Assembly (NCBI GenBank): GCA_039818985.1 | Contig: JBCBSU010000001.1 | Span: 150,367 to 214,366 of the forward strand | Source: Pseudomonadota bacterium | GTDB lineage: Bacteria; Pseudomonadota; Alphaproteobacteria; Sphingomonadales; Sphingomonadaceae | Length of the DNA stretch: 64,000 bases | Direction: 5' to 3' | In this document: one piece after another, positions 1 through 64,000 of the stretch | How positions within the stretch are numbered: position 1 is the first letter of the stretch | Layout of the letters: the number at the start of each line of letters is the position of its first letter | The notes under the pieces: generated by a model | The model's database searches: none | Told to the model about the DNA's origin: nothing | The model's input: the letters and a program-made list of their open reading frames with translations, nothing else | Translations under genes and position numbers: made by a program

Positions 1-1059
1 TCGCTGGGTGCCTGTGCATCCGGGTCGGTTGATGAACAGGTCGCGCGACCGGTGCCACCCGAGCCGGTGGCGACCGGATCGAAAAGGGTGCAGCCAGTGC
101 CGCCGCCATTGTCGCTACCGCGTCGTGCCGAGGCTCCGTCTGAATTGCGCGAGCGGCTCTTCGCATTGTGGCGTGGCTTTCCTGGCAAGACCGGGATTGC
201 GGTGCGACGGATCGATGGCGACTGGCTGGTGTCGCATCGTGGCGACCAGTATTTCCCACAGCAAAGCGTGTCCAAGCTGTGGGTGGCGTTGACCCTGCTT
301 GACAAGGTTGATCGCGGCGAACTCAGTCTGGATGATCCGATCAGCATAACCCCGAGCGATCTGACCGTGTTCTACCAGCCCATGGCACGGCGGGTACGCC
401 GTGAAGGGGGTATCGTCGAAACCGCAGGTGAATTGCTCAATCTGGCGATTACCCGCAGCGACAACAGCGCCAATGATGCACTGCTTCGCCATGTCGGCGG
501 GCCCGATGCGGTGCGCGATTTTATTGACCGCAAGGATCTTGGCCGCATCCGTTTCGGCCCTGGTGAGCGGCTGCTGCAAAGCCGGATTGCCGGTATCGAA
601 TGGCGACAGAATCTCTCCGAAGGACGCGCTTTTCAGGCCGAACGCGCGCGCCAGCCCTATGAGGCGCGGCGCAAGGCGCTATACGCCTATCTCAACGATC
701 CTATCGATGGCGCCAGCCCGGAAGCGATTGCCAATGCGCTGGCGCGGCTGGCCCGTGGGGATCTTTTGTCGGCGCAATCGACCCAGTTGATATTGCAGAC
801 GATGAGCCGCACCCGCAGCGGCCCGAAACGGCTCAAGGGCGGGGTTCCGCCAGGATGGCAATTTGGCCACAAGACCGGCACCGGGCAGGATTTGCCGCCC
901 ATCTCCACCGGCTATAATGATGTCGGTATCATGACCGCTCCCGATGGCACACGCTATGCTGTGGTGGTGATGCTGGGCGATACCACGGCGCCGGTGCCCG
1001 AGCGTATGCAGCTGATGCAGAATGTGTCACGCGCGGTTGCGTCATCGCACCGGCGCTAA
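1..1059 (+). CDS. Class A beta-lactamase-like serine hydrolase, lipoprotein (5' end outside window)
   Basis: The frame is open from base 1, and the first codons read S-L-G-A-C-A-S, a lipobox (LGAC, Cys at codon 13-15). The true start and signal peptide therefore lie upstream, and a GTG at 52 is not the start. The mature protein is probably anchored to a membrane and periplasmic. All class A active-site motifs are visible in order: SVSK (265-276; nucleophile Ser, Lys), SDN in TRSDNSAND, an omega-loop ExxxN (EWRQN) and KTG in GHKTGTG. Family knowledge: such proteins acylate on the SxxK serine and either hydrolyse beta-lactams or act on peptidoglycan peptides. Substrate is not predictable from sequence alone. 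Short Pro-rich linker after the lipid Cys. Confidence 0.85.
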   Translation, partial: SLGACASGSVDEQVARPVPPEPVATGSKRVQPVPPPLSLPRRAEAPSELRERLFALWRGFPGKTGIAVRRIDGDWLVSHRGDQYFPQQSVSKLWVALTLLDKVDRGELSLDDPISITPSDLTVFYQPMARRVRREGGIVETAGELLNLAITRSDNSANDALLRHVGGPDAVRDFIDRKDLGRIRFGPGERLLQSRIAGIEWRQNLSEGRAFQAERARQPYEARRKALYAYLNDPIDGASPEAIANALARLARGDLLSAQSTQLILQTMSRTRSGPKRLKGGVPPGWQFGHKTGTGQDLPPISTGYNDVGIMTAPDGTRYAVVVMLGDTTAPVPERMQLMQNVSRAVASSHRR

Positions 1060-1119
1060 AGGTCGACCGAAGTCTAAAGCAGCATATCGTCAGATAGTGT
1101 GGATTTGGCCGTTAATGGC

Positions 1120-1365
1120 CTATTCTGCAGCGCCTGCCTGTTGGTCGCTGCTCTCGATATCCTCAGCGGCGGCTGGCGCCTGTTGCGGCGCGGCAGAGCC
1201 ATAATCGGCCTGGCGTGCATCAAGCATTTCGGCCGCTTCATCGAGCATCTTGGCCTCGCCAACGGTGACACCGCCCGGGCCGGGGTCGTTTTCAGCTGGT
1301 CCGCATGCCGTCAGCAGCAATGTTGCTGCCACGGCATGCGGGAATAGCCTGGGGTCGAAACCCAT
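1120..1365 (-). CDS. Small lipoprotein, unknown function
   Basis: An 81-residue protein that begins with a short basic segment, a hydrophobic stretch and a lipobox (LLLTACGP), so it is probably lipid-anchored. The mature part is acidic and Ala/Glu/Asp-rich (AAEMLD, AAEDIESSD) with no domain I recognise. It lies 9 bases downstream of another small lipoprotein gene on the same strand, so the two are probably co-transcribed. Function unknown. Confidence 0.6.
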   Translation of the reverse strand: MGFDPRLFPHAVAATLLLTACGPAENDPGPGGVTVGEAKMLDEAAEMLDARQADYGSAAPQQAPAAAEDIESSDQQAGAAE

Positions 1366-1374
1366 TACCGGACC

Positions 1375-1740
1375 TTAGTTGCCGATTTTGCCGATCATTT
1401 CGGCGGCTTTTTCGTCAGCCTTTTCTTCTGCCTTTTTCAGCAGTTCATTGGCTTTGTCTTCTGCAGCAGCTTCGATGGCAGACTTTTCGCCTTCACCTTC
1501 GCCTTCGGCAGCAGCTTCGCCTTCTTCACCTTCTGCCGCAGCTTCACCTTCGGCAGGAGCCATGGCGTCGCCAGCACCTTCTGCCGGTGCCATGGCATCG
1601 CCGGCACCTTCAGCGGCACCCATGGTGTCTTCGGCATTGGTTTCCGATTCGGTGGTTTCGCCTTCGGTGGCACCGCCACAGGCAGCGAGGGCCAGTGCAA
1701 GCGGGGTTGCGATCATCAGTGAACGGTGGAATTTGGTCAT
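1375..1740 (-). CDS. Ala/Glu-rich repeat lipoprotein, unknown function
   Basis: A 121-residue protein with signal peptide and lipobox (LALAACGG). The mature region is low complexity: two exact copies of AEGAGDAMAP followed by AEGE-type runs, then a charged helical C-terminus rich in Ala, Glu and Lys that could form a coiled coil (KKAEEKADEKAAEM). Such small Glu/Ala lipoproteins are common in sphingomonads but have no assigned role. It is the first gene of a probable two-lipoprotein operon and is divergent from the methionine operon. The repeats are mirrored at DNA level by 30-bp tandem units. Confidence 0.6.
   Translation of the reverse strand: MTKFHRSLMIATPLALALAACGGATEGETTESETNAEDTMGAAEGAGDAMAPAEGAGDAMAPAEGEAAAEGEEGEAAAEGEGEGEKSAIEAAAEDKANELLKKAEEKADEKAAEMIGKIGN
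1553..1612. repeat. Two 30-bp tandem repeats inside a lipoprotein gene
   Basis: Units 1553-1582 and 1583-1612 are near-identical 30-mers (in-frame, ten codons each). A degenerate third unit begins at 1613. They encode the AEGAGDAMAP repeat of the minus-strand lipoprotein and are a likely site of length variation by slippage. Confidence 0.7.
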
Positions 1741-1879
1741 GTCTCAATACTCCCTGGAAAAAAATCAGCCTGTGGATAATCGACACGGCGGGGCAAGGCA
1801 ATGGCCGTTGCGGTCTGTGCGCTGTGAAATCATGTAACATGTGCCTTCATGGGGTTTCAAAACCGCGGTTATTGAGCGA

Positions 1880-1908
1880 TTGACCGGATATAAAGAAATC
1901 TTTATATG
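1880..1908 (+). promoter_or_regulatory. Promoter with ArsR-type operator for the met operon
   Basis: A perfect palindrome ATATAAAG-AAAT-CTTTATAT occupies 1888-1907. It overlaps a possible promoter: -35 TTGACC (1880-1885), 17-bp spacer, -10 TATATG (1903-1908). An ArsR-family regulator is encoded immediately downstream, so autoregulation is likely. From memory, ArsR-type SahR regulators of the methionine/SAH cycle bind comparable AT-rich palindromes. Transcription would begin near 1915-1918, at the second ATG of the gene, so the message may be leaderless. Confidence 0.6.
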
Positions 1909-1917
1909 ATTGCCGCA

Positions 1918-2943
1918 ATGGATATGCTGACCACTTTTCGTGCCCTTGCCGACGAGACTCGGCTGCGAATCCTGCTGCTGTTGCAGCAGATGGAGCTGGC
2001 CGTGGGCGAATTGGCGCTGGTGCTTGATCAGAGCCAGCCGCGGGTTTCGCGCCATGTGCGCATATTGGTCGAGGCTGGCCTCGCCGAACGCCGCAAGGAG
2101 GGCAGCTGGGTTTTCCTGCGGCTCAAAATCGCCTCATCGGGTGTTTCCAGCGCTGAACTGTTGCGGCAGCTGCTGTGTCAGCACGACTTTCTCGACCCAT
2201 CTATGGCAGCGCAGCGCGATGCCGATATCGCCCGGCTCGAGGAAATCCGGGCGCAGCGGGCGGACCAGGCGGCACGCTATTTTGCTGCCCATGCCGATGA
2301 ATGGGATGCGATCCGGATGCTCCACCAGCCCGAGGACAAGGTCGAGGCGGCGTTGCTGGCGATGCTCGGCGATGATCTGGGCGATATTCTCGATGTCGGC
2401 ACCGGCACCGGGCGGATGATCGAACTGCTTGCCGACCGTGCCGACCACGCCACCGCTCTCGACAAGAGCCCGGAGATGTTGCGCCTCGCCCGGGCCAAGC
2501 TGGAAAAATTCGGCCCCGATCAGGTCGAATGGCTGCTTGGCGATTTTTACAGCCTGCCTGCCGATAATGACCGCTTCGATTGTGTCGTGATGCACCAGGC
2601 GCTGCATTATGCCGATAATCCGGGTGCCGTTCTGACAGAGATTGGCAGGGTGTTGGCTCCGGGTGGTACTGTGGCCATTATCGATTTTGCACCGCATGCG
2701 CTGGAGGAACTGCGCAGTCGCGACGCCCATGCGCGTCTTGGTTTCGCCGACTCACAGATGCGTGATTTCATGGCTGCTGCCGGTATTACCCTGTCGGAAA
2801 GCCGCGAACTCAAAGGCGCGCCGCTGACGATCCGCATATGGATTGGCAGTGAAACGCAAAAGCGTAACCGCCATCCTGGTTCCGGTCAGGATGACATGAT
2901 TTCTCCCGTTACCGCCAACCGGCGAAAGGCCCGATCCGTATGA
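1918..2943 (+). CDS. ArsR-family winged-helix regulator fused to a SAM-dependent methyltransferase
   Basis: The N-terminal ~95 residues form an ArsR-type winged helix (ADETRLRILLLL, then DQSQPRVSRHVRIL as recognition helix). A class I methyltransferase follows, with SAM motif I DVGTGTGR and later GDFYSLP and HQALHYAD. I chose ATG 1918 because ATG 1906 lies inside the operator palindrome and neither has a Shine-Dalgarno; the 1906 start would add four residues. The last ~25 codons read through a small palindromic repeat and look like a captured tail. The stop overlaps the metF start (ATGA). The likely role is SAM/SAH-responsive control of metF-metH (SahR-like). That is inferred from gene order and operator. 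Confidence 0.8.
   Translation: MDMLTTFRALADETRLRILLLLQQMELAVGELALVLDQSQPRVSRHVRILVEAGLAERRKEGSWVFLRLKIASSGVSSAELLRQLLCQHDFLDPSMAAQRDADIARLEEIRAQRADQAARYFAAHADEWDAIRMLHQPEDKVEAALLAMLGDDLGDILDVGTGTGRMIELLADRADHATALDKSPEMLRLARAKLEKFGPDQVEWLLGDFYSLPADNDRFDCVVMHQALHYADNPGAVLTEIGRVLAPGGTVAIIDFAPHALEELRSRDAHARLGFADSQMRDFMAAAGITLSESRELKGAPLTIRIWIGSETQKRNRHPGSGQDDMISPVTANRRKARSV
2872..2893. repeat. Short palindrome captured in the 3' end of the regulator gene
   Basis: CATCCTG (2872-2878) and CAGGATG (2887-2893) form a hairpin with an 8-base loop. It is translated as R-H-P-G-S-G-Q-D-D in the C-terminal tail of the regulator. This resembles dispersed intergenic palindromes common in sphingomonads (from memory) and may be an inserted repeat that extended the reading frame. 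Confidence 0.5.
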
Positions 2944-3902
2944 CTTCGTCCCCGACTCCGCTTTCGCTCGATCAGCTCAGGGAAGCGCGCACCGCGCTCG
3001 ATACCCCGCTCTTTGCGGGCCTTTCGGGCGATGATGTCGAAGTGTCCTTCGAATTCTTCCCGCCGAAAAGCGCGAAGATGGAAGAGACGTTGTGGAACAC
3101 GATGACGACGCTGGCACCGCTGGGTCCGCGTTTCGTTTCGGTGACCTATGGTGCCGGTGGTTCGACGCGCGAGCGCACCCATGCCACGGTGGCCCGGATT
3201 ATCCGTGAGACCGAAGTGCCTGCAGCGGCGCATCTGACCTGTGTCGAGGCGAGCAAGGATGAAATCCGCGAAGTGGCCGAGCAATATTGGGCTGCGGGTG
3301 TGCGGCATATTGTCGCACTACGGGGCGATCCGCCCAAGGAGGGCTGTGCGTTTGAGCCACATCCTGAAGGCTATGCCAGTGCGGCTGAATTGGTGACAGG
3401 GTTGAAAGAGATTGCACCGTTTGAGATTTCGGTGGCCGCCTATCCCGAGACACACCCGGAGGCTGATTGTCCGCAGGCGGACTTGGATAATCTCAAACGC
3501 AAACTGGATGCCGGGGCCAGCCGTGCCATCACCCAGTTTTTCTTTTCGCCCGATGCCTATTTCCGTTTCCGTGATGCGGCGGCAGCGGCGGGCATCGATG
3601 CGGAGATCACACCGGGCATCCTGCCCGTCTCCAATGTCGCGCAGACACGCAAATTTTCCGGCATGTGCGGCGCGCAGATACCGCAATGGATGGACGATCT
3701 GTTCGAGGGGCTGGATGACCACCCCGCCACCCGCCAGTTGGTCGCGGCCACAGTCGCGGCAGAAATGTGCCGCCGCCTCTATGCTGGTGGGGTACGCCAT
3801 TTCCATTTCTATACCTTGAACCGTGCGGATCTGAGCTTCGCCATTTGCCATCTGCTCGGCATCCGCGCCAAGGCATCTCCCCTGAAGGAGGCAGCCGAAT
3901 GA
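2940..3902 (+). CDS. metF: 5,10-methylenetetrahydrofolate reductase
   Basis: A 320-residue protein of usual MetF length. It makes 5-methyl-THF, the methyl donor for MetH, using an FAD cofactor in the cytoplasm. Visible family signatures: SFEFFPPKS near residue 37 (substrate/hydride Glu region), SVTYGAGGSTRERT, VALRGDPP, and the C-terminal ITPGILPVSN and HFYTLNR. It overlaps the upstream regulator by 4 bases and the downstream metH N-terminal gene by 4 bases (ATGA), so it sits mid-operon and is translationally coupled. No oddity seen. Confidence 0.97.
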   Translation: MTSSPTPLSLDQLREARTALDTPLFAGLSGDDVEVSFEFFPPKSAKMEETLWNTMTTLAPLGPRFVSVTYGAGGSTRERTHATVARIIRETEVPAAAHLTCVEASKDEIREVAEQYWAAGVRHIVALRGDPPKEGCAFEPHPEGYASAAELVTGLKEIAPFEISVAAYPETHPEADCPQADLDNLKRKLDAGASRAITQFFFSPDAYFRFRDAAAAAGIDAEITPGILPVSNVAQTRKFSGMCGAQIPQWMDDLFEGLDDHPATRQLVAATVAAEMCRRLYAGGVRHFHFYTLNRADLSFAICHLLGIRAKASPLKEAAE

Positions 3903-4945
3903 GCGCACGCGAGCAACTGAAGACTATCGCCAAAGAGCGCATCATGTTGTTCGACGGCGGCTATGGCACCGCAATCCAGAACCGCAATCTGCAGGAGGCG
4001 GACTATCGCGGGGACCTTGAACTGACAGCCGATCAGAAGGGTAATAACGACATTTTGGCGCTGACCCGGCCCGATGTGCTGGCCGCTATCCATGATGAAT
4101 ATCTCGCCGCTGGGTCGGACATTATCGAAACCAACACCTTTAGCGCCAACTCGATCAGCCAGGCCGATTATGCGGCCGAGCATCTGGTGCGCGACATCAA
4201 TATCGCCTCGGCGCGGGTGGCGCGCGAAGCCTGTGACCGCGCCACCGCCAGGGATGGCCGCCCGCGCTTTGTCGCCGGGGCTATCGGTCCGACCAACAAG
4301 ACGCTGTCGCTGTCGCCCGATGTCAATGATCCCGGGTTTCGCGAGGTGGATTTTGATGAGATGCTGGCGGTTTATCGTGCGCAATGCGACGCGCTGATCG
4401 AGGGCGGTGTTGACTTCATCCTGGTCGAGACGATTTTCGACACGCTGAATGCCAAGGTGGCGGCGATGGCAGCGCAGGAAGCGGCGCTGGCTGCCGGTCG
4501 TGATGTGCCGTTGATGATTTCTATGACGATTACCGACATGGCCGGACGCAATCTGTCGGGTCATACCGTCGAGGGCTTCTGGCACGCCATTCGTCATGTG
4601 AAGCCACTGACCGTCGGGCTGAACTGCTCTTTCGGCGCGGACCAGTTGAGGCCGCACCTCGCTGCTCTCGCCAATGCATCGGATACACTGGTCATGGCCT
4701 ATCCCAATGCCGGCCTGCCCAATGATCTCGGCGAATATGACGAGACGCCCGAGCAAACGGCGGCGCTGATCGGCAAATGGCTGGAGGACGGTCTGGTCAA
4801 TATTGTCGGCGGGTGTTGCGGCACCACACCCGAGCATATTACAGCAATGGCCGGTACGGTCGAAGGCGCTTCCCCCCGCACGATCCCGTCACTTGCGGTA
4901 CAAACCCGGCTATCGGGCCTCGAACCCTTCACCATGGCGGCGTAA
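3899..4945 (+). CDS. metH: Methionine synthase, homocysteine-binding subunit (MetH N-terminal half)
   Basis: A 348-residue free-standing homocysteine S-methyltransferase domain. It starts [10 protein letters not shown] and carries the zinc/homocysteine ligands as GLNCSFG and [10 protein letters not shown] near the C-terminus. In E. coli this domain is the first ~350 residues of a single 1,227-residue MetH; here it is a separate gene, as commonly seen in sphingomonads. It must work with the cobalamin-binding part encoded 153 bases downstream. Start ATG 3899 overlaps the metF stop. A longer in-frame ORF start at 3767 lies inside metF and is rejected. Confidence 0.95.
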
Positions 4946-4948
4946 CAT

Positions 4949-5078
4949 CCTCCCCTGCAAAGGGGAGGGGGACCACGCCTCTAGGGCGTGGTGGAGGGGG
5001 CGGGCCACAAGCGCTTTCTCCTGTTGCCAACCCCCTCCACCATGCTTTGCATGGTCCCCCTCCCCGAAAACGGGGAGG
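4949..5078. repeat. REPIN-like inverted pair of palindromic repeats between the metH halves
   Basis: Two ~50-bp copies of one repeat lie head to head: 4949-5000 (plus orientation) and 5031-5078 (minus), separated by ~30 bp. Each copy has a CCTCCCC...GGGGAGG hairpin (4949-4968; 5059-5078), then GGGACCA, a second hairpin (4972-4992 with CACGCC/GGCGTG; 5039-5055 with ATGC/GCAT), then GTGGAGGGGG. The two copies differ in the loops and in compensating stem bases (CACG/CGTG versus CATG/CATG), so the hairpin itself seems conserved. The whole pair can fold as one long stem in the operon mRNA. Confidence 0.85.
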
Positions 5079-5098
5079 AATTAGGAAACAAAAGAGAT

Positions 5099-7720
<2,622 letters not shown>

Positions 7721-7785
7721 TCACCAGAACCCGTTTGTCGGGCTTCGGGCTCCATGATAGCGTCATGCATAACAGACAGGAGAGC

Positions 7786-8349
7786 ATGACCATGGCAGCA
7801 TTTGACGACGCGCTGAGGCGCATCATTACCGGTGACACGCCCGGGGGTGAGTCCTTCATCATGATCGATGACGGTCCGTCCTCGAGCATGGGTGATGTGG
7901 ATGCCGGCGGGCTATTCGAAATCTGGGAAGATGCTTCGAGCGGTGCGCTTGACCCCAAGGCAGGTGACGATCTGGGTACCGCCAGGCCGGTGCTGGGACC
8001 CCGCAAGGGCAATTTTCAGGTGCGTTGGTTTGTCGTCAATCCGCTGCCCGAAGGCGTGCCCAAGCCGCAGCTCGATGCGCTGGTCAAACAGGCCTTTGCC
8101 CAGGCCGATGGTGACCGGCATATGATCGACCAGTCGCGCCATCCGGCGATGCACGAGACGCACAGTATCGATGTTATCTGCCTGCTGCAGGGCGAGGTGT
8201 CGCTGATCCTCGAAAGCGGCGAACCGACACGGCTGAAACCCGGCAATGTCGTTATCCAGCGCGGCACCAACCATGCTTGGGAAGCACATGGCGGCCCGGC
8301 GCTGCTGCTGGCCGTTCTGATCGACCGGGAACTGGTGGGCGAAGCATAG
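7786..8349 (+). CDS. Cupin-domain protein, unknown function
   Basis: A 187-residue cytoplasmic protein. The C-terminal half is a cupin barrel: HPAMHETHSIDVICLLQGE is the metal-binding segment (three His, Glu side) and LKPGNVVIQRGTNHAWE the second cupin motif with the final His. The N-terminal half is less conserved. The start ATG 7786 follows an ACAGGAGA ribosome site; an earlier in-frame codon at 7735 lacks one. Cupins of this type often bind small acids or act as dioxygenases or isomerases. The substrate cannot be told. Confidence 0.8.
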   Translation: MTMAAFDDALRRIITGDTPGGESFIMIDDGPSSSMGDVDAGGLFEIWEDASSGALDPKAGDDLGTARPVLGPRKGNFQVRWFVVNPLPEGVPKPQLDALVKQAFAQADGDRHMIDQSRHPAMHETHSIDVICLLQGEVSLILESGEPTRLKPGNVVIQRGTNHAWEAHGGPALLLAVLIDRELVGEA

Positions 8350-8465
8350 ATAAATATCTCATCCGATGAGCTGAATACAGGCTTGCACCCGGGCACTGAC
8401 GCCATAAAGTTGACGCCAATATATAGTAGATACTGAGTCGATGGCGATGAAAAGGGGCAGGCAAT

Positions 8466-10025
8466 ATGATGCGGTTTCGCAGTGTTTTGGCAGCATCAAC
8501 GATCTTGGCACTGCCAGTTGGCGCAACGGCTCTGCAAAGCGATGACGCTGCGCTGGAAAAGCTCTGCCGTTCAACCGAAATCACTGCACCGGATAGCTGC
8601 CCCTGCACCATCACCAAGGCGCGCGCAGCCAAAGTCTCGGACAGCGACATGCAATCACTGTTCACCGATGATGGCCACAGTACACCAGTCGATCAGGCTG
8701 TTTATGGCCGCTTCTGGCAAGTCAAGGCGCAATGCATCGCTGAAGCCACCATGGCGAGCATGGGGATCAGCCCCGGCAATCCTTTGCCTGGTGTTCCGGC
8801 CAATATGCGCCCACAAATGCCGGGAGCAGTTCCGCCTCCAGTGCCGGTGGAGACGCCGGCACCGGCTGTTGCAGCAACGCAAGCCGGTTCAGCCACTTCC
8901 ACAGCGGCGCTTTCGGTGCCGTCAGGCATTGCGGTGATCACAAACACTATCAAGAGCAATATCGGCGGTCCCGATATTATCGAAGAGACTTACAAGCTGA
9001 CCAATTTCGATTTCGTTTTTGGCTATGACGAGGGCATTGCTGACAGTCCGGGCCTGTTCTCCAAAGCGAAACAGCGCGGGCAACAAGAGCTGGCGGAATG
9101 GCGAAAAACCTATGACAGACAGGAAAGAATTCGCCCCTATACCCAGCATGGCTGGTCCACCTATGGCAGTCTCGACCGCTTGCTGACCGTATCGGTTACC
9201 GGTTCCACCAATAACCGGCCTCAGGGGCAGTTTCTCGATGCCTATCTGTGGGACAGCGAACTCGACCGTGAGATAAGCTGGACCGATGTGTTTGATGCAC
9301 GGCTGTGGAACGGCAAGGTCAGGCGGCAATATTGCGCCAGCCTCCAGGCCGAACGTATAAAGCGTGGGACAGAGCGGAACACATCCTGCCCTGATTTTGA
9401 CCAGTTGTTGATTGGCTTTGAGCAAGGTGATGCTGGGCAACGCAATCTGGTGTTTTCGGCGCTGGCCTATATCGCCGGGAGCTATGCCGAAGGCCCTTAT
9501 GATGTCAAAATGCCGCTGGACGACAGCCTTTTGGCAGCAGTAAAGCCGGAATATCGCAGCCTATTAGGCCTCGATCCATCGAGTGGTGCAGATGTGGTGG
9601 CGCTGACCGACCGTCTTGGCATGGTCATTCTCGGCCCACCGCATTTCCGACAACAGCCGGATTGTGTGACCGAAATCTATCTCGCTCCGGAAAATGCCGG
9701 TTCTCCGGGCAATATCGAGGATATCCAGGTGCTGATTGCGCGCTCGGGTGGCTTGATATTCGCCAGTGGCGGACTGCTGGGCGTTGATGACACCACATCC
9801 GGGCTGGTTCTGGATGGCCGCTTCCGCAATCTGCCAAATTCCGAGTTCAACCCTGAAACAAAGTCCACCCGCTACAGTTCGGGCAGCATCAGCTTCGAAT
9901 ATCGCGAGAAAACCGCCTATGCCCAGATTTCTTATGGCGGCTGGAGCATTGGCGAGGCGGTGCTCAGCGTCGATGGCGAGACAGTCCGCATTCCGGCCCT
10001 GTCGCAATCCTATCAGTGCACCTGA
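8466..10025 (+). CDS. Exported DUF3298/RsiV-like domain protein
   Basis: A 519-residue protein with an N-terminal signal peptide (ends about ATALQS). A short Cys-containing region follows (CRSTE...SCPCTI; QCIAEA), then a Pro/Ala linker (~120-150), then a domain resembling the DUF4163/DUF3298 module of RsiV and PdaC. Supporting segments are YGSLDRLLTVSVTGS, LDAYLWDSELDREISWTDVF and the SYAEGPYDVKMPLD motif. Such domains bind cell-wall fragments or lysozyme in characterised cases. The C-terminal ~130 residues are unassigned. Stands alone between a cupin gene and a beta-helix gene. Exact role unknown; periplasmic or surface location inferred. Confidence 0.7.
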   Translation: MMRFRSVLAASTILALPVGATALQSDDAALEKLCRSTEITAPDSCPCTITKARAAKVSDSDMQSLFTDDGHSTPVDQAVYGRFWQVKAQCIAEATMASMGISPGNPLPGVPANMRPQMPGAVPPPVPVETPAPAVAATQAGSATSTAALSVPSGIAVITNTIKSNIGGPDIIEETYKLTNFDFVFGYDEGIADSPGLFSKAKQRGQQELAEWRKTYDRQERIRPYTQHGWSTYGSLDRLLTVSVTGSTNNRPQGQFLDAYLWDSELDREISWTDVFDARLWNGKVRRQYCASLQAERIKRGTERNTSCPDFDQLLIGFEQGDAGQRNLVFSALAYIAGSYAEGPYDVKMPLDDSLLAAVKPEYRSLLGLDPSSGADVVALTDRLGMVILGPPHFRQQPDCVTEIYLAPENAGSPGNIEDIQVLIARSGGLIFASGGLLGVDDTTSGLVLDGRFRNLPNSEFNPETKSTRYSSGSISFEYREKTAYAQISYGGWSIGEAVLSVDGETVRIPALSQSYQCT

Positions 10026-10153
10026 TCGTCGGCGGGCCTTAACCTCTTCTGGCAAAGCGCACCCAAAATGGCACAGCGCGTTGTCAGGGCTGGCCGTACT
10101 GCGGATAAGGCGATAGTCTTCGAAATAACCCCATTTGTCGCCGGAGATGTCTG

Positions 10154-11128
10154 ATGGCCCGCGCATTCCCCCGCTTTCTGTCCCTGTTCTCGCTTGCTGC
10201 AGCGTCCGCGCTGGTTGCTACACCGCTCTTGACCAGTAATACCGCGCAGGCGCAGCAGGGTGGCGGTTTTACCGTCGCCGAGACCGGCAAGCGCTTCAAC
10301 AGCCTCGACCAGGCGGTGAAAAGCATCGGTAATTCCCGAGGCACCATAGAGATCGCACCGGGTACCTATCGCGACTGTGCGGTACAGACTGGCGGCTATG
10401 TGGTTTATCAGGCCGCCCAGCCGGGTAGCGTGATTTTCGATGGTGGTATTTGTGAGAGCAAGGCGGCGCTTGTTCTGCGTGGTCAGGGTGCCGAGATTCG
10501 CGGGTTGATCTTTCAGAACATGCAGGTTCCCGACCTTAATGGCGCGGGTATTCGTCACGAGCGCGGCCAGGTGACTGTCGTCAACAGCTGGTTCCGCAAT
10601 TCACAACAAGGCATATTGACCGCCAATGATCCGCAGGGGTCGTTGACCATCGACAAGAGTACCTTTTCCGGCCTTGGCCGCTGTGGCGGTGGCCGGGGCT
10701 GTGCCCATTCCATCTATATCGGCCAGCTCGGTTCATTGACCGTCACCCGCAGCCGTTTCGAACAGGGCACGGGTGGCCACTATGTCAAAACCCGGGCACC
10801 CAGGGTACGGATCATCGGCAACAGCTTTGACGATACCAAGGGTGTCACCACCAATTACATGATCGATCTGTCGATCGGCGCGGTGGGTGAGATCAGCAAC
10901 AATCTCTTCGTCCAGGGCCGCAACAAGGAAAACTGGAGCGCGTTCATTGCTGTCGGTCCCGAGGGTCAGCAGAATCCGAGCAATGGACTGACCATCACCG
11001 GTAATGATGCGCGGATCGCTCCCGGCGTCGACCGCAATACCTGGTTCGTCGCCGACTGGCGCGGTGAACCGCTGAATATCAGCGGCAACAAGCTGGGGCG
11101 GGGCCTGACACGCTATCAGAAGCGCTAG
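10154..11128 (+). CDS. Exported right-handed beta-helix protein
   Basis: A 324-residue protein with a signal peptide cleaved near AQAQQGG. The body has the short repeating strands of a right-handed parallel beta-helix (GTIEIAPGTYRDC, SVIFDGGICES, GAEIRGLIFQN, GQVTVVNSWFRN, GSLTIDKSTFSG, GSLTVTRSRFEQ). This is the pectate-lyase/NosD-like fold. I see no clear catalytic signature, so a polysaccharide-related role is only a family inference. The ribosome site GGAG precedes ATG 10154. Single gene followed by 200 bp without a gene before the DsbD-like gene. Confidence 0.8.
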   Translation: MARAFPRFLSLFSLAAASALVATPLLTSNTAQAQQGGGFTVAETGKRFNSLDQAVKSIGNSRGTIEIAPGTYRDCAVQTGGYVVYQAAQPGSVIFDGGICESKAALVLRGQGAEIRGLIFQNMQVPDLNGAGIRHERGQVTVVNSWFRNSQQGILTANDPQGSLTIDKSTFSGLGRCGGGRGCAHSIYIGQLGSLTVTRSRFEQGTGGHYVKTRAPRVRIIGNSFDDTKGVTTNYMIDLSIGAVGEISNNLFVQGRNKENWSAFIAVGPEGQQNPSNGLTITGNDARIAPGVDRNTWFVADWRGEPLNISGNKLGRGLTRYQKR

Positions 11129-11331
11129 GCACTGACGCTCCGCACCGTTCTTCACAGCAATATCTTTGCGCGGCTGTAACATTTTCCTGCATTGACGCTA
11201 ATCAGACTATAAGTACGGGGTGATTGCCGCTGCCGCCTTGTTGTCGTGTCTGCCGGGCATAGCTGGCAACGCGGCTTGGCGACACGTCCGGAAACGCTAT
11301 ATAGCCGATTGATGCAGGAAATACCGACCCG

Positions 11332-13458
11332 ATGAATCGCACCATGCCCTTCCCGCTGATCCAGCCCGTCGCGCTGCTACTGGCGCTTTTGACGATGCTT
11401 ATGCCTATCATTCCGGCACAGGCGCAAAATGCCTTTGGTGGCGGTGAACCCAATATCACCGCCGCTTTCGAACTGGAGAGCGAGGCACCAAAGCCGGGTG
11501 AAACGGTGACATTGGCGCTGACCATGTCACCGGCACCGACCTGGCATGGCTATTGGGCCAATCCCGGTGATGCCGGCATTCCGGCAACGCTGAAATGGAC
11601 TCTGCCCGAAGGCGTCGGCATTGGTGAACTCAGCTATCCGGTACCCGACACGCTGGTCATCGGCGGTATCATGAACTTCATCTATGAAGAAGATTATGCG
11701 CTGCTGATGCCGCTGACGCTCGACGCGTCGATTGCGCCGGGAACCGAATTGCCGGTCTCGGTCAAGGCCGAATGGCTCGCCTGCACCGATGAAATCTGCG
11801 TACCGGAAGAGGATGAACTCAGCTTCACCGTCATTGCTGGCGATGGGACGGTTTCCGATGATGCGCGCGCGCGTTTTGATGGCTGGCGTGCGCGGCTTCC
11901 CGCGCCTTTGGGTAATGAGGCCAGCTATGCGGTTTCGGGCGAAACGATCCGCATCAGCATCCCTTTTCCGGCCACCAGCGAAATTGAAGAGCCCTATTTT
12001 TTCCCGCTCACCGATGGTGTGGTCGACTATAGCGCGCCGCAGACGGTGCTGCGTCAGGGCGATAATCTGGTGATCGAGACCGGAGCGCGTTCAATCGGTG
12101 GTGTGCCGCTCCAGGGCGTGTTGCGCATCGGCGCGCATCAGGGACTCAGTCTGACAGCCAGGGATATCGGCGCGGACGGCTTTGCCGGACTGGGTGACGG
12201 TGCAGTTGCCATGGATGGCGCTGGTTCGGGGTCGGCGCTAGCCGATGCCGGCATGGCGACCTTCCTGCTGGCCTTTGGCGGCGCGATTATCGGCGGGTTG
12301 CTGCTCAATATCTTCCCCTGTGTCTTCCCGATCCTCAGCCTGAAAGCGATCAGCCTGGCCAAGGCGGGCGGTGCGGAAAGCCATGCCCGCCGCGATGCGC
12401 TGGCCTATACTGCCGGGATCGTGCTTTTCTGTCTGGCACTGGGCGGGGCGATGCTGGCACTGCGTGCTTTCGGGGCCGAGATCGGCTGGGGCTTCCAGCT
12501 GCAGGATCCACGCATCATTTTCGTGCTGCTGATCCTGTTCACCGCCATTGCCTTCAATCTCGCTGGGCTGTTCGAGCTTGGCACTGTTGCCGTTGGTGAC
12601 GGCCTGGCCAGTCAGAGCGGTGCCAGGGGCGCCTTCTGGACCGGGGCATTGGCGGCATTGGTGGCGACGCCGTGCAGCGCGCCGTTTATGGCCACCGCCA
12701 TGGGTGCGGCGATTGTCTTGCCGCCATTGGCAGGGATGCTGATTTTTGTCGGGCTTGGTCTCGGCCTGGCGCTGCCTTTCCTGATCCTCGGCTTCGCCCC
12801 GCCATTGCGCAAGATGATGCCGCGACCCGGGCCATGGATGGATACTTTCCGCCGGATCATGTCGGTGCCGATGTTCATCTCGGTGCTGGCACTGGCCTGG
12901 CTGCTGGGTCAGCAGACCGGCAATGAGGGCCTGATGATAGGCCTTTCCGGAGCGATGATCTTCGCGCTGTTCCTGTGGTGGGTCGGCCGCCGCCAGCAGC
13001 GCGGTGCAGAGCGCAGCTGGCTGCCGGCCGCTCCGGCGCTGGCGGCGGCTGTAGCGGCCCTGCTGGTGCTCCCGGTGGCTGCGGGGGGCAGTGCCGGTGT
13101 CTCTGCCGAGACCGCCGGCGAGACGCTGGCGAGTGAAGCGTTCAGCGAGACCAGATTGGCCAGCCTGCGCGCCGAGGGTCGCCCGGTCTTCGCCTATTTT
13201 ACCGCCGACTGGTGCATCACCTGCAAGGCCAATGAAGCCGCGGCAGTGCAGCGTCAGGCCACCGCAGACGCCTTTGCCGGGGCCGATGTCGCGGTGCTGA
13301 AAGGCGACTGGACCCGCCGCGATGCCGAGATTACCCGTTATCTGGAAGAGCATGGCCGCTCGGGCGTACCGCTCTATGTCTATTATGCGCCGGGCGGCGA
13401 AGCCAAAATATTGCCGCAAGTGCTGACCGTGGATACGCTGACCTCGTTGGTGTCCTGA
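11332..13458 (+). CDS. DsbD/ScsB-like thiol:disulfide interchange membrane protein
   Basis: A 708-residue inner-membrane protein. It has a signal peptide, a ~250-residue periplasmic beta domain (DsbD alpha-like, with a C...C pair in EWLACTDEICVPEED) and a transmembrane core of about eight helices carrying the paired cysteines NIFPCVFPIL and VATPCSAPF. A C-terminal thioredoxin domain has the active site DWCITCK. The family moves electrons from cytoplasmic thioredoxin to periplasmic acceptors. The next gene, 25 bases on, encodes an exported redoxin that is a plausible client. Confidence 0.9.
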   Translation: MNRTMPFPLIQPVALLLALLTMLMPIIPAQAQNAFGGGEPNITAAFELESEAPKPGETVTLALTMSPAPTWHGYWANPGDAGIPATLKWTLPEGVGIGELSYPVPDTLVIGGIMNFIYEEDYALLMPLTLDASIAPGTELPVSVKAEWLACTDEICVPEEDELSFTVIAGDGTVSDDARARFDGWRARLPAPLGNEASYAVSGETIRISIPFPATSEIEEPYFFPLTDGVVDYSAPQTVLRQGDNLVIETGARSIGGVPLQGVLRIGAHQGLSLTARDIGADGFAGLGDGAVAMDGAGSGSALADAGMATFLLAFGGAIIGGLLLNIFPCVFPILSLKAISLAKAGGAESHARRDALAYTAGIVLFCLALGGAMLALRAFGAEIGWGFQLQDPRIIFVLLILFTAIAFNLAGLFELGTVAVGDGLASQSGARGAFWTGALAALVATPCSAPFMATAMGAAIVLPPLAGMLIFVGLGLGLALPFLILGFAPPLRKMMPRPGPWMDTFRRIMSVPMFISVLALAWLLGQQTGNEGLMIGLSGAMIFALFLWWVGRRQQRGAERSWLPAAPALAAAVAALLVLPVAAGGSAGVSAETAGETLASEAFSETRLASLRAEGRPVFAYFTADWCITCKANEAAAVQRQATADAFAGADVAVLKGDWTRRDAEITRYLEEHGRSGVPLYVYYAPGGEAKILPQVLTVDTLTSLVS

Positions 13459-13483
13459 CCGCGTTACATAAGGGAGAAACAAG

Positions 13484-14110
13484 ATGCTGAAACAGACTCT
13501 GATCGCTACCGCCATCACCGGTGCCACGCTGGGCGGCTATGCCCTGATCGCGCCGTCACAGGCAGCGGTGCAGAACGGCGCAGAGGCACGTGGTTTCATG
13601 CTCACCAATGCCGATGGCGAGAGGGTATCGTTGCGCGATTTCAAGGGTAAGACGGTGGTGCTCGAATGGCATAATCCCGGCTGCCCCTTCGTGCAGAAAC
13701 ATTATAACAGCGGCAATATGCAGCAGACCCAGGCTGCCGCGAAGGCCGATGGCGTGGTATGGCTGACGATCAACTCGGGTGCCGCGGGCAAGCAGGGCGA
13801 CCTCACCGCCGATGAAGCGAGGGCGATGATTGCCGATCAGGATTTCAATTCTGCCCATTATTTGTTCGACCGCGATGGCCGCGTAGGCAAAGCCTATGGC
13901 GCTAAGACCACACCGCATATGTATATCATCGATGGCACCGGCATGCTGGTTTATCAGGGCGGTATTGACGATAAACCCACCGCCAATCAGGCCGATATCC
14001 CCGGCGCGCGCAACCATGTCACCGAGGCGCTGAAAGAGATCAAAGCGGGTAAGGCGGTATCGGTCGCCAGCAGCCGGCCCTATGGCTGTTCGGTGAAATA
14101 TGCGTCTTAA
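13484..14110 (+). CDS. Exported thioredoxin-fold redoxin/peroxiredoxin-like protein
   Basis: A 208-residue protein with a signal peptide (to about PSQAAVQNG) and an AhpC/redoxin-type thioredoxin fold: RGFMLTNADGERVSLRDFKGK, then WHNPGCPFVQKHY with the single active-site Cys, and the cis-Pro loop KTTPHMYIID. A lone Cys rather than CxxC at the site suggests a peroxiredoxin-like or reductase-dependent protein. It follows the DsbD-like gene with a good ribosome site (AGGGAG) and probably receives its electrons from it. A second Cys lies near the C-terminus (YGCSVKY). Confidence 0.85.
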   Translation: MLKQTLIATAITGATLGGYALIAPSQAAVQNGAEARGFMLTNADGERVSLRDFKGKTVVLEWHNPGCPFVQKHYNSGNMQQTQAAAKADGVVWLTINSGAAGKQGDLTADEARAMIADQDFNSAHYLFDRDGRVGKAYGAKTTPHMYIIDGTGMLVYQGGIDDKPTANQADIPGARNHVTEALKEIKAGKAVSVASSRPYGCSVKYAS

Positions 14111-14146
14111 ATCAGGTTAGATTACTCGACTCTAATCGCACAGAAT

Positions 14147-14229
14147 CGTCATTGCGAGCAGCGAAGCGACGAAGCAATCCAGAGCTTGCGCGAGTTGCCC
14201 TGGATTGCTTCGCTGCGCTCGCAATGACG
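14147..14229. repeat. Dispersed inverted-repeat element (83 bp)
   Basis: The outer arms CGTCATTGCGAG (14147-14158) and CTCGCAATGACG (14218-14229) are perfect complements. The inner arms GAAGCAATCCAG and CTGGATTGCTTC also pair, separated by a short loop. This is the widely dispersed palindrome type found between sphingomonad genes (from memory). It sits in the gap between the redoxin gene and the higA 3' end and may act as a transcript end for either strand. Confidence 0.85.
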
Positions 14230-14264
14230 ATAAAGTTTGACGTGCTTATGCTCTGGCCAAAGCG

Positions 14265-14585
14265 CTATTCGGCATATTCCGTAATCTTGTCGAGCTCATC
14301 GCCATGCTCGCGGCGGAACTCTTCAAGATCAAAGTGGTTCTGCAAGCGAAGAAAGAAGCCGGGCGACATCGCAAAATAGCGCCCAAGTCGCAGATCAAGG
14401 TCAGCATCAACAGCGATTTCTTCATCCAGTAAACGCTGCAGCTTGGCTTGATTAATACCGGCTTCACGGGCCACTTTCTCTGTTGGTATATCGCTTCCGA
14501 TAAGGAATTCTTCGCGCAGTATCTCGCCGGGATGGATAGTATCCAGCCGGTCATTACCCTCGGTGATAGTCCTCGATGCGGACAT
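14265..14585 (-). CDS. higA: HigA-type antitoxin, XRE helix-turn-helix
   Basis: A 106-residue protein of the HigA/VapI class: HPGEILREEFL at the N-terminus, a helix-turn-helix (KVAREAGINQAKLQRLL), then DLRLGRYFAMSPGFFLRLQNHFD. It should neutralise the RelE-like HigB toxin and repress the operon. I chose ATG 14585, which has a GGAGG site 10 bases upstream; it overlaps the higB 3' end by 32 bases. Longer in-frame starts lie inside higB. The toxin-first gene order is typical of higBA. Confidence 0.9.
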   Translation of the reverse strand: MSASRTITEGNDRLDTIHPGEILREEFLIGSDIPTEKVAREAGINQAKLQRLLDEEIAVDADLDLRLGRYFAMSPGFFLRLQNHFDLEEFRREHGDELDKITEYAE

Positions 14586-14841
14586 TTTCTGCGCCTCCAT
14601 CCGACCAGTTGAAGGTGATCCTCCATTGCTGGTTGATGCGGATGCTATAGCGCAAAGGGTCATAGCCCTTCAACTGTTCAAAGCGGTTGCCCCTTGGCTG
14701 GCGCAGCTCCTGAAGCTGTTCAATGGCATCGAGTTGCAGCAATTTGCGCAGCGCCGTGCGCTGGATATCAGGCGGCAGCTTGCGGCTGCGTTGATAATTC
14801 CAGATGTGCTCGGTTTCTCTGTCAGAAAAGCTGCGGATCAT
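14554..14841 (-). CDS. higB: HigB/RelE-type mRNA interferase toxin
   Basis: A 95-residue protein of normal HigB length: MIRSFSDRETEHIW, then LRKLLQLDA, the conserved NRFEQLKG...YSIRINQQWRITF block and a VRIEDYHRG end. Family knowledge: a ribosome-dependent endoribonuclease cleaving translated mRNA. It is the first gene of the toxin-antitoxin operon, with higA overlapping its 3' end. The pair lies beside a dispersed repeat and upstream (in the same direction) of nothing but intergenic DNA, so it may be a mobile addition. Confidence 0.92.
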   Translation of the reverse strand: MIRSFSDRETEHIWNYQRSRKLPPDIQRTALRKLLQLDAIEQLQELRQPRGNRFEQLKGYDPLRYSIRINQQWRITFNWSDGGAENVRIEDYHRG

Positions 14842-15021
14842 GACTGCCTCTTTTAATGTGCAGCCTTCTATTGATAAGAAAATTGAAGATTATGCAACAG
14901 TAGGAGAATCCGTTGACACCAGTGCATTTCTGTATCTTTCCGCAGAAATGAAGTGATCACAGAGATTCTATATCCAATGAAATCATAAACTTAATGCGAA
15001 GATGGAGGGAAGAAAATTTTT

Positions 15022-17205
<2,184 letters not shown>

Positions 17206-17360
17206 GCCGCCAATATGCGAACAGCAGGCGGCGACCGCAATGGTTTTGCCGCAGTATCGACAGCACAGTATCGACTGCGACAATACTTGCCGCGCGCGTC
17301 TGGCATGGTAGGGTGGAAACAGGTCGCGTTTCCATCATCCTGATATTGGGGAGAATCCAT

Positions 17361-17927
17361 ATGCGCCTGTCTGTTTTGTCTGCCATTTCCGTTGCCGCGT
17401 TGATCGTGGCCGGTTGCGGCAATGAGTCCGCCGATGCCGATGGCGACGGTACCATCACCCAGGAAGAAGTCGACGCCAAGATCAAGAGCGAGATGGGGTC
17501 GGTGTCGATCAAGCCGGGTAAATGGGAGAATACCGTCGAGTTCACCTCGTTCGAATTTGATGAAAGCAAGATCCCGCCCGAGGCAAAAGGCATGGTCGAT
17601 GCCATGATGAAGGGCATGGTCGGCCAGAAAATGACCACCAGCGAATGCATCACACCGGAGGAAGCCAGTAAGCCGGAAGCCAAATTTTTCAGCGGCAATA
17701 ATAATCAGGATTGTGACTATAAGGACTTCAACATGTCCGGCGGCAAGATGCGCATGGAGATGAGCTGCAAGAACAGGGACGGGACCGCTGCAGATATGGT
17801 GCTGACCGGAACCTATGCCGACACCAGCTTCACCATGAACATGGAGGTAGATGGCGACTCCGGCGAGATGGGCCCTGTGCGGATGACAGCAGAAGTCGTC
17901 GGCAAACGCGTGGGAGAGTGCGGCTAA
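17361..17927 (+). CDS. DUF3617-family lipoprotein
   Basis: A 188-residue lipoprotein with lipobox LIVAGCGN. The mature N-terminus contains an EF-hand-like acidic segment (DADGDGTITQEEVD). A DUF3617 domain follows: IKPGKWENTVEFTSFE, a Cys in TTSECITPEEA, NNNQDCDYKDF and MEMSCKN, ending RVGECG; the Cys pairs probably form disulfides. Function unknown; DUF3617 proteins are periplasmic and common in Sphingomonadales. The gene is divergent from uvrB. ATG 17361 is preferred over an upstream frame start at 17313 because it begins the signal peptide. Confidence 0.8.
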   Translation: MRLSVLSAISVAALIVAGCGNESADADGDGTITQEEVDAKIKSEMGSVSIKPGKWENTVEFTSFEFDESKIPPEAKGMVDAMMKGMVGQKMTTSECITPEEASKPEAKFFSGNNNQDCDYKDFNMSGGKMRMEMSCKNRDGTAADMVLTGTYADTSFTMNMEVDGDSGEMGPVRMTAEVVGKRVGECG

Positions 17928-17952
17928 CCCTGCTCCCGAGCCATAGGAGAAA

Positions 17953-18357
17953 ATGATGATCGGCTATGTCACATTGGGCACCGACAATATTGCCCGGGCC
18001 CAGGCATTTTATGACGCCCTGCTCGCCACCATTGGCGCCAAGCGGCTGATGACCATGTCGGAGGAGGATGGTTCCTTCACCATCTGGGGCACCGGTTTTG
18101 ACAAGCCGGGCCTTGCCATTACCCGGCCGTATAACCGCGAACCGGCGGACAAGGGCAATGGCAATATGGTGGCGCTGATGCTGGAAAACCGGCCTCAGGT
18201 CGATGCCTTTCATGCCAAGGCGATAGAGCTGGGCGGGAGCGACGAAGGTGCACCGGGCCTGCGCGGTGATGATGGACCCATGGCCTTTTATGCCGCCTAT
18301 TTCCGCGATGCGGATGGCAACAAGCTGTGCGCTTATAAGATCGGCCCGGATGGCTGA
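17953..18357 (+). CDS. VOC-family (glyoxalase/dioxygenase fold) protein
   Basis: A 134-residue protein of the vicinal oxygen chelate fold: YVTLGTDNIARAQAFYDALL at the start, WGTGFDKPGLAITRP and the terminal YAAYFRDADGNKLCAYK. It matches the small single-domain lyase-like members that often bind a metal. Substrate unknown. It lies 25 bases after the DUF3617 gene and overlaps the next serine hydrolase gene by 8 bases, so it is probably part of an operon. Confidence 0.85.
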   Translation: MMIGYVTLGTDNIARAQAFYDALLATIGAKRLMTMSEEDGSFTIWGTGFDKPGLAITRPYNREPADKGNGNMVALMLENRPQVDAFHAKAIELGGSDEGAPGLRGDDGPMAFYAAYFRDADGNKLCAYKIGPDG

Positions 18358-19471
18358 ACCGGTGATGCTGAGAGCGCTGGCCATGCTGGTGCTGGCCGCG
18401 CTGGCGTCTCCGGCCACGGCGCAGACGCCGGCACGGTCTGCGCCGCCATCGCCTGTAAACATGGTGCTGTACCATCAGCCGGGCGCGCCGGTGTCAGTTG
18501 CAGTGTCTGGCGATGCCGGGTTGGCGGGACGGCCCGTCCGCGCCGATATGCCGGTGCGTATTGCCTCGATTTCCAAGCTGGTCACCGCACTTGGCGTGAT
18601 GCGGCTTGTCGATCAGGGCCAACTTGATCTCGACCGTGATGTCTCTGCCTATCTCGGCTGGCCGCTGCGTAACCCCGCCTTTCCCGATATGCCGGTGACG
18701 CTGCGCATGCTGTTGTCGCACACCGCAAGCCTGACCGATGCTGCCGGCTATTATCTGCCGCTCGATGGCAAGCTGCGCCCGCTGTTCGAAGACCCTGCAG
18801 CATGGGATCCCGACCATGCGCCGGGCAGCGGTCATTTTCATTACGCCAACAGCGCTTCGCCGGTGATCGCGGCGGTGATGGAACGGGTGACCGGCCAGCG
18901 TTTCGATATGATCATGCAGCAGCAGGTATTTGATCCGCTGGCATTGCGGGCGTGTTTCAACTGGAGCGGCTGTTCACGGCAGCAGCGTGACAAAGCGATT
19001 ACCCTCTTACGACCCGATGGCGCGCTGGCCAAGGATCCGCCCCTTGCCGGTGGCGAAGCCGAATGCGCCTTTGTGCCTGCAGCGGATGGCCGCTGCGATC
19101 CGGCATTTTATGTTCTCGGTGAAAATGGCTCGACTTTCTCGCCCCAGGGCGGACTCAGGGTTTCGGCACGCGAATTGATGGTTATCGGCAAGCTGTTGGC
19201 AAGCGATGATCGTGATTTCCTTTCCGCTCAAGCCTGGCAGGAAATGCGCGCGGTGCAATGGCGCGCCAGCGACCAGAACACCGATGGCCCGCAGCAATGG
19301 GCGCTGGGGCTGGAGCTGCAGCCGGGGGGCTGGATCGGTCATTCGGGCAATGCCTATGGCCTACGCGCCGGGCTCTGGGCCAACCGCCAGACGGGCGAGG
19401 TCAAGGTGACCATCGTCACCATGGTCGACGAGGCCACTCCTGAGGGAGCGTGTCTTAAGCACTGTCCGTGA
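18350..19471 (+). CDS. Class C beta-lactamase-like serine hydrolase, exported
   Basis: A 373-residue protein with signal peptide (cleavage near ATAQTP). The active-site motifs of the class C beta-lactamase/esterase fold are visible: SISK in RIASISKLVTALG, YAN in FHYANSAS, and HSG (IGHSGNAYG) as the KTG equivalent. Other segments are LRMLLSHTASL and DLALRACF-like loops with several Cys that could pair. Such proteins are usually peptidases or esterases of the periplasm. The start ATG 18350 overlaps the VOC gene; ATG 18365 is an alternative. The stop overlaps a GTG start (GTGA) of the next gene. Confidence 0.85.
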   Translation: MAEPVMLRALAMLVLAALASPATAQTPARSAPPSPVNMVLYHQPGAPVSVAVSGDAGLAGRPVRADMPVRIASISKLVTALGVMRLVDQGQLDLDRDVSAYLGWPLRNPAFPDMPVTLRMLLSHTASLTDAAGYYLPLDGKLRPLFEDPAAWDPDHAPGSGHFHYANSASPVIAAVMERVTGQRFDMIMQQQVFDPLALRACFNWSGCSRQQRDKAITLLRPDGALAKDPPLAGGEAECAFVPAADGRCDPAFYVLGENGSTFSPQGGLRVSARELMVIGKLLASDDRDFLSAQAWQEMRAVQWRASDQNTDGPQQWALGLELQPGGWIGHSGNAYGLRAGLWANRQTGEVKVTIVTMVDEATPEGACLKHCP

Positions 19472-19752
19472 GCGAGGCTGACGAACAATATTGCTGGCTA
19501 TGTTCACGCCCCTTGGGACGGCGGGTCGAATGGCATCATCCGGTGCCCAAAAGCCGGGGTGGTCGCGAGACAGTGCCACTGCATCCGATCTGTCATCGCA
19601 CCATCCACGCCACTTTCAACAATGCCGAACTGGCGCGATCATATGCCAGTGCGGAGGCGCTGCGTAGCCACCCGGATATTGCCCGTTTTGTCGCCTGGAT
19701 TGGAGATAAACCGCCCGATTTCCACGCTCCGACGCGACGGGCACGGCGCTAG
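19468..19752 (+). CDS. Small HNH endonuclease-like protein
   Basis: A 94-residue protein with a treble-clef HNH core: CWLC near residue 9, WHHPVPKSRGG (the His-His and central loop), LHPICHRTIHATF. It is about the whole of an HNH domain and little else. It starts at GTG 19468, overlapping the preceding stop by 4 bases, so it is the last gene of the DUF3617-VOC-hydrolase group. A nuclease activity is inferred. Many such stand-alone proteins are uncharacterised. Confidence 0.8.
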   Translation: MSEADEQYCWLCSRPLGRRVEWHHPVPKSRGGRETVPLHPICHRTIHATFNNAELARSYASAEALRSHPDIARFVAWIGDKPPDFHAPTRRARR

Positions 19753-19769
19753 GCCTATCCGTCTCGGCG

Positions 19770-20480
19770 TCACGCAAAGTCGGGAAACCACAATGCGGTG
19801 CAGCGCTCGGTATAGGCGCTGAGCACAGGATGCTGCAGTGCCGACTCACGCAATCGGCTCGATACCGCAGGTGCAAGGATATTGGCAATTATCGGATAGG
19901 CGGTGGCGTCGAGTGCGGTCGGGTTATCGCCGAACATATAGTCTTGCTGATTCAGTTGGGCCGCCAATGCGGCAATATCTTCGGCACCGAGACGGTATAT
20001 ATCTGCAGCGCTGTGGCGCCCCAGACCATGGCCATGCAGCGCCGCCCGTACCTGACGTCTTGCAATGACCGGCACGATGTTGCGCATCAAAGGTGGCATT
20101 TGACCAAACCAGAATTGCCCCGTTATCTGCCAGTTGGCGTCGTCGATCCAGCGGCTGTGGACGAGCGCCCAATAGAGCCGCTCCTCGATCATGCGCGCCA
20201 TGGCGTGGCTGACGGCGCGTTGCTGCGGTGACAGGCCGGTATGAAAATCCGCGCCATGCTGCTGTTCCAGATGGCGCTGGATGAAATGGCTGTCGGCGAT
20301 ATCCTGTCCGTTATCGACGATATAGGGCAGCTTTCCCTTGGGGCTTTTGCGCGGATCATCGATGATCTCGACGGCATAGTCGAGCCCTGCCAGTTTCAGC
20401 AATATCTCTGCCTTCATGCAGAATGGGCTGGGGCAGGGCACACCCATGCCCGAGCGGAACTGAACCAGTGTAATTGGCAT
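19770..20480 (-). CDS. Glutathione S-transferase-like protein
   Basis: A 236-residue protein with a thioredoxin-like N-terminal domain (PCPSPFCMKAEILLKLAGLDY, KGKLPYIVDNGQ, DSHFIQRHLE) and an all-helical C-terminal domain (DYMFGDNPTALDATAYP). It resembles the metaxin/Tom37-like GST group. Substrate unknown; cytosolic. ATG 20480 (MPITLVQF) is selected; the frame runs further upstream without coding character. Convergent with the HNH gene. Confidence 0.85.
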   Translation of the reverse strand: MPITLVQFRSGMGVPCPSPFCMKAEILLKLAGLDYAVEIIDDPRKSPKGKLPYIVDNGQDIADSHFIQRHLEQQHGADFHTGLSPQQRAVSHAMARMIEERLYWALVHSRWIDDANWQITGQFWFGQMPPLMRNIVPVIARRQVRAALHGHGLGRHSAADIYRLGAEDIAALAAQLNQQDYMFGDNPTALDATAYPIIANILAPAVSSRLRESALQHPVLSAYTERCTALWFPDFA

Positions 20481-20565
20481 TATCTCATCCTTTCGCCCGA
20501 AATCTAGCAGCACGGGCAGAGCATGCCAGAGCGCAATAGGTGCATAGGCGCACCGCCCTGTTGTT

Positions 20566-21921
20566 TCATCGCTCGGCCGAAAAGGTGAAACGCACCTGCA
20601 CCGTGTCGCCGAGAGCGCCGTAATTGCCCTCGGCAATGCCGAAAGCTGCGCGGTTGATGCTGGCGTTGCCATTGGCGCGGGCGCTGTTACCCTGGATATC
20701 GAGGGTGAAGCGCAACGTTACCGGCTGGCTGACGCCGCGCAGGCTGAGCGTGCCCGGTGCTTCATAGCGGTTGCCGCCCAGCGAGCGGATGGAGCTGGAG
20801 CGGAAGCGTGCCTGCGGACTGGTGGCAATGGCAAAGAAATCGGCGCCTGGCAGGGCTTCGTCGACCTGGGCTTCGCCGGTGCGCGCCGAGGCAAGGCCGA
20901 TGGTGACGTCGATGCTGGACTGATCGAGCGCGTCCGCGCCGAAGCGGATCGCGGCGCGCCAGTCGGAAAAAGTGCCGCGCACCGTCTCGCCATTCCAGTC
21001 AAAGGCGAAGCCGATCGGCTGTCTGTCGCTGACGGACCAGTCATAGGCGGTGGCAGAAGGTTGTTCGGGTTTATCCGCTTCTTCCGCGACTGTCTCTGCT
21101 TCGGTGTCATTCTCCTCGGTGTCTTCAGGATCATCCCCGGCTCCCTCGACAGCGTCCTCAGGGGCGGTTTCGTCGCTGACTGGTGCGCTGCTAACCGGTT
21201 TTTCGCGCGTGGAGGCGGTGTCGGGAGCCGGGCTTCCGTTGCGGCCCTGCTGCTGCAGTCCAGCCCGGTTCTGCCCCCATAGTGCCAGACTCAACGCGGC
21301 GGCGACCAGCAATGCTATGATCACTGCTCCGGAATTGGCTCTGTGCCCCAGCGACCCGGGCCATATCCGCGCCAGCAAGGGTTCGCGGCGTAGCCATTGA
21401 TGCCGTAACGCTCCGGCAATGTGCAACGCAAACAATGCAACGCCGACCCAGCCCAGCGCGCCATGGGTCCATTCCGCTGCGTCGTTGAGCGCGGACTTTG
21501 ACCCCGCCTCAAGGCTGCCGACCCATGGAATATCGGGCCAGGGCAGAGTATTGAACAGCAGCGTGTCAATATCGAGCTTTGAGGTGGATACCATCAGCCA
21601 ACCGGTCAGAGGTGCACCGATCATGAAGGCGTAAAGGCCGATATGTACAGCCTTGGCCAGCGCATGGTTGAGCCGGTTATCGGGCAGGGCCGGTGGTGGC
21701 GGATTGAGCCAGCGCCAGACAAGCCGCAGTACCGACAGGACCAGGATGGTGATACCAATGGACTTGTGCAGCTGGGTGACGTCAAACAGCCCGGTGGCGA
21801 TGGTCAACTCTTCCAGTCCACGCCCAAGCCCGAGCTGGAACGCCAGCATCGCAGCGATCATCCAGTGCAGCGCCATGGCGATACCGGAATAGCGCTGCTG
21901 CCCGGCGGGAGATGTGGTCAT
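20566..21921 (-). CDS. Cytochrome b561 domain fused to a YceI-like lipid-binding domain
   Basis: A 451-residue fusion. The first ~195 residues are a four-helix bacterial cytochrome b561 (RYSGIAMALHWMIAAM with haem His, TQLHKSIGIT, AVHIGLYAFMIGAPLTGW, LFALHIAGALRHQW). A fifth hydrophobic segment follows (GAVIIALLVAAALSLAL), then an acidic low-complexity linker (EDTEENDTEAETVAEEADK, ~270-290). The last ~170 residues are a YceI domain (FDWNGETVRGTFSDW, GADFFAIATSPQARF, RGVSQPVTLRFTL). YceI proteins bind isoprenoid lipids such as quinones in the periplasm, so the fusion may couple quinone binding to haem redox. It overlaps the upstream GST-like gene by 4 bases. Confidence 0.9.
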   Translation of the reverse strand: MTTSPAGQQRYSGIAMALHWMIAAMLAFQLGLGRGLEELTIATGLFDVTQLHKSIGITILVLSVLRLVWRWLNPPPPALPDNRLNHALAKAVHIGLYAFMIGAPLTGWLMVSTSKLDIDTLLFNTLPWPDIPWVGSLEAGSKSALNDAAEWTHGALGWVGVALFALHIAGALRHQWLRREPLLARIWPGSLGHRANSGAVIIALLVAAALSLALWGQNRAGLQQQGRNGSPAPDTASTREKPVSSAPVSDETAPEDAVEGAGDDPEDTEENDTEAETVAEEADKPEQPSATAYDWSVSDRQPIGFAFDWNGETVRGTFSDWRAAIRFGADALDQSSIDVTIGLASARTGEAQVDEALPGADFFAIATSPQARFRSSSIRSLGGNRYEAPGTLSLRGVSQPVTLRFTLDIQGNSARANGNASINRAAFGIAEGNYGALGDTVQVRFTFSAER

Positions 21922-22997
21922 GGTGTTCCGCCGTCAAAGACATTGATCGCCTTGCCGAAGGGCAGACGGTCATCGGGATCATAGCCCGACTGAGCAGCGT
22001 TTGTGTCTGCCCATAATATCTCGGCCTCGGGGAAGGGCAGCAGGTCGCGAACATTTTGCTGACCGGCAGGATCCAGAGTGGCAAAGGCCTCGCGCAGCTT
22101 TTCGAGGCACCAGACACGATAGCGCGATACTGGCATGTTGCTATAGGCGCAGCCCTGCACCGCCATCGCGAATTTCTCTGCGCCATTGGCATAGGCACGC
22201 GCATTGGCCTCAAGCTGTACCAGATGCGTTTCGCAAATCTCTTTCAGCATCGGCGCGACATCTGCCGGCACAGAATCGACAAAATGCGGCGTGCCGGTGG
22301 GCCTGGCGTTCCACATTCTGGCAACCCACTCGAACACGGCCGGCGCGCTGTTGCGCATAATCTCCGCCGGGGTCGGGTCCTGGCCGAAATGGCGGAACAT
22401 CGGCCCCATCATGCCATAATCGGCAAGTGAAGGGGCGCCACCCAGCAGAAAGGGGCGCTGTTCGAGCATGGTGCTCATATGGGCCAGGGCATTGTGATAG
22501 CCCTGCTCGACATGGGCACGCGTTTGTGGCGTCACACCATCGCCCAGCACATAGCCATTGACCTGTCGCCGCTCGATCCTGCGCCGCTTGAGAAAGCGCG
22601 GTGCGCGGATATTCTGCGTCACCTCGTCGACCAGCACATTGGAAATCAGCATCCGGTCATAAGGATAGCTCCAGCGGAAGTGCATTGCCGCGCGCCACAG
22701 CCACTCATCGCCATAATCCTCGATCATCCGGGCAATGAAGCCGACCACCGGATCGGTCGGCATGATGCTGGTTTCCGGATGCTCTCGCTCAAGCTGCAGC
22801 AATATCGGCGTGGTGTCGGACATCCAGCGCCCATCACCGCATTCGACCACCGGCATCTGCACGACGCCGGCATTTTGTATCAGCCTGTCGGCATTGCCAT
22901 AGGGTGTCGGTTCCGACCGATAGCTGATCTGCTTGTAGCGCAGATAGGCTTCGAGCTTGCCGGTATAATAGGAGACACGGGAGCCGTAGACGATCAT
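21918..22997 (-). CDS. Large glutathione S-transferase-like protein
   Basis: A 359-residue protein, longer than typical GSTs (~200-230). The N-terminal thioredoxin-like domain is visible (YGSRVSYYTGKLEAYLRYK, VVQMPVVECGDG, DTTPILLQLE). The all-helical domain follows, with the GST signature region RPFLLGGAPSLADYGMMGP. A ~100-residue C-terminal extension is unassigned. It is directly upstream of the b561-YceI fusion with an ATGA overlap, so the two are translationally coupled. Function unknown. Confidence 0.85.
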   Translation of the reverse strand: MIVYGSRVSYYTGKLEAYLRYKQISYRSEPTPYGNADRLIQNAGVVQMPVVECGDGRWMSDTTPILLQLEREHPETSIMPTDPVVGFIARMIEDYGDEWLWRAAMHFRWSYPYDRMLISNVLVDEVTQNIRAPRFLKRRRIERRQVNGYVLGDGVTPQTRAHVEQGYHNALAHMSTMLEQRPFLLGGAPSLADYGMMGPMFRHFGQDPTPAEIMRNSAPAVFEWVARMWNARPTGTPHFVDSVPADVAPMLKEICETHLVQLEANARAYANGAEKFAMAVQGCAYSNMPVSRYRVWCLEKLREAFATLDPAGQQNVRDLLPFPEAEILWADTNAAQSGYDPDDRLPFGKAINVFDGGTP

Positions 22998-23012
22998 TAT
23001 CGTCTTCTATCA

Positions 23013-23039
23013 TCCCGGGCCGGATTGACCAGCCCGGGA
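23013..23039 (-). terminator. Strong hairpin between the TonB receptor and GST-like genes
   Basis: TCCCGGGC (23013-23020) and GCCCGGGA (23032-23039) form an 8-bp GC-only stem with an 11-base loop, 12 bases past the receptor stop. There is no clear T-run after it on the minus strand, so it is a possible terminator or mRNA-stabilising hairpin rather than a classical intrinsic terminator. Confidence 0.5.
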
Positions 23040-23050
23040 ATATAGAGCGT

Positions 23051-25420
23051 TCAGAACTCGAACTGCAATTCGGCGCCGACCTGGCGCCCCCTTGCCAGCG
23101 GCGAGAAGGTGCCGCCGGTCGGGAACTGGGCAAAGGGTTGACGCACACCGGTTGACAGCGGCCCGCCAAAGGGGATTTGGGTATCGCCACCAGCCTGCAC
23201 CTGGTCGAACAGGTTGCGGCCATAGACCGACAAGCTCAGCCCTTCGACCGGGGTCTGCCAGGTGATATTGGCCTCAAGCTGAACAATATCCTGGATGAAG
23301 CCCAGATTGTCGTCGGTAAAAGCGAACTCATCACGATATTGCAGGTTGAAACGGCTGAGGATCGTGCTGTTACCCAGATCAAGCTCATGCACCGCACCAA
23401 CGCCCCAGGTATATTCCGGCACACGCGGAATACGCAGCGCTTCATCACCGGCATCGACGACACCATCGCCGGAAATGTCAAAGCGCACTTCGTCATAGCT
23501 GTCGTTGATATAGCCGAAATTGGCGGTGAACAGCAGACTGTCACTCACCCGCATCCGGGCTTCTCCCTCGATCCCGAAGAGCGTGGCATCGGCAGTATTG
23601 AGGATGGATTGCAATACGCCGCCTGCATTGGGATCGCTGACGTTCACCTCACGCTGCATATTATTGATCTGGGTGACGTAGGTCGCGAGATTGAGAGTGA
23701 AGGCGCCATCCACCGACTGGAACTTGGCGCCAATCTCGAATGTATCGACGCGTTCCTCGTCGAAATTCAGGTTGCCACCATTGCTTGGTACCACGACATT
23801 CTCAAAGAAATTCGCGTCAGTAATGCGGAAATTATAGCCGCCCGAGCGGAAACCACGGGTCCAGTGGCCATAAATCTGGCTATTGGAAAATTCATATTGG
23901 AAGCCGAGCTTGGGCGACCAGTTGGTGAACACCACATCGTCGACAAAGCCGTTATTCTCTGTCGGGATGAACGGGTTGGTGCCTGCGGTCGGGCAGGTGC
24001 CGTCAACCACCGAGCATTCCGGACGCGGGCGGATATAGGTGACGGCCGCATCTTTCTCCTCGCGCGACCAGCGGATGCCGCCGATCAGGCTCAAAGAGTC
24101 GGTGATATAGAACTGGCCCTGGCCGAACAGGCCCAGCACCTGATGGTCCTGTTGACCGCCGCCGAAGAAGGTCAGTGCAGAAAGCGGCGGCAGATCGCGC
24201 ACCTCGGTATAGGCGATGCTCTGGTCGAAATAGAAACCGCCAACAGTGATCTCGATGCCGTCAAAGCTCATCGCATAGCGCAGCTCGTTGGAAATCTGGT
24301 CCTGCTCGGTCTCGGTATTGGAGTGGAACAGGAACAGCGGGGTGGCGTCGATATCGGCCAATGTGGTGGCGGCATAGTCGCGATAGCCAAAGATGTTCGT
24401 CAGAACGCCCGGGCCGATCTCCCAATCCATGCGCAGGCTGCCGGTCCAGATCTGGGTGTCGTAATTGCCCGGCTCGTCGATCGACAGGTTGAAGCTGTCG
24501 CGATCGAAAATGCCGCGGTTCTGCGCCGGAGGGCCATCGCCCTCACTGTCGAAATAATCGAGCTTGGCGACGAAGGTCAGATTGTCGGTCGGCCGGAACT
24601 CGAGTGCGCCGCGCAGGATGTAGGTTTCTGCCGCGCCCTGGTTGGAGCCGTCAAACTGGTTGCGGAAATAGCCTTCGTCTTCGTTATAATAGGCGCCGAC
24701 CTTGAACAGCAGCACATCTTCGATGATCGGGCCGGAGACCACGCCGCTGGCAAAATAGTTGGCACCGCCACGATTGCCATCAACCGGTCCTTCGACCGCT
24801 GCACGGAACTTGCCCTGAAATTCTTCGGTCGGGTTGCCAGTGTTGATCAGAACTGCACCGCCAGTCGTGTTCCGCCCGAACAAAATGCCCTGCGGACCGC
24901 GCAGAATCTCGACGCTGTCAAGGTCGAAAAGGTCGAACACCACGCCACCATTGAAACCGAGATAGACGCCATCGACAAAGACGCCGACGGTCGGGTCGAT
25001 CGACGGGATCGAGCTGTTGATGCCGAGTCCACGGATCGAGAAGTTCGCGGTGCCGCGACTGGTGCCGATCTGGTCGAGCGAGATATTGGGTGCCTGGAGG
25101 CTCAGACCCTGAATATCGCGTACTTTGAGCGCTTCGAGGCTCTGGTTGTTAAACGCGGTAACTGCAACCGGGACATCCTGCACATCTTCAGGGTTACGCG
25201 TCTTGGTACCGGTAACCACGATGACATCGCCCAGCGTATCGATCGCGCTGTCCTGGTCGTCGGCATTATCCTGCTGTGCTTCGGTGGCCTGGACATCTGC
25301 GCTCTCGGCAACGTCCTCCGCGCTCTCTGCGGCGTCCATGGCCATGGCGGCCTGCGGCAGCATGGCCAGACCCGCGCCGCCCAGGGCCAGCGCGCGCAGC
25401 GATACAGCGGTCAGTTTCAT
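23051..25420 (-). CDS. TonB-dependent outer-membrane receptor
   Basis: A 789-residue receptor with a signal peptide (cleavage after AAMAMDA), an acidic stretch, a TonB-box-like DVIVVTGTK, a plug domain (DVPVAVTAFNNQSLEAL, GRNTTGGAVLINT) and a 22-strand barrel ending in a terminal aromatic (ELQFEF). It takes up an iron chelate or other nutrient with energy from TonB. The ligand is not predictable. It belongs to the large sphingomonad receptor group often used for aromatic or glycan uptake. ATG 25420 has a GAGAGGA ribosome site. The 274 bp upstream hold no gene. TonB/ExbBD are not in the window. Confidence 0.93.
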   Translation of the reverse strand: MKLTAVSLRALALGGAGLAMLPQAAMAMDAAESAEDVAESADVQATEAQQDNADDQDSAIDTLGDVIVVTGTKTRNPEDVQDVPVAVTAFNNQSLEALKVRDIQGLSLQAPNISLDQIGTSRGTANFSIRGLGINSSIPSIDPTVGVFVDGVYLGFNGGVVFDLFDLDSVEILRGPQGILFGRNTTGGAVLINTGNPTEEFQGKFRAAVEGPVDGNRGGANYFASGVVSGPIIEDVLLFKVGAYYNEDEGYFRNQFDGSNQGAAETYILRGALEFRPTDNLTFVAKLDYFDSEGDGPPAQNRGIFDRDSFNLSIDEPGNYDTQIWTGSLRMDWEIGPGVLTNIFGYRDYAATTLADIDATPLFLFHSNTETEQDQISNELRYAMSFDGIEITVGGFYFDQSIAYTEVRDLPPLSALTFFGGGQQDHQVLGLFGQGQFYITDSLSLIGGIRWSREEKDAAVTYIRPRPECSVVDGTCPTAGTNPFIPTENNGFVDDVVFTNWSPKLGFQYEFSNSQIYGHWTRGFRSGGYNFRITDANFFENVVVPSNGGNLNFDEERVDTFEIGAKFQSVDGAFTLNLATYVTQINNMQREVNVSDPNAGGVLQSILNTADATLFGIEGEARMRVSDSLLFTANFGYINDSYDEVRFDISGDGVVDAGDEALRIPRVPEYTWGVGAVHELDLGNSTILSRFNLQYRDEFAFTDDNLGFIQDIVQLEANITWQTPVEGLSLSVYGRNLFDQVQAGGDTQIPFGGPLSTGVRQPFAQFPTGGTFSPLARGRQVGAELQFEF

Positions 25421-25694
25421 ATATCCTCTCCTCATTATATGCGCCCGAAAGGCTTGTGTTCTTATTGTGTCTATATGCGCAATAACGGCTCCGCCCGATC
25501 GACGAAAACGCACTGGCTGAAACTTGTGATAGCGTCACCGCATGTGAGCAAGGTTATGGAATATGGTTATAATCTCTCGCCACGCGTGGTGCTATATCCT
25601 CCGTTACGTAGCGACAATAAATAGCAAGTATCTTTTTGCAACTTATTTCGTCGTAAGAATCAGGATGCTTATCGACGCGCGTCAAAGCGTTGCA

Positions 25695-27305
25695 TCAGCG
25701 CATCAGTCCGCCCATCAGATTGCGGGCAAAGCGGCCCAGACCGGGAATGCCGATTGCCTTGCCGATTTCATTGGCGACGGTTCCTGCCGCGGCGCTGGCG
25801 GCGCGGGCTGTCGGCTTGGACCGTGATTTGCGCCCACTCAGCTTGCCGGCAAGGATGGTGCCCGCCGAAGCGGCTGCGGCACCGGCTGCGGCCTTGGCCG
25901 CCTTGCCCGCAAGGCCGTCCCAGATCGATTTCGTCTTGCGCTCACGCCTGGCCACTTCTTCAGCGCCTTTCTCTTCCACCTCGGCAGCGGTCGCGGCGGC
26001 ATCCTCGGCCTTTTTCAGCAGCACTTCCTCGGCCGATTCACGGTCTACTTCTTCATCATATTTGCCCTCGACCGGTGAGATCGAACGGATAATGGCACGC
26101 TCTTTCTTGGTGACCGGCCCCAGGCGTGAGCGTGGCGGCTTGATCAGCGTGCGCTGCACCACTGATGGTGCGCCATCCTCATCGAGCGTCGACACCAGTG
26201 CCTCACCGACGCGCAATTCGGTAATTGCCTCTTCGACATCGAGATCGGGGTTGATGCGAAAGGTTTCCGCCGCGGCGCGGATGGCGCGCTGGTCGCGCTT
26301 GGTGAAGGCCCGCAGCGCATGCTGCACCCGGTTGCCCAGCTGCCCGGCAACTTCCTCGGGGATGTCGATCGGGTTTTGCGTCACGAAGAACACGCCGACA
26401 CCCTTGGACCGGATCAGCCGCACCACCTGCTCGATCTTTTCCTGCAGCGCCTTGGGGGCGTCGTCAAACAGCAGGTGCGCCTCGTCGAAAAAGAAAACAA
26501 GCGTTGGTTTTTCCGGATCACCGACTTCGGGCAGGCTCTCGAAAAGTTCGGCCAGCAGCCATAACAGGAAGGTGGCGTAAAGCTTGGGACTGCGCATCAG
26601 CTTGTCGGCGGCCAGTACATTGATATAGCCGCGCCCCTGTTCGTCGGTCTGCATGAAGTCATCGATTTCGAGTGCAGGCTCGCCGAAAAACTGTCCGCCG
26701 CCCTCGCTTTCCAGCCGCAGCAACTGGCGCTGGATGGCACCGACACTCTGCCGCGAGACATTGCCATATTTCGCCGACAGCTCTTTGGCATGCTCAGAGG
26801 TATAGGCCAGCATCGACTGCAGGTCTTCGAGGTTGAGCAGCAACAGCCCCTCTTCGTCGGCGAAACGGAAGACGATATTGAGCACACCCTCCTGGGTATC
26901 GTTAAGATCCATCAGCCGGCCCAGCAGCATCGGCCCCATTTCGCTGATGGTGGTGCGGATGGGATGGCCCTGTTCGCCATAAAGATCCCAGAAGATCGCT
27001 GGATTATCCGAATAGTCATAATCGTCCATGCCCAGTTCACGGGCCCGCTCTTCCAGCTTGTCGGCATGTTTGAAAGTCGAGGAGCCAGCCATGGAGATAC
27101 CTGACAGGTCGCCTTTGACATCGGCAACGAACACCGGGACACCCTGTGCGGAAAAGCTCTCGGCCATGCCTTGCAGCGTCACCGTTTTGCCGGTGCCGGT
27201 GGCGCCGGCGATCAGCCCGTGGCGGTTGGCCCGCTCCAGATTGAGCGCTTGCCGCTCACCGCCGCCCAGACCCAGAAAAATATCGCTCACCTGTCCGTCC
27301 CCCAT
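25695..27305 (-). CDS. HerA/VirB4-like ATPase, DUF853 family
   Basis: A 536-residue P-loop ATPase: [15 protein letters not shown], Walker [14 protein letters not shown], Walker [13 protein letters not shown], sensor [12 protein letters not shown]. The C-terminal ~130 residues are charged, then Gly/Ala-rich ([14 protein letters not shown]) with a basic tail. It resembles E. coli YjgR. HerA relatives pump DNA, but the role of this family is unestablished. ATG 27305 is used; an earlier TTG at 27350 is possible. It lies 93 bases after hemH on the same strand. Confidence 0.9.
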
Positions 27306-27398
27306 CCGTAATTCCAGCCTATCCCTGTCCGGCTGGGGGATTACGGTCAAGAGGTTTGATGTAACTTCCTTCGCCTGCGACAGCCAGGAGGGCAGCGT

Positions 27399-28448
27399 TC
27401 AGTCGAGCCAGCCGCCCAGTTCCTCGCGCATCAGCGTTTCGAGCATGGCGATGGAGCGCTCACTGTCATTGAGGCAGGGAATATAGGCGAAGCGCTCGCC
27501 GCCGGCTTCGGCAAATTGTTCCTCGCCCTCAATTGCAAGCTCTTCCAGTGTCTCGACGCAATCGACGGCAAAGCCGGGTGCGAAAACAGCGACCTTTTTG
27601 ATGCCCTTCTCAGGCAGCGTCTCCAGCGTGTCCTCGGTTGCGGGGTCGAGCCATTTGGCGCGACCAAAACGCGACTGGAACGAGACGATCAGCGGCTGGG
27701 AAAGGATATCGGCGAGCTTTTCCGAGACCAGCCGCGCCGTCTTGCGGCACTGGCAGTGATAGGGATCGCCATCATAGAGGGTTTGCAGCGGCATGCCGTG
27801 AAAGCTGGTGATCACCGCATCGGGGGTGAAATCAAGCCCGGCCAGCCCCTCGCGCACGCTGTCGGCGAGCGCGGTGACATGGGCATCATTGTCATAATAG
27901 GGTGCGAGATAGCGCACCGTCGGCTGGTGTCGCATCCGCATCAGCGTATCTCCCACCTTGTCGACAACAGTGGCGGTGGTGGCACCCGAATATTGCGGAT
28001 AGAGCGGCGCGACAAGGATATGGTCGCAGCCGCTCTCCTTGAGATGGCGCAGTTTTTCGGGGATGGCCGGTTTGCCATAGCGCATGGCGAAATCGACCAT
28101 CACCCGGTCGCCCATGCTCCGGTTCAGCGCTTCGGCCTGCCGCTTGGTATAGACCAGCAGCGGCGAGCCTTCACCCATCCAGATTTTGGAATAGGCCTTG
28201 GCCGACTGTTTCGGCCTTGTGTTGAGGATCACCCCGCGCAGCAGCGGCTGCCAGATAAGCTGTGGAATCTCGACCACCCGGGGATCGGAGAGAAACTCGC
28301 GCAGATAGCGTTTGAGCGCTGGTATGTCGGGCGCATCCGGGGTGCCGAGATTGATCAGCAATATGCCGATGCGTGGCCGCTTCACCTTTGGATGATCGGC
28401 CGGCGTTGCCATATCGGCAAAGGACGGAATTGCGATATTCTCAGCCAT
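27399..28448 (-). CDS. hemH: Ferrochelatase
   Basis: A 349-residue enzyme that inserts ferrous iron into protoporphyrin IX, the last step of haem synthesis. Visible: GILLINLGTPDAP at the start, LVAPLYPQYSGATTAT, the catalytic His region TSFHGMPLQTL, DPYHCQCRKT, FQSRFGRAKWL and the signature PGFAVDCVETLEE. The b561-YceI protein in the window is one possible haem user. No oddity. Confidence 0.97.
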   Translation of the reverse strand: MAENIAIPSFADMATPADHPKVKRPRIGILLINLGTPDAPDIPALKRYLREFLSDPRVVEIPQLIWQPLLRGVILNTRPKQSAKAYSKIWMGEGSPLLVYTKRQAEALNRSMGDRVMVDFAMRYGKPAIPEKLRHLKESGCDHILVAPLYPQYSGATTATVVDKVGDTLMRMRHQPTVRYLAPYYDNDAHVTALADSVREGLAGLDFTPDAVITSFHGMPLQTLYDGDPYHCQCRKTARLVSEKLADILSQPLIVSFQSRFGRAKWLDPATEDTLETLPEKGIKKVAVFAPGFAVDCVETLEELAIEGEEQFAEAGGERFAYIPCLNDSERSIAMLETLMREELGGWLD

Positions 28449-28506
28449 GGTCCCTGTTCACTTGCAATTCCTGCGCGGTGCGCGCATCTGTTCGCCCCGA
28501 TGCCGC

Positions 28507-30804
28507 CTAGATCAGCGGCAGTTGCCGGAAGCGCACGTTAGTAGCGGAAAACAGCGCATTGGCAATCGCAGGAGCGACAACAGGCACGGCGATCGCGTCC
28601 GCATCAATTGCCATCTGGTCATTATCGATGAAGGATATGGTGATCTCGGGCGTATCGGCAAGGAGGGGTAGAGAAAGATCGCCAAGACGCCGCGCCACAG
28701 CGAGACCATCGGCATGACCGCTGCTGCTTCCCAGTGCCTGCGCCATACCGAATAATATGCCGCTTTCGATCTGCTGTCGGGCGATATCCTCGTTAATCCG
28801 CTGACCGATATCGACCGCAGCGCTGATCTCGCGCAGCCTGACGCCTTCAGCGCCACGCCGCACCCGCACCACCATGGCGATCATCGCTCCGTCCATTGCA
28901 TGGCAGGCCAGGCCCTGACCGCTGCCGGTGCTGCCACCGTCCCAGCCCGACATGCTGGCGACCATGGTCAGGCACGCCGCCAGCCTTGGCGCATCGCCCA
29001 GCATCTGCATGCGATAGGAGAGCGGTTCGCGCTCGGCACTGTGCGCCAGTTCATCGATAAAGCATTCGCGGCAAAAGGCGTTGAGCGTGTCGGCATGGCC
29101 GCGCACCATGCCGCTGGGATAGCCGATATCCGCCGGATGGTGATCCACCGCCAGTGACGGCAGACGATAGGGCGGGATGGCACCGCCGATCATCGAGCGA
29201 TCATATGCCCTATCATTGTCGTGTCGGGCCTGATCGGGTGATTTGCCGTTGAACAGCCGGTCCATTGTCTCACGCCCGCTGGCGGGGGTGGCTATCTTGT
29301 GTTCCCAGCCCGATATTGTACCGTCGCTGCCGCTTACTGCGCGCAGCCGTGCCAGCATCGCCGGGCGCGGCAATTGCTGCACCTGATCCTCGCCGCGCGA
29401 CCATGTCACCTGTACCGGGCGGCGGCTGTGACGCGCCAATATTGCAGCCTGCACCGCAGCGCGGCTGTCGAAACGCACCCCGAAAGAACCGCCAGCCGGA
29501 GGGGTGTAGAGCGTGACATGACTGCTATCGATGGCCAGTGCTTTGGCTACTGCTTGGATCAGCTGATATGGTGCCTGCGCGGCATACCATATCTCGATCC
29601 GGTTATTGCCATCGGCGCTGCTCTCGGTCCAGCGCGCGGTTGCCGCCATGGTTTCCACCGGCACCGGCAGCATCGCCGCAGCACGATATTCGGCGATATA
29701 GGGCTTGCGACCATCAAATGCGGTGTCGAGATCACCATGGCCATGCAGCCGATATCCGGTTCGCTCCCTTAGTGCCGTCTCGAGTGCTGTATCCGTTCTT
29801 TCGTCGCCGGCCAGGCCACCATAGGTGACAAAACGCGGCCGGATTGCTGTCAGCGCCTGATTGGCGGCCCACCAGTTGCTCGCCAGCGTGGCGACCCAGC
29901 GCTTATGCTGCACTACATCGACCAGCCCGGTAATGCCATTGGCGCGGTCACGCTCCATGCCGACCACCCGACTGTCGCCCGGCGGCCCCTGTCGCACTGC
30001 TGCAAACAGCATGTCGGGCAGGCGTATATCGCCGGCGAAATTGACCGAGCCGTCGACCTTTGTCGGCAGGTCGAGCCTGGGAAAGGCGGTGCGGCTGCCT
30101 TCCGGGATCGCGAGACCGCGCTCACCCGGTGGCTCGGGCCGCAATGCGATGATGTCCGGCGGCGGCAGCTCTGCAGCCTCGGCGGCAAGCTCGGCGAAGC
30201 TCAGCGCTTTTTCCGTGCTGCCCTCTGCCGCGTCGTCGGGTTGATAGCGGACAAAGCCATTGTCGACGCTGCATTGTTCCCAGTCGATGCCCCAGCGGGC
30301 GGCAGCGGCGCGCGCCAGCATTACCCGGACTGCGGCTCCGGCTTCGCGACAGGGCCGGTAATAGCCGGCCAGCGCACTGTTGTCGGCGGAGATCATGAAC
30401 GGCACATTTTCGCGATAGCGGGCGATCAGATAGTCATTGTCGGCCAGCGTCTCACCGCTGTCTGCCGGGGCGATGATCGGGGCCCAGCGGCGGATCAGCG
30501 TGCTATTGCCATAAATCGCGCCGGGTCGGGCGGGTTCAATCGCCACTGCGCGCCAGTCGGCCCCCATTTCCTGCGCTATGATCTGGGCCAGCAGGCTGGA
30601 AACGCCATGGCCCATTTCGAGTTGCGGAATGGCGATGATCACTGCGCCGGAAGGCGCGATGCGGATATAGGGGTTGAACAGGCTCTCATCGCCATCGGCC
30701 TGCATTGGATTGTCGAGTTCGGTGGGCAAGGCGGTCCAGACGACAAGCAGCCCCGCCGCGACCCCGCCGCCAATCAGTATCTGTCTGCGGGTGATGGAGA
30801 CCAT
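28507..30804 (-). CDS. Molybdenum-hydroxylase large subunit (isoquinoline 1-oxidoreductase beta-like)
   Basis: A 765-residue protein of the xanthine oxidase family large subunit, with an N-terminal twin-arginine-type signal (SITRRQILIGGG then a hydrophobic helix). Family segments include IPQLEMGHGVSS, VDGSVNFAGDIRLPDML, YTPPAGGSFGVRFDS and the molybdopterin-binding end QIESGILFGMAQALG. The usual partner, a small [2Fe-2S] subunit (IorA-like), is not encoded nearby. The gene lies 12 bases after mrp, on the same strand, so they are probably co-transcribed. Substrate unknown; aldehydes or N-heterocycles are typical. Confidence 0.9.
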   Translation of the reverse strand: MVSITRRQILIGGGVAAGLLVVWTALPTELDNPMQADGDESLFNPYIRIAPSGAVIIAIPQLEMGHGVSSLLAQIIAQEMGADWRAVAIEPARPGAIYGNSTLIRRWAPIIAPADSGETLADNDYLIARYRENVPFMISADNSALAGYYRPCREAGAAVRVMLARAAAARWGIDWEQCSVDNGFVRYQPDDAAEGSTEKALSFAELAAEAAELPPPDIIALRPEPPGERGLAIPEGSRTAFPRLDLPTKVDGSVNFAGDIRLPDMLFAAVRQGPPGDSRVVGMERDRANGITGLVDVVQHKRWVATLASNWWAANQALTAIRPRFVTYGGLAGDERTDTALETALRERTGYRLHGHGDLDTAFDGRKPYIAEYRAAAMLPVPVETMAATARWTESSADGNNRIEIWYAAQAPYQLIQAVAKALAIDSSHVTLYTPPAGGSFGVRFDSRAAVQAAILARHSRRPVQVTWSRGEDQVQQLPRPAMLARLRAVSGSDGTISGWEHKIATPASGRETMDRLFNGKSPDQARHDNDRAYDRSMIGGAIPPYRLPSLAVDHHPADIGYPSGMVRGHADTLNAFCRECFIDELAHSAEREPLSYRMQMLGDAPRLAACLTMVASMSGWDGGSTGSGQGLACHAMDGAMIAMVVRVRRGAEGVRLREISAAVDIGQRINEDIARQQIESGILFGMAQALGSSSGHADGLAVARRLGDLSLPLLADTPEITISFIDNDQMAIDADAIAVPVVAPAIANALFSATNVRFRQLPLI

Positions 30805-30816
30805 GAGCTTTGCGGC

Positions 30817-31869
30817 TCAGCCCTGGCCGCGCAGCTGGGCAAAAGGGGAGCCGGAGGGTTGCTTTGCAGACACTGCCCCCGGCTTTTGCGCCTCCAGCCA
30901 GTCGATCAGCTTTTGCGCGATGGCGATAAAGGACTGGGCCTGTGGGCTGTCGCCACCAGCAATCGGTGTACCGGCATCGCTGGTCTTGCGGATGACCATG
31001 TCGAGCGGCACCCGGCCAAGAAACGGCAGCTCCATGGTTTTCGCTGCCGCCTCGGCTCCGCCGGAACCGAAGGGATCGCTGATCTCGCCGCAATGCGGGC
31101 ACAGATAGCCGGCCATGTTCTCGATCATCCCGACAACCGGAATATTGCCCTGATCGAACAGGTTGATCGCCCGGGTGGCGTCAAGCAGGGCAAGGTCTTG
31201 CGGCGTCGACACGATGATCGCGCCATCGGGTTTGAACTGCTGCATCAGTGACATTTGCACATCGCCAGTGCCCGGCGGCAGATCGACCACCAGATCGCTG
31301 GTCTCCCCCCAATGCGCATCGATCAGCTGCGCCAGCGCCTTGCCCGCCATCGGGCCGCGCCAGGCAATGGCCTGTCCTGGCTTGGCAAGCTGACCCATGG
31401 ACAGCAGCGGGATACCGGCGCCGGTCATCATCGGCACCAGCTTCTGGTCGGAGACTTCGGGCTTGCTATCGGCGCAATCGAGCAGTCGCGTCTGCGACGG
31501 GCCATAGATATCGGCATCGACCATGCCGACCTTGCGACCCAGCCGGTGCATCGCAATGGCGATATTGGCTGACACGGTGGACTTGCCGACGCCGCCCTTG
31601 CCGCTGCCAATGGCGATAATGCGGCGGGTGACCTTTTCGCTGGTCATGGCGATGCGGACATCTTTGACACCGTCAATCTGGCGCAGCGTGTCCCTGAGCG
31701 CGATATCCATTTTGTCGCGCTGCAATTGCTCCATGCCGCTGACATCGAGCACCAGCATCACGACACCATGTTTGAAACGGATATTGCGGGCGCGCTCTCC
31801 GGCGATGGTCTCGACCGCAGTGCGTACCACCTGGTCGTTTTCGCTGCTGTCGGCTGACATATCGGCCAT
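30817..31869 (-). CDS. mrp: Mrp/ApbC-type iron-sulfur cluster carrier ATPase
   Basis: A 350-residue protein: an N-terminal DUF59-like domain (VRTAVETIAGERARN, DVSGMEQLQRDK, DVRIAMTSE) and a MinD-type P-loop domain (Walker A GSGKGGVGKST, switch VDLPPGTGDVQ) with the cluster-binding CPHC motif near residue 270. It carries and delivers Fe-S clusters in the cytoplasm. ATG 31869 (MADMSADSS) is preferred over a longer frame from 31935. Immediately upstream of a molybdenum-hydroxylase gene and divergent from hflK. Confidence 0.93.
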   Translation of the reverse strand: MADMSADSSENDQVVRTAVETIAGERARNIRFKHGVVMLVLDVSGMEQLQRDKMDIALRDTLRQIDGVKDVRIAMTSEKVTRRIIAIGSGKGGVGKSTVSANIAIAMHRLGRKVGMVDADIYGPSQTRLLDCADSKPEVSDQKLVPMMTGAGIPLLSMGQLAKPGQAIAWRGPMAGKALAQLIDAHWGETSDLVVDLPPGTGDVQMSLMQQFKPDGAIIVSTPQDLALLDATRAINLFDQGNIPVVGMIENMAGYLCPHCGEISDPFGSGGAEAAAKTMELPFLGRVPLDMVIRKTSDAGTPIAGGDSPQAQSFIAIAQKLIDWLEAQKPGAVSAKQPSGSPFAQLRGQG

Positions 31870-32046
31870 GTCGGACCTGTGCTCCTGTATCTTCGTCCGC
31901 TGCTTCTTATGAACCGTATGCGCAAACGGCAACACGCAACTGCCGAACGCGGTTTTTATCGAAAACTGATAGCGATTTGCATCTTAGCAGCGAGAAAGGT
32001 GGCAAAGACACTATTTTTCTCAAAAACCAATACCTATAAAGATCAC

Positions 32047-33180
32047 ATGACGAAATTTTCGAATGTTTTTTCTCGCATCGGTTCTCTTATGGCGGCAGGC
32101 AATCCCTGGGGCGACGGTCCATCCAAAGGCGGTTCGGGCAACGGTTCCAATGGCGGCGGACCGAGCAATCCGTGGCAGCCTTCGGGCGGCGGTTCGAGCG
32201 GTTCGGGCGGCAAGTCCGGTTCGATCGAAGACCTGTTCCGCCGCGGCGGTGGCGGCAATAAGGGCGGTGGCTTTTCCGGCCTTCCCAAGCGACCCAACGG
32301 CAAAAGCTATGTGCCGTGGATTATCGTGCTGGCTGTGCTGCTGTGGATCGGCTTTACCAGTGTCTGGCGTGTCGATGCGCGTGAACAGGGTGTGGTGAAG
32401 CTGCTCGGCAGCTATTCACGCACTGTCCAACCGGGTATCAATTTCACACTGCCTGCACCGTTCGAGACGATGGAGAAGGTCGACACGCAGGCGATCCGCG
32501 AAATGCCGATCGGCAGCCCGAGCGCGAGCGATGAGAATTTCGTGCTGACCAGCGACCAGAACATCATCGACATGGCCTATGAAGTGCGCTGGTCGGTGCG
32601 TAATCCGGAGCAGTTCCTGTTCCAGCTCGACAGCCCGCAGGATGCCATTCGCGATTCCGCCGAGAGCGCCATGCGTGCGGTGATTGCCAATTTTTCGCTC
32701 GATGATGCCATTGGCCCGGGTCGTTCGGACATTGAGGCCCAGGTGCGCAGCCGGATGCAGACCATTCTTGACGATTATGGCGCCGGGGTGACGATACAGG
32801 GCATTGCCATTCGCCAGTCCGATCCGCCCCAGGCAGTCAATGAGGCGTTCAAGGAAGTCAATGTGGCGCAACAGGATGCCGAGACCGCGAAGAACAATGC
32901 CCGTGCCTATGCGCGCCAGGTTATCGAGGAAGCCGAAGGCCAGACCTCGCGTTTCGATCAGGTCTATGAGGAATATCGCCTAGCCCCTGAAGTGACGCGC
33001 AAGCGGCTCTATTACGAGACACTGGAACGGGTTCTTGGCAATGTCGACAAGACGATCGTCGAAACCGGCAATGTCACTCCTTATCTGCCGCTTCCCGAGT
33101 TGCGTCGCCGGGCGCAGAATCCTCCATCACCTCCAACTGATTCCGGCAATACCCAGGTTGTGACAGGAGGCGGCCAGTGA
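32047..33180 (+). CDS. hflK: HflK, membrane-protease regulator (SPFH/band 7)
   Basis: A 377-residue protein with a Gly/Ser-rich N-terminal segment (NPWGDGPSKGGSGN, ~15-75), one transmembrane helix (YVPWIIVLAVLLWIGF), and an SPFH domain (REQGVVKLLGSYSRTVQPG through VNEAFKEVNVAQQDAE). The C-terminus is Pro-rich. It forms the HflK-HflC ring around FtsH and limits its proteolysis. ATG 32047 is chosen; ATG 32089 is an alternative and neither has a strong ribosome site. The stop overlaps the hflC GTG start (GTGA). Confidence 0.93.
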   Translation: MTKFSNVFSRIGSLMAAGNPWGDGPSKGGSGNGSNGGGPSNPWQPSGGGSSGSGGKSGSIEDLFRRGGGGNKGGGFSGLPKRPNGKSYVPWIIVLAVLLWIGFTSVWRVDAREQGVVKLLGSYSRTVQPGINFTLPAPFETMEKVDTQAIREMPIGSPSASDENFVLTSDQNIIDMAYEVRWSVRNPEQFLFQLDSPQDAIRDSAESAMRAVIANFSLDDAIGPGRSDIEAQVRSRMQTILDDYGAGVTIQGIAIRQSDPPQAVNEAFKEVNVAQQDAETAKNNARAYARQVIEEAEGQTSRFDQVYEEYRLAPEVTRKRLYYETLERVLGNVDKTIVETGNVTPYLPLPELRRRAQNPPSPPTDSGNTQVVTGGGQ

Positions 33181-34019
33181 ACGGACGTTTTACCAATCCC
33201 GTCTTTCTCGGTGCCGGTGCCATTGTCCTGCTGGTGCTGCTGGCGCTGTCGGTTTCGGTGGTTCAGGAGACCGAACAGGCACTGATCCTGCGTTACGGTG
33301 AACCGGTGCGCAAGGTGAATGTCTATGAGTCCAATGAGGCTTTCGGCACCACTGCGGGTGTTGCCTTCCGCGTGCCTTTTGTTGAACAGATCCAGTATAT
33401 CGACAAGCGGGTGCTGAATGTGCAGATGGAGCGGCAGGAAGTGCTGTCGACCGACAAGCTGCGGCTGCAGGTCGATGCCTTTGCCCGGTTCCGCATCACC
33501 AACCCGCTGCAAATGTATCGCTCGATCCGCACCGAAGATGCGCTGCAGACCCAGCTGCGTACCATTCTCGGTTCGTCACTGCGTAACGAGCTCGGCAAGC
33601 GCTCCTTCGCCACATTGCTCAGCCCCGAGCGCGGCCAGGTTATGGAGAATATCCAGACTGCACTCAACGTGCAGGCGCGCAAATATGGCGCCGAGATTAT
33701 CGACGTGCGCATCAAGCGCGCCGATCTGCCCGAGGGCACGCCGCTCGATTCGGCCTTTGCGCGTATGCGTTCCGAACGGCAGCAGGAAGCGACGGCCATC
33801 CGCGCCGAAGGCCGCAAGGATGCCCAGGTGATCCGCGGCCAGGCTGAAGCCGAATCCGCGCGTATCTATGCTGAAAGCTATGGCAAGGACCCTGATTTCT
33901 ATGATTTCTATCGGGCCATGCAAAGCTATGACCAGACTTTTGTGCGCGGTGAGGGCGACGCGTCCATGGTACTGTCACCCGACAGCGAATATCTGCGGCA
34001 GTTCCGCGGGCAGCGCTGA
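33177..34019 (+). CDS. hflC: HflC, membrane-protease regulator (SPFH/band 7)
   Basis: A 280-residue partner of HflK: an N-terminal transmembrane helix (GAGAIVLLVLLALSVSV), an SPFH domain (VQETEQALILRYGEPVRKV) and the long helical region DLPEGTPLDSAFARMRSERQQEA followed by AESARIYAESYGKDPDFYDFYR. Starts at GTG 33177, coupled to hflK. Followed 168 bases later by a DegP-type protease, the usual alphaproteobacterial order. Confidence 0.95.
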   Translation: MNGRFTNPVFLGAGAIVLLVLLALSVSVVQETEQALILRYGEPVRKVNVYESNEAFGTTAGVAFRVPFVEQIQYIDKRVLNVQMERQEVLSTDKLRLQVDAFARFRITNPLQMYRSIRTEDALQTQLRTILGSSLRNELGKRSFATLLSPERGQVMENIQTALNVQARKYGAEIIDVRIKRADLPEGTPLDSAFARMRSERQQEATAIRAEGRKDAQVIRGQAEAESARIYAESYGKDPDFYDFYRAMQSYDQTFVRGEGDASMVLSPDSEYLRQFRGQR

Positions 34020-34187
34020 CCCGGCGCATAGAAGTTTTGGCTGACAGGATTGCGTCGACAACTGTTTATTCAATCCGGGTTAAGCCGCATCTGGCCAGAG
34101 ATGGTTCGAAACTTTGCATATTGTAAAGCGCCGCGTGGGCATATCGGCAGTGACCGGCCCGCGCCGCCAGAATGAGAGGAAAATATT

Positions 34188-35720
34188 GTGCGTTATGCTT
34201 ATGGAGTGACGACAGCCCTGCTGCTGGCGGGAAGTGCTGTGGCGCTGGCAACCGGGCAGCCTCTGGGGGCGCAGGTTGCGCAGAATGACGAACAGGCGAT
34301 GCGCGCCGCGGTGCCGCGCGCCGGCGCGCCGCTCAGCTTTGCCGATCTCACCGAACAGCTCCAGCCTGCGGTGGTCAATATCTCGACCAAGCAGCGCATC
34401 CGGGTGCGCAACAATCCCTTTGCGGGCACGCCCTTTGGCGAATTGTTCGGCAATCGCCGTGGCGGCAATAACAATCAGGAGCGGACCCGCCCGGCGCAAT
34501 CGCTTGGTTCGGGCTTCATCATCTCCGCTGATGGCTATGTCGTCACCAACAACCATGTGGTTTCCACCGATCAGCGCAATGCGACGATCGAATCAATCAC
34601 TGTTACCATGCCCGACGGCAAGGAATATGAGGCCGAGCTGGTTGGGCGCGACCCTGAATCCGACCTTGCGGTGCTGAAGATCGAGCGCAGCGATCCCTTC
34701 CCCTTTGTGAAGTTCGGGGATTCGACACAGACCCGCGTGGGTGACTGGGTCATTGCCATCGGCAACCCCTTTGGTCTTGGCGGTACCGTGACCTCGGGCA
34801 TTATTTCGGCCGTCTATCGCAACACCGGGCAGGGTGGCGCCTATGACCGCTATCTGCAGACCGATGCCTCGATCAACCGCGGCAATTCGGGCGGCCCTAT
34901 GTTCGATCTCAACGGCAATGTCATCGGCATCAACAACGCGATCATCTCGCCCACCGGCGGCAGCGTCGGTATCGGCTTTGCCATTCCGTCGGAAGTGGCG
35001 GTACCGATTGTCGAGACGCTGAAACGCGGCGAAGCGGTAGAGCGTGGTTTCCTCGGGGTGCAGATTTCGCAGCTCAACGAAGATCTGGCCGATTCGCTCG
35101 GCCTGCCGAAGAATCGCGGCGAGTTCATCCAGAGTGTCCAGGAAGACGGACCGGCGGCCAAGGCCGGTATCCGCGCCGGTGATGTTGTTATCTCGGTCGA
35201 CAATAAGGAGATCACGCCGGACCAGACACTGTCCTTCATCGTTGCCAATATCGCACCCGGCCAGACGGTACCGATCGAGTTGATCCGCAACGGTCGCCGC
35301 CAGACAGTGCGTGCCACGGTTGCCGAACGTCCGGCACCGGAGCAGATGGCAGAGGCCTTCGGTATTCCCGATCAGGACTTTAGCGAAGAAGATCCGGAGC
35401 AGAATGAAGCCGCGGCAAGCGAGGTGCTTGGTATTGCGGTGGTCGAGCTGACACCGGCAATTGCACGCCAGGTCGGCGTGCCGACAGAAACCAAGGGCGT
35501 TGTCATCGCCGCTGTCGATCCGAACAGTGATGCTGCGCGCAAGCGGCTGCGTCGTGGGGATGTAATCCTTTCCGCTAATGGCCAGGCAACCACCACGCCC
35601 GATGCACTGTCCGGGGCAGTCGATGCCGCCCGTTCGGATGGTCGTGATGCCGTGCTGCTCAGGGTGCAGCGCCGCAGCGCCCGCCCGCAATTCGTGCCGG
35701 TGCGTATCCGCGACAACTGA
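34188..35720 (+). CDS. degP: DegP/HtrA-family periplasmic serine protease with two PDZ domains
   Basis: A 510-residue periplasmic protease-chaperone. Signal peptide to about ALATGQPLGAQ. The trypsin-like domain has the triad His ~123 (VVTNNHVVS), Asp ~159 (ESDLAVLKI) and Ser ~234 (RGNSGGPMF). PDZ1 begins near residue 285 (GFLGVQISQLNEDL) and PDZ2 near residue 410 (LGIAVVELTPAI). It degrades or refolds misfolded envelope proteins. GTG 34188 follows an AGAGGAAA ribosome site. It is downstream of hflKC and followed by an intrinsic terminator. Confidence 0.95.
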   Translation: MRYAYGVTTALLLAGSAVALATGQPLGAQVAQNDEQAMRAAVPRAGAPLSFADLTEQLQPAVVNISTKQRIRVRNNPFAGTPFGELFGNRRGGNNNQERTRPAQSLGSGFIISADGYVVTNNHVVSTDQRNATIESITVTMPDGKEYEAELVGRDPESDLAVLKIERSDPFPFVKFGDSTQTRVGDWVIAIGNPFGLGGTVTSGIISAVYRNTGQGGAYDRYLQTDASINRGNSGGPMFDLNGNVIGINNAIISPTGGSVGIGFAIPSEVAVPIVETLKRGEAVERGFLGVQISQLNEDLADSLGLPKNRGEFIQSVQEDGPAAKAGIRAGDVVISVDNKEITPDQTLSFIVANIAPGQTVPIELIRNGRRQTVRATVAERPAPEQMAEAFGIPDQDFSEEDPEQNEAAASEVLGIAVVELTPAIARQVGVPTETKGVVIAAVDPNSDAARKRLRRGDVILSANGQATTTPDALSGAVDAARSDGRDAVLLRVQRRSARPQFVPVRIRDN

Positions 35721-35749
35721 GCCCCGGGCGCGGCCATGCGATAATCCAG

Positions 35750-35785
35750 AAGGCGGTTCGGCTTTCGGGCCGTGCCGCCTTTTTG
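35750..35785 (+). terminator. Intrinsic terminator after degP
   Basis: AAGGCGG (from 35750) pairs with CCGCCTTT; an inner CGGC/GCCG-type stem surrounds a TTTC-containing loop; a T-run (TTTTT) follows. It lies ~30 bases after the degP stop. Confidence 0.8.
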
Positions 35786-35905
35786 CTTGTCCCCTGATAA
35801 TCGGCGGGGAGTTGCCGCTTGCGTCAACTTGTGACTCGCCCGCCCCCTTCCTAGTCTGCTGCAAAATCAGGCGGGCATGCAGCCACGCCAGGCAGGAGAG
35901 TATCT

Positions 35906-36628
35906 ATGGGCAGAGTAGCAGTGGTTACCGGCGGTACGCGCGGCATTGGCGAGGCGATCAGTCTGGCGCTGAAGGATCAGGGGCGCACGGTAATCGCCAG
36001 CTATGGCGGCAATGACGAAGCGGCACAGGCCTTTTCCGAGCGCACCGGCATCGCAACGCAGAAATGGGATGTCGGCGATTTCGTTTCCTGCATGGAGGCG
36101 GTGGAGAAAATCACTGCCGATCATGGCGATATCGACATTCTTGTGAACAATGCCGGCATCACCCGCGACGCGACGATGATGAAGATGAGCTGGGAGCAGT
36201 GGGACGAGGTGATCCGCGTCGACCTTACCGGCTGCTTCAACATGGCCAAGGGCGTGTTCCCCGGCATGCGCACCCGGGGCTGGGGACGCATCGTCAATAT
36301 CGGTTCGGTCAATGGCCAGGGAGGTCAGATCGGCCAGGTAAACTATGCTGCCGCCAAATCGGGCATTCACGGCTTCACCAAATCGCTGGCGATGGAAGGC
36401 GCGCGCTATGGCGTTACCGCCAATGCTATTGCGCCTGGCTATATCGCCACCGAGATGCTTTCCAGCATTCCGGAAAAGGTGATGGAGAAGATCGTCGCGC
36501 AAATCCCGGTCGGACGACTGGGCCAAGCCGAGGAGATTGCCCGCGGTGTGACTTTCCTGACTTCCGAGGATGCCAATTTTGTCACCGGGTCGACCCTCTC
36601 GATCAATGGCGGCCAGCATATGTACTAA
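35906..36628 (+). CDS. phaB: Acetoacetyl-CoA reductase (SDR family)
   Basis: A 240-residue NADPH-dependent short-chain dehydrogenase of the PhaB type: VTGGTRGIGEAIS (cofactor), NNAGITRDATMMKM, catalytic Ser/Tyr/Lys in NIGSVNGQGGQ and QVNYAAAKSG, and the PhaB-type C-terminus LSINGGQHMY. It makes 3-hydroxybutyryl-CoA for polyhydroxybutyrate. The PHB synthase and thiolase genes are not in the window. The ribosome site AGGAGAG precedes ATG 35906. Confidence 0.93.
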   Translation: MGRVAVVTGGTRGIGEAISLALKDQGRTVIASYGGNDEAAQAFSERTGIATQKWDVGDFVSCMEAVEKITADHGDIDILVNNAGITRDATMMKMSWEQWDEVIRVDLTGCFNMAKGVFPGMRTRGWGRIVNIGSVNGQGGQIGQVNYAAAKSGIHGFTKSLAMEGARYGVTANAIAPGYIATEMLSSIPEKVMEKIVAQIPVGRLGQAEEIARGVTFLTSEDANFVTGSTLSINGGQHMY

Positions 36629-36751
36629 ATTTCGGGTTTGTGCTGGGCTGCAAAAACAAGTCCGTTGTGCTTCCGGTGCTCAGCTATTGTGAATAGCCTG
36701 CGCTCCGGTTCTCACGGCCTTGCTTTTTCGCCGAAGCCCAAACCCGAAATT
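36628..36751. repeat. 13-bp inverted repeat framing 100 bp after phaB
   Basis: AATTTCGGGTTTG (36628-36640, overlapping the phaB stop) and its exact complement CAAACCCGAAATT (36739-36751) frame about 100 bp. An inner GGGCT/AGCCC pair extends the match. It may be the remnant of a small inserted element or a long-range terminator stem. Confidence 0.55.
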
Positions 36752-36771
36752 GACGCCTGGTATATTCTTCG

Positions 36772-36799
36772 TTCGGGCTGAGCTTGTCGAAGCCCCGCT
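36772..36799. repeat. REP-like dispersed repeat
   Basis: GTTCGGGCTGAGCTTGTCGA is followed by AGCCCCG. This motif (TTCGACAAGCTCAGCC on the other strand) is a widely dispersed intergenic repeat in proteobacteria, well known from its translation GFDKLSPNE. It lies in the gap upstream of the RHH-GNAT gene. Confidence 0.6.
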
Positions 36800-36842
36800 C
36801 TTTTTCTTGGGCAATCTCAAGGTAAGAGGCGTATAGAGCGAT

Positions 36843-37571
36843 ATGCCCGAAATCCCCTATCACCCGCCGGTCAAGCGCAGCATCACGCTTTCCGGTCATG
36901 CTACCTCGATAAGCTTGGAGCCGCTATTCTGGGACCGGTTGAAAGCCGCGGCGGCGGCGCATGGCATTCCGGTGGCGGCGCTGGTCGGTCGTATCGATGT
37001 CGAGCGGATGCAGGCAGAGACACCGCCGGGACTGGCCAGTGCCATCCGCATCTGGCTGATGGCCGGGGCTGGCGGCATACAGCCGCAAGAGATGCGGCTT
37101 CGCGTAGCGCAGCCGGACGATTATGATGCGCTGGGCCAGCTGGTCTATGATGCAGTCCACGCCGAACCCAGCCCCTATAATGCCGCACAGCGCGCCGCCT
37201 GGATGCCAGCGCCGCGCCATGGCGCTGACTGGCATGCGCGCCTTGCCGGGCAGCATGTGGTCGTCGCCGAAGATGGTGCAGGCATTGCCCAGGGCTTTAT
37301 GAGCCTCGAACCCGGGGATGATCCGGGTCATGGCTATGTCGATTTTGCCTATATCCGTGCCGAAGCGCGCGGCAGCGGTTTGTTTCGCCGGATCTATGCG
37401 GAGATCGAGAAGCATGCCCGCGATGCGGGGCTGACACGGCTCAACACCCATGCCAGTCTTGCCGCGCAGCCGGCCTTTGCCGCCATGGGCTTTGTCGTAG
37501 AGGAGGAAGAGGCGGTTGCAATCGGCGCTGAAAAGCTGAAACGATTTGCGATGATGCACAGCCTTGACTGA
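36843..37571 (+). CDS. Ribbon-helix-helix domain fused to a GNAT acetyltransferase
   Basis: A 242-residue two-domain protein. Residues ~10-75 match the RHH_4 type of ribbon-helix-helix DNA-binding domain (KRSITLSGHATSISLEPLF, WDRLKAAAAAHG, ALVGRID, LASAIRIWLM). Residues ~82-240 are a GNAT acetyltransferase (LRVAQPDDYDALGQLVYDAV, HVVVAEDGAGIAQGFMSLEP, the CoA loop RAEARGSGLFRRIYAEIE). DNA-binding RHH antitoxins and GNAT toxins normally occur as adjacent genes (TacA-TacT type). Fusion in one chain is unusual, though RHH_4 differs from those antitoxins. Possible roles are regulator, acetyltransferase or self-neutralised toxin. Confidence 0.8.
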   Translation: MPEIPYHPPVKRSITLSGHATSISLEPLFWDRLKAAAAAHGIPVAALVGRIDVERMQAETPPGLASAIRIWLMAGAGGIQPQEMRLRVAQPDDYDALGQLVYDAVHAEPSPYNAAQRAAWMPAPRHGADWHARLAGQHVVVAEDGAGIAQGFMSLEPGDDPGHGYVDFAYIRAEARGSGLFRRIYAEIEKHARDAGLTRLNTHASLAAQPAFAAMGFVVEEEEAVAIGAEKLKRFAMMHSLD

Positions 37572-37650
37572 TGCGATCCGGCTAGCGCGCGAGTAATCCG
37601 AAAAGGTTTCGCACCGCGTGCTATGCCAATTGAGCAATCAGGATGATGCC

Positions 37651-38076
37651 CTAAAGCACCCGCGCCCGCTGCTCGGGCGATGGCATCCAACAGGTCTCGC
37701 GCTGGCCGAAAATACGGTAACGGTTGCGCGCGATGAAGCGATAGAGCGGGTCGCGCAGGAATTTCGGCACCAGTTTGAAAATGCCGAATGCTCTCCAGGG
37801 CCAGCCCAGGCCGGTATAGATTGCAAGCACCGCATCGCTATCGCGCAGCACGGTATCGCCATTGACCAGTATCAGCGTTTCGGGATTGGCCGGATCAATG
37901 CCGTTGCGGCGATACAGCGTTTCGCCAACGCTGTTCTGCATCGAGGCAAGATAGAAATGGTGCCGCTTGTCATATTTCAGCACGAACCGGGCGTTGACGC
38001 TGCACAAGACACACATGGCGTCAAAGACGATTATCGGTCCGTCGGGAATGACCGGCGTTTCTGGCTGCGCGTTCAC
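37651..38076 (-). CDS. DCC-family thiol-disulfide oxidoreductase-like protein (DUF393)
   Basis: A 141-residue protein with the family-defining DxxCxxC near the start (FDAMCVLCSVNARFVL). Later conserved parts are MQNSVGETLYRRNG and LRDSDAVLAIYTGLGWPW, with YRFIARNRYRIFG near the end. A thioredoxin-like fold is presumed; substrate unknown. Isolated minus-strand gene between the RHH-GNAT gene and the surface-antigen-like pair. Confidence 0.88.
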   Translation of the reverse strand: MNAQPETPVIPDGPIIVFDAMCVLCSVNARFVLKYDKRHHFYLASMQNSVGETLYRRNGIDPANPETLILVNGDTVLRDSDAVLAIYTGLGWPWRAFGIFKLVPKFLRDPLYRFIARNRYRIFGQRETCWMPSPEQRARVL

Positions 38077-38130
38077 CGACCCAATATGGCGCGTCTCGCG
38101 GTTTGTGCCAAGGGCTGGTTCAAGCGGAAA

Positions 38131-38760
38131 TCATGCCGCCAGCACATAGGACTTCTCGCCTTCATTGCGGCACATGCGTTTTTCGACGCGGGTTTCCTCG
38201 CCTTCGATGATCGCGATATCGGTCACCGTCATGCATTTGCCGCCGCTGGGACGTGAATTGACCGCCGTCACCGTCGATGACCCAGACACGCCCTGACGTG
38301 TCGGACTTTCCCATGACGCGCTGGCGCCGACCTCTTCCTTCTCGGTGGCCTGGCGGCTGGCCTCGGCGGCGGCGGCCTGCTCCTCGGCATCGAGCTGACA
38401 GGCAATTTCATCGGCCAATATATCGGAGAAATCATTGTTGATGATATCATCAAGCTCGCTGAGGCCGGCGGCGCGGCTGACATCGCCGAGCAGACCCCGC
38501 GCGGCATTATTGTCGCGCCGCGCGGCACGGCATTTCTCAGCCGCAGTCATGTCGGTCTTGCGCTGCTCTTCCTCTTTTTTCCGGCGCTCGCGTTCGCGTG
38601 CCCTTTTGGCTTCGCGTCCGATGCGCCCGAGAAACTGGAACGTGCTTGTCGCCGAAGAGAAGCCGGTGGCGGGTTCGGCTGCCCATGCCGCCATATGCGG
38701 GGCCGGCATCATCAGCGCAGCAGCGGATAATGCGGTAACGATCCGATGCGAAAAGGCCAT
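38131..38760 (-). CDS. Exported protein with 17-kDa surface-antigen-like C-terminal domain
   Basis: A 209-residue protein with a signal peptide (to about AAWAAEP) and a highly charged helical segment (REAKRARERERRKKEEEQRK, ~48-68). A C-terminal domain follows with ADEIACQLDAEEQAAAAEA, SASWESPTRQGVSGSSTVT and IIEGEETRVEKRMCRN. The last part is ~60% identical by eye to the C-terminus of the neighbouring gene product and resembles the rickettsial 17-kDa antigen outer-membrane domain. Function unknown. It lies downstream of its paralogue on the same strand. Confidence 0.7.
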   Translation of the reverse strand: MAFSHRIVTALSAAALMMPAPHMAAWAAEPATGFSSATSTFQFLGRIGREAKRARERERRKKEEEQRKTDMTAAEKCRAARRDNNAARGLLGDVSRAAGLSELDDIINNDFSDILADEIACQLDAEEQAAAAEASRQATEKEEVGASASWESPTRQGVSGSSTVTAVNSRPSGGKCMTVTDIAIIEGEETRVEKRMCRNEGEKSYVLAA

Positions 38761-38879
38761 GCTGTTCCTCCCTGACAGAGCTTGATCATGTCACAAGCAT
38801 GGCGTCGGGGGAAGCAATTTGCGGTGATATGCCGCACATTGGCAGCGATAATGCTGGGGCTGTCGGCTGAGGCCACTGG

Positions 38880-39878
38880 CTAGGCCAGGACATAGGCCCT
38901 TTCGCCGGGATTGCGGCACATACGCTTTTCGATCCGGGTTTCCTCACCCTCGATAATCGCGATATCGGTGATGGTCATGCAGCGCCCGCCATTGGGCCGC
39001 GCCACCAATTCGGTTACGGTGGATGAGCCGGATACACCCTGGCGCGTCGGACTCTGCCAGCTGGCAGTGGCACCGACGCGTTCTTCCTGTGTTACCTTTT
39101 CCGTCGCCTTGACCGCCTCTTCCTGCTCCTCTCTGGTCAACTGGCAAGCGATTTCGCCGACCAGTACCGCCGAGGCGCCAGCGACCAGAACCGTCTCCAG
39201 TCCGTCCAGACCCGCCGCCTGTCCGGCAATGCCGCCAACCAGTCCGCCAAGCAGGCCGCCACGCTTGCGCGCCTTGCCGCAACCCTGCGATTTTGTCTTT
39301 TTCTTCTTCCCGTCGGCCTCGGCGATCTGCGCCTCTGGCAGGGTATATTCGGGCACCGGATAGCCATTGCACCCGGTGTTGAAGCAGAAACGGTCCTGCA
39401 GATAGGCACGATCCTCCTCATAGTGCGCGACCGCGATGCGATAATCGGCCATATTCGCTCCATCGGGCTCTGATGCGGCATGCTCGGCGCGCATCTCGGC
39501 GTAAAAGCGCTGCTGTACCGCAGGGGTGAGTGTTGCATTGCCTTGCACCTGGGTGGAATAGATGCGCGCGATTTCGGTCTGGTGCGCGATCATCGCTTCG
39601 GCAAAGGGTAGCAACACATCGTTATAATAGGCGTCGATTGTTGCGGTGCACTGGTTGACCGCTTCGGCGCGTTCCCATGGCGGGTCCAGCTTTTGCCAGT
39701 CCTCGCGACAATCGGGATAACCCTCTGCAGACAGTGCGGGTGCCGTCGGCAATTCGGGTATGACCATGATCTCGCCTGCGGCATTGCGCTCCTGTGCCGC
39801 TACGCTTACCGGACCGGGCAATCCGGCAGCGAGTAGTGCTCCTAAAAGGGCAGGCGCAAGAACCAGTGAAGGACGCAT
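38880..39878 (-). CDS. Exported protein with glycine-zipper and 17-kDa surface-antigen-like domain
   Basis: A 332-residue protein: signal peptide (to about SVAAQER), a ~190-residue region with six or more Cys (CREDW, NQCTATIDAYY, RFCFNTGCNGY), a basic stretch, then a Gly-rich segment (GGLLGGLVGGIAGQAAG) of the glycine-zipper type. The C-terminal ~80 residues are shared with the next gene product: EIACQLTREEQEEA, TASWQSPTRQGVSGSSTVT, IIEGEETRIEKRMCRN. Probably outer-membrane associated. The N-terminal part has no family that I recognise. Confidence 0.7.
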   Translation of the reverse strand: MRPSLVLAPALLGALLAAGLPGPVSVAAQERNAAGEIMVIPELPTAPALSAEGYPDCREDWQKLDPPWERAEAVNQCTATIDAYYNDVLLPFAEAMIAHQTEIARIYSTQVQGNATLTPAVQQRFYAEMRAEHAASEPDGANMADYRIAVAHYEEDRAYLQDRFCFNTGCNGYPVPEYTLPEAQIAEADGKKKKTKSQGCGKARKRGGLLGGLVGGIAGQAAGLDGLETVLVAGASAVLVGEIACQLTREEQEEAVKATEKVTQEERVGATASWQSPTRQGVSGSSTVTELVARPNGGRCMTITDIAIIEGEETRIEKRMCRNPGERAYVLA

Positions 39879-39997
39879 TTTTTCCTCTCCTGCAATGGCT
39901 TAGACACAAAGCCGGTAATGTGCAAACCACCCCGTGATGATATAGCATCGCGCAATAGCCCTTGTGACTGGCGGCACGCAGGTTTACCCTTAATCTT

Positions 39998-40837
39998 ATG
40001 AGCATGATGCTGAAACATATACAAAGCCGTACCGTCCTGACGCTATGTGCGGCGGCGTTGCTGGTCGCCAATGGTCCCGCACAGGATGGTGCCAGGGATC
40101 CGGATAACCCGACCTGCCCGCGCGAACCCAATTGGGCCGGCGACAAGGATATGACCCTGACCGTCGGCACGGTAAAGGGCGATGCGATTGTCGCCGGGGA
40201 CAAGCCGGTCTATCGCTTCGCTCCCGATGCTTCGGGCCGCCAGACTGATACCGGACTGGAAGGATTCAAGATTTTGCTCGCCGAGGGTATTGTCGATGCC
40301 GGCGTTCCCGAGCGGCTGGAAAAGGTCATCAAGGCCCATCCCGATATTGACGAGATCTGGGTGCGCTCACCCGGTGGCGATGCCCGTGCCGGCAACGCCG
40401 CCGGCCTGATGATCCGCAAACAGCTGGGCCTCAGGAAAGACGGCAATTTCATCGTTACCCGCATCCCCTCCGGCTGGGCCTGCTTCAGCGCCTGCAACTT
40501 CGTCTTTATGGGCGGCGATATCCGCATTGTCGAGGAAGGCGGACATTTCATGGTGCATATGTTCACCAGCACCGGCGATCGCGATGCCATCGATTACAGC
40601 GTTGCCATGGGCACCGATTCCACCATCGAGCTGATCGGGGATATCGAACAGGAGAGTGCGCTGCTGGCGACCGAGGACAATGATTTCCTGATCCGCATGG
40701 GTGTGTCGCGCCGGCTGTTGTCCGAGGTGATGTATCGCCAGAAAGCGGTGAAGACCGAGGACGACAAATCCACCCGCTATTGCCTCAGCGTTGCCGAGGC
40801 ACGCGAATATAATGTTGCCAATGGCGTAGCGGAGTAG
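39998..40837 (+). CDS. Exported ClpP/crotonase-fold protein (COG3904-like)
   Basis: A 279-residue protein with an N-terminal signal (ALLVANGPAQDG). The body resembles the periplasmic ClpP-like family: IDEIWVRSPGGDARAGNAAG (oxyanion Gly-Gly), SGWACFSACNFVFMGG with the candidate nucleophile Ser in FSAC, and a following His (GHFMVHMFTS). This order fits a ClpP-type Ser-His arrangement, but protease activity is not proven. Convergent with an HNH nuclease gene, with 10 bases between stops. Confidence 0.75.
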   Translation: MSMMLKHIQSRTVLTLCAAALLVANGPAQDGARDPDNPTCPREPNWAGDKDMTLTVGTVKGDAIVAGDKPVYRFAPDASGRQTDTGLEGFKILLAEGIVDAGVPERLEKVIKAHPDIDEIWVRSPGGDARAGNAAGLMIRKQLGLRKDGNFIVTRIPSGWACFSACNFVFMGGDIRIVEEGGHFMVHMFTSTGDRDAIDYSVAMGTDSTIELIGDIEQESALLATEDNDFLIRMGVSRRLLSEVMYRQKAVKTEDDKSTRYCLSVAEAREYNVANGVAE

Positions 40838-40847
40838 ACCTTAGCGG

Positions 40848-41450
40848 CTACGCCTCCAGCTCGACATCCCAGTAGAGCCAGTCGCGCCAGGTTTCGTGGA
40901 GATAGTTGGGCGGGAAGGCGCGGCCACGTTCCTGCAGCTGCCAGTTGGTCGGACGGATCGGCGGCACCATCAGCTTCATATGCGCCTGTTCCGGGGTGCG
41001 ACCGCCCTTTTTCATATTGCAGGGCGAGCAGGCGGTGGCGACATTCTGCCAGGTGGTCTTGCCGCCAAGGCGGCGCGGCACGACATGATCAAAAGTCAGG
41101 TTCTCGGTCGAACCGCAATATTGGCAGGTGAACTTGTCGCGCAGGAACAGGTTGAACCGGGTGAAGGCGGGATATTCCGACGGTTTGACATATTGCTTAA
41201 GCGCAATCACCGATGGGATTTTCATGTCGAGATTGGGGCTGTGCACCTCGCGCTCATAGCTGGAAACGATGTCCACACGGTCGAGGAACACCGCCTTGAT
41301 CGCGGTCTGCCATGGCCACAGGCTGAGCGGATAATAGCTGAGCGGCGTGTAATCGGCATTGAGCACCAGCGCCGGGCAACTGTCCGGGTGGCGCGTCGCA
41401 TCGCTGTGCTTCTCGGCAATGGCACGGTCGATCAGGTCGCTGTGATACAT
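40848..41450 (-). CDS. HNH endonuclease
   Basis: A 200-residue protein: an N-terminal region (ALVLNADYTPLSYYPLSLW, KAVFLDRVDIVSSYE) and an HNH domain with zinc ligands CQYC and CSPC, and the core TFDHVVPRRLGGKTTWQN. This form (about 185-200 residues, opening LVLNADYTPL) is common and conserved in Alphaproteobacteria, so it is probably a housekeeping rather than mobile nuclease. Role unknown. Confidence 0.9.
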   Translation of the reverse strand: MYHSDLIDRAIAEKHSDATRHPDSCPALVLNADYTPLSYYPLSLWPWQTAIKAVFLDRVDIVSSYEREVHSPNLDMKIPSVIALKQYVKPSEYPAFTRFNLFLRDKFTCQYCGSTENLTFDHVVPRRLGGKTTWQNVATACSPCNMKKGGRTPEQAHMKLMVPPIRPTNWQLQERGRAFPPNYLHETWRDWLYWDVELEA

Positions 41451-41784
41451 GGTGTCAGGATCCCCTGCTGGTCATTGGTCTGGGCGTAAAAAAGGGCAAA
41501 AAAAATGCCCGCAAGGCGGACATTATGGCGCTGATATGTGTGGGATATGGGCTTGAGGGACATGCGCTTGAACAGGGGCTCCGGCACGATACTGTGCTCG
41601 GGCCTTGGCAATGCGGGGCTACTGGGCGCAAGCCGGTAATCGACCGATCTGTAGGCGGCCCGTCTGATACCAAATTGCGCCCGGCTGTGCTTCATGCCCG
41701 CAGTGTTAACCTCAAAATCATGACATGCTTATGACGAATCTTGACAGCAATGAATCGTGTTGCCGCAGTGAGGTCAACCCCCCA
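41451..41784. other. Gene-free stretch before the structured element
   Basis: 334 bp with no credible gene. A small hairpin (GGGC-A/T-rich loop-GCCC) occurs near 41491-41505, likely part of the HNH gene leader, and there is a TTGACA hexamer near 41738-41743 with no good -10 after it. An 87-codon minus-strand frame (41432-41695) overlaps the HNH start and has no recognisable features. Confidence 0.5.
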
Positions 41785-42062
41785 AAGCCTTAAATTTATA
41801 CACAGAACGGATTGTGGTATGAGACTATTTGGCTGGTCAACAGGAGGGAAGCGCAGCGCGATGTGGTGCATTGTCCACGCTTTCCGACGCAGTGAGAAGC
41901 CAAATAGGCCATATCCTGAGCCTTTGGCTCAGGACGTCCAAATGGCTTTGACCTGCTGCAAAACCGCTCTTGGACGTGCCACCGGCACGCCCTGCGGACG
42001 GTTTCACAACATCTCTGCGCCATTTGGACGCCACAACCGCCCTGTGTATAAATTTAAGGCTT
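41785..42062. repeat. 278-bp MITE-like element with perfect 21-bp terminal inverted repeats
   Basis: Ends 41785-41805 and 42042-42062 are perfect 21-bp complements (core TTAAATTTATACACAG). They extend inward with one mismatch pair and one bulge (41808-41818 with 42031-42039). Inside are three adjacent arms. Arm A is CTATTTGGCT (41825-41834) with 41898-41907, containing a GTGG/CCAC hairpin (41863-41878). Arm B is a 9-bp hairpin, 41914-41922 with 41926-41934. Arm C is CGTCCAAATGGC (41935-41946) with 42019-42030, containing AAACCG/CGGTTT and CGTGCC/GGCACG hairpins. No TSD was found and no coding capacity. It is either a non-autonomous transposable element or a structured RNA; copies elsewhere would decide. 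Confidence 0.8.
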
Positions 42063-42120
42063 CTCGACAAAATATGGGGAGAAATATCGTCACACCATAC
42101 CGCCGGTTGAATCTTTTCTC

Positions 42121-42972
42121 ATGACCCTGCGCACCCGTTTTGCACCCAGCCCGACCGGCCATCTGCATATCGGCCATGGCTATGCCGCGCTGATGGTCGA
42201 GGCTGAGGCACGGCGTCTCGGTGCCGCTGTGACCTTGCGCATCGAGGACACCGATGCCACCCGCTGCAGGCCCGCATTCACCGAGGCGATTATCGAAGAC
42301 CTGACCTGGCTGGGCTTTGGCTGGGACCGGCTGGTGGTGCAGTCGGAGCGGCTGGCGCATTATGATGCGGCGATCACCCGGCTGGCGGCGGACGGCCTGG
42401 CCTATCGCTGTTTCTGTTCGCGCAAGGAGGTTGCCGCGGCGGCGACTAAAACCGGACCTGAGGGGCCGCTATACCCTGGCACCTGCCGTGGTCTCGATCC
42501 GGATGTCGCTGCAGCACGCGCCGAGATCGAACCATATGGCTGGCGCTTTGATCATCGCGCGGCGATGAACCGCTATGGGCGGCTCAGCTGGCGGGACAGT
42601 GACGGGGTGGCGCATATAGCCGAGCCTGGCCTGCTCGGCGATGTCCTGCTCGCCAGCCGTGACCGGCCCGCCAGCTATCATCTCGCTGTCGTCGTCGACG
42701 ATGCTGCCGATGCGATCAGCCATGTCGTGCGCGGTGCCGACCTGTTGCTGGCCACCCATATCCACCGGCTGTTGCAGGCAGCGCTCGGCCTCGCCACGCC
42801 AGTCTATCACCACCATAAGCTGCTGCTCGACAGCGATGGCCGCAAGCTTGCCAAATCGCGTGTCTCAATGGCGCTGACGACGCTGCGGCAATCGGGGGTT
42901 GAGGCAATAGCATTGCGCCGTGATCTCATGGAAAAGCGTTTTCCTGCTGGCATTACGCTGCAAACACCCTAA
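42121..42972 (+). CDS. gluQ: Glutamyl-Q tRNA(Asp) synthetase
   Basis: A 283-residue truncated glutamyl-tRNA synthetase paralogue lacking the anticodon-binding domain. Motifs are HLHIGH (class I HIGH, ~14-19) and KLAKS (KMSKS equivalent, ~244-248), with Cys residues CFCSR and YPGTCRG for the zinc site. It attaches glutamate to queuosine at position 34 of tRNA(Asp). The start ATG 42121 lies 58 bases past the structured element, so the element may sit in its promoter region. Confidence 0.93.
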   Translation: MTLRTRFAPSPTGHLHIGHGYAALMVEAEARRLGAAVTLRIEDTDATRCRPAFTEAIIEDLTWLGFGWDRLVVQSERLAHYDAAITRLAADGLAYRCFCSRKEVAAAATKTGPEGPLYPGTCRGLDPDVAAARAEIEPYGWRFDHRAAMNRYGRLSWRDSDGVAHIAEPGLLGDVLLASRDRPASYHLAVVVDDAADAISHVVRGADLLLATHIHRLLQAALGLATPVYHHHKLLLDSDGRKLAKSRVSMALTTLRQSGVEAIALRRDLMEKRFPAGITLQTP

Positions 42973-42981
42973 ATGGTGAGC

Positions 42982-43203
42982 ATGAATATTATCCTCGTCA
43001 TCGCCTTTATCGCTCTTGCCGGCATGGTCGTCTTCGCGCTTGTGCGCGGGCTGATCGCCTTCTTGCAGATGACCAAGGAAGATCTGGAAAATCCCGGGAT
43101 CACCCGCAGCCACCAGATGCAGAACAAGATGATGTTTGCCCGCGTCAAATATCAGGCCATGGCGGTGGGTGTCCTGGTGCTGTTGATGCTGTTCGCGCAA
43201 TAG
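42982..43203 (+). CDS. HIG1-domain-like two-helix membrane protein
   Basis: A 73-residue protein (76 if begun at ATG 42973) with two transmembrane helices (IILVIAFIALAGMVVFALV and YQAMAVGVLVLLMLF) joined by a basic loop (SHQMQNKMMFARVKYQ). This is the HIG1/"twin transmembrane" pattern linked to respiratory complexes in other organisms. It is 9 bases after gluQ and 47 bases before the adenosyltransferase gene, so it is part of a probable gluQ-hig1-pduO-egtBD run. Confidence 0.8.
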   Translation: MNIILVIAFIALAGMVVFALVRGLIAFLQMTKEDLENPGITRSHQMQNKMMFARVKYQAMAVGVLVLLMLFAQ

Positions 43204-43250
43204 GCCATAGCTGGCGCAGCCCATAAACACTTACCGACAAGGCGCGCAGC

Positions 43251-43844
43251 ATGGTCAAACTCAACAAGATTTATACCCGCACCGGCGATGATGGCACCAC
43301 CGGTCTTGTCGACGGCAGCCGTGTCGCCAAATCCCATGTCCGCATGGAAGCGATTGGAGATGTCGATGAGCTCAACAGCCTGATCGGGGTGGCCCTGGTC
43401 GAGATTGCCAATGAAACATCCGCCGAAATCGCCCAGGCGGATATACCCAGGGCATTGCGGCGTATCCAGAACGATCTGTTCGACCTCGGCGCGGATATTG
43501 CGACGCCGGGCGATGATTTCGCGCCGTCGGATATGGCGCTGCGCATGGTATCGGCACAGACCAAATGGCTGGAACTGGAGATTGACCGGATCAATGACCA
43601 GCTTGAGCCGCTGACGAGCTTCATCCTGCCTGGTGGCAGTCACGCCGCTGCTGCGGTGCATGTTGCCCGTGCAACGGCGCGGCGCGCCGAGCGCCGCATC
43701 GTTGCGCTGCACGATGCGGAAAGCATCAACCCGGCGGCATCGGCCTATATCAACCGGCTTTCGGACTTTCTTTTCGTTCTGGCGCGCTTTATCAACAGGG
43801 CGAGTGGTGGCGATCCGCTCTGGGTGCCCGGCGCGTCGCGTTAG
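43251..43844 (+). CDS. Cob(I)alamin adenosyltransferase, PduO type
   Basis: A 197-residue protein with the PduO signature: YTRTGDDGTTGLVDG at the N-terminus (ATP binding), IGDVDELNS, RIQNDLFDLGADIATP and ARATARRAERR. It makes adenosylcobalamin from cobalamin. B12-dependent methionine synthase is encoded at 3899-7720, but that enzyme uses methylcobalamin, so the adenosyl form must serve another enzyme. It lies 64 bases before egtB. Confidence 0.93.
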   Translation: MVKLNKIYTRTGDDGTTGLVDGSRVAKSHVRMEAIGDVDELNSLIGVALVEIANETSAEIAQADIPRALRRIQNDLFDLGADIATPGDDFAPSDMALRMVSAQTKWLELEIDRINDQLEPLTSFILPGGSHAAAAVHVARATARRAERRIVALHDAESINPAASAYINRLSDFLFVLARFINRASGGDPLWVPGASR

Positions 43845-43908
43845 AGAAGGGGCATTGAGAGGCAAGCCGACCGGCATGAGGCGGGTCGGCGCGGATAAGG
43901 GGAATGCT

Positions 43909-45222
43909 ATGTCCGCGCAAGGTGCAAAGCTGAGAGTGGTTGGCGATGGCCCGGCGCATGCCGGTAATATGGCCGATGGCTATGCCTCCATCCGGGCCTT
44001 GACCAATGCCCTGACCGGGCCGCTGAGCGATGCCGATGCCACAGTGCAGTCGATGGAAGATGCCTCACCGGCGAAATGGCATCTGGCGCATACCAGCTGG
44101 TTTTTCGAGACCTTTTTGCTGCGTGATCATCTGCCCGGCTATCGGGCCTTTGACGATGATTTTGCCTATCTGTTCAACAGTTATTATGAAGCCGAGGGCG
44201 TGCGCCATGCCCGGCCTGCGCGGGGCATGATCACCCGGCCCTCGCTGGATCGGGTGCGCGATTACCGCGCTCATGTCGACGCGGCGATGGCACCGCTGCT
44301 CGAATCCGATGATCCGGATATCACTGCGCTGCTTACGCTCGGCATGCATCACGAACAGCAGCATCAGGAGCTGCTGCTCACCGATATCAAGCATCTGTTC
44401 GCGCAGAACCCGTGCATGCCGGCGATCTGGGACGCGCTTCCCGGGACCAGCAGCGCCAGCGCGCTGCGCTGGCATCAGCATGAAGGCGGTTGCGTGGCCA
44501 TCGGCCATGAGGGTGACGCTTTTGCCTTTGATTGCGAGGGGCCGCGCCATGAGCAATTGCTCCAGCCTTTTGCCATTGCCTCACGCCCCGTCACCAATGG
44601 CGAGTGGCGCGCCTTTATCGCCGATGGCGGCTATCAGGACCATCGTCACTGGCTCTCCGATGGCTGGGCCTGGGTGCAGGAAAATGCCATATCCGCACCG
44701 CTTTACTGGTGGCAGGATGACGCATCCTGGCAGCTGTTCACCCTGTCGGGATTACAGCCCCTGCATGATGATGCGCCGGTGACGCATATCAGCCTTTATG
44801 AAGCCGATGCCTATGCTAGCTGGGCCGCCCGGACATTGGGTGCCGAATGGCAGGGCGCGCGGCTGCCGACCGAGGCCGAATGGGAGACGGCGATGCGCGA
44901 TGCGGATCCGCTCGCCGGGCAGCAGCTCGACGATGCCGGACCGGTGCATCCGGCAATGCCGGTGCCCGATGATGCCGGGTTGATTGCACCTTTTGGTTCG
45001 GTCTGGGAATGGACTGGCAGCGCCTATCGCCCCTATCCACGCTTCGTACCGGCGGAAGGCGCAGTCGGCGAATATAATGGCAAGTTCATGAGCGGCCAGT
45101 TCGTGCTCAAGGGCGGCAGCTGCGCCACCCCGCGCGGCCATCTGCGCCACAGCTATCGCAACTTCTTCTATCCGCATCAACGCTGGCAATTTACCGGTGT
45201 TCGGCTGGCGCGTGATCTCTGA
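43909..45222 (+). CDS. egtB: Ergothioneine sulfoxide synthase EgtB
   Basis: A 437-residue protein with an N-terminal DinB-like iron-binding domain and a C-terminal FGE-sulfatase domain. Iron-ligand histidines are visible in KWHLAHTSWFF and HHEQQHQELL. The C-terminal part has RPVTNGEWRAFIADGGY, RLPTEAEWE, GSVWEWTGSAY and the end FTGVRLAR. It joins N-alpha-trimethylhistidine to a thiol (cysteine or gamma-glutamylcysteine) and oxidises it. ATG 43909 has a AAGGGG ribosome site; the frame upstream overlaps the adenosyltransferase gene. EgtC and EgtE are not nearby. Confidence 0.93.
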   Translation: MSAQGAKLRVVGDGPAHAGNMADGYASIRALTNALTGPLSDADATVQSMEDASPAKWHLAHTSWFFETFLLRDHLPGYRAFDDDFAYLFNSYYEAEGVRHARPARGMITRPSLDRVRDYRAHVDAAMAPLLESDDPDITALLTLGMHHEQQHQELLLTDIKHLFAQNPCMPAIWDALPGTSSASALRWHQHEGGCVAIGHEGDAFAFDCEGPRHEQLLQPFAIASRPVTNGEWRAFIADGGYQDHRHWLSDGWAWVQENAISAPLYWWQDDASWQLFTLSGLQPLHDDAPVTHISLYEADAYASWAARTLGAEWQGARLPTEAEWETAMRDADPLAGQQLDDAGPVHPAMPVPDDAGLIAPFGSVWEWTGSAYRPYPRFVPAEGAVGEYNGKFMSGQFVLKGGSCATPRGHLRHSYRNFFYPHQRWQFTGVRLARDL

Positions 45223-45281
45223 GAACTTCCCGGCTCTCGCTACTTTCCCCTCTCGCAGACAATCCCCCGATCAGGAGCATC

Positions 45282-46277
45282 ATGTCGACATCGTCAAGCG
45301 CCAGCAAAGCTGCACCCTATATGGTTTCACAGGATGTCGATCCCGGATTTCACCAGGCGGTGATGGACTGTTTTCGCAACACCAGGCGCCGCGCCATCCC
45401 GGCACGCTGGCTCTATGACCAGGCCGGATCAGAGCTGTTCGAGGCGATCACCGAACTGCCAGAATATTATCCCACCCGCACCGAGACGGCGTTGCTGGAA
45501 AAGCATTGCCCGGATGCGGTGGAGATAACCGGCAAGGGCGGGTGTGTGGTGGAATTCGGCTCCGGTTCCTCAACCAAAACGCCGCATCTGCTTCGCGCGG
45601 TACAGCCAGACAGCTATGTGCCGATCGATATCAGTGGCGATTTCCTGCGCCAATCGGCATCGGCACTGGCGGTGGACTTCCCCGCTGTCGACGTGTTGCC
45701 GCTTGAGGGTGATTTCATGGGCGAGCTGACCTTGCCGGAAGGCTGTGCCGGGCAGCGGCGACTGGGCTTCTTCCCGGGATCGACCATCGGCAATATGGTG
45801 GCGCGTACCTCTGTTGACCTGTTGCGCTCGATGCGCCGGACGCTGGGCACCGGGGCATATCTGCTGATCGGTATGGACCGGATCAAGTCGCCCGATATCC
45901 TCGTCCCCGCCTATGATGACAGCCAGGGCGTCACCGCTGCGTTCAATTATAATCTGCTGCGGCGGATCAATGCCGAGCTGGACGGCAGCATTGCGGTCGA
46001 GCAGTTCCGCCATGTCGCCCGCTGGAATGACGAACATGCGCGCATCGAAATGCATCTGGAAGCACAGGCGGACATGCACTTCGAGGTCGCGGGCGAACGC
46101 TTCACCATGACCCGGGGTGAGACGATTCATACCGAAAACAGCCACAAATATGGTCCGCGCGATGCGCGCCTGATGCTGCGTGCAGGCGGCTGGGTACCGG
46201 TGGCTGAGTGGACCGATCCGAAAGACTGGTTCGCGCTGATCCTGGCGGAAGCCCGGCCCTATCAGACCGCCCCCTGA
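45282..46277 (+). CDS. egtD: L-histidine N-alpha-methyltransferase EgtD
   Basis: A 331-residue SAM-dependent enzyme that trimethylates histidine, the first step of ergothioneine synthesis. Visible: PARWLYDQAGSELFEAITEL at the N-terminus, SAM motif VVEFGSGSSTKT, FFPGSTIGNM, LIGMDRIKSPD, FNYNLLRRINAELD and the C-terminal RGETIHTENSHKY. The ribosome site AGGAG precedes ATG 45282. It lies 59 bases after egtB. Two-gene egtB-egtD clusters are usual outside actinobacteria. Confidence 0.95.
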   Translation: MSTSSSASKAAPYMVSQDVDPGFHQAVMDCFRNTRRRAIPARWLYDQAGSELFEAITELPEYYPTRTETALLEKHCPDAVEITGKGGCVVEFGSGSSTKTPHLLRAVQPDSYVPIDISGDFLRQSASALAVDFPAVDVLPLEGDFMGELTLPEGCAGQRRLGFFPGSTIGNMVARTSVDLLRSMRRTLGTGAYLLIGMDRIKSPDILVPAYDDSQGVTAAFNYNLLRRINAELDGSIAVEQFRHVARWNDEHARIEMHLEAQADMHFEVAGERFTMTRGETIHTENSHKYGPRDARLMLRAGGWVPVAEWTDPKDWFALILAEARPYQTAP

Positions 46278-46283
46278 TCCGGG

Positions 46284-47378
46284 CTATCCGTCGGCGGAGC
46301 GGCGCTGGACATAGGCGCGCCAGACGGTCGGCCACTGCCACACGCCGCGGCATTCATCCATGGCACTGGCCTCGAACAGGCGGAACATGTCGCCGTCCCA
46401 GACATAGCTCTGGCCGCTGCCGCAATCGCCAAGACCACGGCCCTTGGCATAGCTGCCCAAAATGCCTTCCTGCTCATTATAATAAGGGTTGACCAGCAAT
46501 GGCCTGTCGGGGTTGGCGCTCCATGCCGGGCGATAGTCGAAGCGCGCCGGTGCAAAGCGCCATTCGGCATCGTCGTCGCTGCGGTCGCGCCGGGCAATAT
46601 AGGGCAGAGCGCTGACATTATAGGCGCCGATGCCGCATTCGATCATGACCAGCGCCACTTGTTCCTCATCGCTCTGGCTGAGCGGCTGGGCCCGGTCGTC
46701 AAATGATTCGTCATCATTGCGGCGCTGTTCGTCGCAACCCGATGTTGCGGCCAGTTCGCGTATCGCTTTGCGACCGGGCAGCTTTTCAAACCGTGCTGGC
46801 GCGATCTGGGTGACAACGGGTAATATCTCGGCCTTGCCGCGATAGCTGCGGCGTCCGCGCGCGACGATGGCATCGCTGGTGCCGGTACGGCCCTGCTCGG
46901 CATCCATGCGGCGCAGAGCCGCCGCCGACCCCTTGAGCGAGATGCGCGCCAATATGATCGGCGCAACGCCGGGCGTGGCGTTGACCACCGTGGCCTGCCT
47001 GCCTCCGGCAATGGCACGGGCGGCTTTCAGCGCACGCGATGGGGCTATTATGAAGCGGCCATCGCTGTCCACTTCGCCTTCGGCGAGCTTACGGCCATCG
47101 ACGAGCAGGCCGACCCGTGCGACATCGGGATCGCGCAGCCGCACCACGACGCGGAAATACCCCACCTGTCCCGCCTGACGCTGGATCAACAGTGTCGCCG
47201 GCTGGTCGAGGCGGAAATCGGAAGCCAGTGCATTGGCCTCGCAGCTGGCGATATTGTCACAGGCGATATGCCAATTGTCATAGCCCTGATTCGGTCCCGG
47301 CTGCGGACCGGCACTGGCTGGCTGGGCCTGGGCGGCGGCAAGCAGGGCAAGAAAAAACAGGCTGGGCATGTGAGACAT
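46284..47378 (-). CDS. Exported DUF1176-family protein
   Basis: A 364-residue protein with a signal peptide (to about AQPASAGP). Family segments are YDNWHIACDNIASCEA near the start and the C-terminal Cys-rich end with LGDCGSGQSYVWDGDMFRL and MDECRGV...WRAYV. Four or more Cys may form disulfides. Periplasmic; function unknown. Convergent with egtD (6 bases apart) and divergent from the dehydrogenase gene. Confidence 0.85.
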   Translation of the reverse strand: MSHMPSLFFLALLAAAQAQPASAGPQPGPNQGYDNWHIACDNIASCEANALASDFRLDQPATLLIQRQAGQVGYFRVVVRLRDPDVARVGLLVDGRKLAEGEVDSDGRFIIAPSRALKAARAIAGGRQATVVNATPGVAPIILARISLKGSAAALRRMDAEQGRTGTSDAIVARGRRSYRGKAEILPVVTQIAPARFEKLPGRKAIRELAATSGCDEQRRNDDESFDDRAQPLSQSDEEQVALVMIECGIGAYNVSALPYIARRDRSDDDAEWRFAPARFDYRPAWSANPDRPLLVNPYYNEQEGILGSYAKGRGLGDCGSGQSYVWDGDMFRLFEASAMDECRGVWQWPTVWRAYVQRRSADG

Positions 47379-47438
47379 TCTAGCGCCGTCAATCCAGATC
47401 GGCTAGGGGCTGCGGACAAAGGCAAAACGGAGTCTAAT

Positions 47439-48308
47439 ATGAGCAGCATTGCGGTTATCGGTGCCGGACAAATGGGGGCGGGAATTGCGCAGGTGAGCGC
47501 CCAGTCAGGCTATCATGTGATGCTTTCTGATCGCGAGATCGGCATCGCCGAAAAGGCCAAGCAGTTTATCGAGCGCCAACTTTCCCGTGCGGTCCAAAAA
47601 GGCAAGATCGAGGCGCAACAGGCCAGTGTGACGCTCGATCGTATCACCCCGGTGGGCAGCTATGAACCGATGGCTTCGGCCGAGCTGGTGATCGAGGCGG
47701 CCACCGAGCGTGAAGATATCAAGCGGGCGATTTTCGACGAAGTCGGCAAGGTGCTCGGGCACCAGGCGGTGCTCGCGAGCAATACCTCATCAATCCCGAT
47801 CACCCGCATGGCTCAGGCTTCGCCCGATGCGGAGCGCTTTGTCGGAGTGCATTTCTTCAACCCGGTGCCGGTCATGGGTCTGATCGAGCTTATCCGCGGA
47901 CTTGCGACTTCCGGCCAGACGGTGGAAAAGGTCGAGCATTATGCCGCCGCCATCGGCAAGAAGGTGGTGCATGCCAATGACGCGCCGGGCTTCATCGTTA
48001 ACCGCATCCTGCTGCCGATGCTCAACGAAGCGTGCTTTGCGCTGGGCGAGGGCGTGGCGACCATCCCCGATATCGACACCGCCATCACCATGGGCCTCAA
48101 CCACCCGATGGGGCCGCTGACCCTTGCCGATTTTATCGGGCTTGATACCTGTTTGCATATTACCAATGTACTCTATTCCAGCACCGGCGACCCGAAATTC
48201 CGCGCTGCGCCGCTGCTGGTGAAATATGTCGAGGCCGGCTGGCTCGGCCGCAAGACGGGTCGTGGCTTTTACGATTATTCGGGTGACGCACCGGTGCCGA
48301 CGCGGTGA
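47439..48308 (+). CDS. hbd: 3-hydroxybutyryl-CoA dehydrogenase
   Basis: A 289-residue protein: NAD-binding VIGAGQMGAGIAQVSA, catalytic His region GVHFFNPVPVMGLIEL, NDAPGFIVNRIL, MGLNHPMGPLTLADFIGLD and the GRKTGRGFYDY end. It interconverts 3-hydroxyacyl-CoA and 3-oxoacyl-CoA with NAD. ATG 47439 is selected; the frame upstream overlaps the divergent DUF1176 gene. Its stop overlaps the next gene's GTG start. Confidence 0.95.
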   Translation: MSSIAVIGAGQMGAGIAQVSAQSGYHVMLSDREIGIAEKAKQFIERQLSRAVQKGKIEAQQASVTLDRITPVGSYEPMASAELVIEAATEREDIKRAIFDEVGKVLGHQAVLASNTSSIPITRMAQASPDAERFVGVHFFNPVPVMGLIELIRGLATSGQTVEKVEHYAAAIGKKVVHANDAPGFIVNRILLPMLNEACFALGEGVATIPDIDTAITMGLNHPMGPLTLADFIGLDTCLHITNVLYSSTGDPKFRAAPLLVKYVEAGWLGRKTGRGFYDYSGDAPVPTR

Positions 48309-48901
48309 CCGGCTTCGACCGGCAGACACTGGAGTTCTATAGCCGGCAAGCGCCGATCTATACCGCCAGTGGCAAGGGAGGTATAAATCGTGCCCTGCCA
48401 GCATTTGTAACGCTGCTACCGCCCGGCGCGCATATCCTGGAGCTTGGATGCGGCGGCGGGCTGGACGCCGAATATCTTATACAGCGCGGCTTCACCGTCG
48501 ATGCTACCGATGGGGTCGCCGAAATGGCGGCAAAGGCAGAGCGCAGACTGGGCCAGCCGGTACGGGTCATGCGTTTTGATGAACTGGTATCATCGGAGGA
48601 ATATGACGCGGTGCTGGCATCTTACAGCCTGCTGCATGTGCCTTTGACCGAATTGCCCGATATACTGCAACGGGTCTGGTTTGCACTCAAACCGTGCGGA
48701 CATCATCTGGCAATATACAAGGCAGGCGGCACAGAAGGGCGCGACACTTTAGGGCGCTATTTCAATTACGTTTCTCATGAACAGGCGGAGACAGCATATA
48801 AAGCTGCCGGGCCGTGGACGAAGCTGGAAATCGAGGATTTCACAGCCATTGGTTATGATGGCAAAGAGGGGCCGCGTTTAACCATAGTTGCGCAGAAATA
48901 G
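48305..48901 (+). CDS. Class I SAM-dependent methyltransferase
   Basis: A 198-residue protein: SAM motif I HILELGCGGGLDAEYL, motif II-like VDATDGVAEMAAKAE, and DAVLASYSLLHVP as the motif IV region. Substrate unknown; it resembles small UbiE/TehB-like enzymes. The GTG 48305 start is coupled to the dehydrogenase stop (GTGA). The stop is 17 bases before the ExoD-like gene. Confidence 0.88.
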   Translation: MTGFDRQTLEFYSRQAPIYTASGKGGINRALPAFVTLLPPGAHILELGCGGGLDAEYLIQRGFTVDATDGVAEMAAKAERRLGQPVRVMRFDELVSSEEYDAVLASYSLLHVPLTELPDILQRVWFALKPCGHHLAIYKAGGTEGRDTLGRYFNYVSHEQAETAYKAAGPWTKLEIEDFTAIGYDGKEGPRLTIVAQK

Positions 48902-48917
48902 CCTGATCGGACAGCTA

Positions 48918-49547
48918 ATGGACGATGAACCGAACAGCACAGGCCAGAGCCATGCCATTTCCGATATGCTCGATCAGGCGCTGAGTGCCGGCGGGGACAA
49001 TGAAAAAATCTCGATCGGCGATTTGCTGACCGCTTTTTCCAGCCGCGGTTTTGGGCCGTTGCTGCTGCTGTTTGCGCTTGTTGCACTATTGCCGCCACTG
49101 GGCGGTGTGCCGCTGGTTCCGACTACCATGGGGGCACTTATCGGTCTTACTTCGGCGCAGATGCTGTTCGGGGCGAAACATCCCTGGGTGCCGAAATGGC
49201 TGAAGACAAAGGGTGTATCGCGCAAGCTGGTCAAGGCGACACGCGACCGGGGGGGTTCCTGGTTACGCAAGATCGATGCCCTTATCGGTCGGCGCTGGGA
49301 CTGGGCCACAGGGCCCGCCGGCTCCACCATTGCCGGCATCTTGTGTCTCTTGCTGGCGCTGTTGATGCCTCCACTGGAATTGCTGCCCTTTGCGGTTGCC
49401 GTGCCTGCCTCCGCCGTTGCCCTGTTCGGCCTTGCGATTATGGCGCGCGATGGTGTGCTGATGGTGCTCGGCTGGATTGCATCGATAATTATCTTCTTCT
49501 TCCTTATGCCCGCGGCGATTGAAACGATTATCGGCTTTTTCGATTAG
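48918..49547 (+). CDS. ExoD-family membrane protein
   Basis: A 209-residue protein with an N-terminal soluble part (GDNEKISIGDLLTAFSSRG) and about five transmembrane helices (FGPLLLLFALVALLPPLGGV, TTMGALIGLTSAQMLFG, IAGILCLLLALLMPPLELLPF, SAVALFGLAIMARDGVLM, IASIIIFFFLMP). This matches ExoD, linked to exopolysaccharide production in rhizobia. The 3' end overlaps by 4 bases with the convergent SMR gene, whose stop is on the other strand. Confidence 0.88.
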   Translation: MDDEPNSTGQSHAISDMLDQALSAGGDNEKISIGDLLTAFSSRGFGPLLLLFALVALLPPLGGVPLVPTTMGALIGLTSAQMLFGAKHPWVPKWLKTKGVSRKLVKATRDRGGSWLRKIDALIGRRWDWATGPAGSTIAGILCLLLALLMPPLELLPFAVAVPASAVALFGLAIMARDGVLMVLGWIASIIIFFFLMPAAIETIIGFFD

Positions 49548-49900
49548 GCCTGTATCTCCGACGTGCCATCCGCCTGCTCGGGCGGCGTGGTCAGATTAAG
49601 GCCGATCGCGCCGATGGCGATCAGCGCGATACAGCCGATCTGGACAACGCTCAGCCCCTGTTTGAACAGCAGCCAGCCGATCAGGGTAATGGCGACGATG
49701 CCGATGCCCGACCAGATGGCATAGGCGACACCGACCGGAATGGTCTTGATCGCCACCGCCAGAAAGAAAAAACACACCCAATAGCAGCCGATGGACGCTA
49801 CCCCCAGCCACCAGCGGGCAAAGCCGTCCGAGGCCTTGAGCAGGCTGGTTCCGATGATCTCGAAGATGATCGCGACTGCAAGCAGCATCCAGGCGTTCAT
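49544..49900 (-). CDS. SMR-family small multidrug efflux transporter
   Basis: A 118-residue four-helix protein: AWMLLAVAIIFEIIGTSLLK carries the essential membrane Glu (in IFEIIGT), then IPVGVAYAIWSGIGIV and LFKQGLSVVQIGCIALI. It exports cationic drugs or guanidinium using the proton gradient. It lies 13 bases after the MerR/TipAS regulator gene, so it is probably controlled by that regulator. ATG 49900 (MNAWML) is chosen; the upstream frame overlaps the regulator. Confidence 0.93.
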   Translation of the reverse strand: MNAWMLLAVAIIFEIIGTSLLKASDGFARWWLGVASIGCYWVCFFFLAVAIKTIPVGVAYAIWSGIGIVAITLIGWLLFKQGLSVVQIGCIALIAIGAIGLNLTTPPEQADGTSEIQA

Positions 49901-49913
49901 GCTATTTCCATCC

Positions 49914-50756
49914 CTATTTCTGTTGCGGGGTTTTGGCGGGGCATTGCGGACCATCCGCATTGCGGGACATTCGCACTGCGCTGGCCAGTTTCATAAACTC
50001 CCAGACCTCTTTATCAAAGCCGGGATCTGCCTGTCCCTCACCGGTTCCGGCCCATTGATCCATATCGTCATACATGCGCGTGGTACCCGCCATCATTTCC
50101 GGTGAAGCAATGTCGGTAAAGGGTTTGAGCAGCGCAAACCATTCATCGACAAAGCGCTGTGCCTGTTCACTTTCGGGCTTCAGCGGCAGGGCCGCCTTGA
50201 TCTTGTCGCCGAGTGCCTGCCATTGCCGGGCATAGGCCTCCTGATCAAAGCCCTCGGGCATATCACCCCATGTCTGCGCCCATTCCGCCTTGGCTTCTGG
50301 CGAGAAATAGCGGTCGGTGACCTGTTTCCATTCTTTCGGTTCCTGATTCATCATCTTGTCTCCGCTTTCGATCAGCGAGCAGAAGGTCGCGGCATCGAGC
50401 GGCTCGCTGCGGGCGATGCGGGACAGGGCAAAATGGATGACACTGCGGGTGCGATCAATCTGTTGCGCCTCCTCTTCCAGCATTTCCAGCTGGGCATGAA
50501 GCAAGCCGTCAAGATCGACCATCTGGCCATCAAACAGGTCTTTCATCTGCGACAGGCTGAGCCCGGCAGATTTGAGCACCACAATCCGGTGCACCCGTTC
50601 GAGTTCGCGCGGGCCATAATAGCGCTGGCCATTATAGCTGCGCAGTGGCGTGAGCAGTCCGCGTGCCTCGTAAAAGCGCAATGCCCGACTGGTAAGGCCG
50701 GTGCGTTTCACCAGTTCACGGATACCCATGGTCCTATTGGCAGCAGAATCATCCAT
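49914..50756 (-). CDS. MerR-family regulator with TipAS-like ligand domain
   Basis: A 280-residue protein: MerR helix-turn-helix (MGIRELVKRTGLTSRALRF, YEARGLLTPLRSYNGQRYY), coiled-coil region (~75-110), then a TipAS-type antibiotic-binding domain (YFSPEAKAEWAQTWGDMPEGF, WFALLKPFTDIASPEMM). TipAS domains bind thiopeptides and other structurally diverse compounds in characterised cases. It precedes an SMR efflux gene in one operon and a peptide-type ABC importer is encoded divergently. A MerR-type palindrome lies just upstream of its start. Confidence 0.92.
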   Translation of the reverse strand: MDDSAANRTMGIRELVKRTGLTSRALRFYEARGLLTPLRSYNGQRYYGPRELERVHRIVVLKSAGLSLSQMKDLFDGQMVDLDGLLHAQLEMLEEEAQQIDRTRSVIHFALSRIARSEPLDAATFCSLIESGDKMMNQEPKEWKQVTDRYFSPEAKAEWAQTWGDMPEGFDQEAYARQWQALGDKIKAALPLKPESEQAQRFVDEWFALLKPFTDIASPEMMAGTTRMYDDMDQWAGTGEGQADPGFDKEVWEFMKLASAVRMSRNADGPQCPAKTPQQK

Positions 50757-50762
50757 GCGCCC

Positions 50763-50793
50763 TTTATGCCTCTTGACCTTGGGTCAAGTTCAA
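50763..50793 (-). promoter_or_regulatory. MerR-type promoter/operator for the regulator-SMR operon
   Basis: On the minus strand, -35 TTGAAC (50788-50793) and -10 CATAAA (50763-50768) are separated by 19 bp, the elongated spacing of MerR-family promoters. A perfect palindrome CTTGACC-CAA-GGTCAAG (50772-50788) fills the spacer. It is 7-37 bases upstream of the regulator ATG at 50756, consistent with autoregulation. The divergent ABC operon may share it. Confidence 0.7.
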
Positions 50794-50839
50794 CTGTTTT
50801 TTGCGTGACCTTGGCAATTTGCTGGGGCATCCTCGCACC

Positions 50840-51754
50840 ATGCCGGGGATTATCCTTCAACGCCTGCTTACCGCGATTCCGACGCTGCTGGCGATCCTTC
50901 TGGTGTCTTTCCTGCTGATGCGTTTTGCGCCGGGTGGTCCATTTGATGGCGAGCGGCCGCTTGATGAGGCGACGCGCGCGGCGCTGGAGGCGAGCTATGA
51001 CCTCGATCAGCCCCTATGGCAGCAAATGACCGGCTGGTTCGGCCAGGTGCTGCAGGGCGATTTCGGCCCGAGCCTGGTCTATCGCGACTTCACCGTCACC
51101 GAGTTGGTGGCGCAGGGATTACCGGTGTCGCTGATGCTTGGAGGCGCAGCGATCATCTTGGCGCTGGCATTGGGGTTGGCCATGGGGCTGCGCGCCGCAC
51201 TGAAGCCCGGTGGTTGGGTGGATAATGCCCTTATGCTCAGCGCAACTTTGCTGACCGCGTTACCCACATTTGTTACCGGGCCATTGCTGGCACTGATCTT
51301 CGGCGTATGGCTGGCGCTGTTGCCGGTGGGCGGCAGTGGTGGCGTGACCCATTGGATATTGCCGGTGATCGCGTTGGCACTGCCAGTGGCGGGCGTTATT
51401 GCGCGGCTGGTGCGCGCGGCGCTCGCCGATATCTGGCGACAGGACAATATCCGAACTGCGCGGGCGCGTGGCCTGTCGGCGATGCAGATGCTGACCCGCC
51501 ATGCGCTGCGTCCGGCGCTGATCCCGGTGGTCAGCTATTTGGGGCCGGCCGCTGCCGGGCTGCTTACCGGCGCGGTGGTGATCGAGACGGTCTTCGGGCT
51601 GCCGGGGCTGGGCCGCTATTTTGTCCAGGGCGCGCTCAACCGCGACTATCCGCTGATCATGGCGGTGGTGCTGATCTATGCGGTGCTGATCATTGCGTTC
51701 AACCTCATCGCCGACATTCTCTACGCCGTGCTCGATCCGCGGGCTCGCGCGTGA
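50840..51754 (+). CDS. Peptide-type ABC transporter permease (OppB/YejB-like)
   Basis: A 304-residue six-helix permease. N-terminal LLTAIPTLLAILLVSFLLMRFAPGGPFDG is typical of OppB. The cytoplasmic coupling motif is RAALADIWRQDNIRTARARG, and VIETVFGLPGLGRYFVQG is the family C-terminal segment. ATG 50840 (MPGIILQR) is the likely start. The stop overlaps the next gene's ATG by 1 base (TGATG). No substrate-binding protein gene is adjacent. Confidence 0.92.
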   Translation: MPGIILQRLLTAIPTLLAILLVSFLLMRFAPGGPFDGERPLDEATRAALEASYDLDQPLWQQMTGWFGQVLQGDFGPSLVYRDFTVTELVAQGLPVSLMLGGAAIILALALGLAMGLRAALKPGGWVDNALMLSATLLTALPTFVTGPLLALIFGVWLALLPVGGSGGVTHWILPVIALALPVAGVIARLVRAALADIWRQDNIRTARARGLSAMQMLTRHALRPALIPVVSYLGPAAAGLLTGAVVIETVFGLPGLGRYFVQGALNRDYPLIMAVVLIYAVLIIAFNLIADILYAVLDPRARA

Positions 51755-52533
51755 TGCGCATAGCGACCATCCTTGTAGCGCTGATCGTGCTGTTCGCCCT
51801 GCTGGTGCCGTTGCTGTCACCATGGGATCACGCCAGTATCGACTGGGATCATGTCAGCGCTGCAGCCGGGGTGAACGGCCATTTGCTTGGCACCGATGAT
51901 GTCGGACGCGACGTGCTGGCACGGCTGGCGGTGGCGACGCGGATCACGCTGGCTGTAGCGCTGACCGCGGCGATGGTGTCGCTGGTCATCGGTGTCATCT
52001 GGGGCGCGGTGGCGGGCTGGATTGGTGGTCGCGTGGATGAATTCATGATGCGCGTGGTCGATGCGCTGTTTGCATTGCCCTTCATGTTCGTGGTGATCAT
52101 CCTGATGGTGGTGTTCGGTCGCTCGATCATCCTCGTTTTTGTCGGTATCGGGCTGGTCGAATGGCTGACCATGGCGCGGATTGTGCGCGGCCAGGTGCTG
52201 GCCCTGAAAAACCGGCCCTATATTCTGGCCGCACGCGCCGCCGGAGCACCGGCAACCACCATCCTGGTGCGGCATATATTGCCCAATATTGCCGGTGTCG
52301 CCCTGGCCTATCTGGTGCTGACCCTGCCGCAACTGGTCATGATCGAGAGCTTCCTCTCCTTTCTCGGTCTCGGCGTACAGGAGCCGTTGGTGTCGCTGGG
52401 CATGCTGATCAAAGATGGTGCCGAAGTCATGGATATCCGGCCTTTGGCGCTGTTGCTGCCGGGCGGGATCATGGTGACTCTGCTGGTGGCGCTGACGCTG
52501 ATCGGTGACCATTTGCGGGACCGTTTCGCATGA
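51754..52533 (+). CDS. Peptide-type ABC transporter permease (OppC/YejE-like)
   Basis: A 259-residue permease: TDDVGRDVLARLAVATRITL is the OppC N-terminal family motif, with RIVRGQVLALKNRPYILAARAAGA as the EAA-like coupling loop and MIESFLSFLGLGVQEP near the end. It pairs with the preceding permease. ATG 51754 shares one base with the upstream stop; its own stop overlaps the ATPase start by 4 bases. Confidence 0.92.
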   Translation: MRIATILVALIVLFALLVPLLSPWDHASIDWDHVSAAAGVNGHLLGTDDVGRDVLARLAVATRITLAVALTAAMVSLVIGVIWGAVAGWIGGRVDEFMMRVVDALFALPFMFVVIILMVVFGRSIILVFVGIGLVEWLTMARIVRGQVLALKNRPYILAARAAGAPATTILVRHILPNIAGVALAYLVLTLPQLVMIESFLSFLGLGVQEPLVSLGMLIKDGAEVMDIRPLALLLPGGIMVTLLVALTLIGDHLRDRFA

Positions 52534-54080
52534 CCCATCTGGTCTATGACAATTTCGGCGCGGTGATCGATGGCCGGCGCCGTGTCAAGGGGTTGCGCTT
52601 CTCGGTGGCACGTGGCGAATGCGTTGCGCTGATCGGCGAATCCGGATCGGGAAAGACACTGAGCGCGCTCACCCCTTTCGGCCTCAGCCCGGCGGTGATG
52701 ACCGGAGCGGTCACACTCGACGGGCAGGATCTGGGCATCGTGTCCGGAGCGGAACGAAGCCGGATAAGCGCCGAGAATGTTGGCTTTGTATTCCAGCAGC
52801 CGCTGACCGCGCTGACCGCACATATGCGGGTGCGGGCGCATCTTACCGAATGCGCCATGCAGCGCCGGGGCGCGACGCCGCCCGATGATGCCGCCATGAT
52901 CGCGATGCTGGAGGAGGTTGGCCTTGTCGATGCCAATCTGCTCGAACGTTATCCGCACCAGCTTTCCGGCGGCCAGCGCCAGCGGCTGATGATCGCCTGC
53001 GCACTGGCACATCACCCGTCATTGCTGGTGGCAGACGAGCCGACATCGGCGCTTGATGCACCCTTGCGCGCCGCGATATTGTCGCTGCTGACGGCACGGT
53101 GCCGCGAACGCGACATGGCGCTGCTGCTGGTGACGCACGATCTGGCGATGCTGGGCGACTATGCCGATCACATGGTGGTGTTGCGCCAGGGTCAATCTGT
53201 CGAACAGGGGCCGGCCAGGGCAATATTGTCCGATCCGCAACAGCCCTATGCACAGCGGCTGATGGCGGCGATTCCGCGCATTGATGCCAGTCTGCCGTCG
53301 CGCCCCGATATCGGCGCGCCTTTGCTTGAGGTACGCGATCTCCGCATCCGCTTCCCGACGCCCGGGCTGTTCTCCGAATCCTTTGCTGCGGTGCGCGGTG
53401 CCGGCTTTACGGTGGCACAGGGCGAGGCGCTGGCCTTGGTCGGTGGATCCGGCTCGGGCAAATCGACTATTGCCCGTGCCGTGGCCGGTCTCGGCCCGGT
53501 GTCGCGCGGCACGCTGACTTTCGACGGGCAGAAGCTGACAACGAAGCGCACACCGGACCAGAGGAGGATGATCCAGCCGGTGTTCCAGGATCCTCTTGCA
53601 AGTCTCGATCCGCGCTGGCCGGTGTCGGAGATCATTGCCGAGCCATTGACTCATTTGCGTCCCGATATCGCTTATTGGGAGCGTGTGGGCCGGGTGAAGA
53701 AGGCGATGCAGGCGGTGGAACTCGACCCGAAGCTGGCGGATCGCAAGCCGCGCGAGCTATCGGGTGGTCAGGCACAGCGCGTCGCCATAGCCCGGGCGCT
53801 GATCAGTGAACCGGCGCTGCTGGTGCTTGATGAGGCAACCTCCGCGCTTGATCCGGTCATTGCCGAGCAGATCATGGTGTTGCTGGCCCAGCTGCGCGAC
53901 GAACGCCGGATCGCATTGCTGTTCATCACCCATGATATTGCGCTGGCCTGGCGGTTATGTCATCGCATTGCGGTGCTCGAAGCCGGAGAGATTGTCGAGA
54001 ATAGCGGCGCCGATGCGCTGGTGACAGCGCCGCAGAGTGATGCGGCCAAGGCGCTGGTGGTGGCGAGCGCGCGCGGATAG
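52530..54080 (+). CDS. Dual-domain peptide-type ABC transporter ATPase (OppDF/YejF-like)
   Basis: A 516-residue protein with two nucleotide-binding domains. Domain 1: Walker A GESGSGKTLSA, signature LSGGQRQRLMI, Walker B LLVADEPTSALD. Domain 2: Walker A GGSGSGKSTIA, signature LSGGQAQRVAI, Walker B LLVLDEATSALD. A fused ATPase with single-copy permeases is the YejBEF arrangement, known in E. coli to import microcin C-type peptides. Substrate here unknown. Confidence 0.93.
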   Translation: MTHLVYDNFGAVIDGRRRVKGLRFSVARGECVALIGESGSGKTLSALTPFGLSPAVMTGAVTLDGQDLGIVSGAERSRISAENVGFVFQQPLTALTAHMRVRAHLTECAMQRRGATPPDDAAMIAMLEEVGLVDANLLERYPHQLSGGQRQRLMIACALAHHPSLLVADEPTSALDAPLRAAILSLLTARCRERDMALLLVTHDLAMLGDYADHMVVLRQGQSVEQGPARAILSDPQQPYAQRLMAAIPRIDASLPSRPDIGAPLLEVRDLRIRFPTPGLFSESFAAVRGAGFTVAQGEALALVGGSGSGKSTIARAVAGLGPVSRGTLTFDGQKLTTKRTPDQRRMIQPVFQDPLASLDPRWPVSEIIAEPLTHLRPDIAYWERVGRVKKAMQAVELDPKLADRKPRELSGGQAQRVAIARALISEPALLVLDEATSALDPVIAEQIMVLLAQLRDERRIALLFITHDIALAWRLCHRIAVLEAGEIVENSGADALVTAPQSDAAKALVVASARG

Positions 54081-54085
54081 GCGGT

Positions 54086-54922
54086 TCAGAACTTTGCAGT
54101 CAGCCCGATGACCAGCCTGGCATCGGCAATTGACCCGGTGCCGTCCTGTCCTTCGCTGAAAAAGGGTTGCAGAAAAGCCGATTCCGCAGCGCCGATATCG
54201 GTGTCGATATAGCTGATGCTGAGTGTCAGCGGTCCGGCCAGCGGCAGCGATGCGCCGAGCGACCAGTCCCAATATTCCCCGGTCGGGGCGAGGCTGGTAT
54301 TATTGGGACCAAGTCCGGGATTGCCGTTGGAATAGCCAATATGCCCGCTCAGCGTGATCGGCGTATCGGCAATGGGCAGGTTCGCATCGCCGGCGAGATA
54401 GAGATTGTCCTCGCTCTGGCCACGGCTGAACGGCGTCGCGCTAAAATTGCCCAGCGCCTCCTGCGGCGGCGCGTAATATACCGACGCCGTCAAATCGAGT
54501 GGCCCGGTGCTGCCACTGACGTGGACAAAGCCCTCCCAGAAATCGGTTTCATTGACACCGCCGGGAAAGGATATCCAGGTGATGCCTGTATCGATAGCGG
54601 CATTACCGATGGCGGTGATATATCCGAGCGACAGGTCGAGTTCGATATCGGCGCCGCCAAAAGTGCCCCAGCCACGAAGTGTCGAGGCCCAGGCGGCAGT
54701 ATAGAAGCCGCTTTCATGGATGACAGTGAGGCCGCCTTCGACGGCGACGTCATTGTCGGATTCAGAGATGCCGCGATAACGATAGTCGGAGACCAGCGCC
54801 AGCTCGCCGCTGACGCGCAGGGCCGGGCTCTCGGCGTCTGCGGCACTTTCCCCTTGCTGCGCCCAGCCGGGCGTCGACAGTGCCAGCAGGGCGATGACCA
54901 TGGCGTGGACGGGCATGAGCAT
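54086..54922 (-). CDS. Gcw_chp/TIGR02001-like outer-membrane protein
   Basis: A 278-residue beta-barrel-like protein: signal peptide (to about GWAQQG), LVSDYRYRGISESDN near the mature N-terminus (the family signature), alternating strands with SPTGEYWDWSLG-type aromatic pairs, and a terminal Phe (GLTAKF). The family is found in proteobacteria and its role is unknown. ATG 54922 has a GGGGGAG ribosome site; the upstream frame to 55138 runs into the inserted transposon. The native promoter region was cut by that insertion, 55 bases upstream. Confidence 0.85.
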   Translation of the reverse strand: MLMPVHAMVIALLALSTPGWAQQGESAADAESPALRVSGELALVSDYRYRGISESDNDVAVEGGLTVIHESGFYTAAWASTLRGWGTFGGADIELDLSLGYITAIGNAAIDTGITWISFPGGVNETDFWEGFVHVSGSTGPLDLTASVYYAPPQEALGNFSATPFSRGQSEDNLYLAGDANLPIADTPITLSGHIGYSNGNPGLGPNNTSLAPTGEYWDWSLGASLPLAGPLTLSISYIDTDIGAAESAFLQPFFSEGQDGTGSIADARLVIGLTAKF

Positions 54923-54977
54923 AGATGTTCTCCCCCTTCTCATCATAACGCGATTTACCGACGCCGCCACCCTGCCC

Positions 54978-54985
54978 CCATCTTG
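54978..54985. repeat. 8-bp target-site duplication, left copy
   Basis: CCATCTTG directly abuts the left end of the IS1595-family element and is repeated exactly at 57484-57491 beyond its right end. Confidence 0.92.
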
Positions 54986-55011
54986 GGTGTGTATCCCCTT
55001 TAGATACGTAA
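54986..55011 (+). repeat. Left terminal inverted repeat of the IS1595-family element
   Basis: Begins GGTGTGTATCCCCTTTAG; pairs with the right end at 57458-57483 with five mismatches. It lies 16 bases before the transposase start. Confidence 0.88.
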
Positions 55012-55027
55012 CCTGATCTGGTATATA

Positions 55028-55935
55028 ATGGGCATGAACAAAGCCAAACCCATTACAACCGCCCAATTCTTCCGCCAGTTTCCCGACGATGAAACGTGTC
55101 TCCAGCATCTTTTCGATGTTCGTTTCGGCCAAGGCCATGTTTGCCCGTCATGCAAGCGCGAAAGCAACTGGTATCGGATCAAAGCAGAGCGGGCCTATAG
55201 CTGCCAGTGGTGCGGTCATCATTTGCACCCGACTGTAGGAACACCGTTCCAGCAAACACGCACCCCTTTGCAACTCTGGTTCTATGCCATCCACCTGTTC
55301 ACCACCACGCGACATGGCGTGTCGGCAAAGGAATTGCAGCGCCAGCTTGGCGTGACATACAAAACCGCGTGGCGCATGGCGAAACGCATTCGTGAGCATA
55401 TGGCGGACGTAGACGGCGAAGATCGTCTAGGCGGTCTGGGTCGCACAGTGCAGATCGACGAAACCTATGTCGGCGGTGTGCGCCGCCGGGACCGTCATGG
55501 TGGTGACCCCTCAGTGAACAAGACCACCGTATTCGGGATGCTCGAAGTTGACGGTGAAGTCATTACACAAGTTGTTCCCAATCGCCGCAGCGGCACATTG
55601 CTTCCCCTTATCCGCGCCGCGGTGAAGCGCCCTAGCACCGTCCATACAGACGAGCACATGGGCTATGGCGGCCTTGCAACTATGGGTTATCGCCACCAGA
55701 CCGTAACCACAGCGACGAGCAATATGTGTGCCGCCATACTGGCGCGACCGTAAATGCCATCGAGAACTTCTGGCGGCATCTGAAATGCTCAATCACCGGG
55801 ACGCACATTAGCGTCAGCCCGAAATATCTCGGGCTCTATGCAAAAGAGTTTGAGTATCGCTTCAATCGTCGGAATCGTCCCGAGACGATGCTTCCTGAGC
55901 TTCTGTCGACTTTCCGGCCATTGAGCGTAACGTAG
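55028..55935 (+). pseudogene. IS1595-family transposase, interrupted by a frameshift
   Basis: The first frame (55028 to ~55706) has the zinc ribbon CPSCKRESNW...CQWC, HPTVGTPFQQTRTPL, and the first two catalytic Asp in VQIDETYVGG and HTDEHMGYGG. The reading frame then changes near 55703-55712; the +1 frame completes the conserved VNH-SDEQYV stretch and the third motif NAIENFWRHLK, ending FNRRNRPETM. One base (an A in the GTAA run at 55703-55706) appears missing. This could be an inactivating mutation, or programmed frameshifting as used by some IS families. Without it the protein stops at 55753 after ~241 residues and lacks the third motif. Confidence 0.88.
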
Positions 55936-56044
55936 TGTCAAAGGCATCAGCATCACCCTTCGGGTCGTGCTGATGCTCCTTGATAAAGTCACCTAGCCTT
56001 CCCGAATCTCGGGCTTGCTTAAGAGTCGTCTTTTTCATCTTCAT
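55862..56044 (-). CDS. Small acidic passenger protein (~60 aa)
   Basis: A 60-residue protein from ATG 56044 (MKMKKTTLKQ; a TTG at 56047 or ATG 56038 are alternatives). It is basic at the N-terminus and acidic at the C-terminus (RDSGRLGDFIKEHQHDP, GDADAFDTTLRSMAGKSTEA, SSRDDSDD). From memory, similar short proteins occur near IS1595 transposases. It overlaps the upstream membrane-protein gene by 26 bases and its 3' 74 bases overlap the transposase end on the other strand. Function unknown; a regulator or antitoxin-like partner is possible. Confidence 0.6.
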   Translation of the reverse strand: MKMKKTTLKQARDSGRLGDFIKEHQHDPKGDADAFDTTLRSMAGKSTEAQEASSRDDSDD

Positions 56045-56531
56045 CAATCGCTATGTTGTATATTCTTGAGATATTCAAAAGCATTGCAGCTATTGATACC
56101 GCGGAAGCCACTCCATAGGTTCCGAAAAAGAAAGTCACCGCCGCCAAAATATCAGAGTTCTTGTAGCTACTGCAAAAAAATGCCAGTATCAGTGCAATAG
56201 TTTGAACTAAAATGAAGTGAAAAAATAACACAACCACCTTCATGAACAGAGAATCTTCTTTCCCGTTTTCGCGTATTGCAGCGGTAAACTTTGGCCCGGA
56301 CAAAGCAAGGATGATAGCCATCCCCGCTAGGGTGAAAGCCATTAAGGCGGGAACCACCGTCAACATTATATCTGCCATAGGGCGCTCATCTTGGAAAAAG
56401 CCGCGCTCCATCCAAAAGGGGAAGCATCCTGCGGTTATGACCAATGATACATAAAAATATGGTGACTTTATAAGGCCGCCTATTCCGCCGTAAATGCGCC
56501 AGTATATCCTAAAAGGCTCAAGGCTCGTCAC
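56019..56531 (-). CDS. Four-transmembrane passenger membrane protein
   Basis: A 170-residue protein from GTG 56531, chosen for its AGGGA ribosome site and its 14-base overlap with the upstream gene stop; the longer frame to 56705 overlaps that gene extensively. Four transmembrane helices are evident: PYFYVSLVITAGCFPFWM, DIMLTVVPALMAFTLAGMAI, VVVLFFHFILVQTIALILAF and AAVTFFFGTYGVASAVSIAA. The C-terminal tail is acidic (IAIDEDEKDDS). No family recognised. A small 4TM protein after a soluble ~280-aa protein recalls RexB after RexA, but sequence similarity is not claimed. Confidence 0.75.
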   Translation of the reverse strand: MTSLEPFRIYWRIYGGIGGLIKSPYFYVSLVITAGCFPFWMERGFFQDERPMADIMLTVVPALMAFTLAGMAIILALSGPKFTAAIRENGKEDSLFMKVVVLFFHFILVQTIALILAFFCSSYKNSDILAAVTFFFGTYGVASAVSIAAMLLNISRIYNIAIDEDEKDDS

Positions 56532-57381
56532 GCTTGTCCCTAGCGCTACGCGCAATTTCTCTAAGAGCGACCATAAAGGATGTGCCTTTTTCAATGGTGC
56601 GTTTGACAATTTTTGGAACCTCTCTGGTCGATCTCTTATCCCTGTTTCCGTTCTCATCCAAGCCTGATGAGTCAACGTGACCGCTGCGCGCGCCAACTTG
56701 AGCAAGGGTCATATTCTCGTCATTCAGATCAACACCGTCGGTTTTTGCCTGACGCGACAAAACTCGCTTTTCACTTTTGGCGTTCTGGTCAATCAGTGAT
56801 TGCATCACACGGTTGGTGTCAGATGTAATGTCGTCTTGATTAGGGCGCTTAACTAGTATCTCAACTTTGTCTAACCTAGCGAGGCCCAAGACGTAATCAA
56901 TGGCGTCATCGGTCGGGATAACCGTAACTTCGACGAGCTCAGCTCGGCTACCAAGGACACTCGGACTCAATAGCTTATCAAAAATTCGCTCCAGGCGCCT
57001 AGGCGATACGGTTTGCCCGTCATCGTTAATCAGCTCCACAGTCAGAAGATGGCGCTCAATATCAAAAACACAATAAAAAACGCGACCGTTGACACCATAC
57101 TGAGCCGTAAAGTTGCGGCCCTCACGAGGGAAGTTAGCTTTCTTTAGCGCAGCCTTGTCTATTGTAGGCTGATCAGGGTCAATTTCCGTCCAAATTATAA
57201 GTTGGAATGAAAGCCAAGATTCATCCTCAAACGATAATGGGGCAGTTATAGCTGCCTTCTGCTGCCCCCAAAATCCTACGGGCTTTTCAGCCGCGCTTTT
57301 CAACAGTCGCTCATAAACACCCTCAGGGTGGGGAGTAGCTACGATATTAAGAAAGCCTGCCTCTATAGTTCTATTGGACAT
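56518..57381 (-). CDS. Soluble passenger protein, DUF4747-like
   Basis: A 287-residue protein with no signal peptide or membrane segment. Residues ~1-170 look folded and mixed alpha/beta (EAGFLNIVATPHPEGVYERL, SFEDESWLSFQLIIWTEID, FTAQYGVNGRVFYCVFDIE, LSPSVLGSRAELVEVTVIP); the C-terminal ~90 are charged and probably helical or disordered. From memory it resembles DUF4747. ATG 57381 has a strong AGGAGG ribosome site. It heads the passenger operon, overlapping the 4TM gene by 14 bases. A defence or addiction role is speculation. Confidence 0.75.
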   Translation of the reverse strand: MSNRTIEAGFLNIVATPHPEGVYERLLKSAAEKPVGFWGQQKAAITAPLSFEDESWLSFQLIIWTEIDPDQPTIDKAALKKANFPREGRNFTAQYGVNGRVFYCVFDIERHLLTVELINDDGQTVSPRRLERIFDKLLSPSVLGSRAELVEVTVIPTDDAIDYVLGLARLDKVEILVKRPNQDDITSDTNRVMQSLIDQNAKSEKRVLSRQAKTDGVDLNDENMTLAQVGARSGHVDSSGLDENGNRDKRSTREVPKIVKRTIEKGTSFMVALREIARSARDKRDEP

Positions 57382-57405
57382 AACCCCTCCTGTTTCAGAG
57401 AGATT

Positions 57406-57433
57406 ACTTTATCAATTAGCGATTCGAGTCAAA
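57406..57433 (-). promoter_or_regulatory. Possible promoter of the passenger operon
   Basis: Minus strand: -35 TTTGAC (57428-57433), 16-bp spacer, -10 TAAAGT (57406-57411), ~25 bases upstream of the 57381 start and just inside the element. It would let the operon be expressed wherever the element lands. Weak match, so tentative. Confidence 0.35.
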
Positions 57434-57457
57434 CTGGCGGAAAGCAGCGTCCACCAC

Positions 57458-57483
57458 TTACCTATGCGAAGGGGATACACGCC
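57458..57483 (-). repeat. Right terminal inverted repeat of the IS1595-family element
   Basis: Reads GGCGTGTATCCCCTTCGC on the minus strand, matching the left end at 21 of 26 positions. It marks the outer boundary beyond the passenger genes. Confidence 0.88.
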
Positions 57484-57491
57484 CCATCTTG
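57484..57491. repeat. 8-bp target-site duplication, right copy
   Basis: CCATCTTG, identical to 54978-54985 and abutting the right terminal repeat. Confidence 0.92.
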
Positions 57492-57516
57492 CCTTGTTCC
57501 TTTTATGTTCTATAGT
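57489..57516 (+). promoter_or_regulatory. Promoter of mmcB at the transposon junction
   Basis: -35 TTGCCT (57489-57494), 16-bp spacer, -10 TATAGT (57511-57516). The -35 box straddles the end of the target duplication, so the insertion spared it by a few bases. Transcription would start at about the ATG (57524), implying a leaderless message. Confidence 0.55.
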
Positions 57517-57523
57517 CTGCTGT

Positions 57524-58069
57524 ATGACTCTACAAACAGATGCCGATTCGTCTGCTTCCGGCGCGACTATCCCCTTATCCGGTACCGATCAGGGCCAGAC
57601 CACGCTGCTCAACGGCGCTGCGGCGGTGGCGCGCGGGGCGATACGCTTTTTTGCGCGCAATGATATCTGGCTGGTGCCTGAGGTGTCGCTGCCCAATGGC
57701 CGTCGCTGCGATCTGGTCGGGCTCGACCCCAAGGGTGCGGTGACCATCATCGAGATCAAGACCGCACGCAGTGACCTGCTTGGCGACGATAAATGGACCG
57801 AATATCTCGATTATTGTGACCGCTTCTACTGGGCCCTGCCGCCGGAGTTCGAGCATGGGCTGGTCGATCGTGAAGTATTTCAGCCACAGCGCACCGGGCT
57901 GGTCGTCGCCGACAGCTATGATGGCGAGCTGGTGCGCGCGGCAGCGCGTCACGCGCTGGCGGCGCCACGGCGCAATGTCATGGTACGCGAACTGGCCCGG
58001 GTGACGATGCGCCGGGCGGCACAGCTTGCCGACCCGCAGCTGCTCCATGTCGGCAGTGCCCCAGGCTGA
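57524..58069 (+). CDS. mmcB: MmcB-family DNA repair protein
   Basis: A 181-residue protein with a PD-(D/E)XK-like nuclease core: LVPEVSLPNGRRCDLVGLD and VTIIEIKTARSDLLGD supply the D...ExK residues. The rest matches the alphaproteobacterial MmcB family (LDYCDRFYWALPPEFEHGLV), part of the SOS/DNA-damage response in Caulobacter. ATG 57524 is chosen; the frame further upstream lies inside the transposon. No Shine-Dalgarno, consistent with a leaderless start. Confidence 0.88.
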   Translation: MTLQTDADSSASGATIPLSGTDQGQTTLLNGAAAVARGAIRFFARNDIWLVPEVSLPNGRRCDLVGLDPKGAVTIIEIKTARSDLLGDDKWTEYLDYCDRFYWALPPEFEHGLVDREVFQPQRTGLVVADSYDGELVRAAARHALAAPRRNVMVRELARVTMRRAAQLADPQLLHVGSAPG

Positions 58070-58092
58070 AACAGCGCCGGTGGCGCTGCCGT

Positions 58093-58749
58093 CTAGCGGA
58101 TGGTCGGGCCGAAAACTTCGGGCTTCGCCTTTTGCTGTGACCGCTCTTCATCAGACGCCTCAATGGCGCCCAATATCGTCGCGCGGCGAGCATCACCAGT
58201 GGCATAGTCACGCGCCGATTTTCCCGCCAGGCTGTCGACGCGGTCGGGATCGGCGCCATTTTTCAGAAGCAGCCTTACTGTCGCCAGGTCGCCCAGCTGC
58301 ACAGCGCGGATCAGTGGCGTCTCACCGGAACGGTTTGCCTGGTCGACACGAGCCTTGTTCTTCAACAAAACTTCGACGCCATCGGTGAAGCGAAGCATTG
58401 TCGCCATCATCAACGGAGTGGCACCTTCCTTGGTCTCGGTATTAGGATTGGCACCCTTTTGCAACATGTAGCGCAGCCACAGCAGATCGCGTCGCTGGAT
58501 AACGATATGCAGTGCAGTCTCGCCGGTGGTGAGGTCCCGGCTGTTGATGATCGTGGTGCTGGGACGATCGAGCAGTTCGTTGACGGTGGTGCCGTCGCGT
58601 TCGCGCACCGCCTTGAGGAAATTGTAGGATTCGGAGAATTGTGCCATGGCCGGTGGGGTCAGCGACAGGGCGGCTATGGTCGCGATGAGCGCGGCGAGCA
58701 GATGGCGCGGAGAAAACCGGTCCGGCAAGATGGCAGAGAAGGCAGTCAT
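58093..58749 (-). CDS. Exported ankyrin-repeat protein
   Basis: A 218-residue protein with an N-terminal signal/anchor (LLAALIATIAALSLTPPAMA) and about four ankyrin repeats (TGETALHIVIQRRDL, EGATPLMMATMLRFT, SGETPLIRAVQLGDL, then a degenerate one). Ankyrin repeats mediate protein binding; the partner is unknown. Probably periplasmic. ATG 58749 is chosen as start of the signal; the frame runs further upstream. Convergent with mmcB. Confidence 0.85.
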   Translation of the reverse strand: MTAFSAILPDRFSPRHLLAALIATIAALSLTPPAMAQFSESYNFLKAVRERDGTTVNELLDRPSTTIINSRDLTTGETALHIVIQRRDLLWLRYMLQKGANPNTETKEGATPLMMATMLRFTDGVEVLLKNKARVDQANRSGETPLIRAVQLGDLATVRLLLKNGADPDRVDSLAGKSARDYATGDARRATILGAIEASDEERSQQKAKPEVFGPTIR

Positions 58750-58914
58750 GATAGAGGCGATACCCTTTTTTCCATATACGACGGCCCCGGATATGGTGGA
58801 CGGGGCGAATTGGCCACAATATAGGACAAGATTGTCGAAGACGCCAGTGAGCGCCTGTAGCGAAACTGCTACTGGCACAGTCAGGCTGATGCCAATCTGA
58901 ACGGACCCGATTTC

Positions 58915-59541
58915 ATGCGACTCTTTTTCCTTCCTGTCCTTGCCGCTCTTGCCCTCGGCGTGTCTGCGTGCAGCGAAACCGACTCAACCGACAGCAATGA
59001 CGCTCCGCTGGCCGGTGCCGATATCGGCGGCAGTTTCACCCTGACCAACCAGAATGGCGAGACGGTATCGGAGAGCGATTTTACCGGCCAGTATCGCATC
59101 ATGTATTTCGGCTATACCTATTGCCCCGATGTCTGCCCGGTCGACCTGCAGAAGCTGGCCAAAGGCTTTGCCGCGTTCGAGAAAGCCAGTCCCGAGCGTG
59201 CGGCGAAAATCCAACCGATCTTCGTTACCGTCGATCCCGAGCGCGATACGCCCGATATCATCAAAACCTATGTCGATGCCTTTCATCCGCGGCTGATCGG
59301 GCTTACCGGCAGTGCTGAGGATATCGATGCGGTGCGGAAGAAATTCGCGGTCTATGCGAAAAAGGTCGAGAGTGACGAGACCACCGAATATCTCGTCGAC
59401 CATAGCCGCCAGGCTTATCTGCTTGGCCCCGATGGCAAGCCGCTGGCGCTGCTTTCGGTCGATAAGACACCCGACGGCCAGAGCTCGGTGCCCGACGATA
59501 TCGCCGCTGAACTGGACCGCTGGGGGCCGCAAGCCGGGTGA
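58915..59541 (+). CDS. SCO1/SenC-family copper chaperone lipoprotein
   Basis: A 208-residue protein with lipobox GVSACSE, thioredoxin fold and the copper-binding pair in YTYCPDVCPVD plus the later His in LVDHSRQAYLLGPDG. It delivers copper to the CuA site of cytochrome oxidase. It is the first gene of a tight three-gene cluster (TGATG overlap with the next gene). Oxidase genes are not in the window. Confidence 0.93.
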   Translation: MRLFFLPVLAALALGVSACSETDSTDSNDAPLAGADIGGSFTLTNQNGETVSESDFTGQYRIMYFGYTYCPDVCPVDLQKLAKGFAAFEKASPERAAKIQPIFVTVDPERDTPDIIKTYVDAFHPRLIGLTGSAEDIDAVRKKFAVYAKKVESDETTEYLVDHSRQAYLLGPDGKPLALLSVDKTPDGQSSVPDDIAAELDRWGPQAG

Positions 59542-59978
59542 TGGCGACCGAGCGGCCGTTCTGGGAAAAGCCGCTGGCGAGCCTCGACCGCGGCGAATGG
59601 GAAGCGCTGTGCGATGGCTGTGGCAAATGCTGCCTGCACAAGGTCGAAGACGCCGATAGCGGCGCGATCCATCCGACCAATATTGCCTGCCGCCTGCTCG
59701 ATATAGAGACAGCGCGCTGCTCAGATTACCGCCATCGCCGCGCCTTTGTCCCCGATTGCCTGCGGCTGACCAAGGGCAATGTCGACGATATCAACTGGTT
59801 ACCCCAGAGCTGCACATATAAGCTGCGCGCCGCCGGCAAGCCGCTGCCGGAATGGCATTATCTTCTCACCGGGAACCATGCAGCGATGATCGAGGGCGGT
59901 CACAGTGTTGCCGGTCGGGTGGTGTCCGAAACCCGGGCCGGGCCGCTGGAGCACCATATATTGGAAGAACCATTATGA
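59541..59978 (+). CDS. YcgN-family Cys-cluster protein (UPF0260)
   Basis: A 145-residue protein with conserved Cys: CDGCGKCCLHK, IACRLLDIETARCSDY, PDCLRL and QSCTYKL. The family probably binds a metal or Fe-S cluster; role unknown. ATG 59541 overlaps the SCO stop by one base; its own stop overlaps the next gene by 4 bases (ATGA). The order with SCO and the YgjP-like gene suggests a coupled operon. Confidence 0.9.
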   Translation: MATERPFWEKPLASLDRGEWEALCDGCGKCCLHKVEDADSGAIHPTNIACRLLDIETARCSDYRHRRAFVPDCLRLTKGNVDDINWLPQSCTYKLRAAGKPLPEWHYLLTGNHAAMIEGGHSVAGRVVSETRAGPLEHHILEEPL

Positions 59979-60742
59979 CGCTCGAACGATTGCTGTCGCG
60001 CAGTGCGGGCCGGGCTGTCCCATCTGCCGAGCCGCTCAGTGTCATGCTCGACGGGCTTGAAGTGCCGGTGCGTATTCGCCGCCACCCGCGTTCGCGCTCG
60101 CTGTCGCTGCGTATCGACCCGAAGCATCGCGGGGTGTTGCTGACAGTGGCTCGCGGCGTCCCGGTCCGCGAAGCGCTGGCCTTTGTGCATGAGCGCAAGG
60201 ACTGGGTGACCGAAAGACTGGAACGCTTGCGCGAACAGCCGGTGATCGGCGATGGTTCGCAAATCGCATTTCGCGGCGATCCCTATATCATCACCTGGGA
60301 TGCACAGGCCCGGCGCAAGCCGCAGATTGTCGATGACCGGATCGAGATTGGGGGCGACAAAGCACATATCGGGCGACGGCTCGAACGCTGGCTGCGCGAT
60401 CAGGCACTCGGCGCCGTCCGTCAGGATACCGCGCTTTATTGCCAGCGGGCCGGCATTGCCGATCCGCCGCGTGTCGGGCTGACCAATGCCCGGCGGCGCT
60501 GGGGCAGTTGTTCCAGTAATAGCGGGCTGCGTATCCATTGGCGGTTGATCATGGCCCCCGACAATGTGCGCCGCTGTGTCGTGGCGCATGAGGTGGCGCA
60601 TCTCAGGCACATGAACCACAGCGCCGCATTTTATGCGTGGATGGATGCGCTGTTTCAAGAAGACCGTATCGCTGCCGACAAATGGCTCAAACAGCATGGC
60701 CCTGGGCTGCAGCAGCTCGATTTCAGCGGCGAGGTTGGGTGA
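59975..60742 (+). CDS. YgjP/DUF45-like zinc metallopeptidase-fold protein
   Basis: A 255-residue protein: VPVRIRRHPRSRSLSLRID and GVLLTVARGVPVREALAFV at the N-terminus, RRRWGSCSSNSGLRIHWRL and the zinc motif HEVAHLRHMNHS (HExxH) at the C-terminus. E. coli YgjP is a UTP pyrophosphatase, but this is not certain for all members. Start ATG 59975 is inside the last codons of the upstream gene. Confidence 0.9.
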   Translation: MTLERLLSRSAGRAVPSAEPLSVMLDGLEVPVRIRRHPRSRSLSLRIDPKHRGVLLTVARGVPVREALAFVHERKDWVTERLERLREQPVIGDGSQIAFRGDPYIITWDAQARRKPQIVDDRIEIGGDKAHIGRRLERWLRDQALGAVRQDTALYCQRAGIADPPRVGLTNARRRWGSCSSNSGLRIHWRLIMAPDNVRRCVVAHEVAHLRHMNHSAAFYAWMDALFQEDRIAADKWLKQHGPGLQQLDFSGEVG

Positions 60743-60754
60743 CCCGAAACACCC

Positions 60755-62920
60755 CTAGCCGCCATCCTCCCTGACCCCGGGGGGCAGCAGCGATTCGGGC
60801 TGCCCCGGGTCAGGGGCTTCTCGCTCACGCTCACGGCGATTGTTGCGCGGCGCTGGCGGTGGTGCGGCGTCCGGCGTGCCATTGCCGCCGGTTGCCCGGT
60901 CGATCCACCGCTCGTCGAGAGTCTGTGGCACCGGACGCTCCTGCTCCGGTCCCTCTTCCGGTTCATCGAGATCATAGAAATCAGCTTCGCCCAGCGCTAC
61001 CGGATTGCCATATTCATCGACGAAATAGCTGTCGCCGGCATCGCCGAAATAGGCTTCCTCGTCAGGCTCGAGCTGCCAATCGGGCAAGACCACCTCGGTG
61101 TCGAACTGCTCCACCGGACGTCGGGCGACGGCGATCTTCATGAAATCGGCAAAAGCCCGGGCGGGCGCCCGGCCACCCTGCAGTCCGCCAACCGCCTTGG
61201 CGTCATCACGGCCCATCCAGACACCGGTGGTGAGGCCGCTGGAAAAACCGAGGAACCAGCCATCCTTATTGCTGTTGGTGGTGCCGGTCTTGCCCGCGAC
61301 CGGGCGGCCGATCTGTGCCGCGCGCCCGGTGCCGGTATTGACCGCTGTCTGCAGCAGGTCGGTGATACCGGCGGCGACATGTGGCGGCACCAGCACCTGC
61401 GCATCGGTATCGCGATGCTGGTACAATATCTCGCCATCGATGGTGGTGACCTTGGCAATGCCATAGGGCGCAACCGATACACCGCCCTGGCTGACCCCGG
61501 CAAAGGCCCGGGTCATGTCGATGACACGCACTTCGGATGTGCCCAGCACCATGGACGGCGTCGTGCGGATCGGGGTCGAGATGCCGAAGCGCCGCGCCAT
61601 ATTGGCAATGGTGCCATAGCCCAGATCATCGCCAATCTGCGCCGCCACTGTATTCTTGGAATAGGCAAAGGCGGTGCGCAGCGTGATTTCGCCGGCATAG
61701 CGGTCACCGCTGTTGCGCGGAGTCCATCCGGCAATGGTCACCGGCTCGTCGGTGACGATGTCGCTGTTGGTATAGCCCGATTCCAGCGCCGCCATGTAGA
61801 CGAACAGCTTCCATGCCGATCCCGGCTGGCGCACCGCATTGGTGGCGCGGTTATAGTTGGAGGTGACATAATCGGTGCCGCCGACCATGGCGCGTACCGC
61901 CCCATCGCGATCGATCGAAACCAGCGCCCCTTGCGCGCCTGCAGGCGCATGGGCCTGGATCGCATTGGTCGCGGCGCGCTGCATGTCGAGGTCGAGCGTG
62001 GTCCACACCTCAATAGGCTCATTGCCCTCGTCGATCAGCGTGTCGAGTTGCGGCAAGGCCCAGTCGGTGAAATAGCGGGCGCTGTTCTGCCCGCCTTCGG
62101 GCGTCAATGTCACTTCAGCGGGGCGGGTCTCGGCTGCCTCGGCTGCGGTAATGGTGCCAGCATCCTGCATCACCTCCAGTACCACCGACGCACGGTCGAC
62201 CGCAGCCTGGGCATCAGCAGTGGGGGAATAGCGTGACGGCGCCTTGACCAGTCCGGCAATAATCGCCGCCTCTGCCAGCGATATCTCGCTGGCGCTGTGG
62301 TTGAAGAATTTGCGGCTGGCGGAATCGACACCATAGGCGCCGCCGCCAAAATAGACCTTGTTGAGATAGAGTTCGAGAATCTGGTTCTTGGTGAATTTGC
62401 GTTCCAGCGCGAGCGCCAGAATCATCTCGCGGCCCTTGCGCGATATGGTGTAGCTGTTGGTCAGAAAGACATTGCGCGCCAGCTGCTGAGTGATCGTTGA
62501 AGCGCCCTGCAGCCGCTTGCCGGTGCCGTAATTCTGGAACGCGACCCAGCCGGCCCGGGCGATGCCGACCGGATCGATGCCGAAATGGCTTTCGAACCGC
62601 CGGTCCTCGACCGCGATCATCGCATCTTTCATGACATCGGGGATTTCGTCATGCTTGAGCCAGTCGCCAAAGCTGGGGCCGATCGAGACGATTTCAGTGC
62701 CGTCTGCCGCCAGCACCCGGATCATCTGGCCATTGGGGGAGGCCTTGAGTTCCTCGAAGCTGGGCAGGTTGGACATGGCGGTCCACACCGCAACACCAAC
62801 GGCGATGGCCCCGAACATGACGGTGACCAAGCCGATACGGGTCAGCCGCCAGAACCATGTCCTGATCGGTCCCTGTTTCTTGCTTTTGCGCGCCTTTTTG
62901 CGCGATTTGGCAGCCGCCAT
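60755..62920 (-). CDS. Penicillin-binding protein 1A-family bifunctional transglycosylase/transpeptidase
   Basis: A 721-residue inner-membrane enzyme. It has a basic N-terminus and one transmembrane helix (LVTVMFGAIAVGVAVW). The glycosyltransferase domain shows VEDRRFESHFGID and GASTITQQLARNVF. The transpeptidase domain has the nucleophile in PGSAWKLF, SKN in FAYSKNTVA and KTGTTNSN. The C-terminal ~110 residues are acidic then basic/Pro-rich and unassigned. It polymerises and cross-links peptidoglycan. Convergent with the metallopeptidase gene. Confidence 0.95.
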   Translation of the reverse strand: MAAAKSRKKARKSKKQGPIRTWFWRLTRIGLVTVMFGAIAVGVAVWTAMSNLPSFEELKASPNGQMIRVLAADGTEIVSIGPSFGDWLKHDEIPDVMKDAMIAVEDRRFESHFGIDPVGIARAGWVAFQNYGTGKRLQGASTITQQLARNVFLTNSYTISRKGREMILALALERKFTKNQILELYLNKVYFGGGAYGVDSASRKFFNHSASEISLAEAAIIAGLVKAPSRYSPTADAQAAVDRASVVLEVMQDAGTITAAEAAETRPAEVTLTPEGGQNSARYFTDWALPQLDTLIDEGNEPIEVWTTLDLDMQRAATNAIQAHAPAGAQGALVSIDRDGAVRAMVGGTDYVTSNYNRATNAVRQPGSAWKLFVYMAALESGYTNSDIVTDEPVTIAGWTPRNSGDRYAGEITLRTAFAYSKNTVAAQIGDDLGYGTIANMARRFGISTPIRTTPSMVLGTSEVRVIDMTRAFAGVSQGGVSVAPYGIAKVTTIDGEILYQHRDTDAQVLVPPHVAAGITDLLQTAVNTGTGRAAQIGRPVAGKTGTTNSNKDGWFLGFSSGLTTGVWMGRDDAKAVGGLQGGRAPARAFADFMKIAVARRPVEQFDTEVVLPDWQLEPDEEAYFGDAGDSYFVDEYGNPVALGEADFYDLDEPEEGPEQERPVPQTLDERWIDRATGGNGTPDAAPPPAPRNNRREREREAPDPGQPESLLPPGVREDGG

Positions 62921-63084
62921 AGATGTTTCCTCTAAACAGCCCTGCAGGCCGTTCCAGACGCTATGCCGGTTGCGGCTTTATGGCGGCTGAATAAGAGGTT
63001 CAGCCGACAGCGCGCGCGACCGGCGATAGTGCGATCACCGCCTCTTACCCCAGACCGGGCACAGAAGGAATCCCCCAAAAGCGC

Positions 63085-63495
63085 TCAGGAGTCGGTGCCG
63101 TCTTTGCGGTCCGCAAAATCGAGCGCGGCCGAGTTCATGCAATAGCGCAGGCCCTCGGGGCCGGGGCCATCGGGAAAGACATGGCCGAGATGGCTGTTGC
63201 ATTTGGCGCATTTGATCTCGGTGCGTATCATGCCGAAGCTGACATCGCGTTCCTCTATCACCGCGTCGGGACTAAAGGGGTGGGTGAAGCTTGGCCAGCC
63301 CGAGCCGCTGTCATATTTGGCGTCTGAATCGAACAACTCCGCGCCGCATGCGCCACAACGAAACATGCCATCGCTTTTGAAGTTGTTATATTTGCCGGTG
63401 AAGGCGCGTTCGGTTCCGGCCTCGCGCAGCACATGATATTGCTCCGGGGTCAGTTCCTCGCGCCATTCGGCGTCGCTCTTTTCGATCTTGCTCAT
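63085..63495 (-). CDS. msrB: Peptide methionine-R-sulfoxide reductase MsrB
   Basis: A 136-residue protein: zinc ligands in CGACG and CAKCN, substrate loop [14 protein letters not shown] and catalytic Cys in [10 protein letters not shown]. It reduces methionine-R-sulfoxide in proteins using thioredoxin. ATG 63495 (MSKIEK) is chosen; the frame upstream lacks coding character. Confidence 0.97.
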
Positions 63496-63608
63496 GTTCT
63501 GAAGATGGGGAATGTCACACTGTCGGTCAAGAAGCGCCTCCACCCTTGCTGCGAAGGATATGATCGCCCATGATCGGTGCATCCGGCGGCAGTGGTGGAA
63601 AGACAAGA

Positions 63609-64000
63609 ATGCGCATCGTCACCCTGAAAGGCCGTCATGTCGCGCTTGCCATCCAGGCGGAAACCGGAAAGCCGCCTTATGTGCTGCACTGGGGCAGGGC
63701 GGCGCAGGGTGCGCTTTATCCCGAGGCCATGCGTCATGCGGTTCCGGGTCGCGAGGATATGGTGTTGCGTCCATCCCTGGCGCTGGAGCCGGGGCTTGGC
63801 CTGGCGGCACAGCCGGGGCTGTTGATCGCGCGCAATCGCCGCGACTGGGATGCATTGCTGTGCGTTGAGGCGGTGGAGCATGACGAGCAAAAGTTGCGGA
63901 TTATCAGCGCCGATAACCGTGCCGGGGTTCGCCTGACCCATGAATTCACCAGCAGTGCCGTGCATGACATCATTATGCTGACCACGCGGCTGGAAAATAG
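63609..64000 (+). CDS. Probable alpha-galactosidase (GH36) N-terminus, cut by window end
   Basis: An open frame from ATG 63609 runs off the end (130 codons seen). The start [16 protein letters not shown] and [10 protein letters not shown], then [20 protein letters not shown], resemble the N-terminal beta-sandwich of GH36 alpha-galactosidases (Glyco_hydro_36N). The catalytic domain would lie beyond the window, so the call rests on this region only. Confidence 0.6.

Follow-up and report, generated by a model that had tools for sequence, protein, structure and literature searches.

A MITE upstream of gluQ in a Sphingomonadaceae genome with two oppositely polarised, putative RNA arms

The element upstream of gluQ

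We analyzed a 64,000-nucleotide stretch of a Sphingomonadaceae genome (hereafter the window). At 41785-42062 it contains a 278-bp element that lies between two divergent genes, an HNH-endonuclease-like gene (- strand) and, on the other side, an ORF (+ strand) that we take to be gluQ from the look of its translation (Table 1). The perfect 21-bp terminal inverted repeat (AAGCCTTAAATTTATACACAG / CTGTGTATAAATTTAAGGCTT) mentioned in a preliminary description of this DNA is present. It reaches 26 nt at 92% identity, and the terminal stem extends to 33-34 bp with mismatches. The predicted fold also reproduces the three abutting, side-by-side arms of that description, with outer stems of 10 bp in arm A (CTATTTGGCT/AGCCAAATAG) and 12 bp in arm C (CGTCCAAATGGC/GCCATTTGGACG) and, between these two arms, the 9-bp hairpin of arm B (TCCTGAGCC-TTT-GGCTCAGGA).

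Table 1. Features at and around the element, in window coordinates
Feature	Coordinates	Strand	Remarks
Left flank of insertion	41780..41784		Empty-site relatives: CCCC-TTA-TGTCAC
P1 left arm (terminal inverted repeat)	41785..41817		Pairs with 42031-42062
Arm A	41818..41913	+	+ strand favoured, -40.7 vs -31.7 kcal/mol; model R1 match 72.9 bits (L001:1534-1630 = window 41818-41914)
Hairpin B	41914..41934		9 bp in window copy; CCC-NNNN-GGG hairpin of just 3-4 bp in most relatives
Arm C	41935..42030	-	- strand favoured, -62.0 vs -45.8 kcal/mol; model R2 match 91.5 bits, E 1e-21
P1 right arm	42031..42062		Pairs with 41785..41817
gluQ (presumed; glutamyl-Q tRNA(Asp) synthetase)	42121..42972	+	ORF; downstream neighbour, outside element

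The minimum free energy of the window copy is -144.1 kcal/mol, compared with -84.7 +/- 5.4 kcal/mol in dinucleotide shuffles (z = -11.0; 0 of 200 shuffles). In this GC-rich window the absolute value is not diagnostic, as the best of 228 other tiles reaches -145.8 kcal/mol (mean -106). Because another tile equals it, the case for the element is carried by the shuffle control and by the evolutionary evidence.

In both other sequenced congeners that were compared (G001, locus L215, and G002, locus L216), the region upstream of gluQ lacks the element and aligns on either side of it, and the flanking genes are collinear with those of the window. The empty site reads GGTCAACCCC TTA TGTCACAAAATATGGGG in G001, with one base different in G002, and the occupied site consists of GGTCAACCCC CCA, the element and CTCGACAAAATATGGGG. 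The empty sites of these two relatives show that the element is an insertion. The preliminary description had seen no target duplication. In the window copy both ends have drifted to AA...TT. The family to which it belongs has TA at both ends, and the relatives' empty site contains a single TA and reads TTA at the insertion point.

Two minor observations concern the surroundings. A short block upstream of gluQ (GGTCAACCCC-TTATGTCA-CAAAATATGGGG) is conserved in the genus and is split by the element (41770-41784 / 42063-42085); it is possibly a promoter or operator. On the - strand, adjacent ORFs at 38131-38760 and 38880-39878 are nearly identical in their C-terminal regions (SPTRQGVSGSSTVT...DIAIIEGEETR.EKRMCRN, for example) and are likely a tandem duplication with diverged N-terminal parts.

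A dispersed family with IS5-type partners

With the window copy as query, a DNA search detected relatives in just 7 of the 398 Sphingomonadaceae genomes. The number rose to 44 of 398 when a more central copy was used and to 59 of 398, belonging to 29 of 96 genera, with a covariance model built on arm C. When 84,980 species genomes were scanned by pattern, 87 stretches were returned, nearly all from Sphingomonadales. A class-wide search added three genomes from other alphaproteobacterial families, with related elements that are about 270 bp long and CTAG-flanked where complete. We extracted 120 distinct complete copies, whose lengths cluster at 266-270 bp; family statistics on stems and arms are based on 83 representatives with <90% identity. 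The highest copy number in one genome was 14 (G116), all near-identical and at different sites. The members of the family share one length, carry no transposase gene and are dispersed over unrelated sites. Plasmids and phages searched with the window copy gave no match, nor did phages searched with another family copy; the central copy matched six plasmid records. In Rfam, at a permissive threshold, nothing was found on the element and no family reached its gathering score, and our literature search found no paper describing the element family.

The window genome has two copies only, both diverged. The second (L067, G000:C1:1554153-1554366) has termini unlike those of the window copy (AAGGCTCAGGGTCTATGAAATTGATGG). 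The preliminary description had named a single-copy sequence without covariation as an outcome that would speak against it; we found a second member in the same genome, a multicopy family and covarying stems. We conclude that the element is a MITE, of an unusual kind, and belongs to a widespread alphaproteobacterial family.

Of the 120 copies, 81 have a TA at each end. Family copies typically start with TAGG and finish with CCTA, which together with the adjoining letters makes YTAR, mostly CTAG (n = 80; CTA/G 42, CTA/A 11, TTA/A 10, TTA/G 10). Termini of this type also bound IS5-family elements: ~850-bp elements in Polymorphobacter (TAGGCTCAGGACCTATTA...CAATGAGTCCTGAGCCTA), IS5-family sequence in Nitrobacter, and a CTAG-flanked element of 852 bp in genome G319. 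The transposase of these end-sharing elements is spread over two frames, with matches to PF13340, DDE_Tnp_1 and NF033580. In genome G106, the terminal 18 bases are identical between the IS end and the MITEs. IS5-family insertion sequences (NF033580, IS427-like) and the element family thus have in common the ends TAGGSTCAGGACYYATT and the CTAG target; the former encode a transposase in two frames, whereas the latter has no transposase gene and a length of 270 bp.

These comparisons indicate that part of the family, the TCAGGAC-type copies, has termini of ~17 bp in common with autonomous IS5-family elements. Identity to a known IS end, which the preliminary description had held to be incompatible with its proposal, therefore applies to these relatives and not to the window copy, in which the termini are too diverged to be recognised. 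We found no IS with AGGCCGTAAACTCATAA ends, and no IS partner for the CGTAAAC-type copies or for the window copy. Since its genome has no NF033580-type transposase and only two diverged copies, the window copy may be dead. On plasmid pMC4 of Sphingopyxis indica (L126), an IS5-type gene with GTAGCGTTTACATTCAG ends separates the right end of one family member from a second, complete one; because the ends of this gene differ, it was rejected as a partner and regarded as a mere neighbour.

The terminal stem is well paired despite wide sequence divergence: 95.3% of cells are Watson-Crick (34 pairs, 83 members), compared with 63% with shuffled partners. Its single mismatches show no strand bias (G.T 33.5, A.C 33). 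Because the two kinds are equally common, we read the terminal stem as DNA-like, and their equality is explained by a DNA-level process or requirement, either a transposase needing equal ends or arm-to-arm copying.

The termini are also exchangeable modules. Two copies in Novosphingobium sp. MD-1 (L098 and L046 in G380) have interiors that are 96.5% shared and terminal stems that are wholly different, each self-complementary, with the switch point at the CGAGG/CCTCG junction. On the interior tree, we counted 13 switches between the two main terminus types, versus 15.6 with shuffled labels, a rough number given the few strongly supported nodes. Gene conversion of interiors between copies would be the simplest account of this exchange. 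Two deletion derivatives, both at TA targets, have losses that coincide with arm boundaries: L090 (G288:C3:59585-59650) is a terminal stem alone, of 66 bp, and L101 (G106:C7) retains the terminal stem and arm A without arm C.

The mobility of the element family is well supported. The mobiliser would be IS5-family transposases (PF13340 plus DDE, NF033580 type) that act in trans on the non-autonomous element and insert it at YTAR targets, most often CTAG, leaving TA at both ends.

Strand polarity of the interior arms

All stems of the family covary heavily. Cells changed on both sides numbered 225 in arm C and 144 in arm A, compared with 64 and 38, respectively, in shuffled and slid controls. 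In addition, the two arms prefer opposite strands. Arm A folds better on the + strand, by a mean of 11.7 kcal/mol (80 of 83 copies), and arm C on the - strand, by a mean of 12.4 kcal/mol (81 of 83 copies); as the copies are related, neither these polarity counts nor the loop counts below are independent. Because the polarities are opposite, the whole element has no net bias (mean strand energy difference 0.2 kcal/mol). The mismatches follow the same pattern, with G.T 57 versus A.C 6.5 in arm A and G.T 14.5 versus A.C 90 in arm C. Internal loops are purine-rich and recurrent on the favoured strands only: GA/GA in 56 and GCN/AA in 41 of 83 copies for arm A (+), and GAA/GAA in 60 and GCN/AA in 67 of 83 for arm C (-). 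On the unfavoured strands, GCN/AA was seen in 1 of 166 cases (1 and 0).

Distant copies show the same polarity in all nine arms (9 of 9), and an AGGA...GACGC loop and a GCM...CAA loop often occur in both of their arms. The retention of this polarity across bacterial families argues for continuing constraint. The distant copies and the common GCN/AA loop hint that arms A and C are copies of one unit; at E<=5, model R1 finds no arm C and model R2 no arm A, and an alignment of the two arm consensuses is at chance.

The preliminary description had likened the element to a multi-branch structured RNA. We rejected one such RNA on the equal strand energies of the whole element and the opposite arm polarities: because arms A and C are each optimised on a different strand, no single transcript presents both arms in favoured form, and what lies at the locus is a transposable element. 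The accompanying remark that the near-complete pairing exceeds what a simple MITE needs is borne out by the strong compensatory change in the arms and by their strand-specific features.

These features bear directly on the foremost rival explanation, that of a plain MITE in which only the termini matter and the interior stays paired because gene conversion and template switching (quasi-palindrome correction) keep palindromes perfect. We consider it unlikely. It accounts for the symmetric mismatches of the terminal stem, for the concerted change of both terminal arms in near-identical copies and for the free swapping of termini. Template switching is strand-blind, yet arms A and C have strong opposite strand biases; moreover, their non-pairing purine loops are conserved and the arm polarity is the same in other families. 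For arms A and C, this explanation is disfavoured. Bacterial MITEs are usually seen as decayed ISs, with folding as a by-product of their ends. The strand-resolved evidence, which spans genera and families, sets a DNA-like terminal stem apart from two interior arms that are under constraint on opposite strands, and makes the purpose of a MITE's interior a testable question. The modular exchange of termini suggests how different transposases could serve one interior.

Strand bias fits folded RNA and folded single-stranded DNA alike and does not separate the two, since strand-specific folds with mismatches appear with DNA energies too. The arms might thus fold as single-stranded DNA and be recognised in this form by a protein when the element transposes or is replicated, in the manner of REPIN hairpins and integron attC sites, and the inverted pair of arms would be as in REPINs. 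We hold this to be somewhat less probable still than the plain MITE, because the termini and the partner IS are of the IS5 DDE type, and transposases of this type work on double-stranded ends. L090 and L101, which sit at TA targets without one or both arms, also speak against it, unless the arms were lost after insertion. We favour an element that is probably a MITE moved in trans by IS5-family transposases and that carries two inward-facing structures, arms A and C, for which we infer an RNA function.

Stop codons and a possible role at mRNA 3' ends

The left TA is in frame as a stop codon, after at least 50 open codons, in 58 of 81 cases, compared with 31 and 17 for the other frames. The right TA shows a weaker, modest excess (59 of 92, versus 45 and 21). 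Part of the stop-codon excess reflects selection that removes disruptive insertions at TA targets.

The cargo enclosed by the terminal inverted repeats consists of two ~97-nt structured arms in inverted orientation and is probably not junk. Transcription entering from the left would meet arm A first and transcription entering from the right arm C, each being the best folder on that transcript. Because the favoured arm is met first from each side and stop codons are frequently overlapped, we propose that the arms act as RNA and, most likely, form mRNA 3'-end structures in both directions (an exonuclease barrier or a processing site), serving genes with a stop codon overlapped by the element. 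No U-tract follows arm A or arm C, which makes an intrinsic terminator unlikely; protection or processing is more likely than intrinsic termination. Such a role would make insertions at stop codons tolerable and help the element to persist. It cannot apply to gluQ itself, because the window copy lies on the 5' side of this gene, between divergent genes, and may do no more there than lengthen the 5' region.

The least probable explanation is that the cargo is an independent small RNA gene, or a convergent pair of such genes, with a promoter of its own: conserved structure, covariation and the sRNAs produced by C. burnetii MITEs (PMC10969869) would fit, but the terminal stem is an unlikely place for a promoter, since the stem sequence is freely exchanged, and there is no Rfam match. 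Extending the 3'-end reading, we suggest only tentatively that the family represents a kind of structured RNA unit that has not been described before (stem, AGGA/GACGC loop, stem, GCM/CAA loop, hairpin) that, as an inverted pair, could have been spread across Alphaproteobacteria by IS5-type transposases via exchangeable termini and could supply mRNA 3' ends at stop codons on both sides.

Several known repeats resemble the family in part. REPINs and BIMEs consist of two structured units in inverted orientation and are intergenic, as is the case here; the element family differs in having no known RAYT partner, arms several times longer, and flanking IS5-type terminal inverted repeats. The CIR repeats of Caulobacter and Brucella are alphaproteobacterial intergenic repeats of about 110 bp, with two arms and a linker, a conserved GANTC and no terminal inverted repeat (PMC2229807). 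Our family is likewise alphaproteobacterial, intergenic and two-armed, but has terminal inverted repeats, a length of ~270 bp and mostly no GANTC, which is wholly absent in 57 of 83 members; identity with CIR was rejected on length and on the lack of a conserved GANTC. Correia/NEMIS, RUP and ERIC are TA-ended intergenic MITEs with terminal inverted repeats and highly base-paired transcripts; IS630-Spn1 was proposed to mobilise RUP in trans, and some TA-ended MITEs affect mRNA via RNase III or RNase E (PMC2229807, PMC10969869). The element family shares with them the terminal inverted repeats, the TA termini, the intergenic position and, probably, mobilisation in trans by an IS. It differs from them in its greater length (about 270 bp versus 100-200), in IS5-type termini that are exchanged as modules, and in two separately folding arms of opposite strand polarity.
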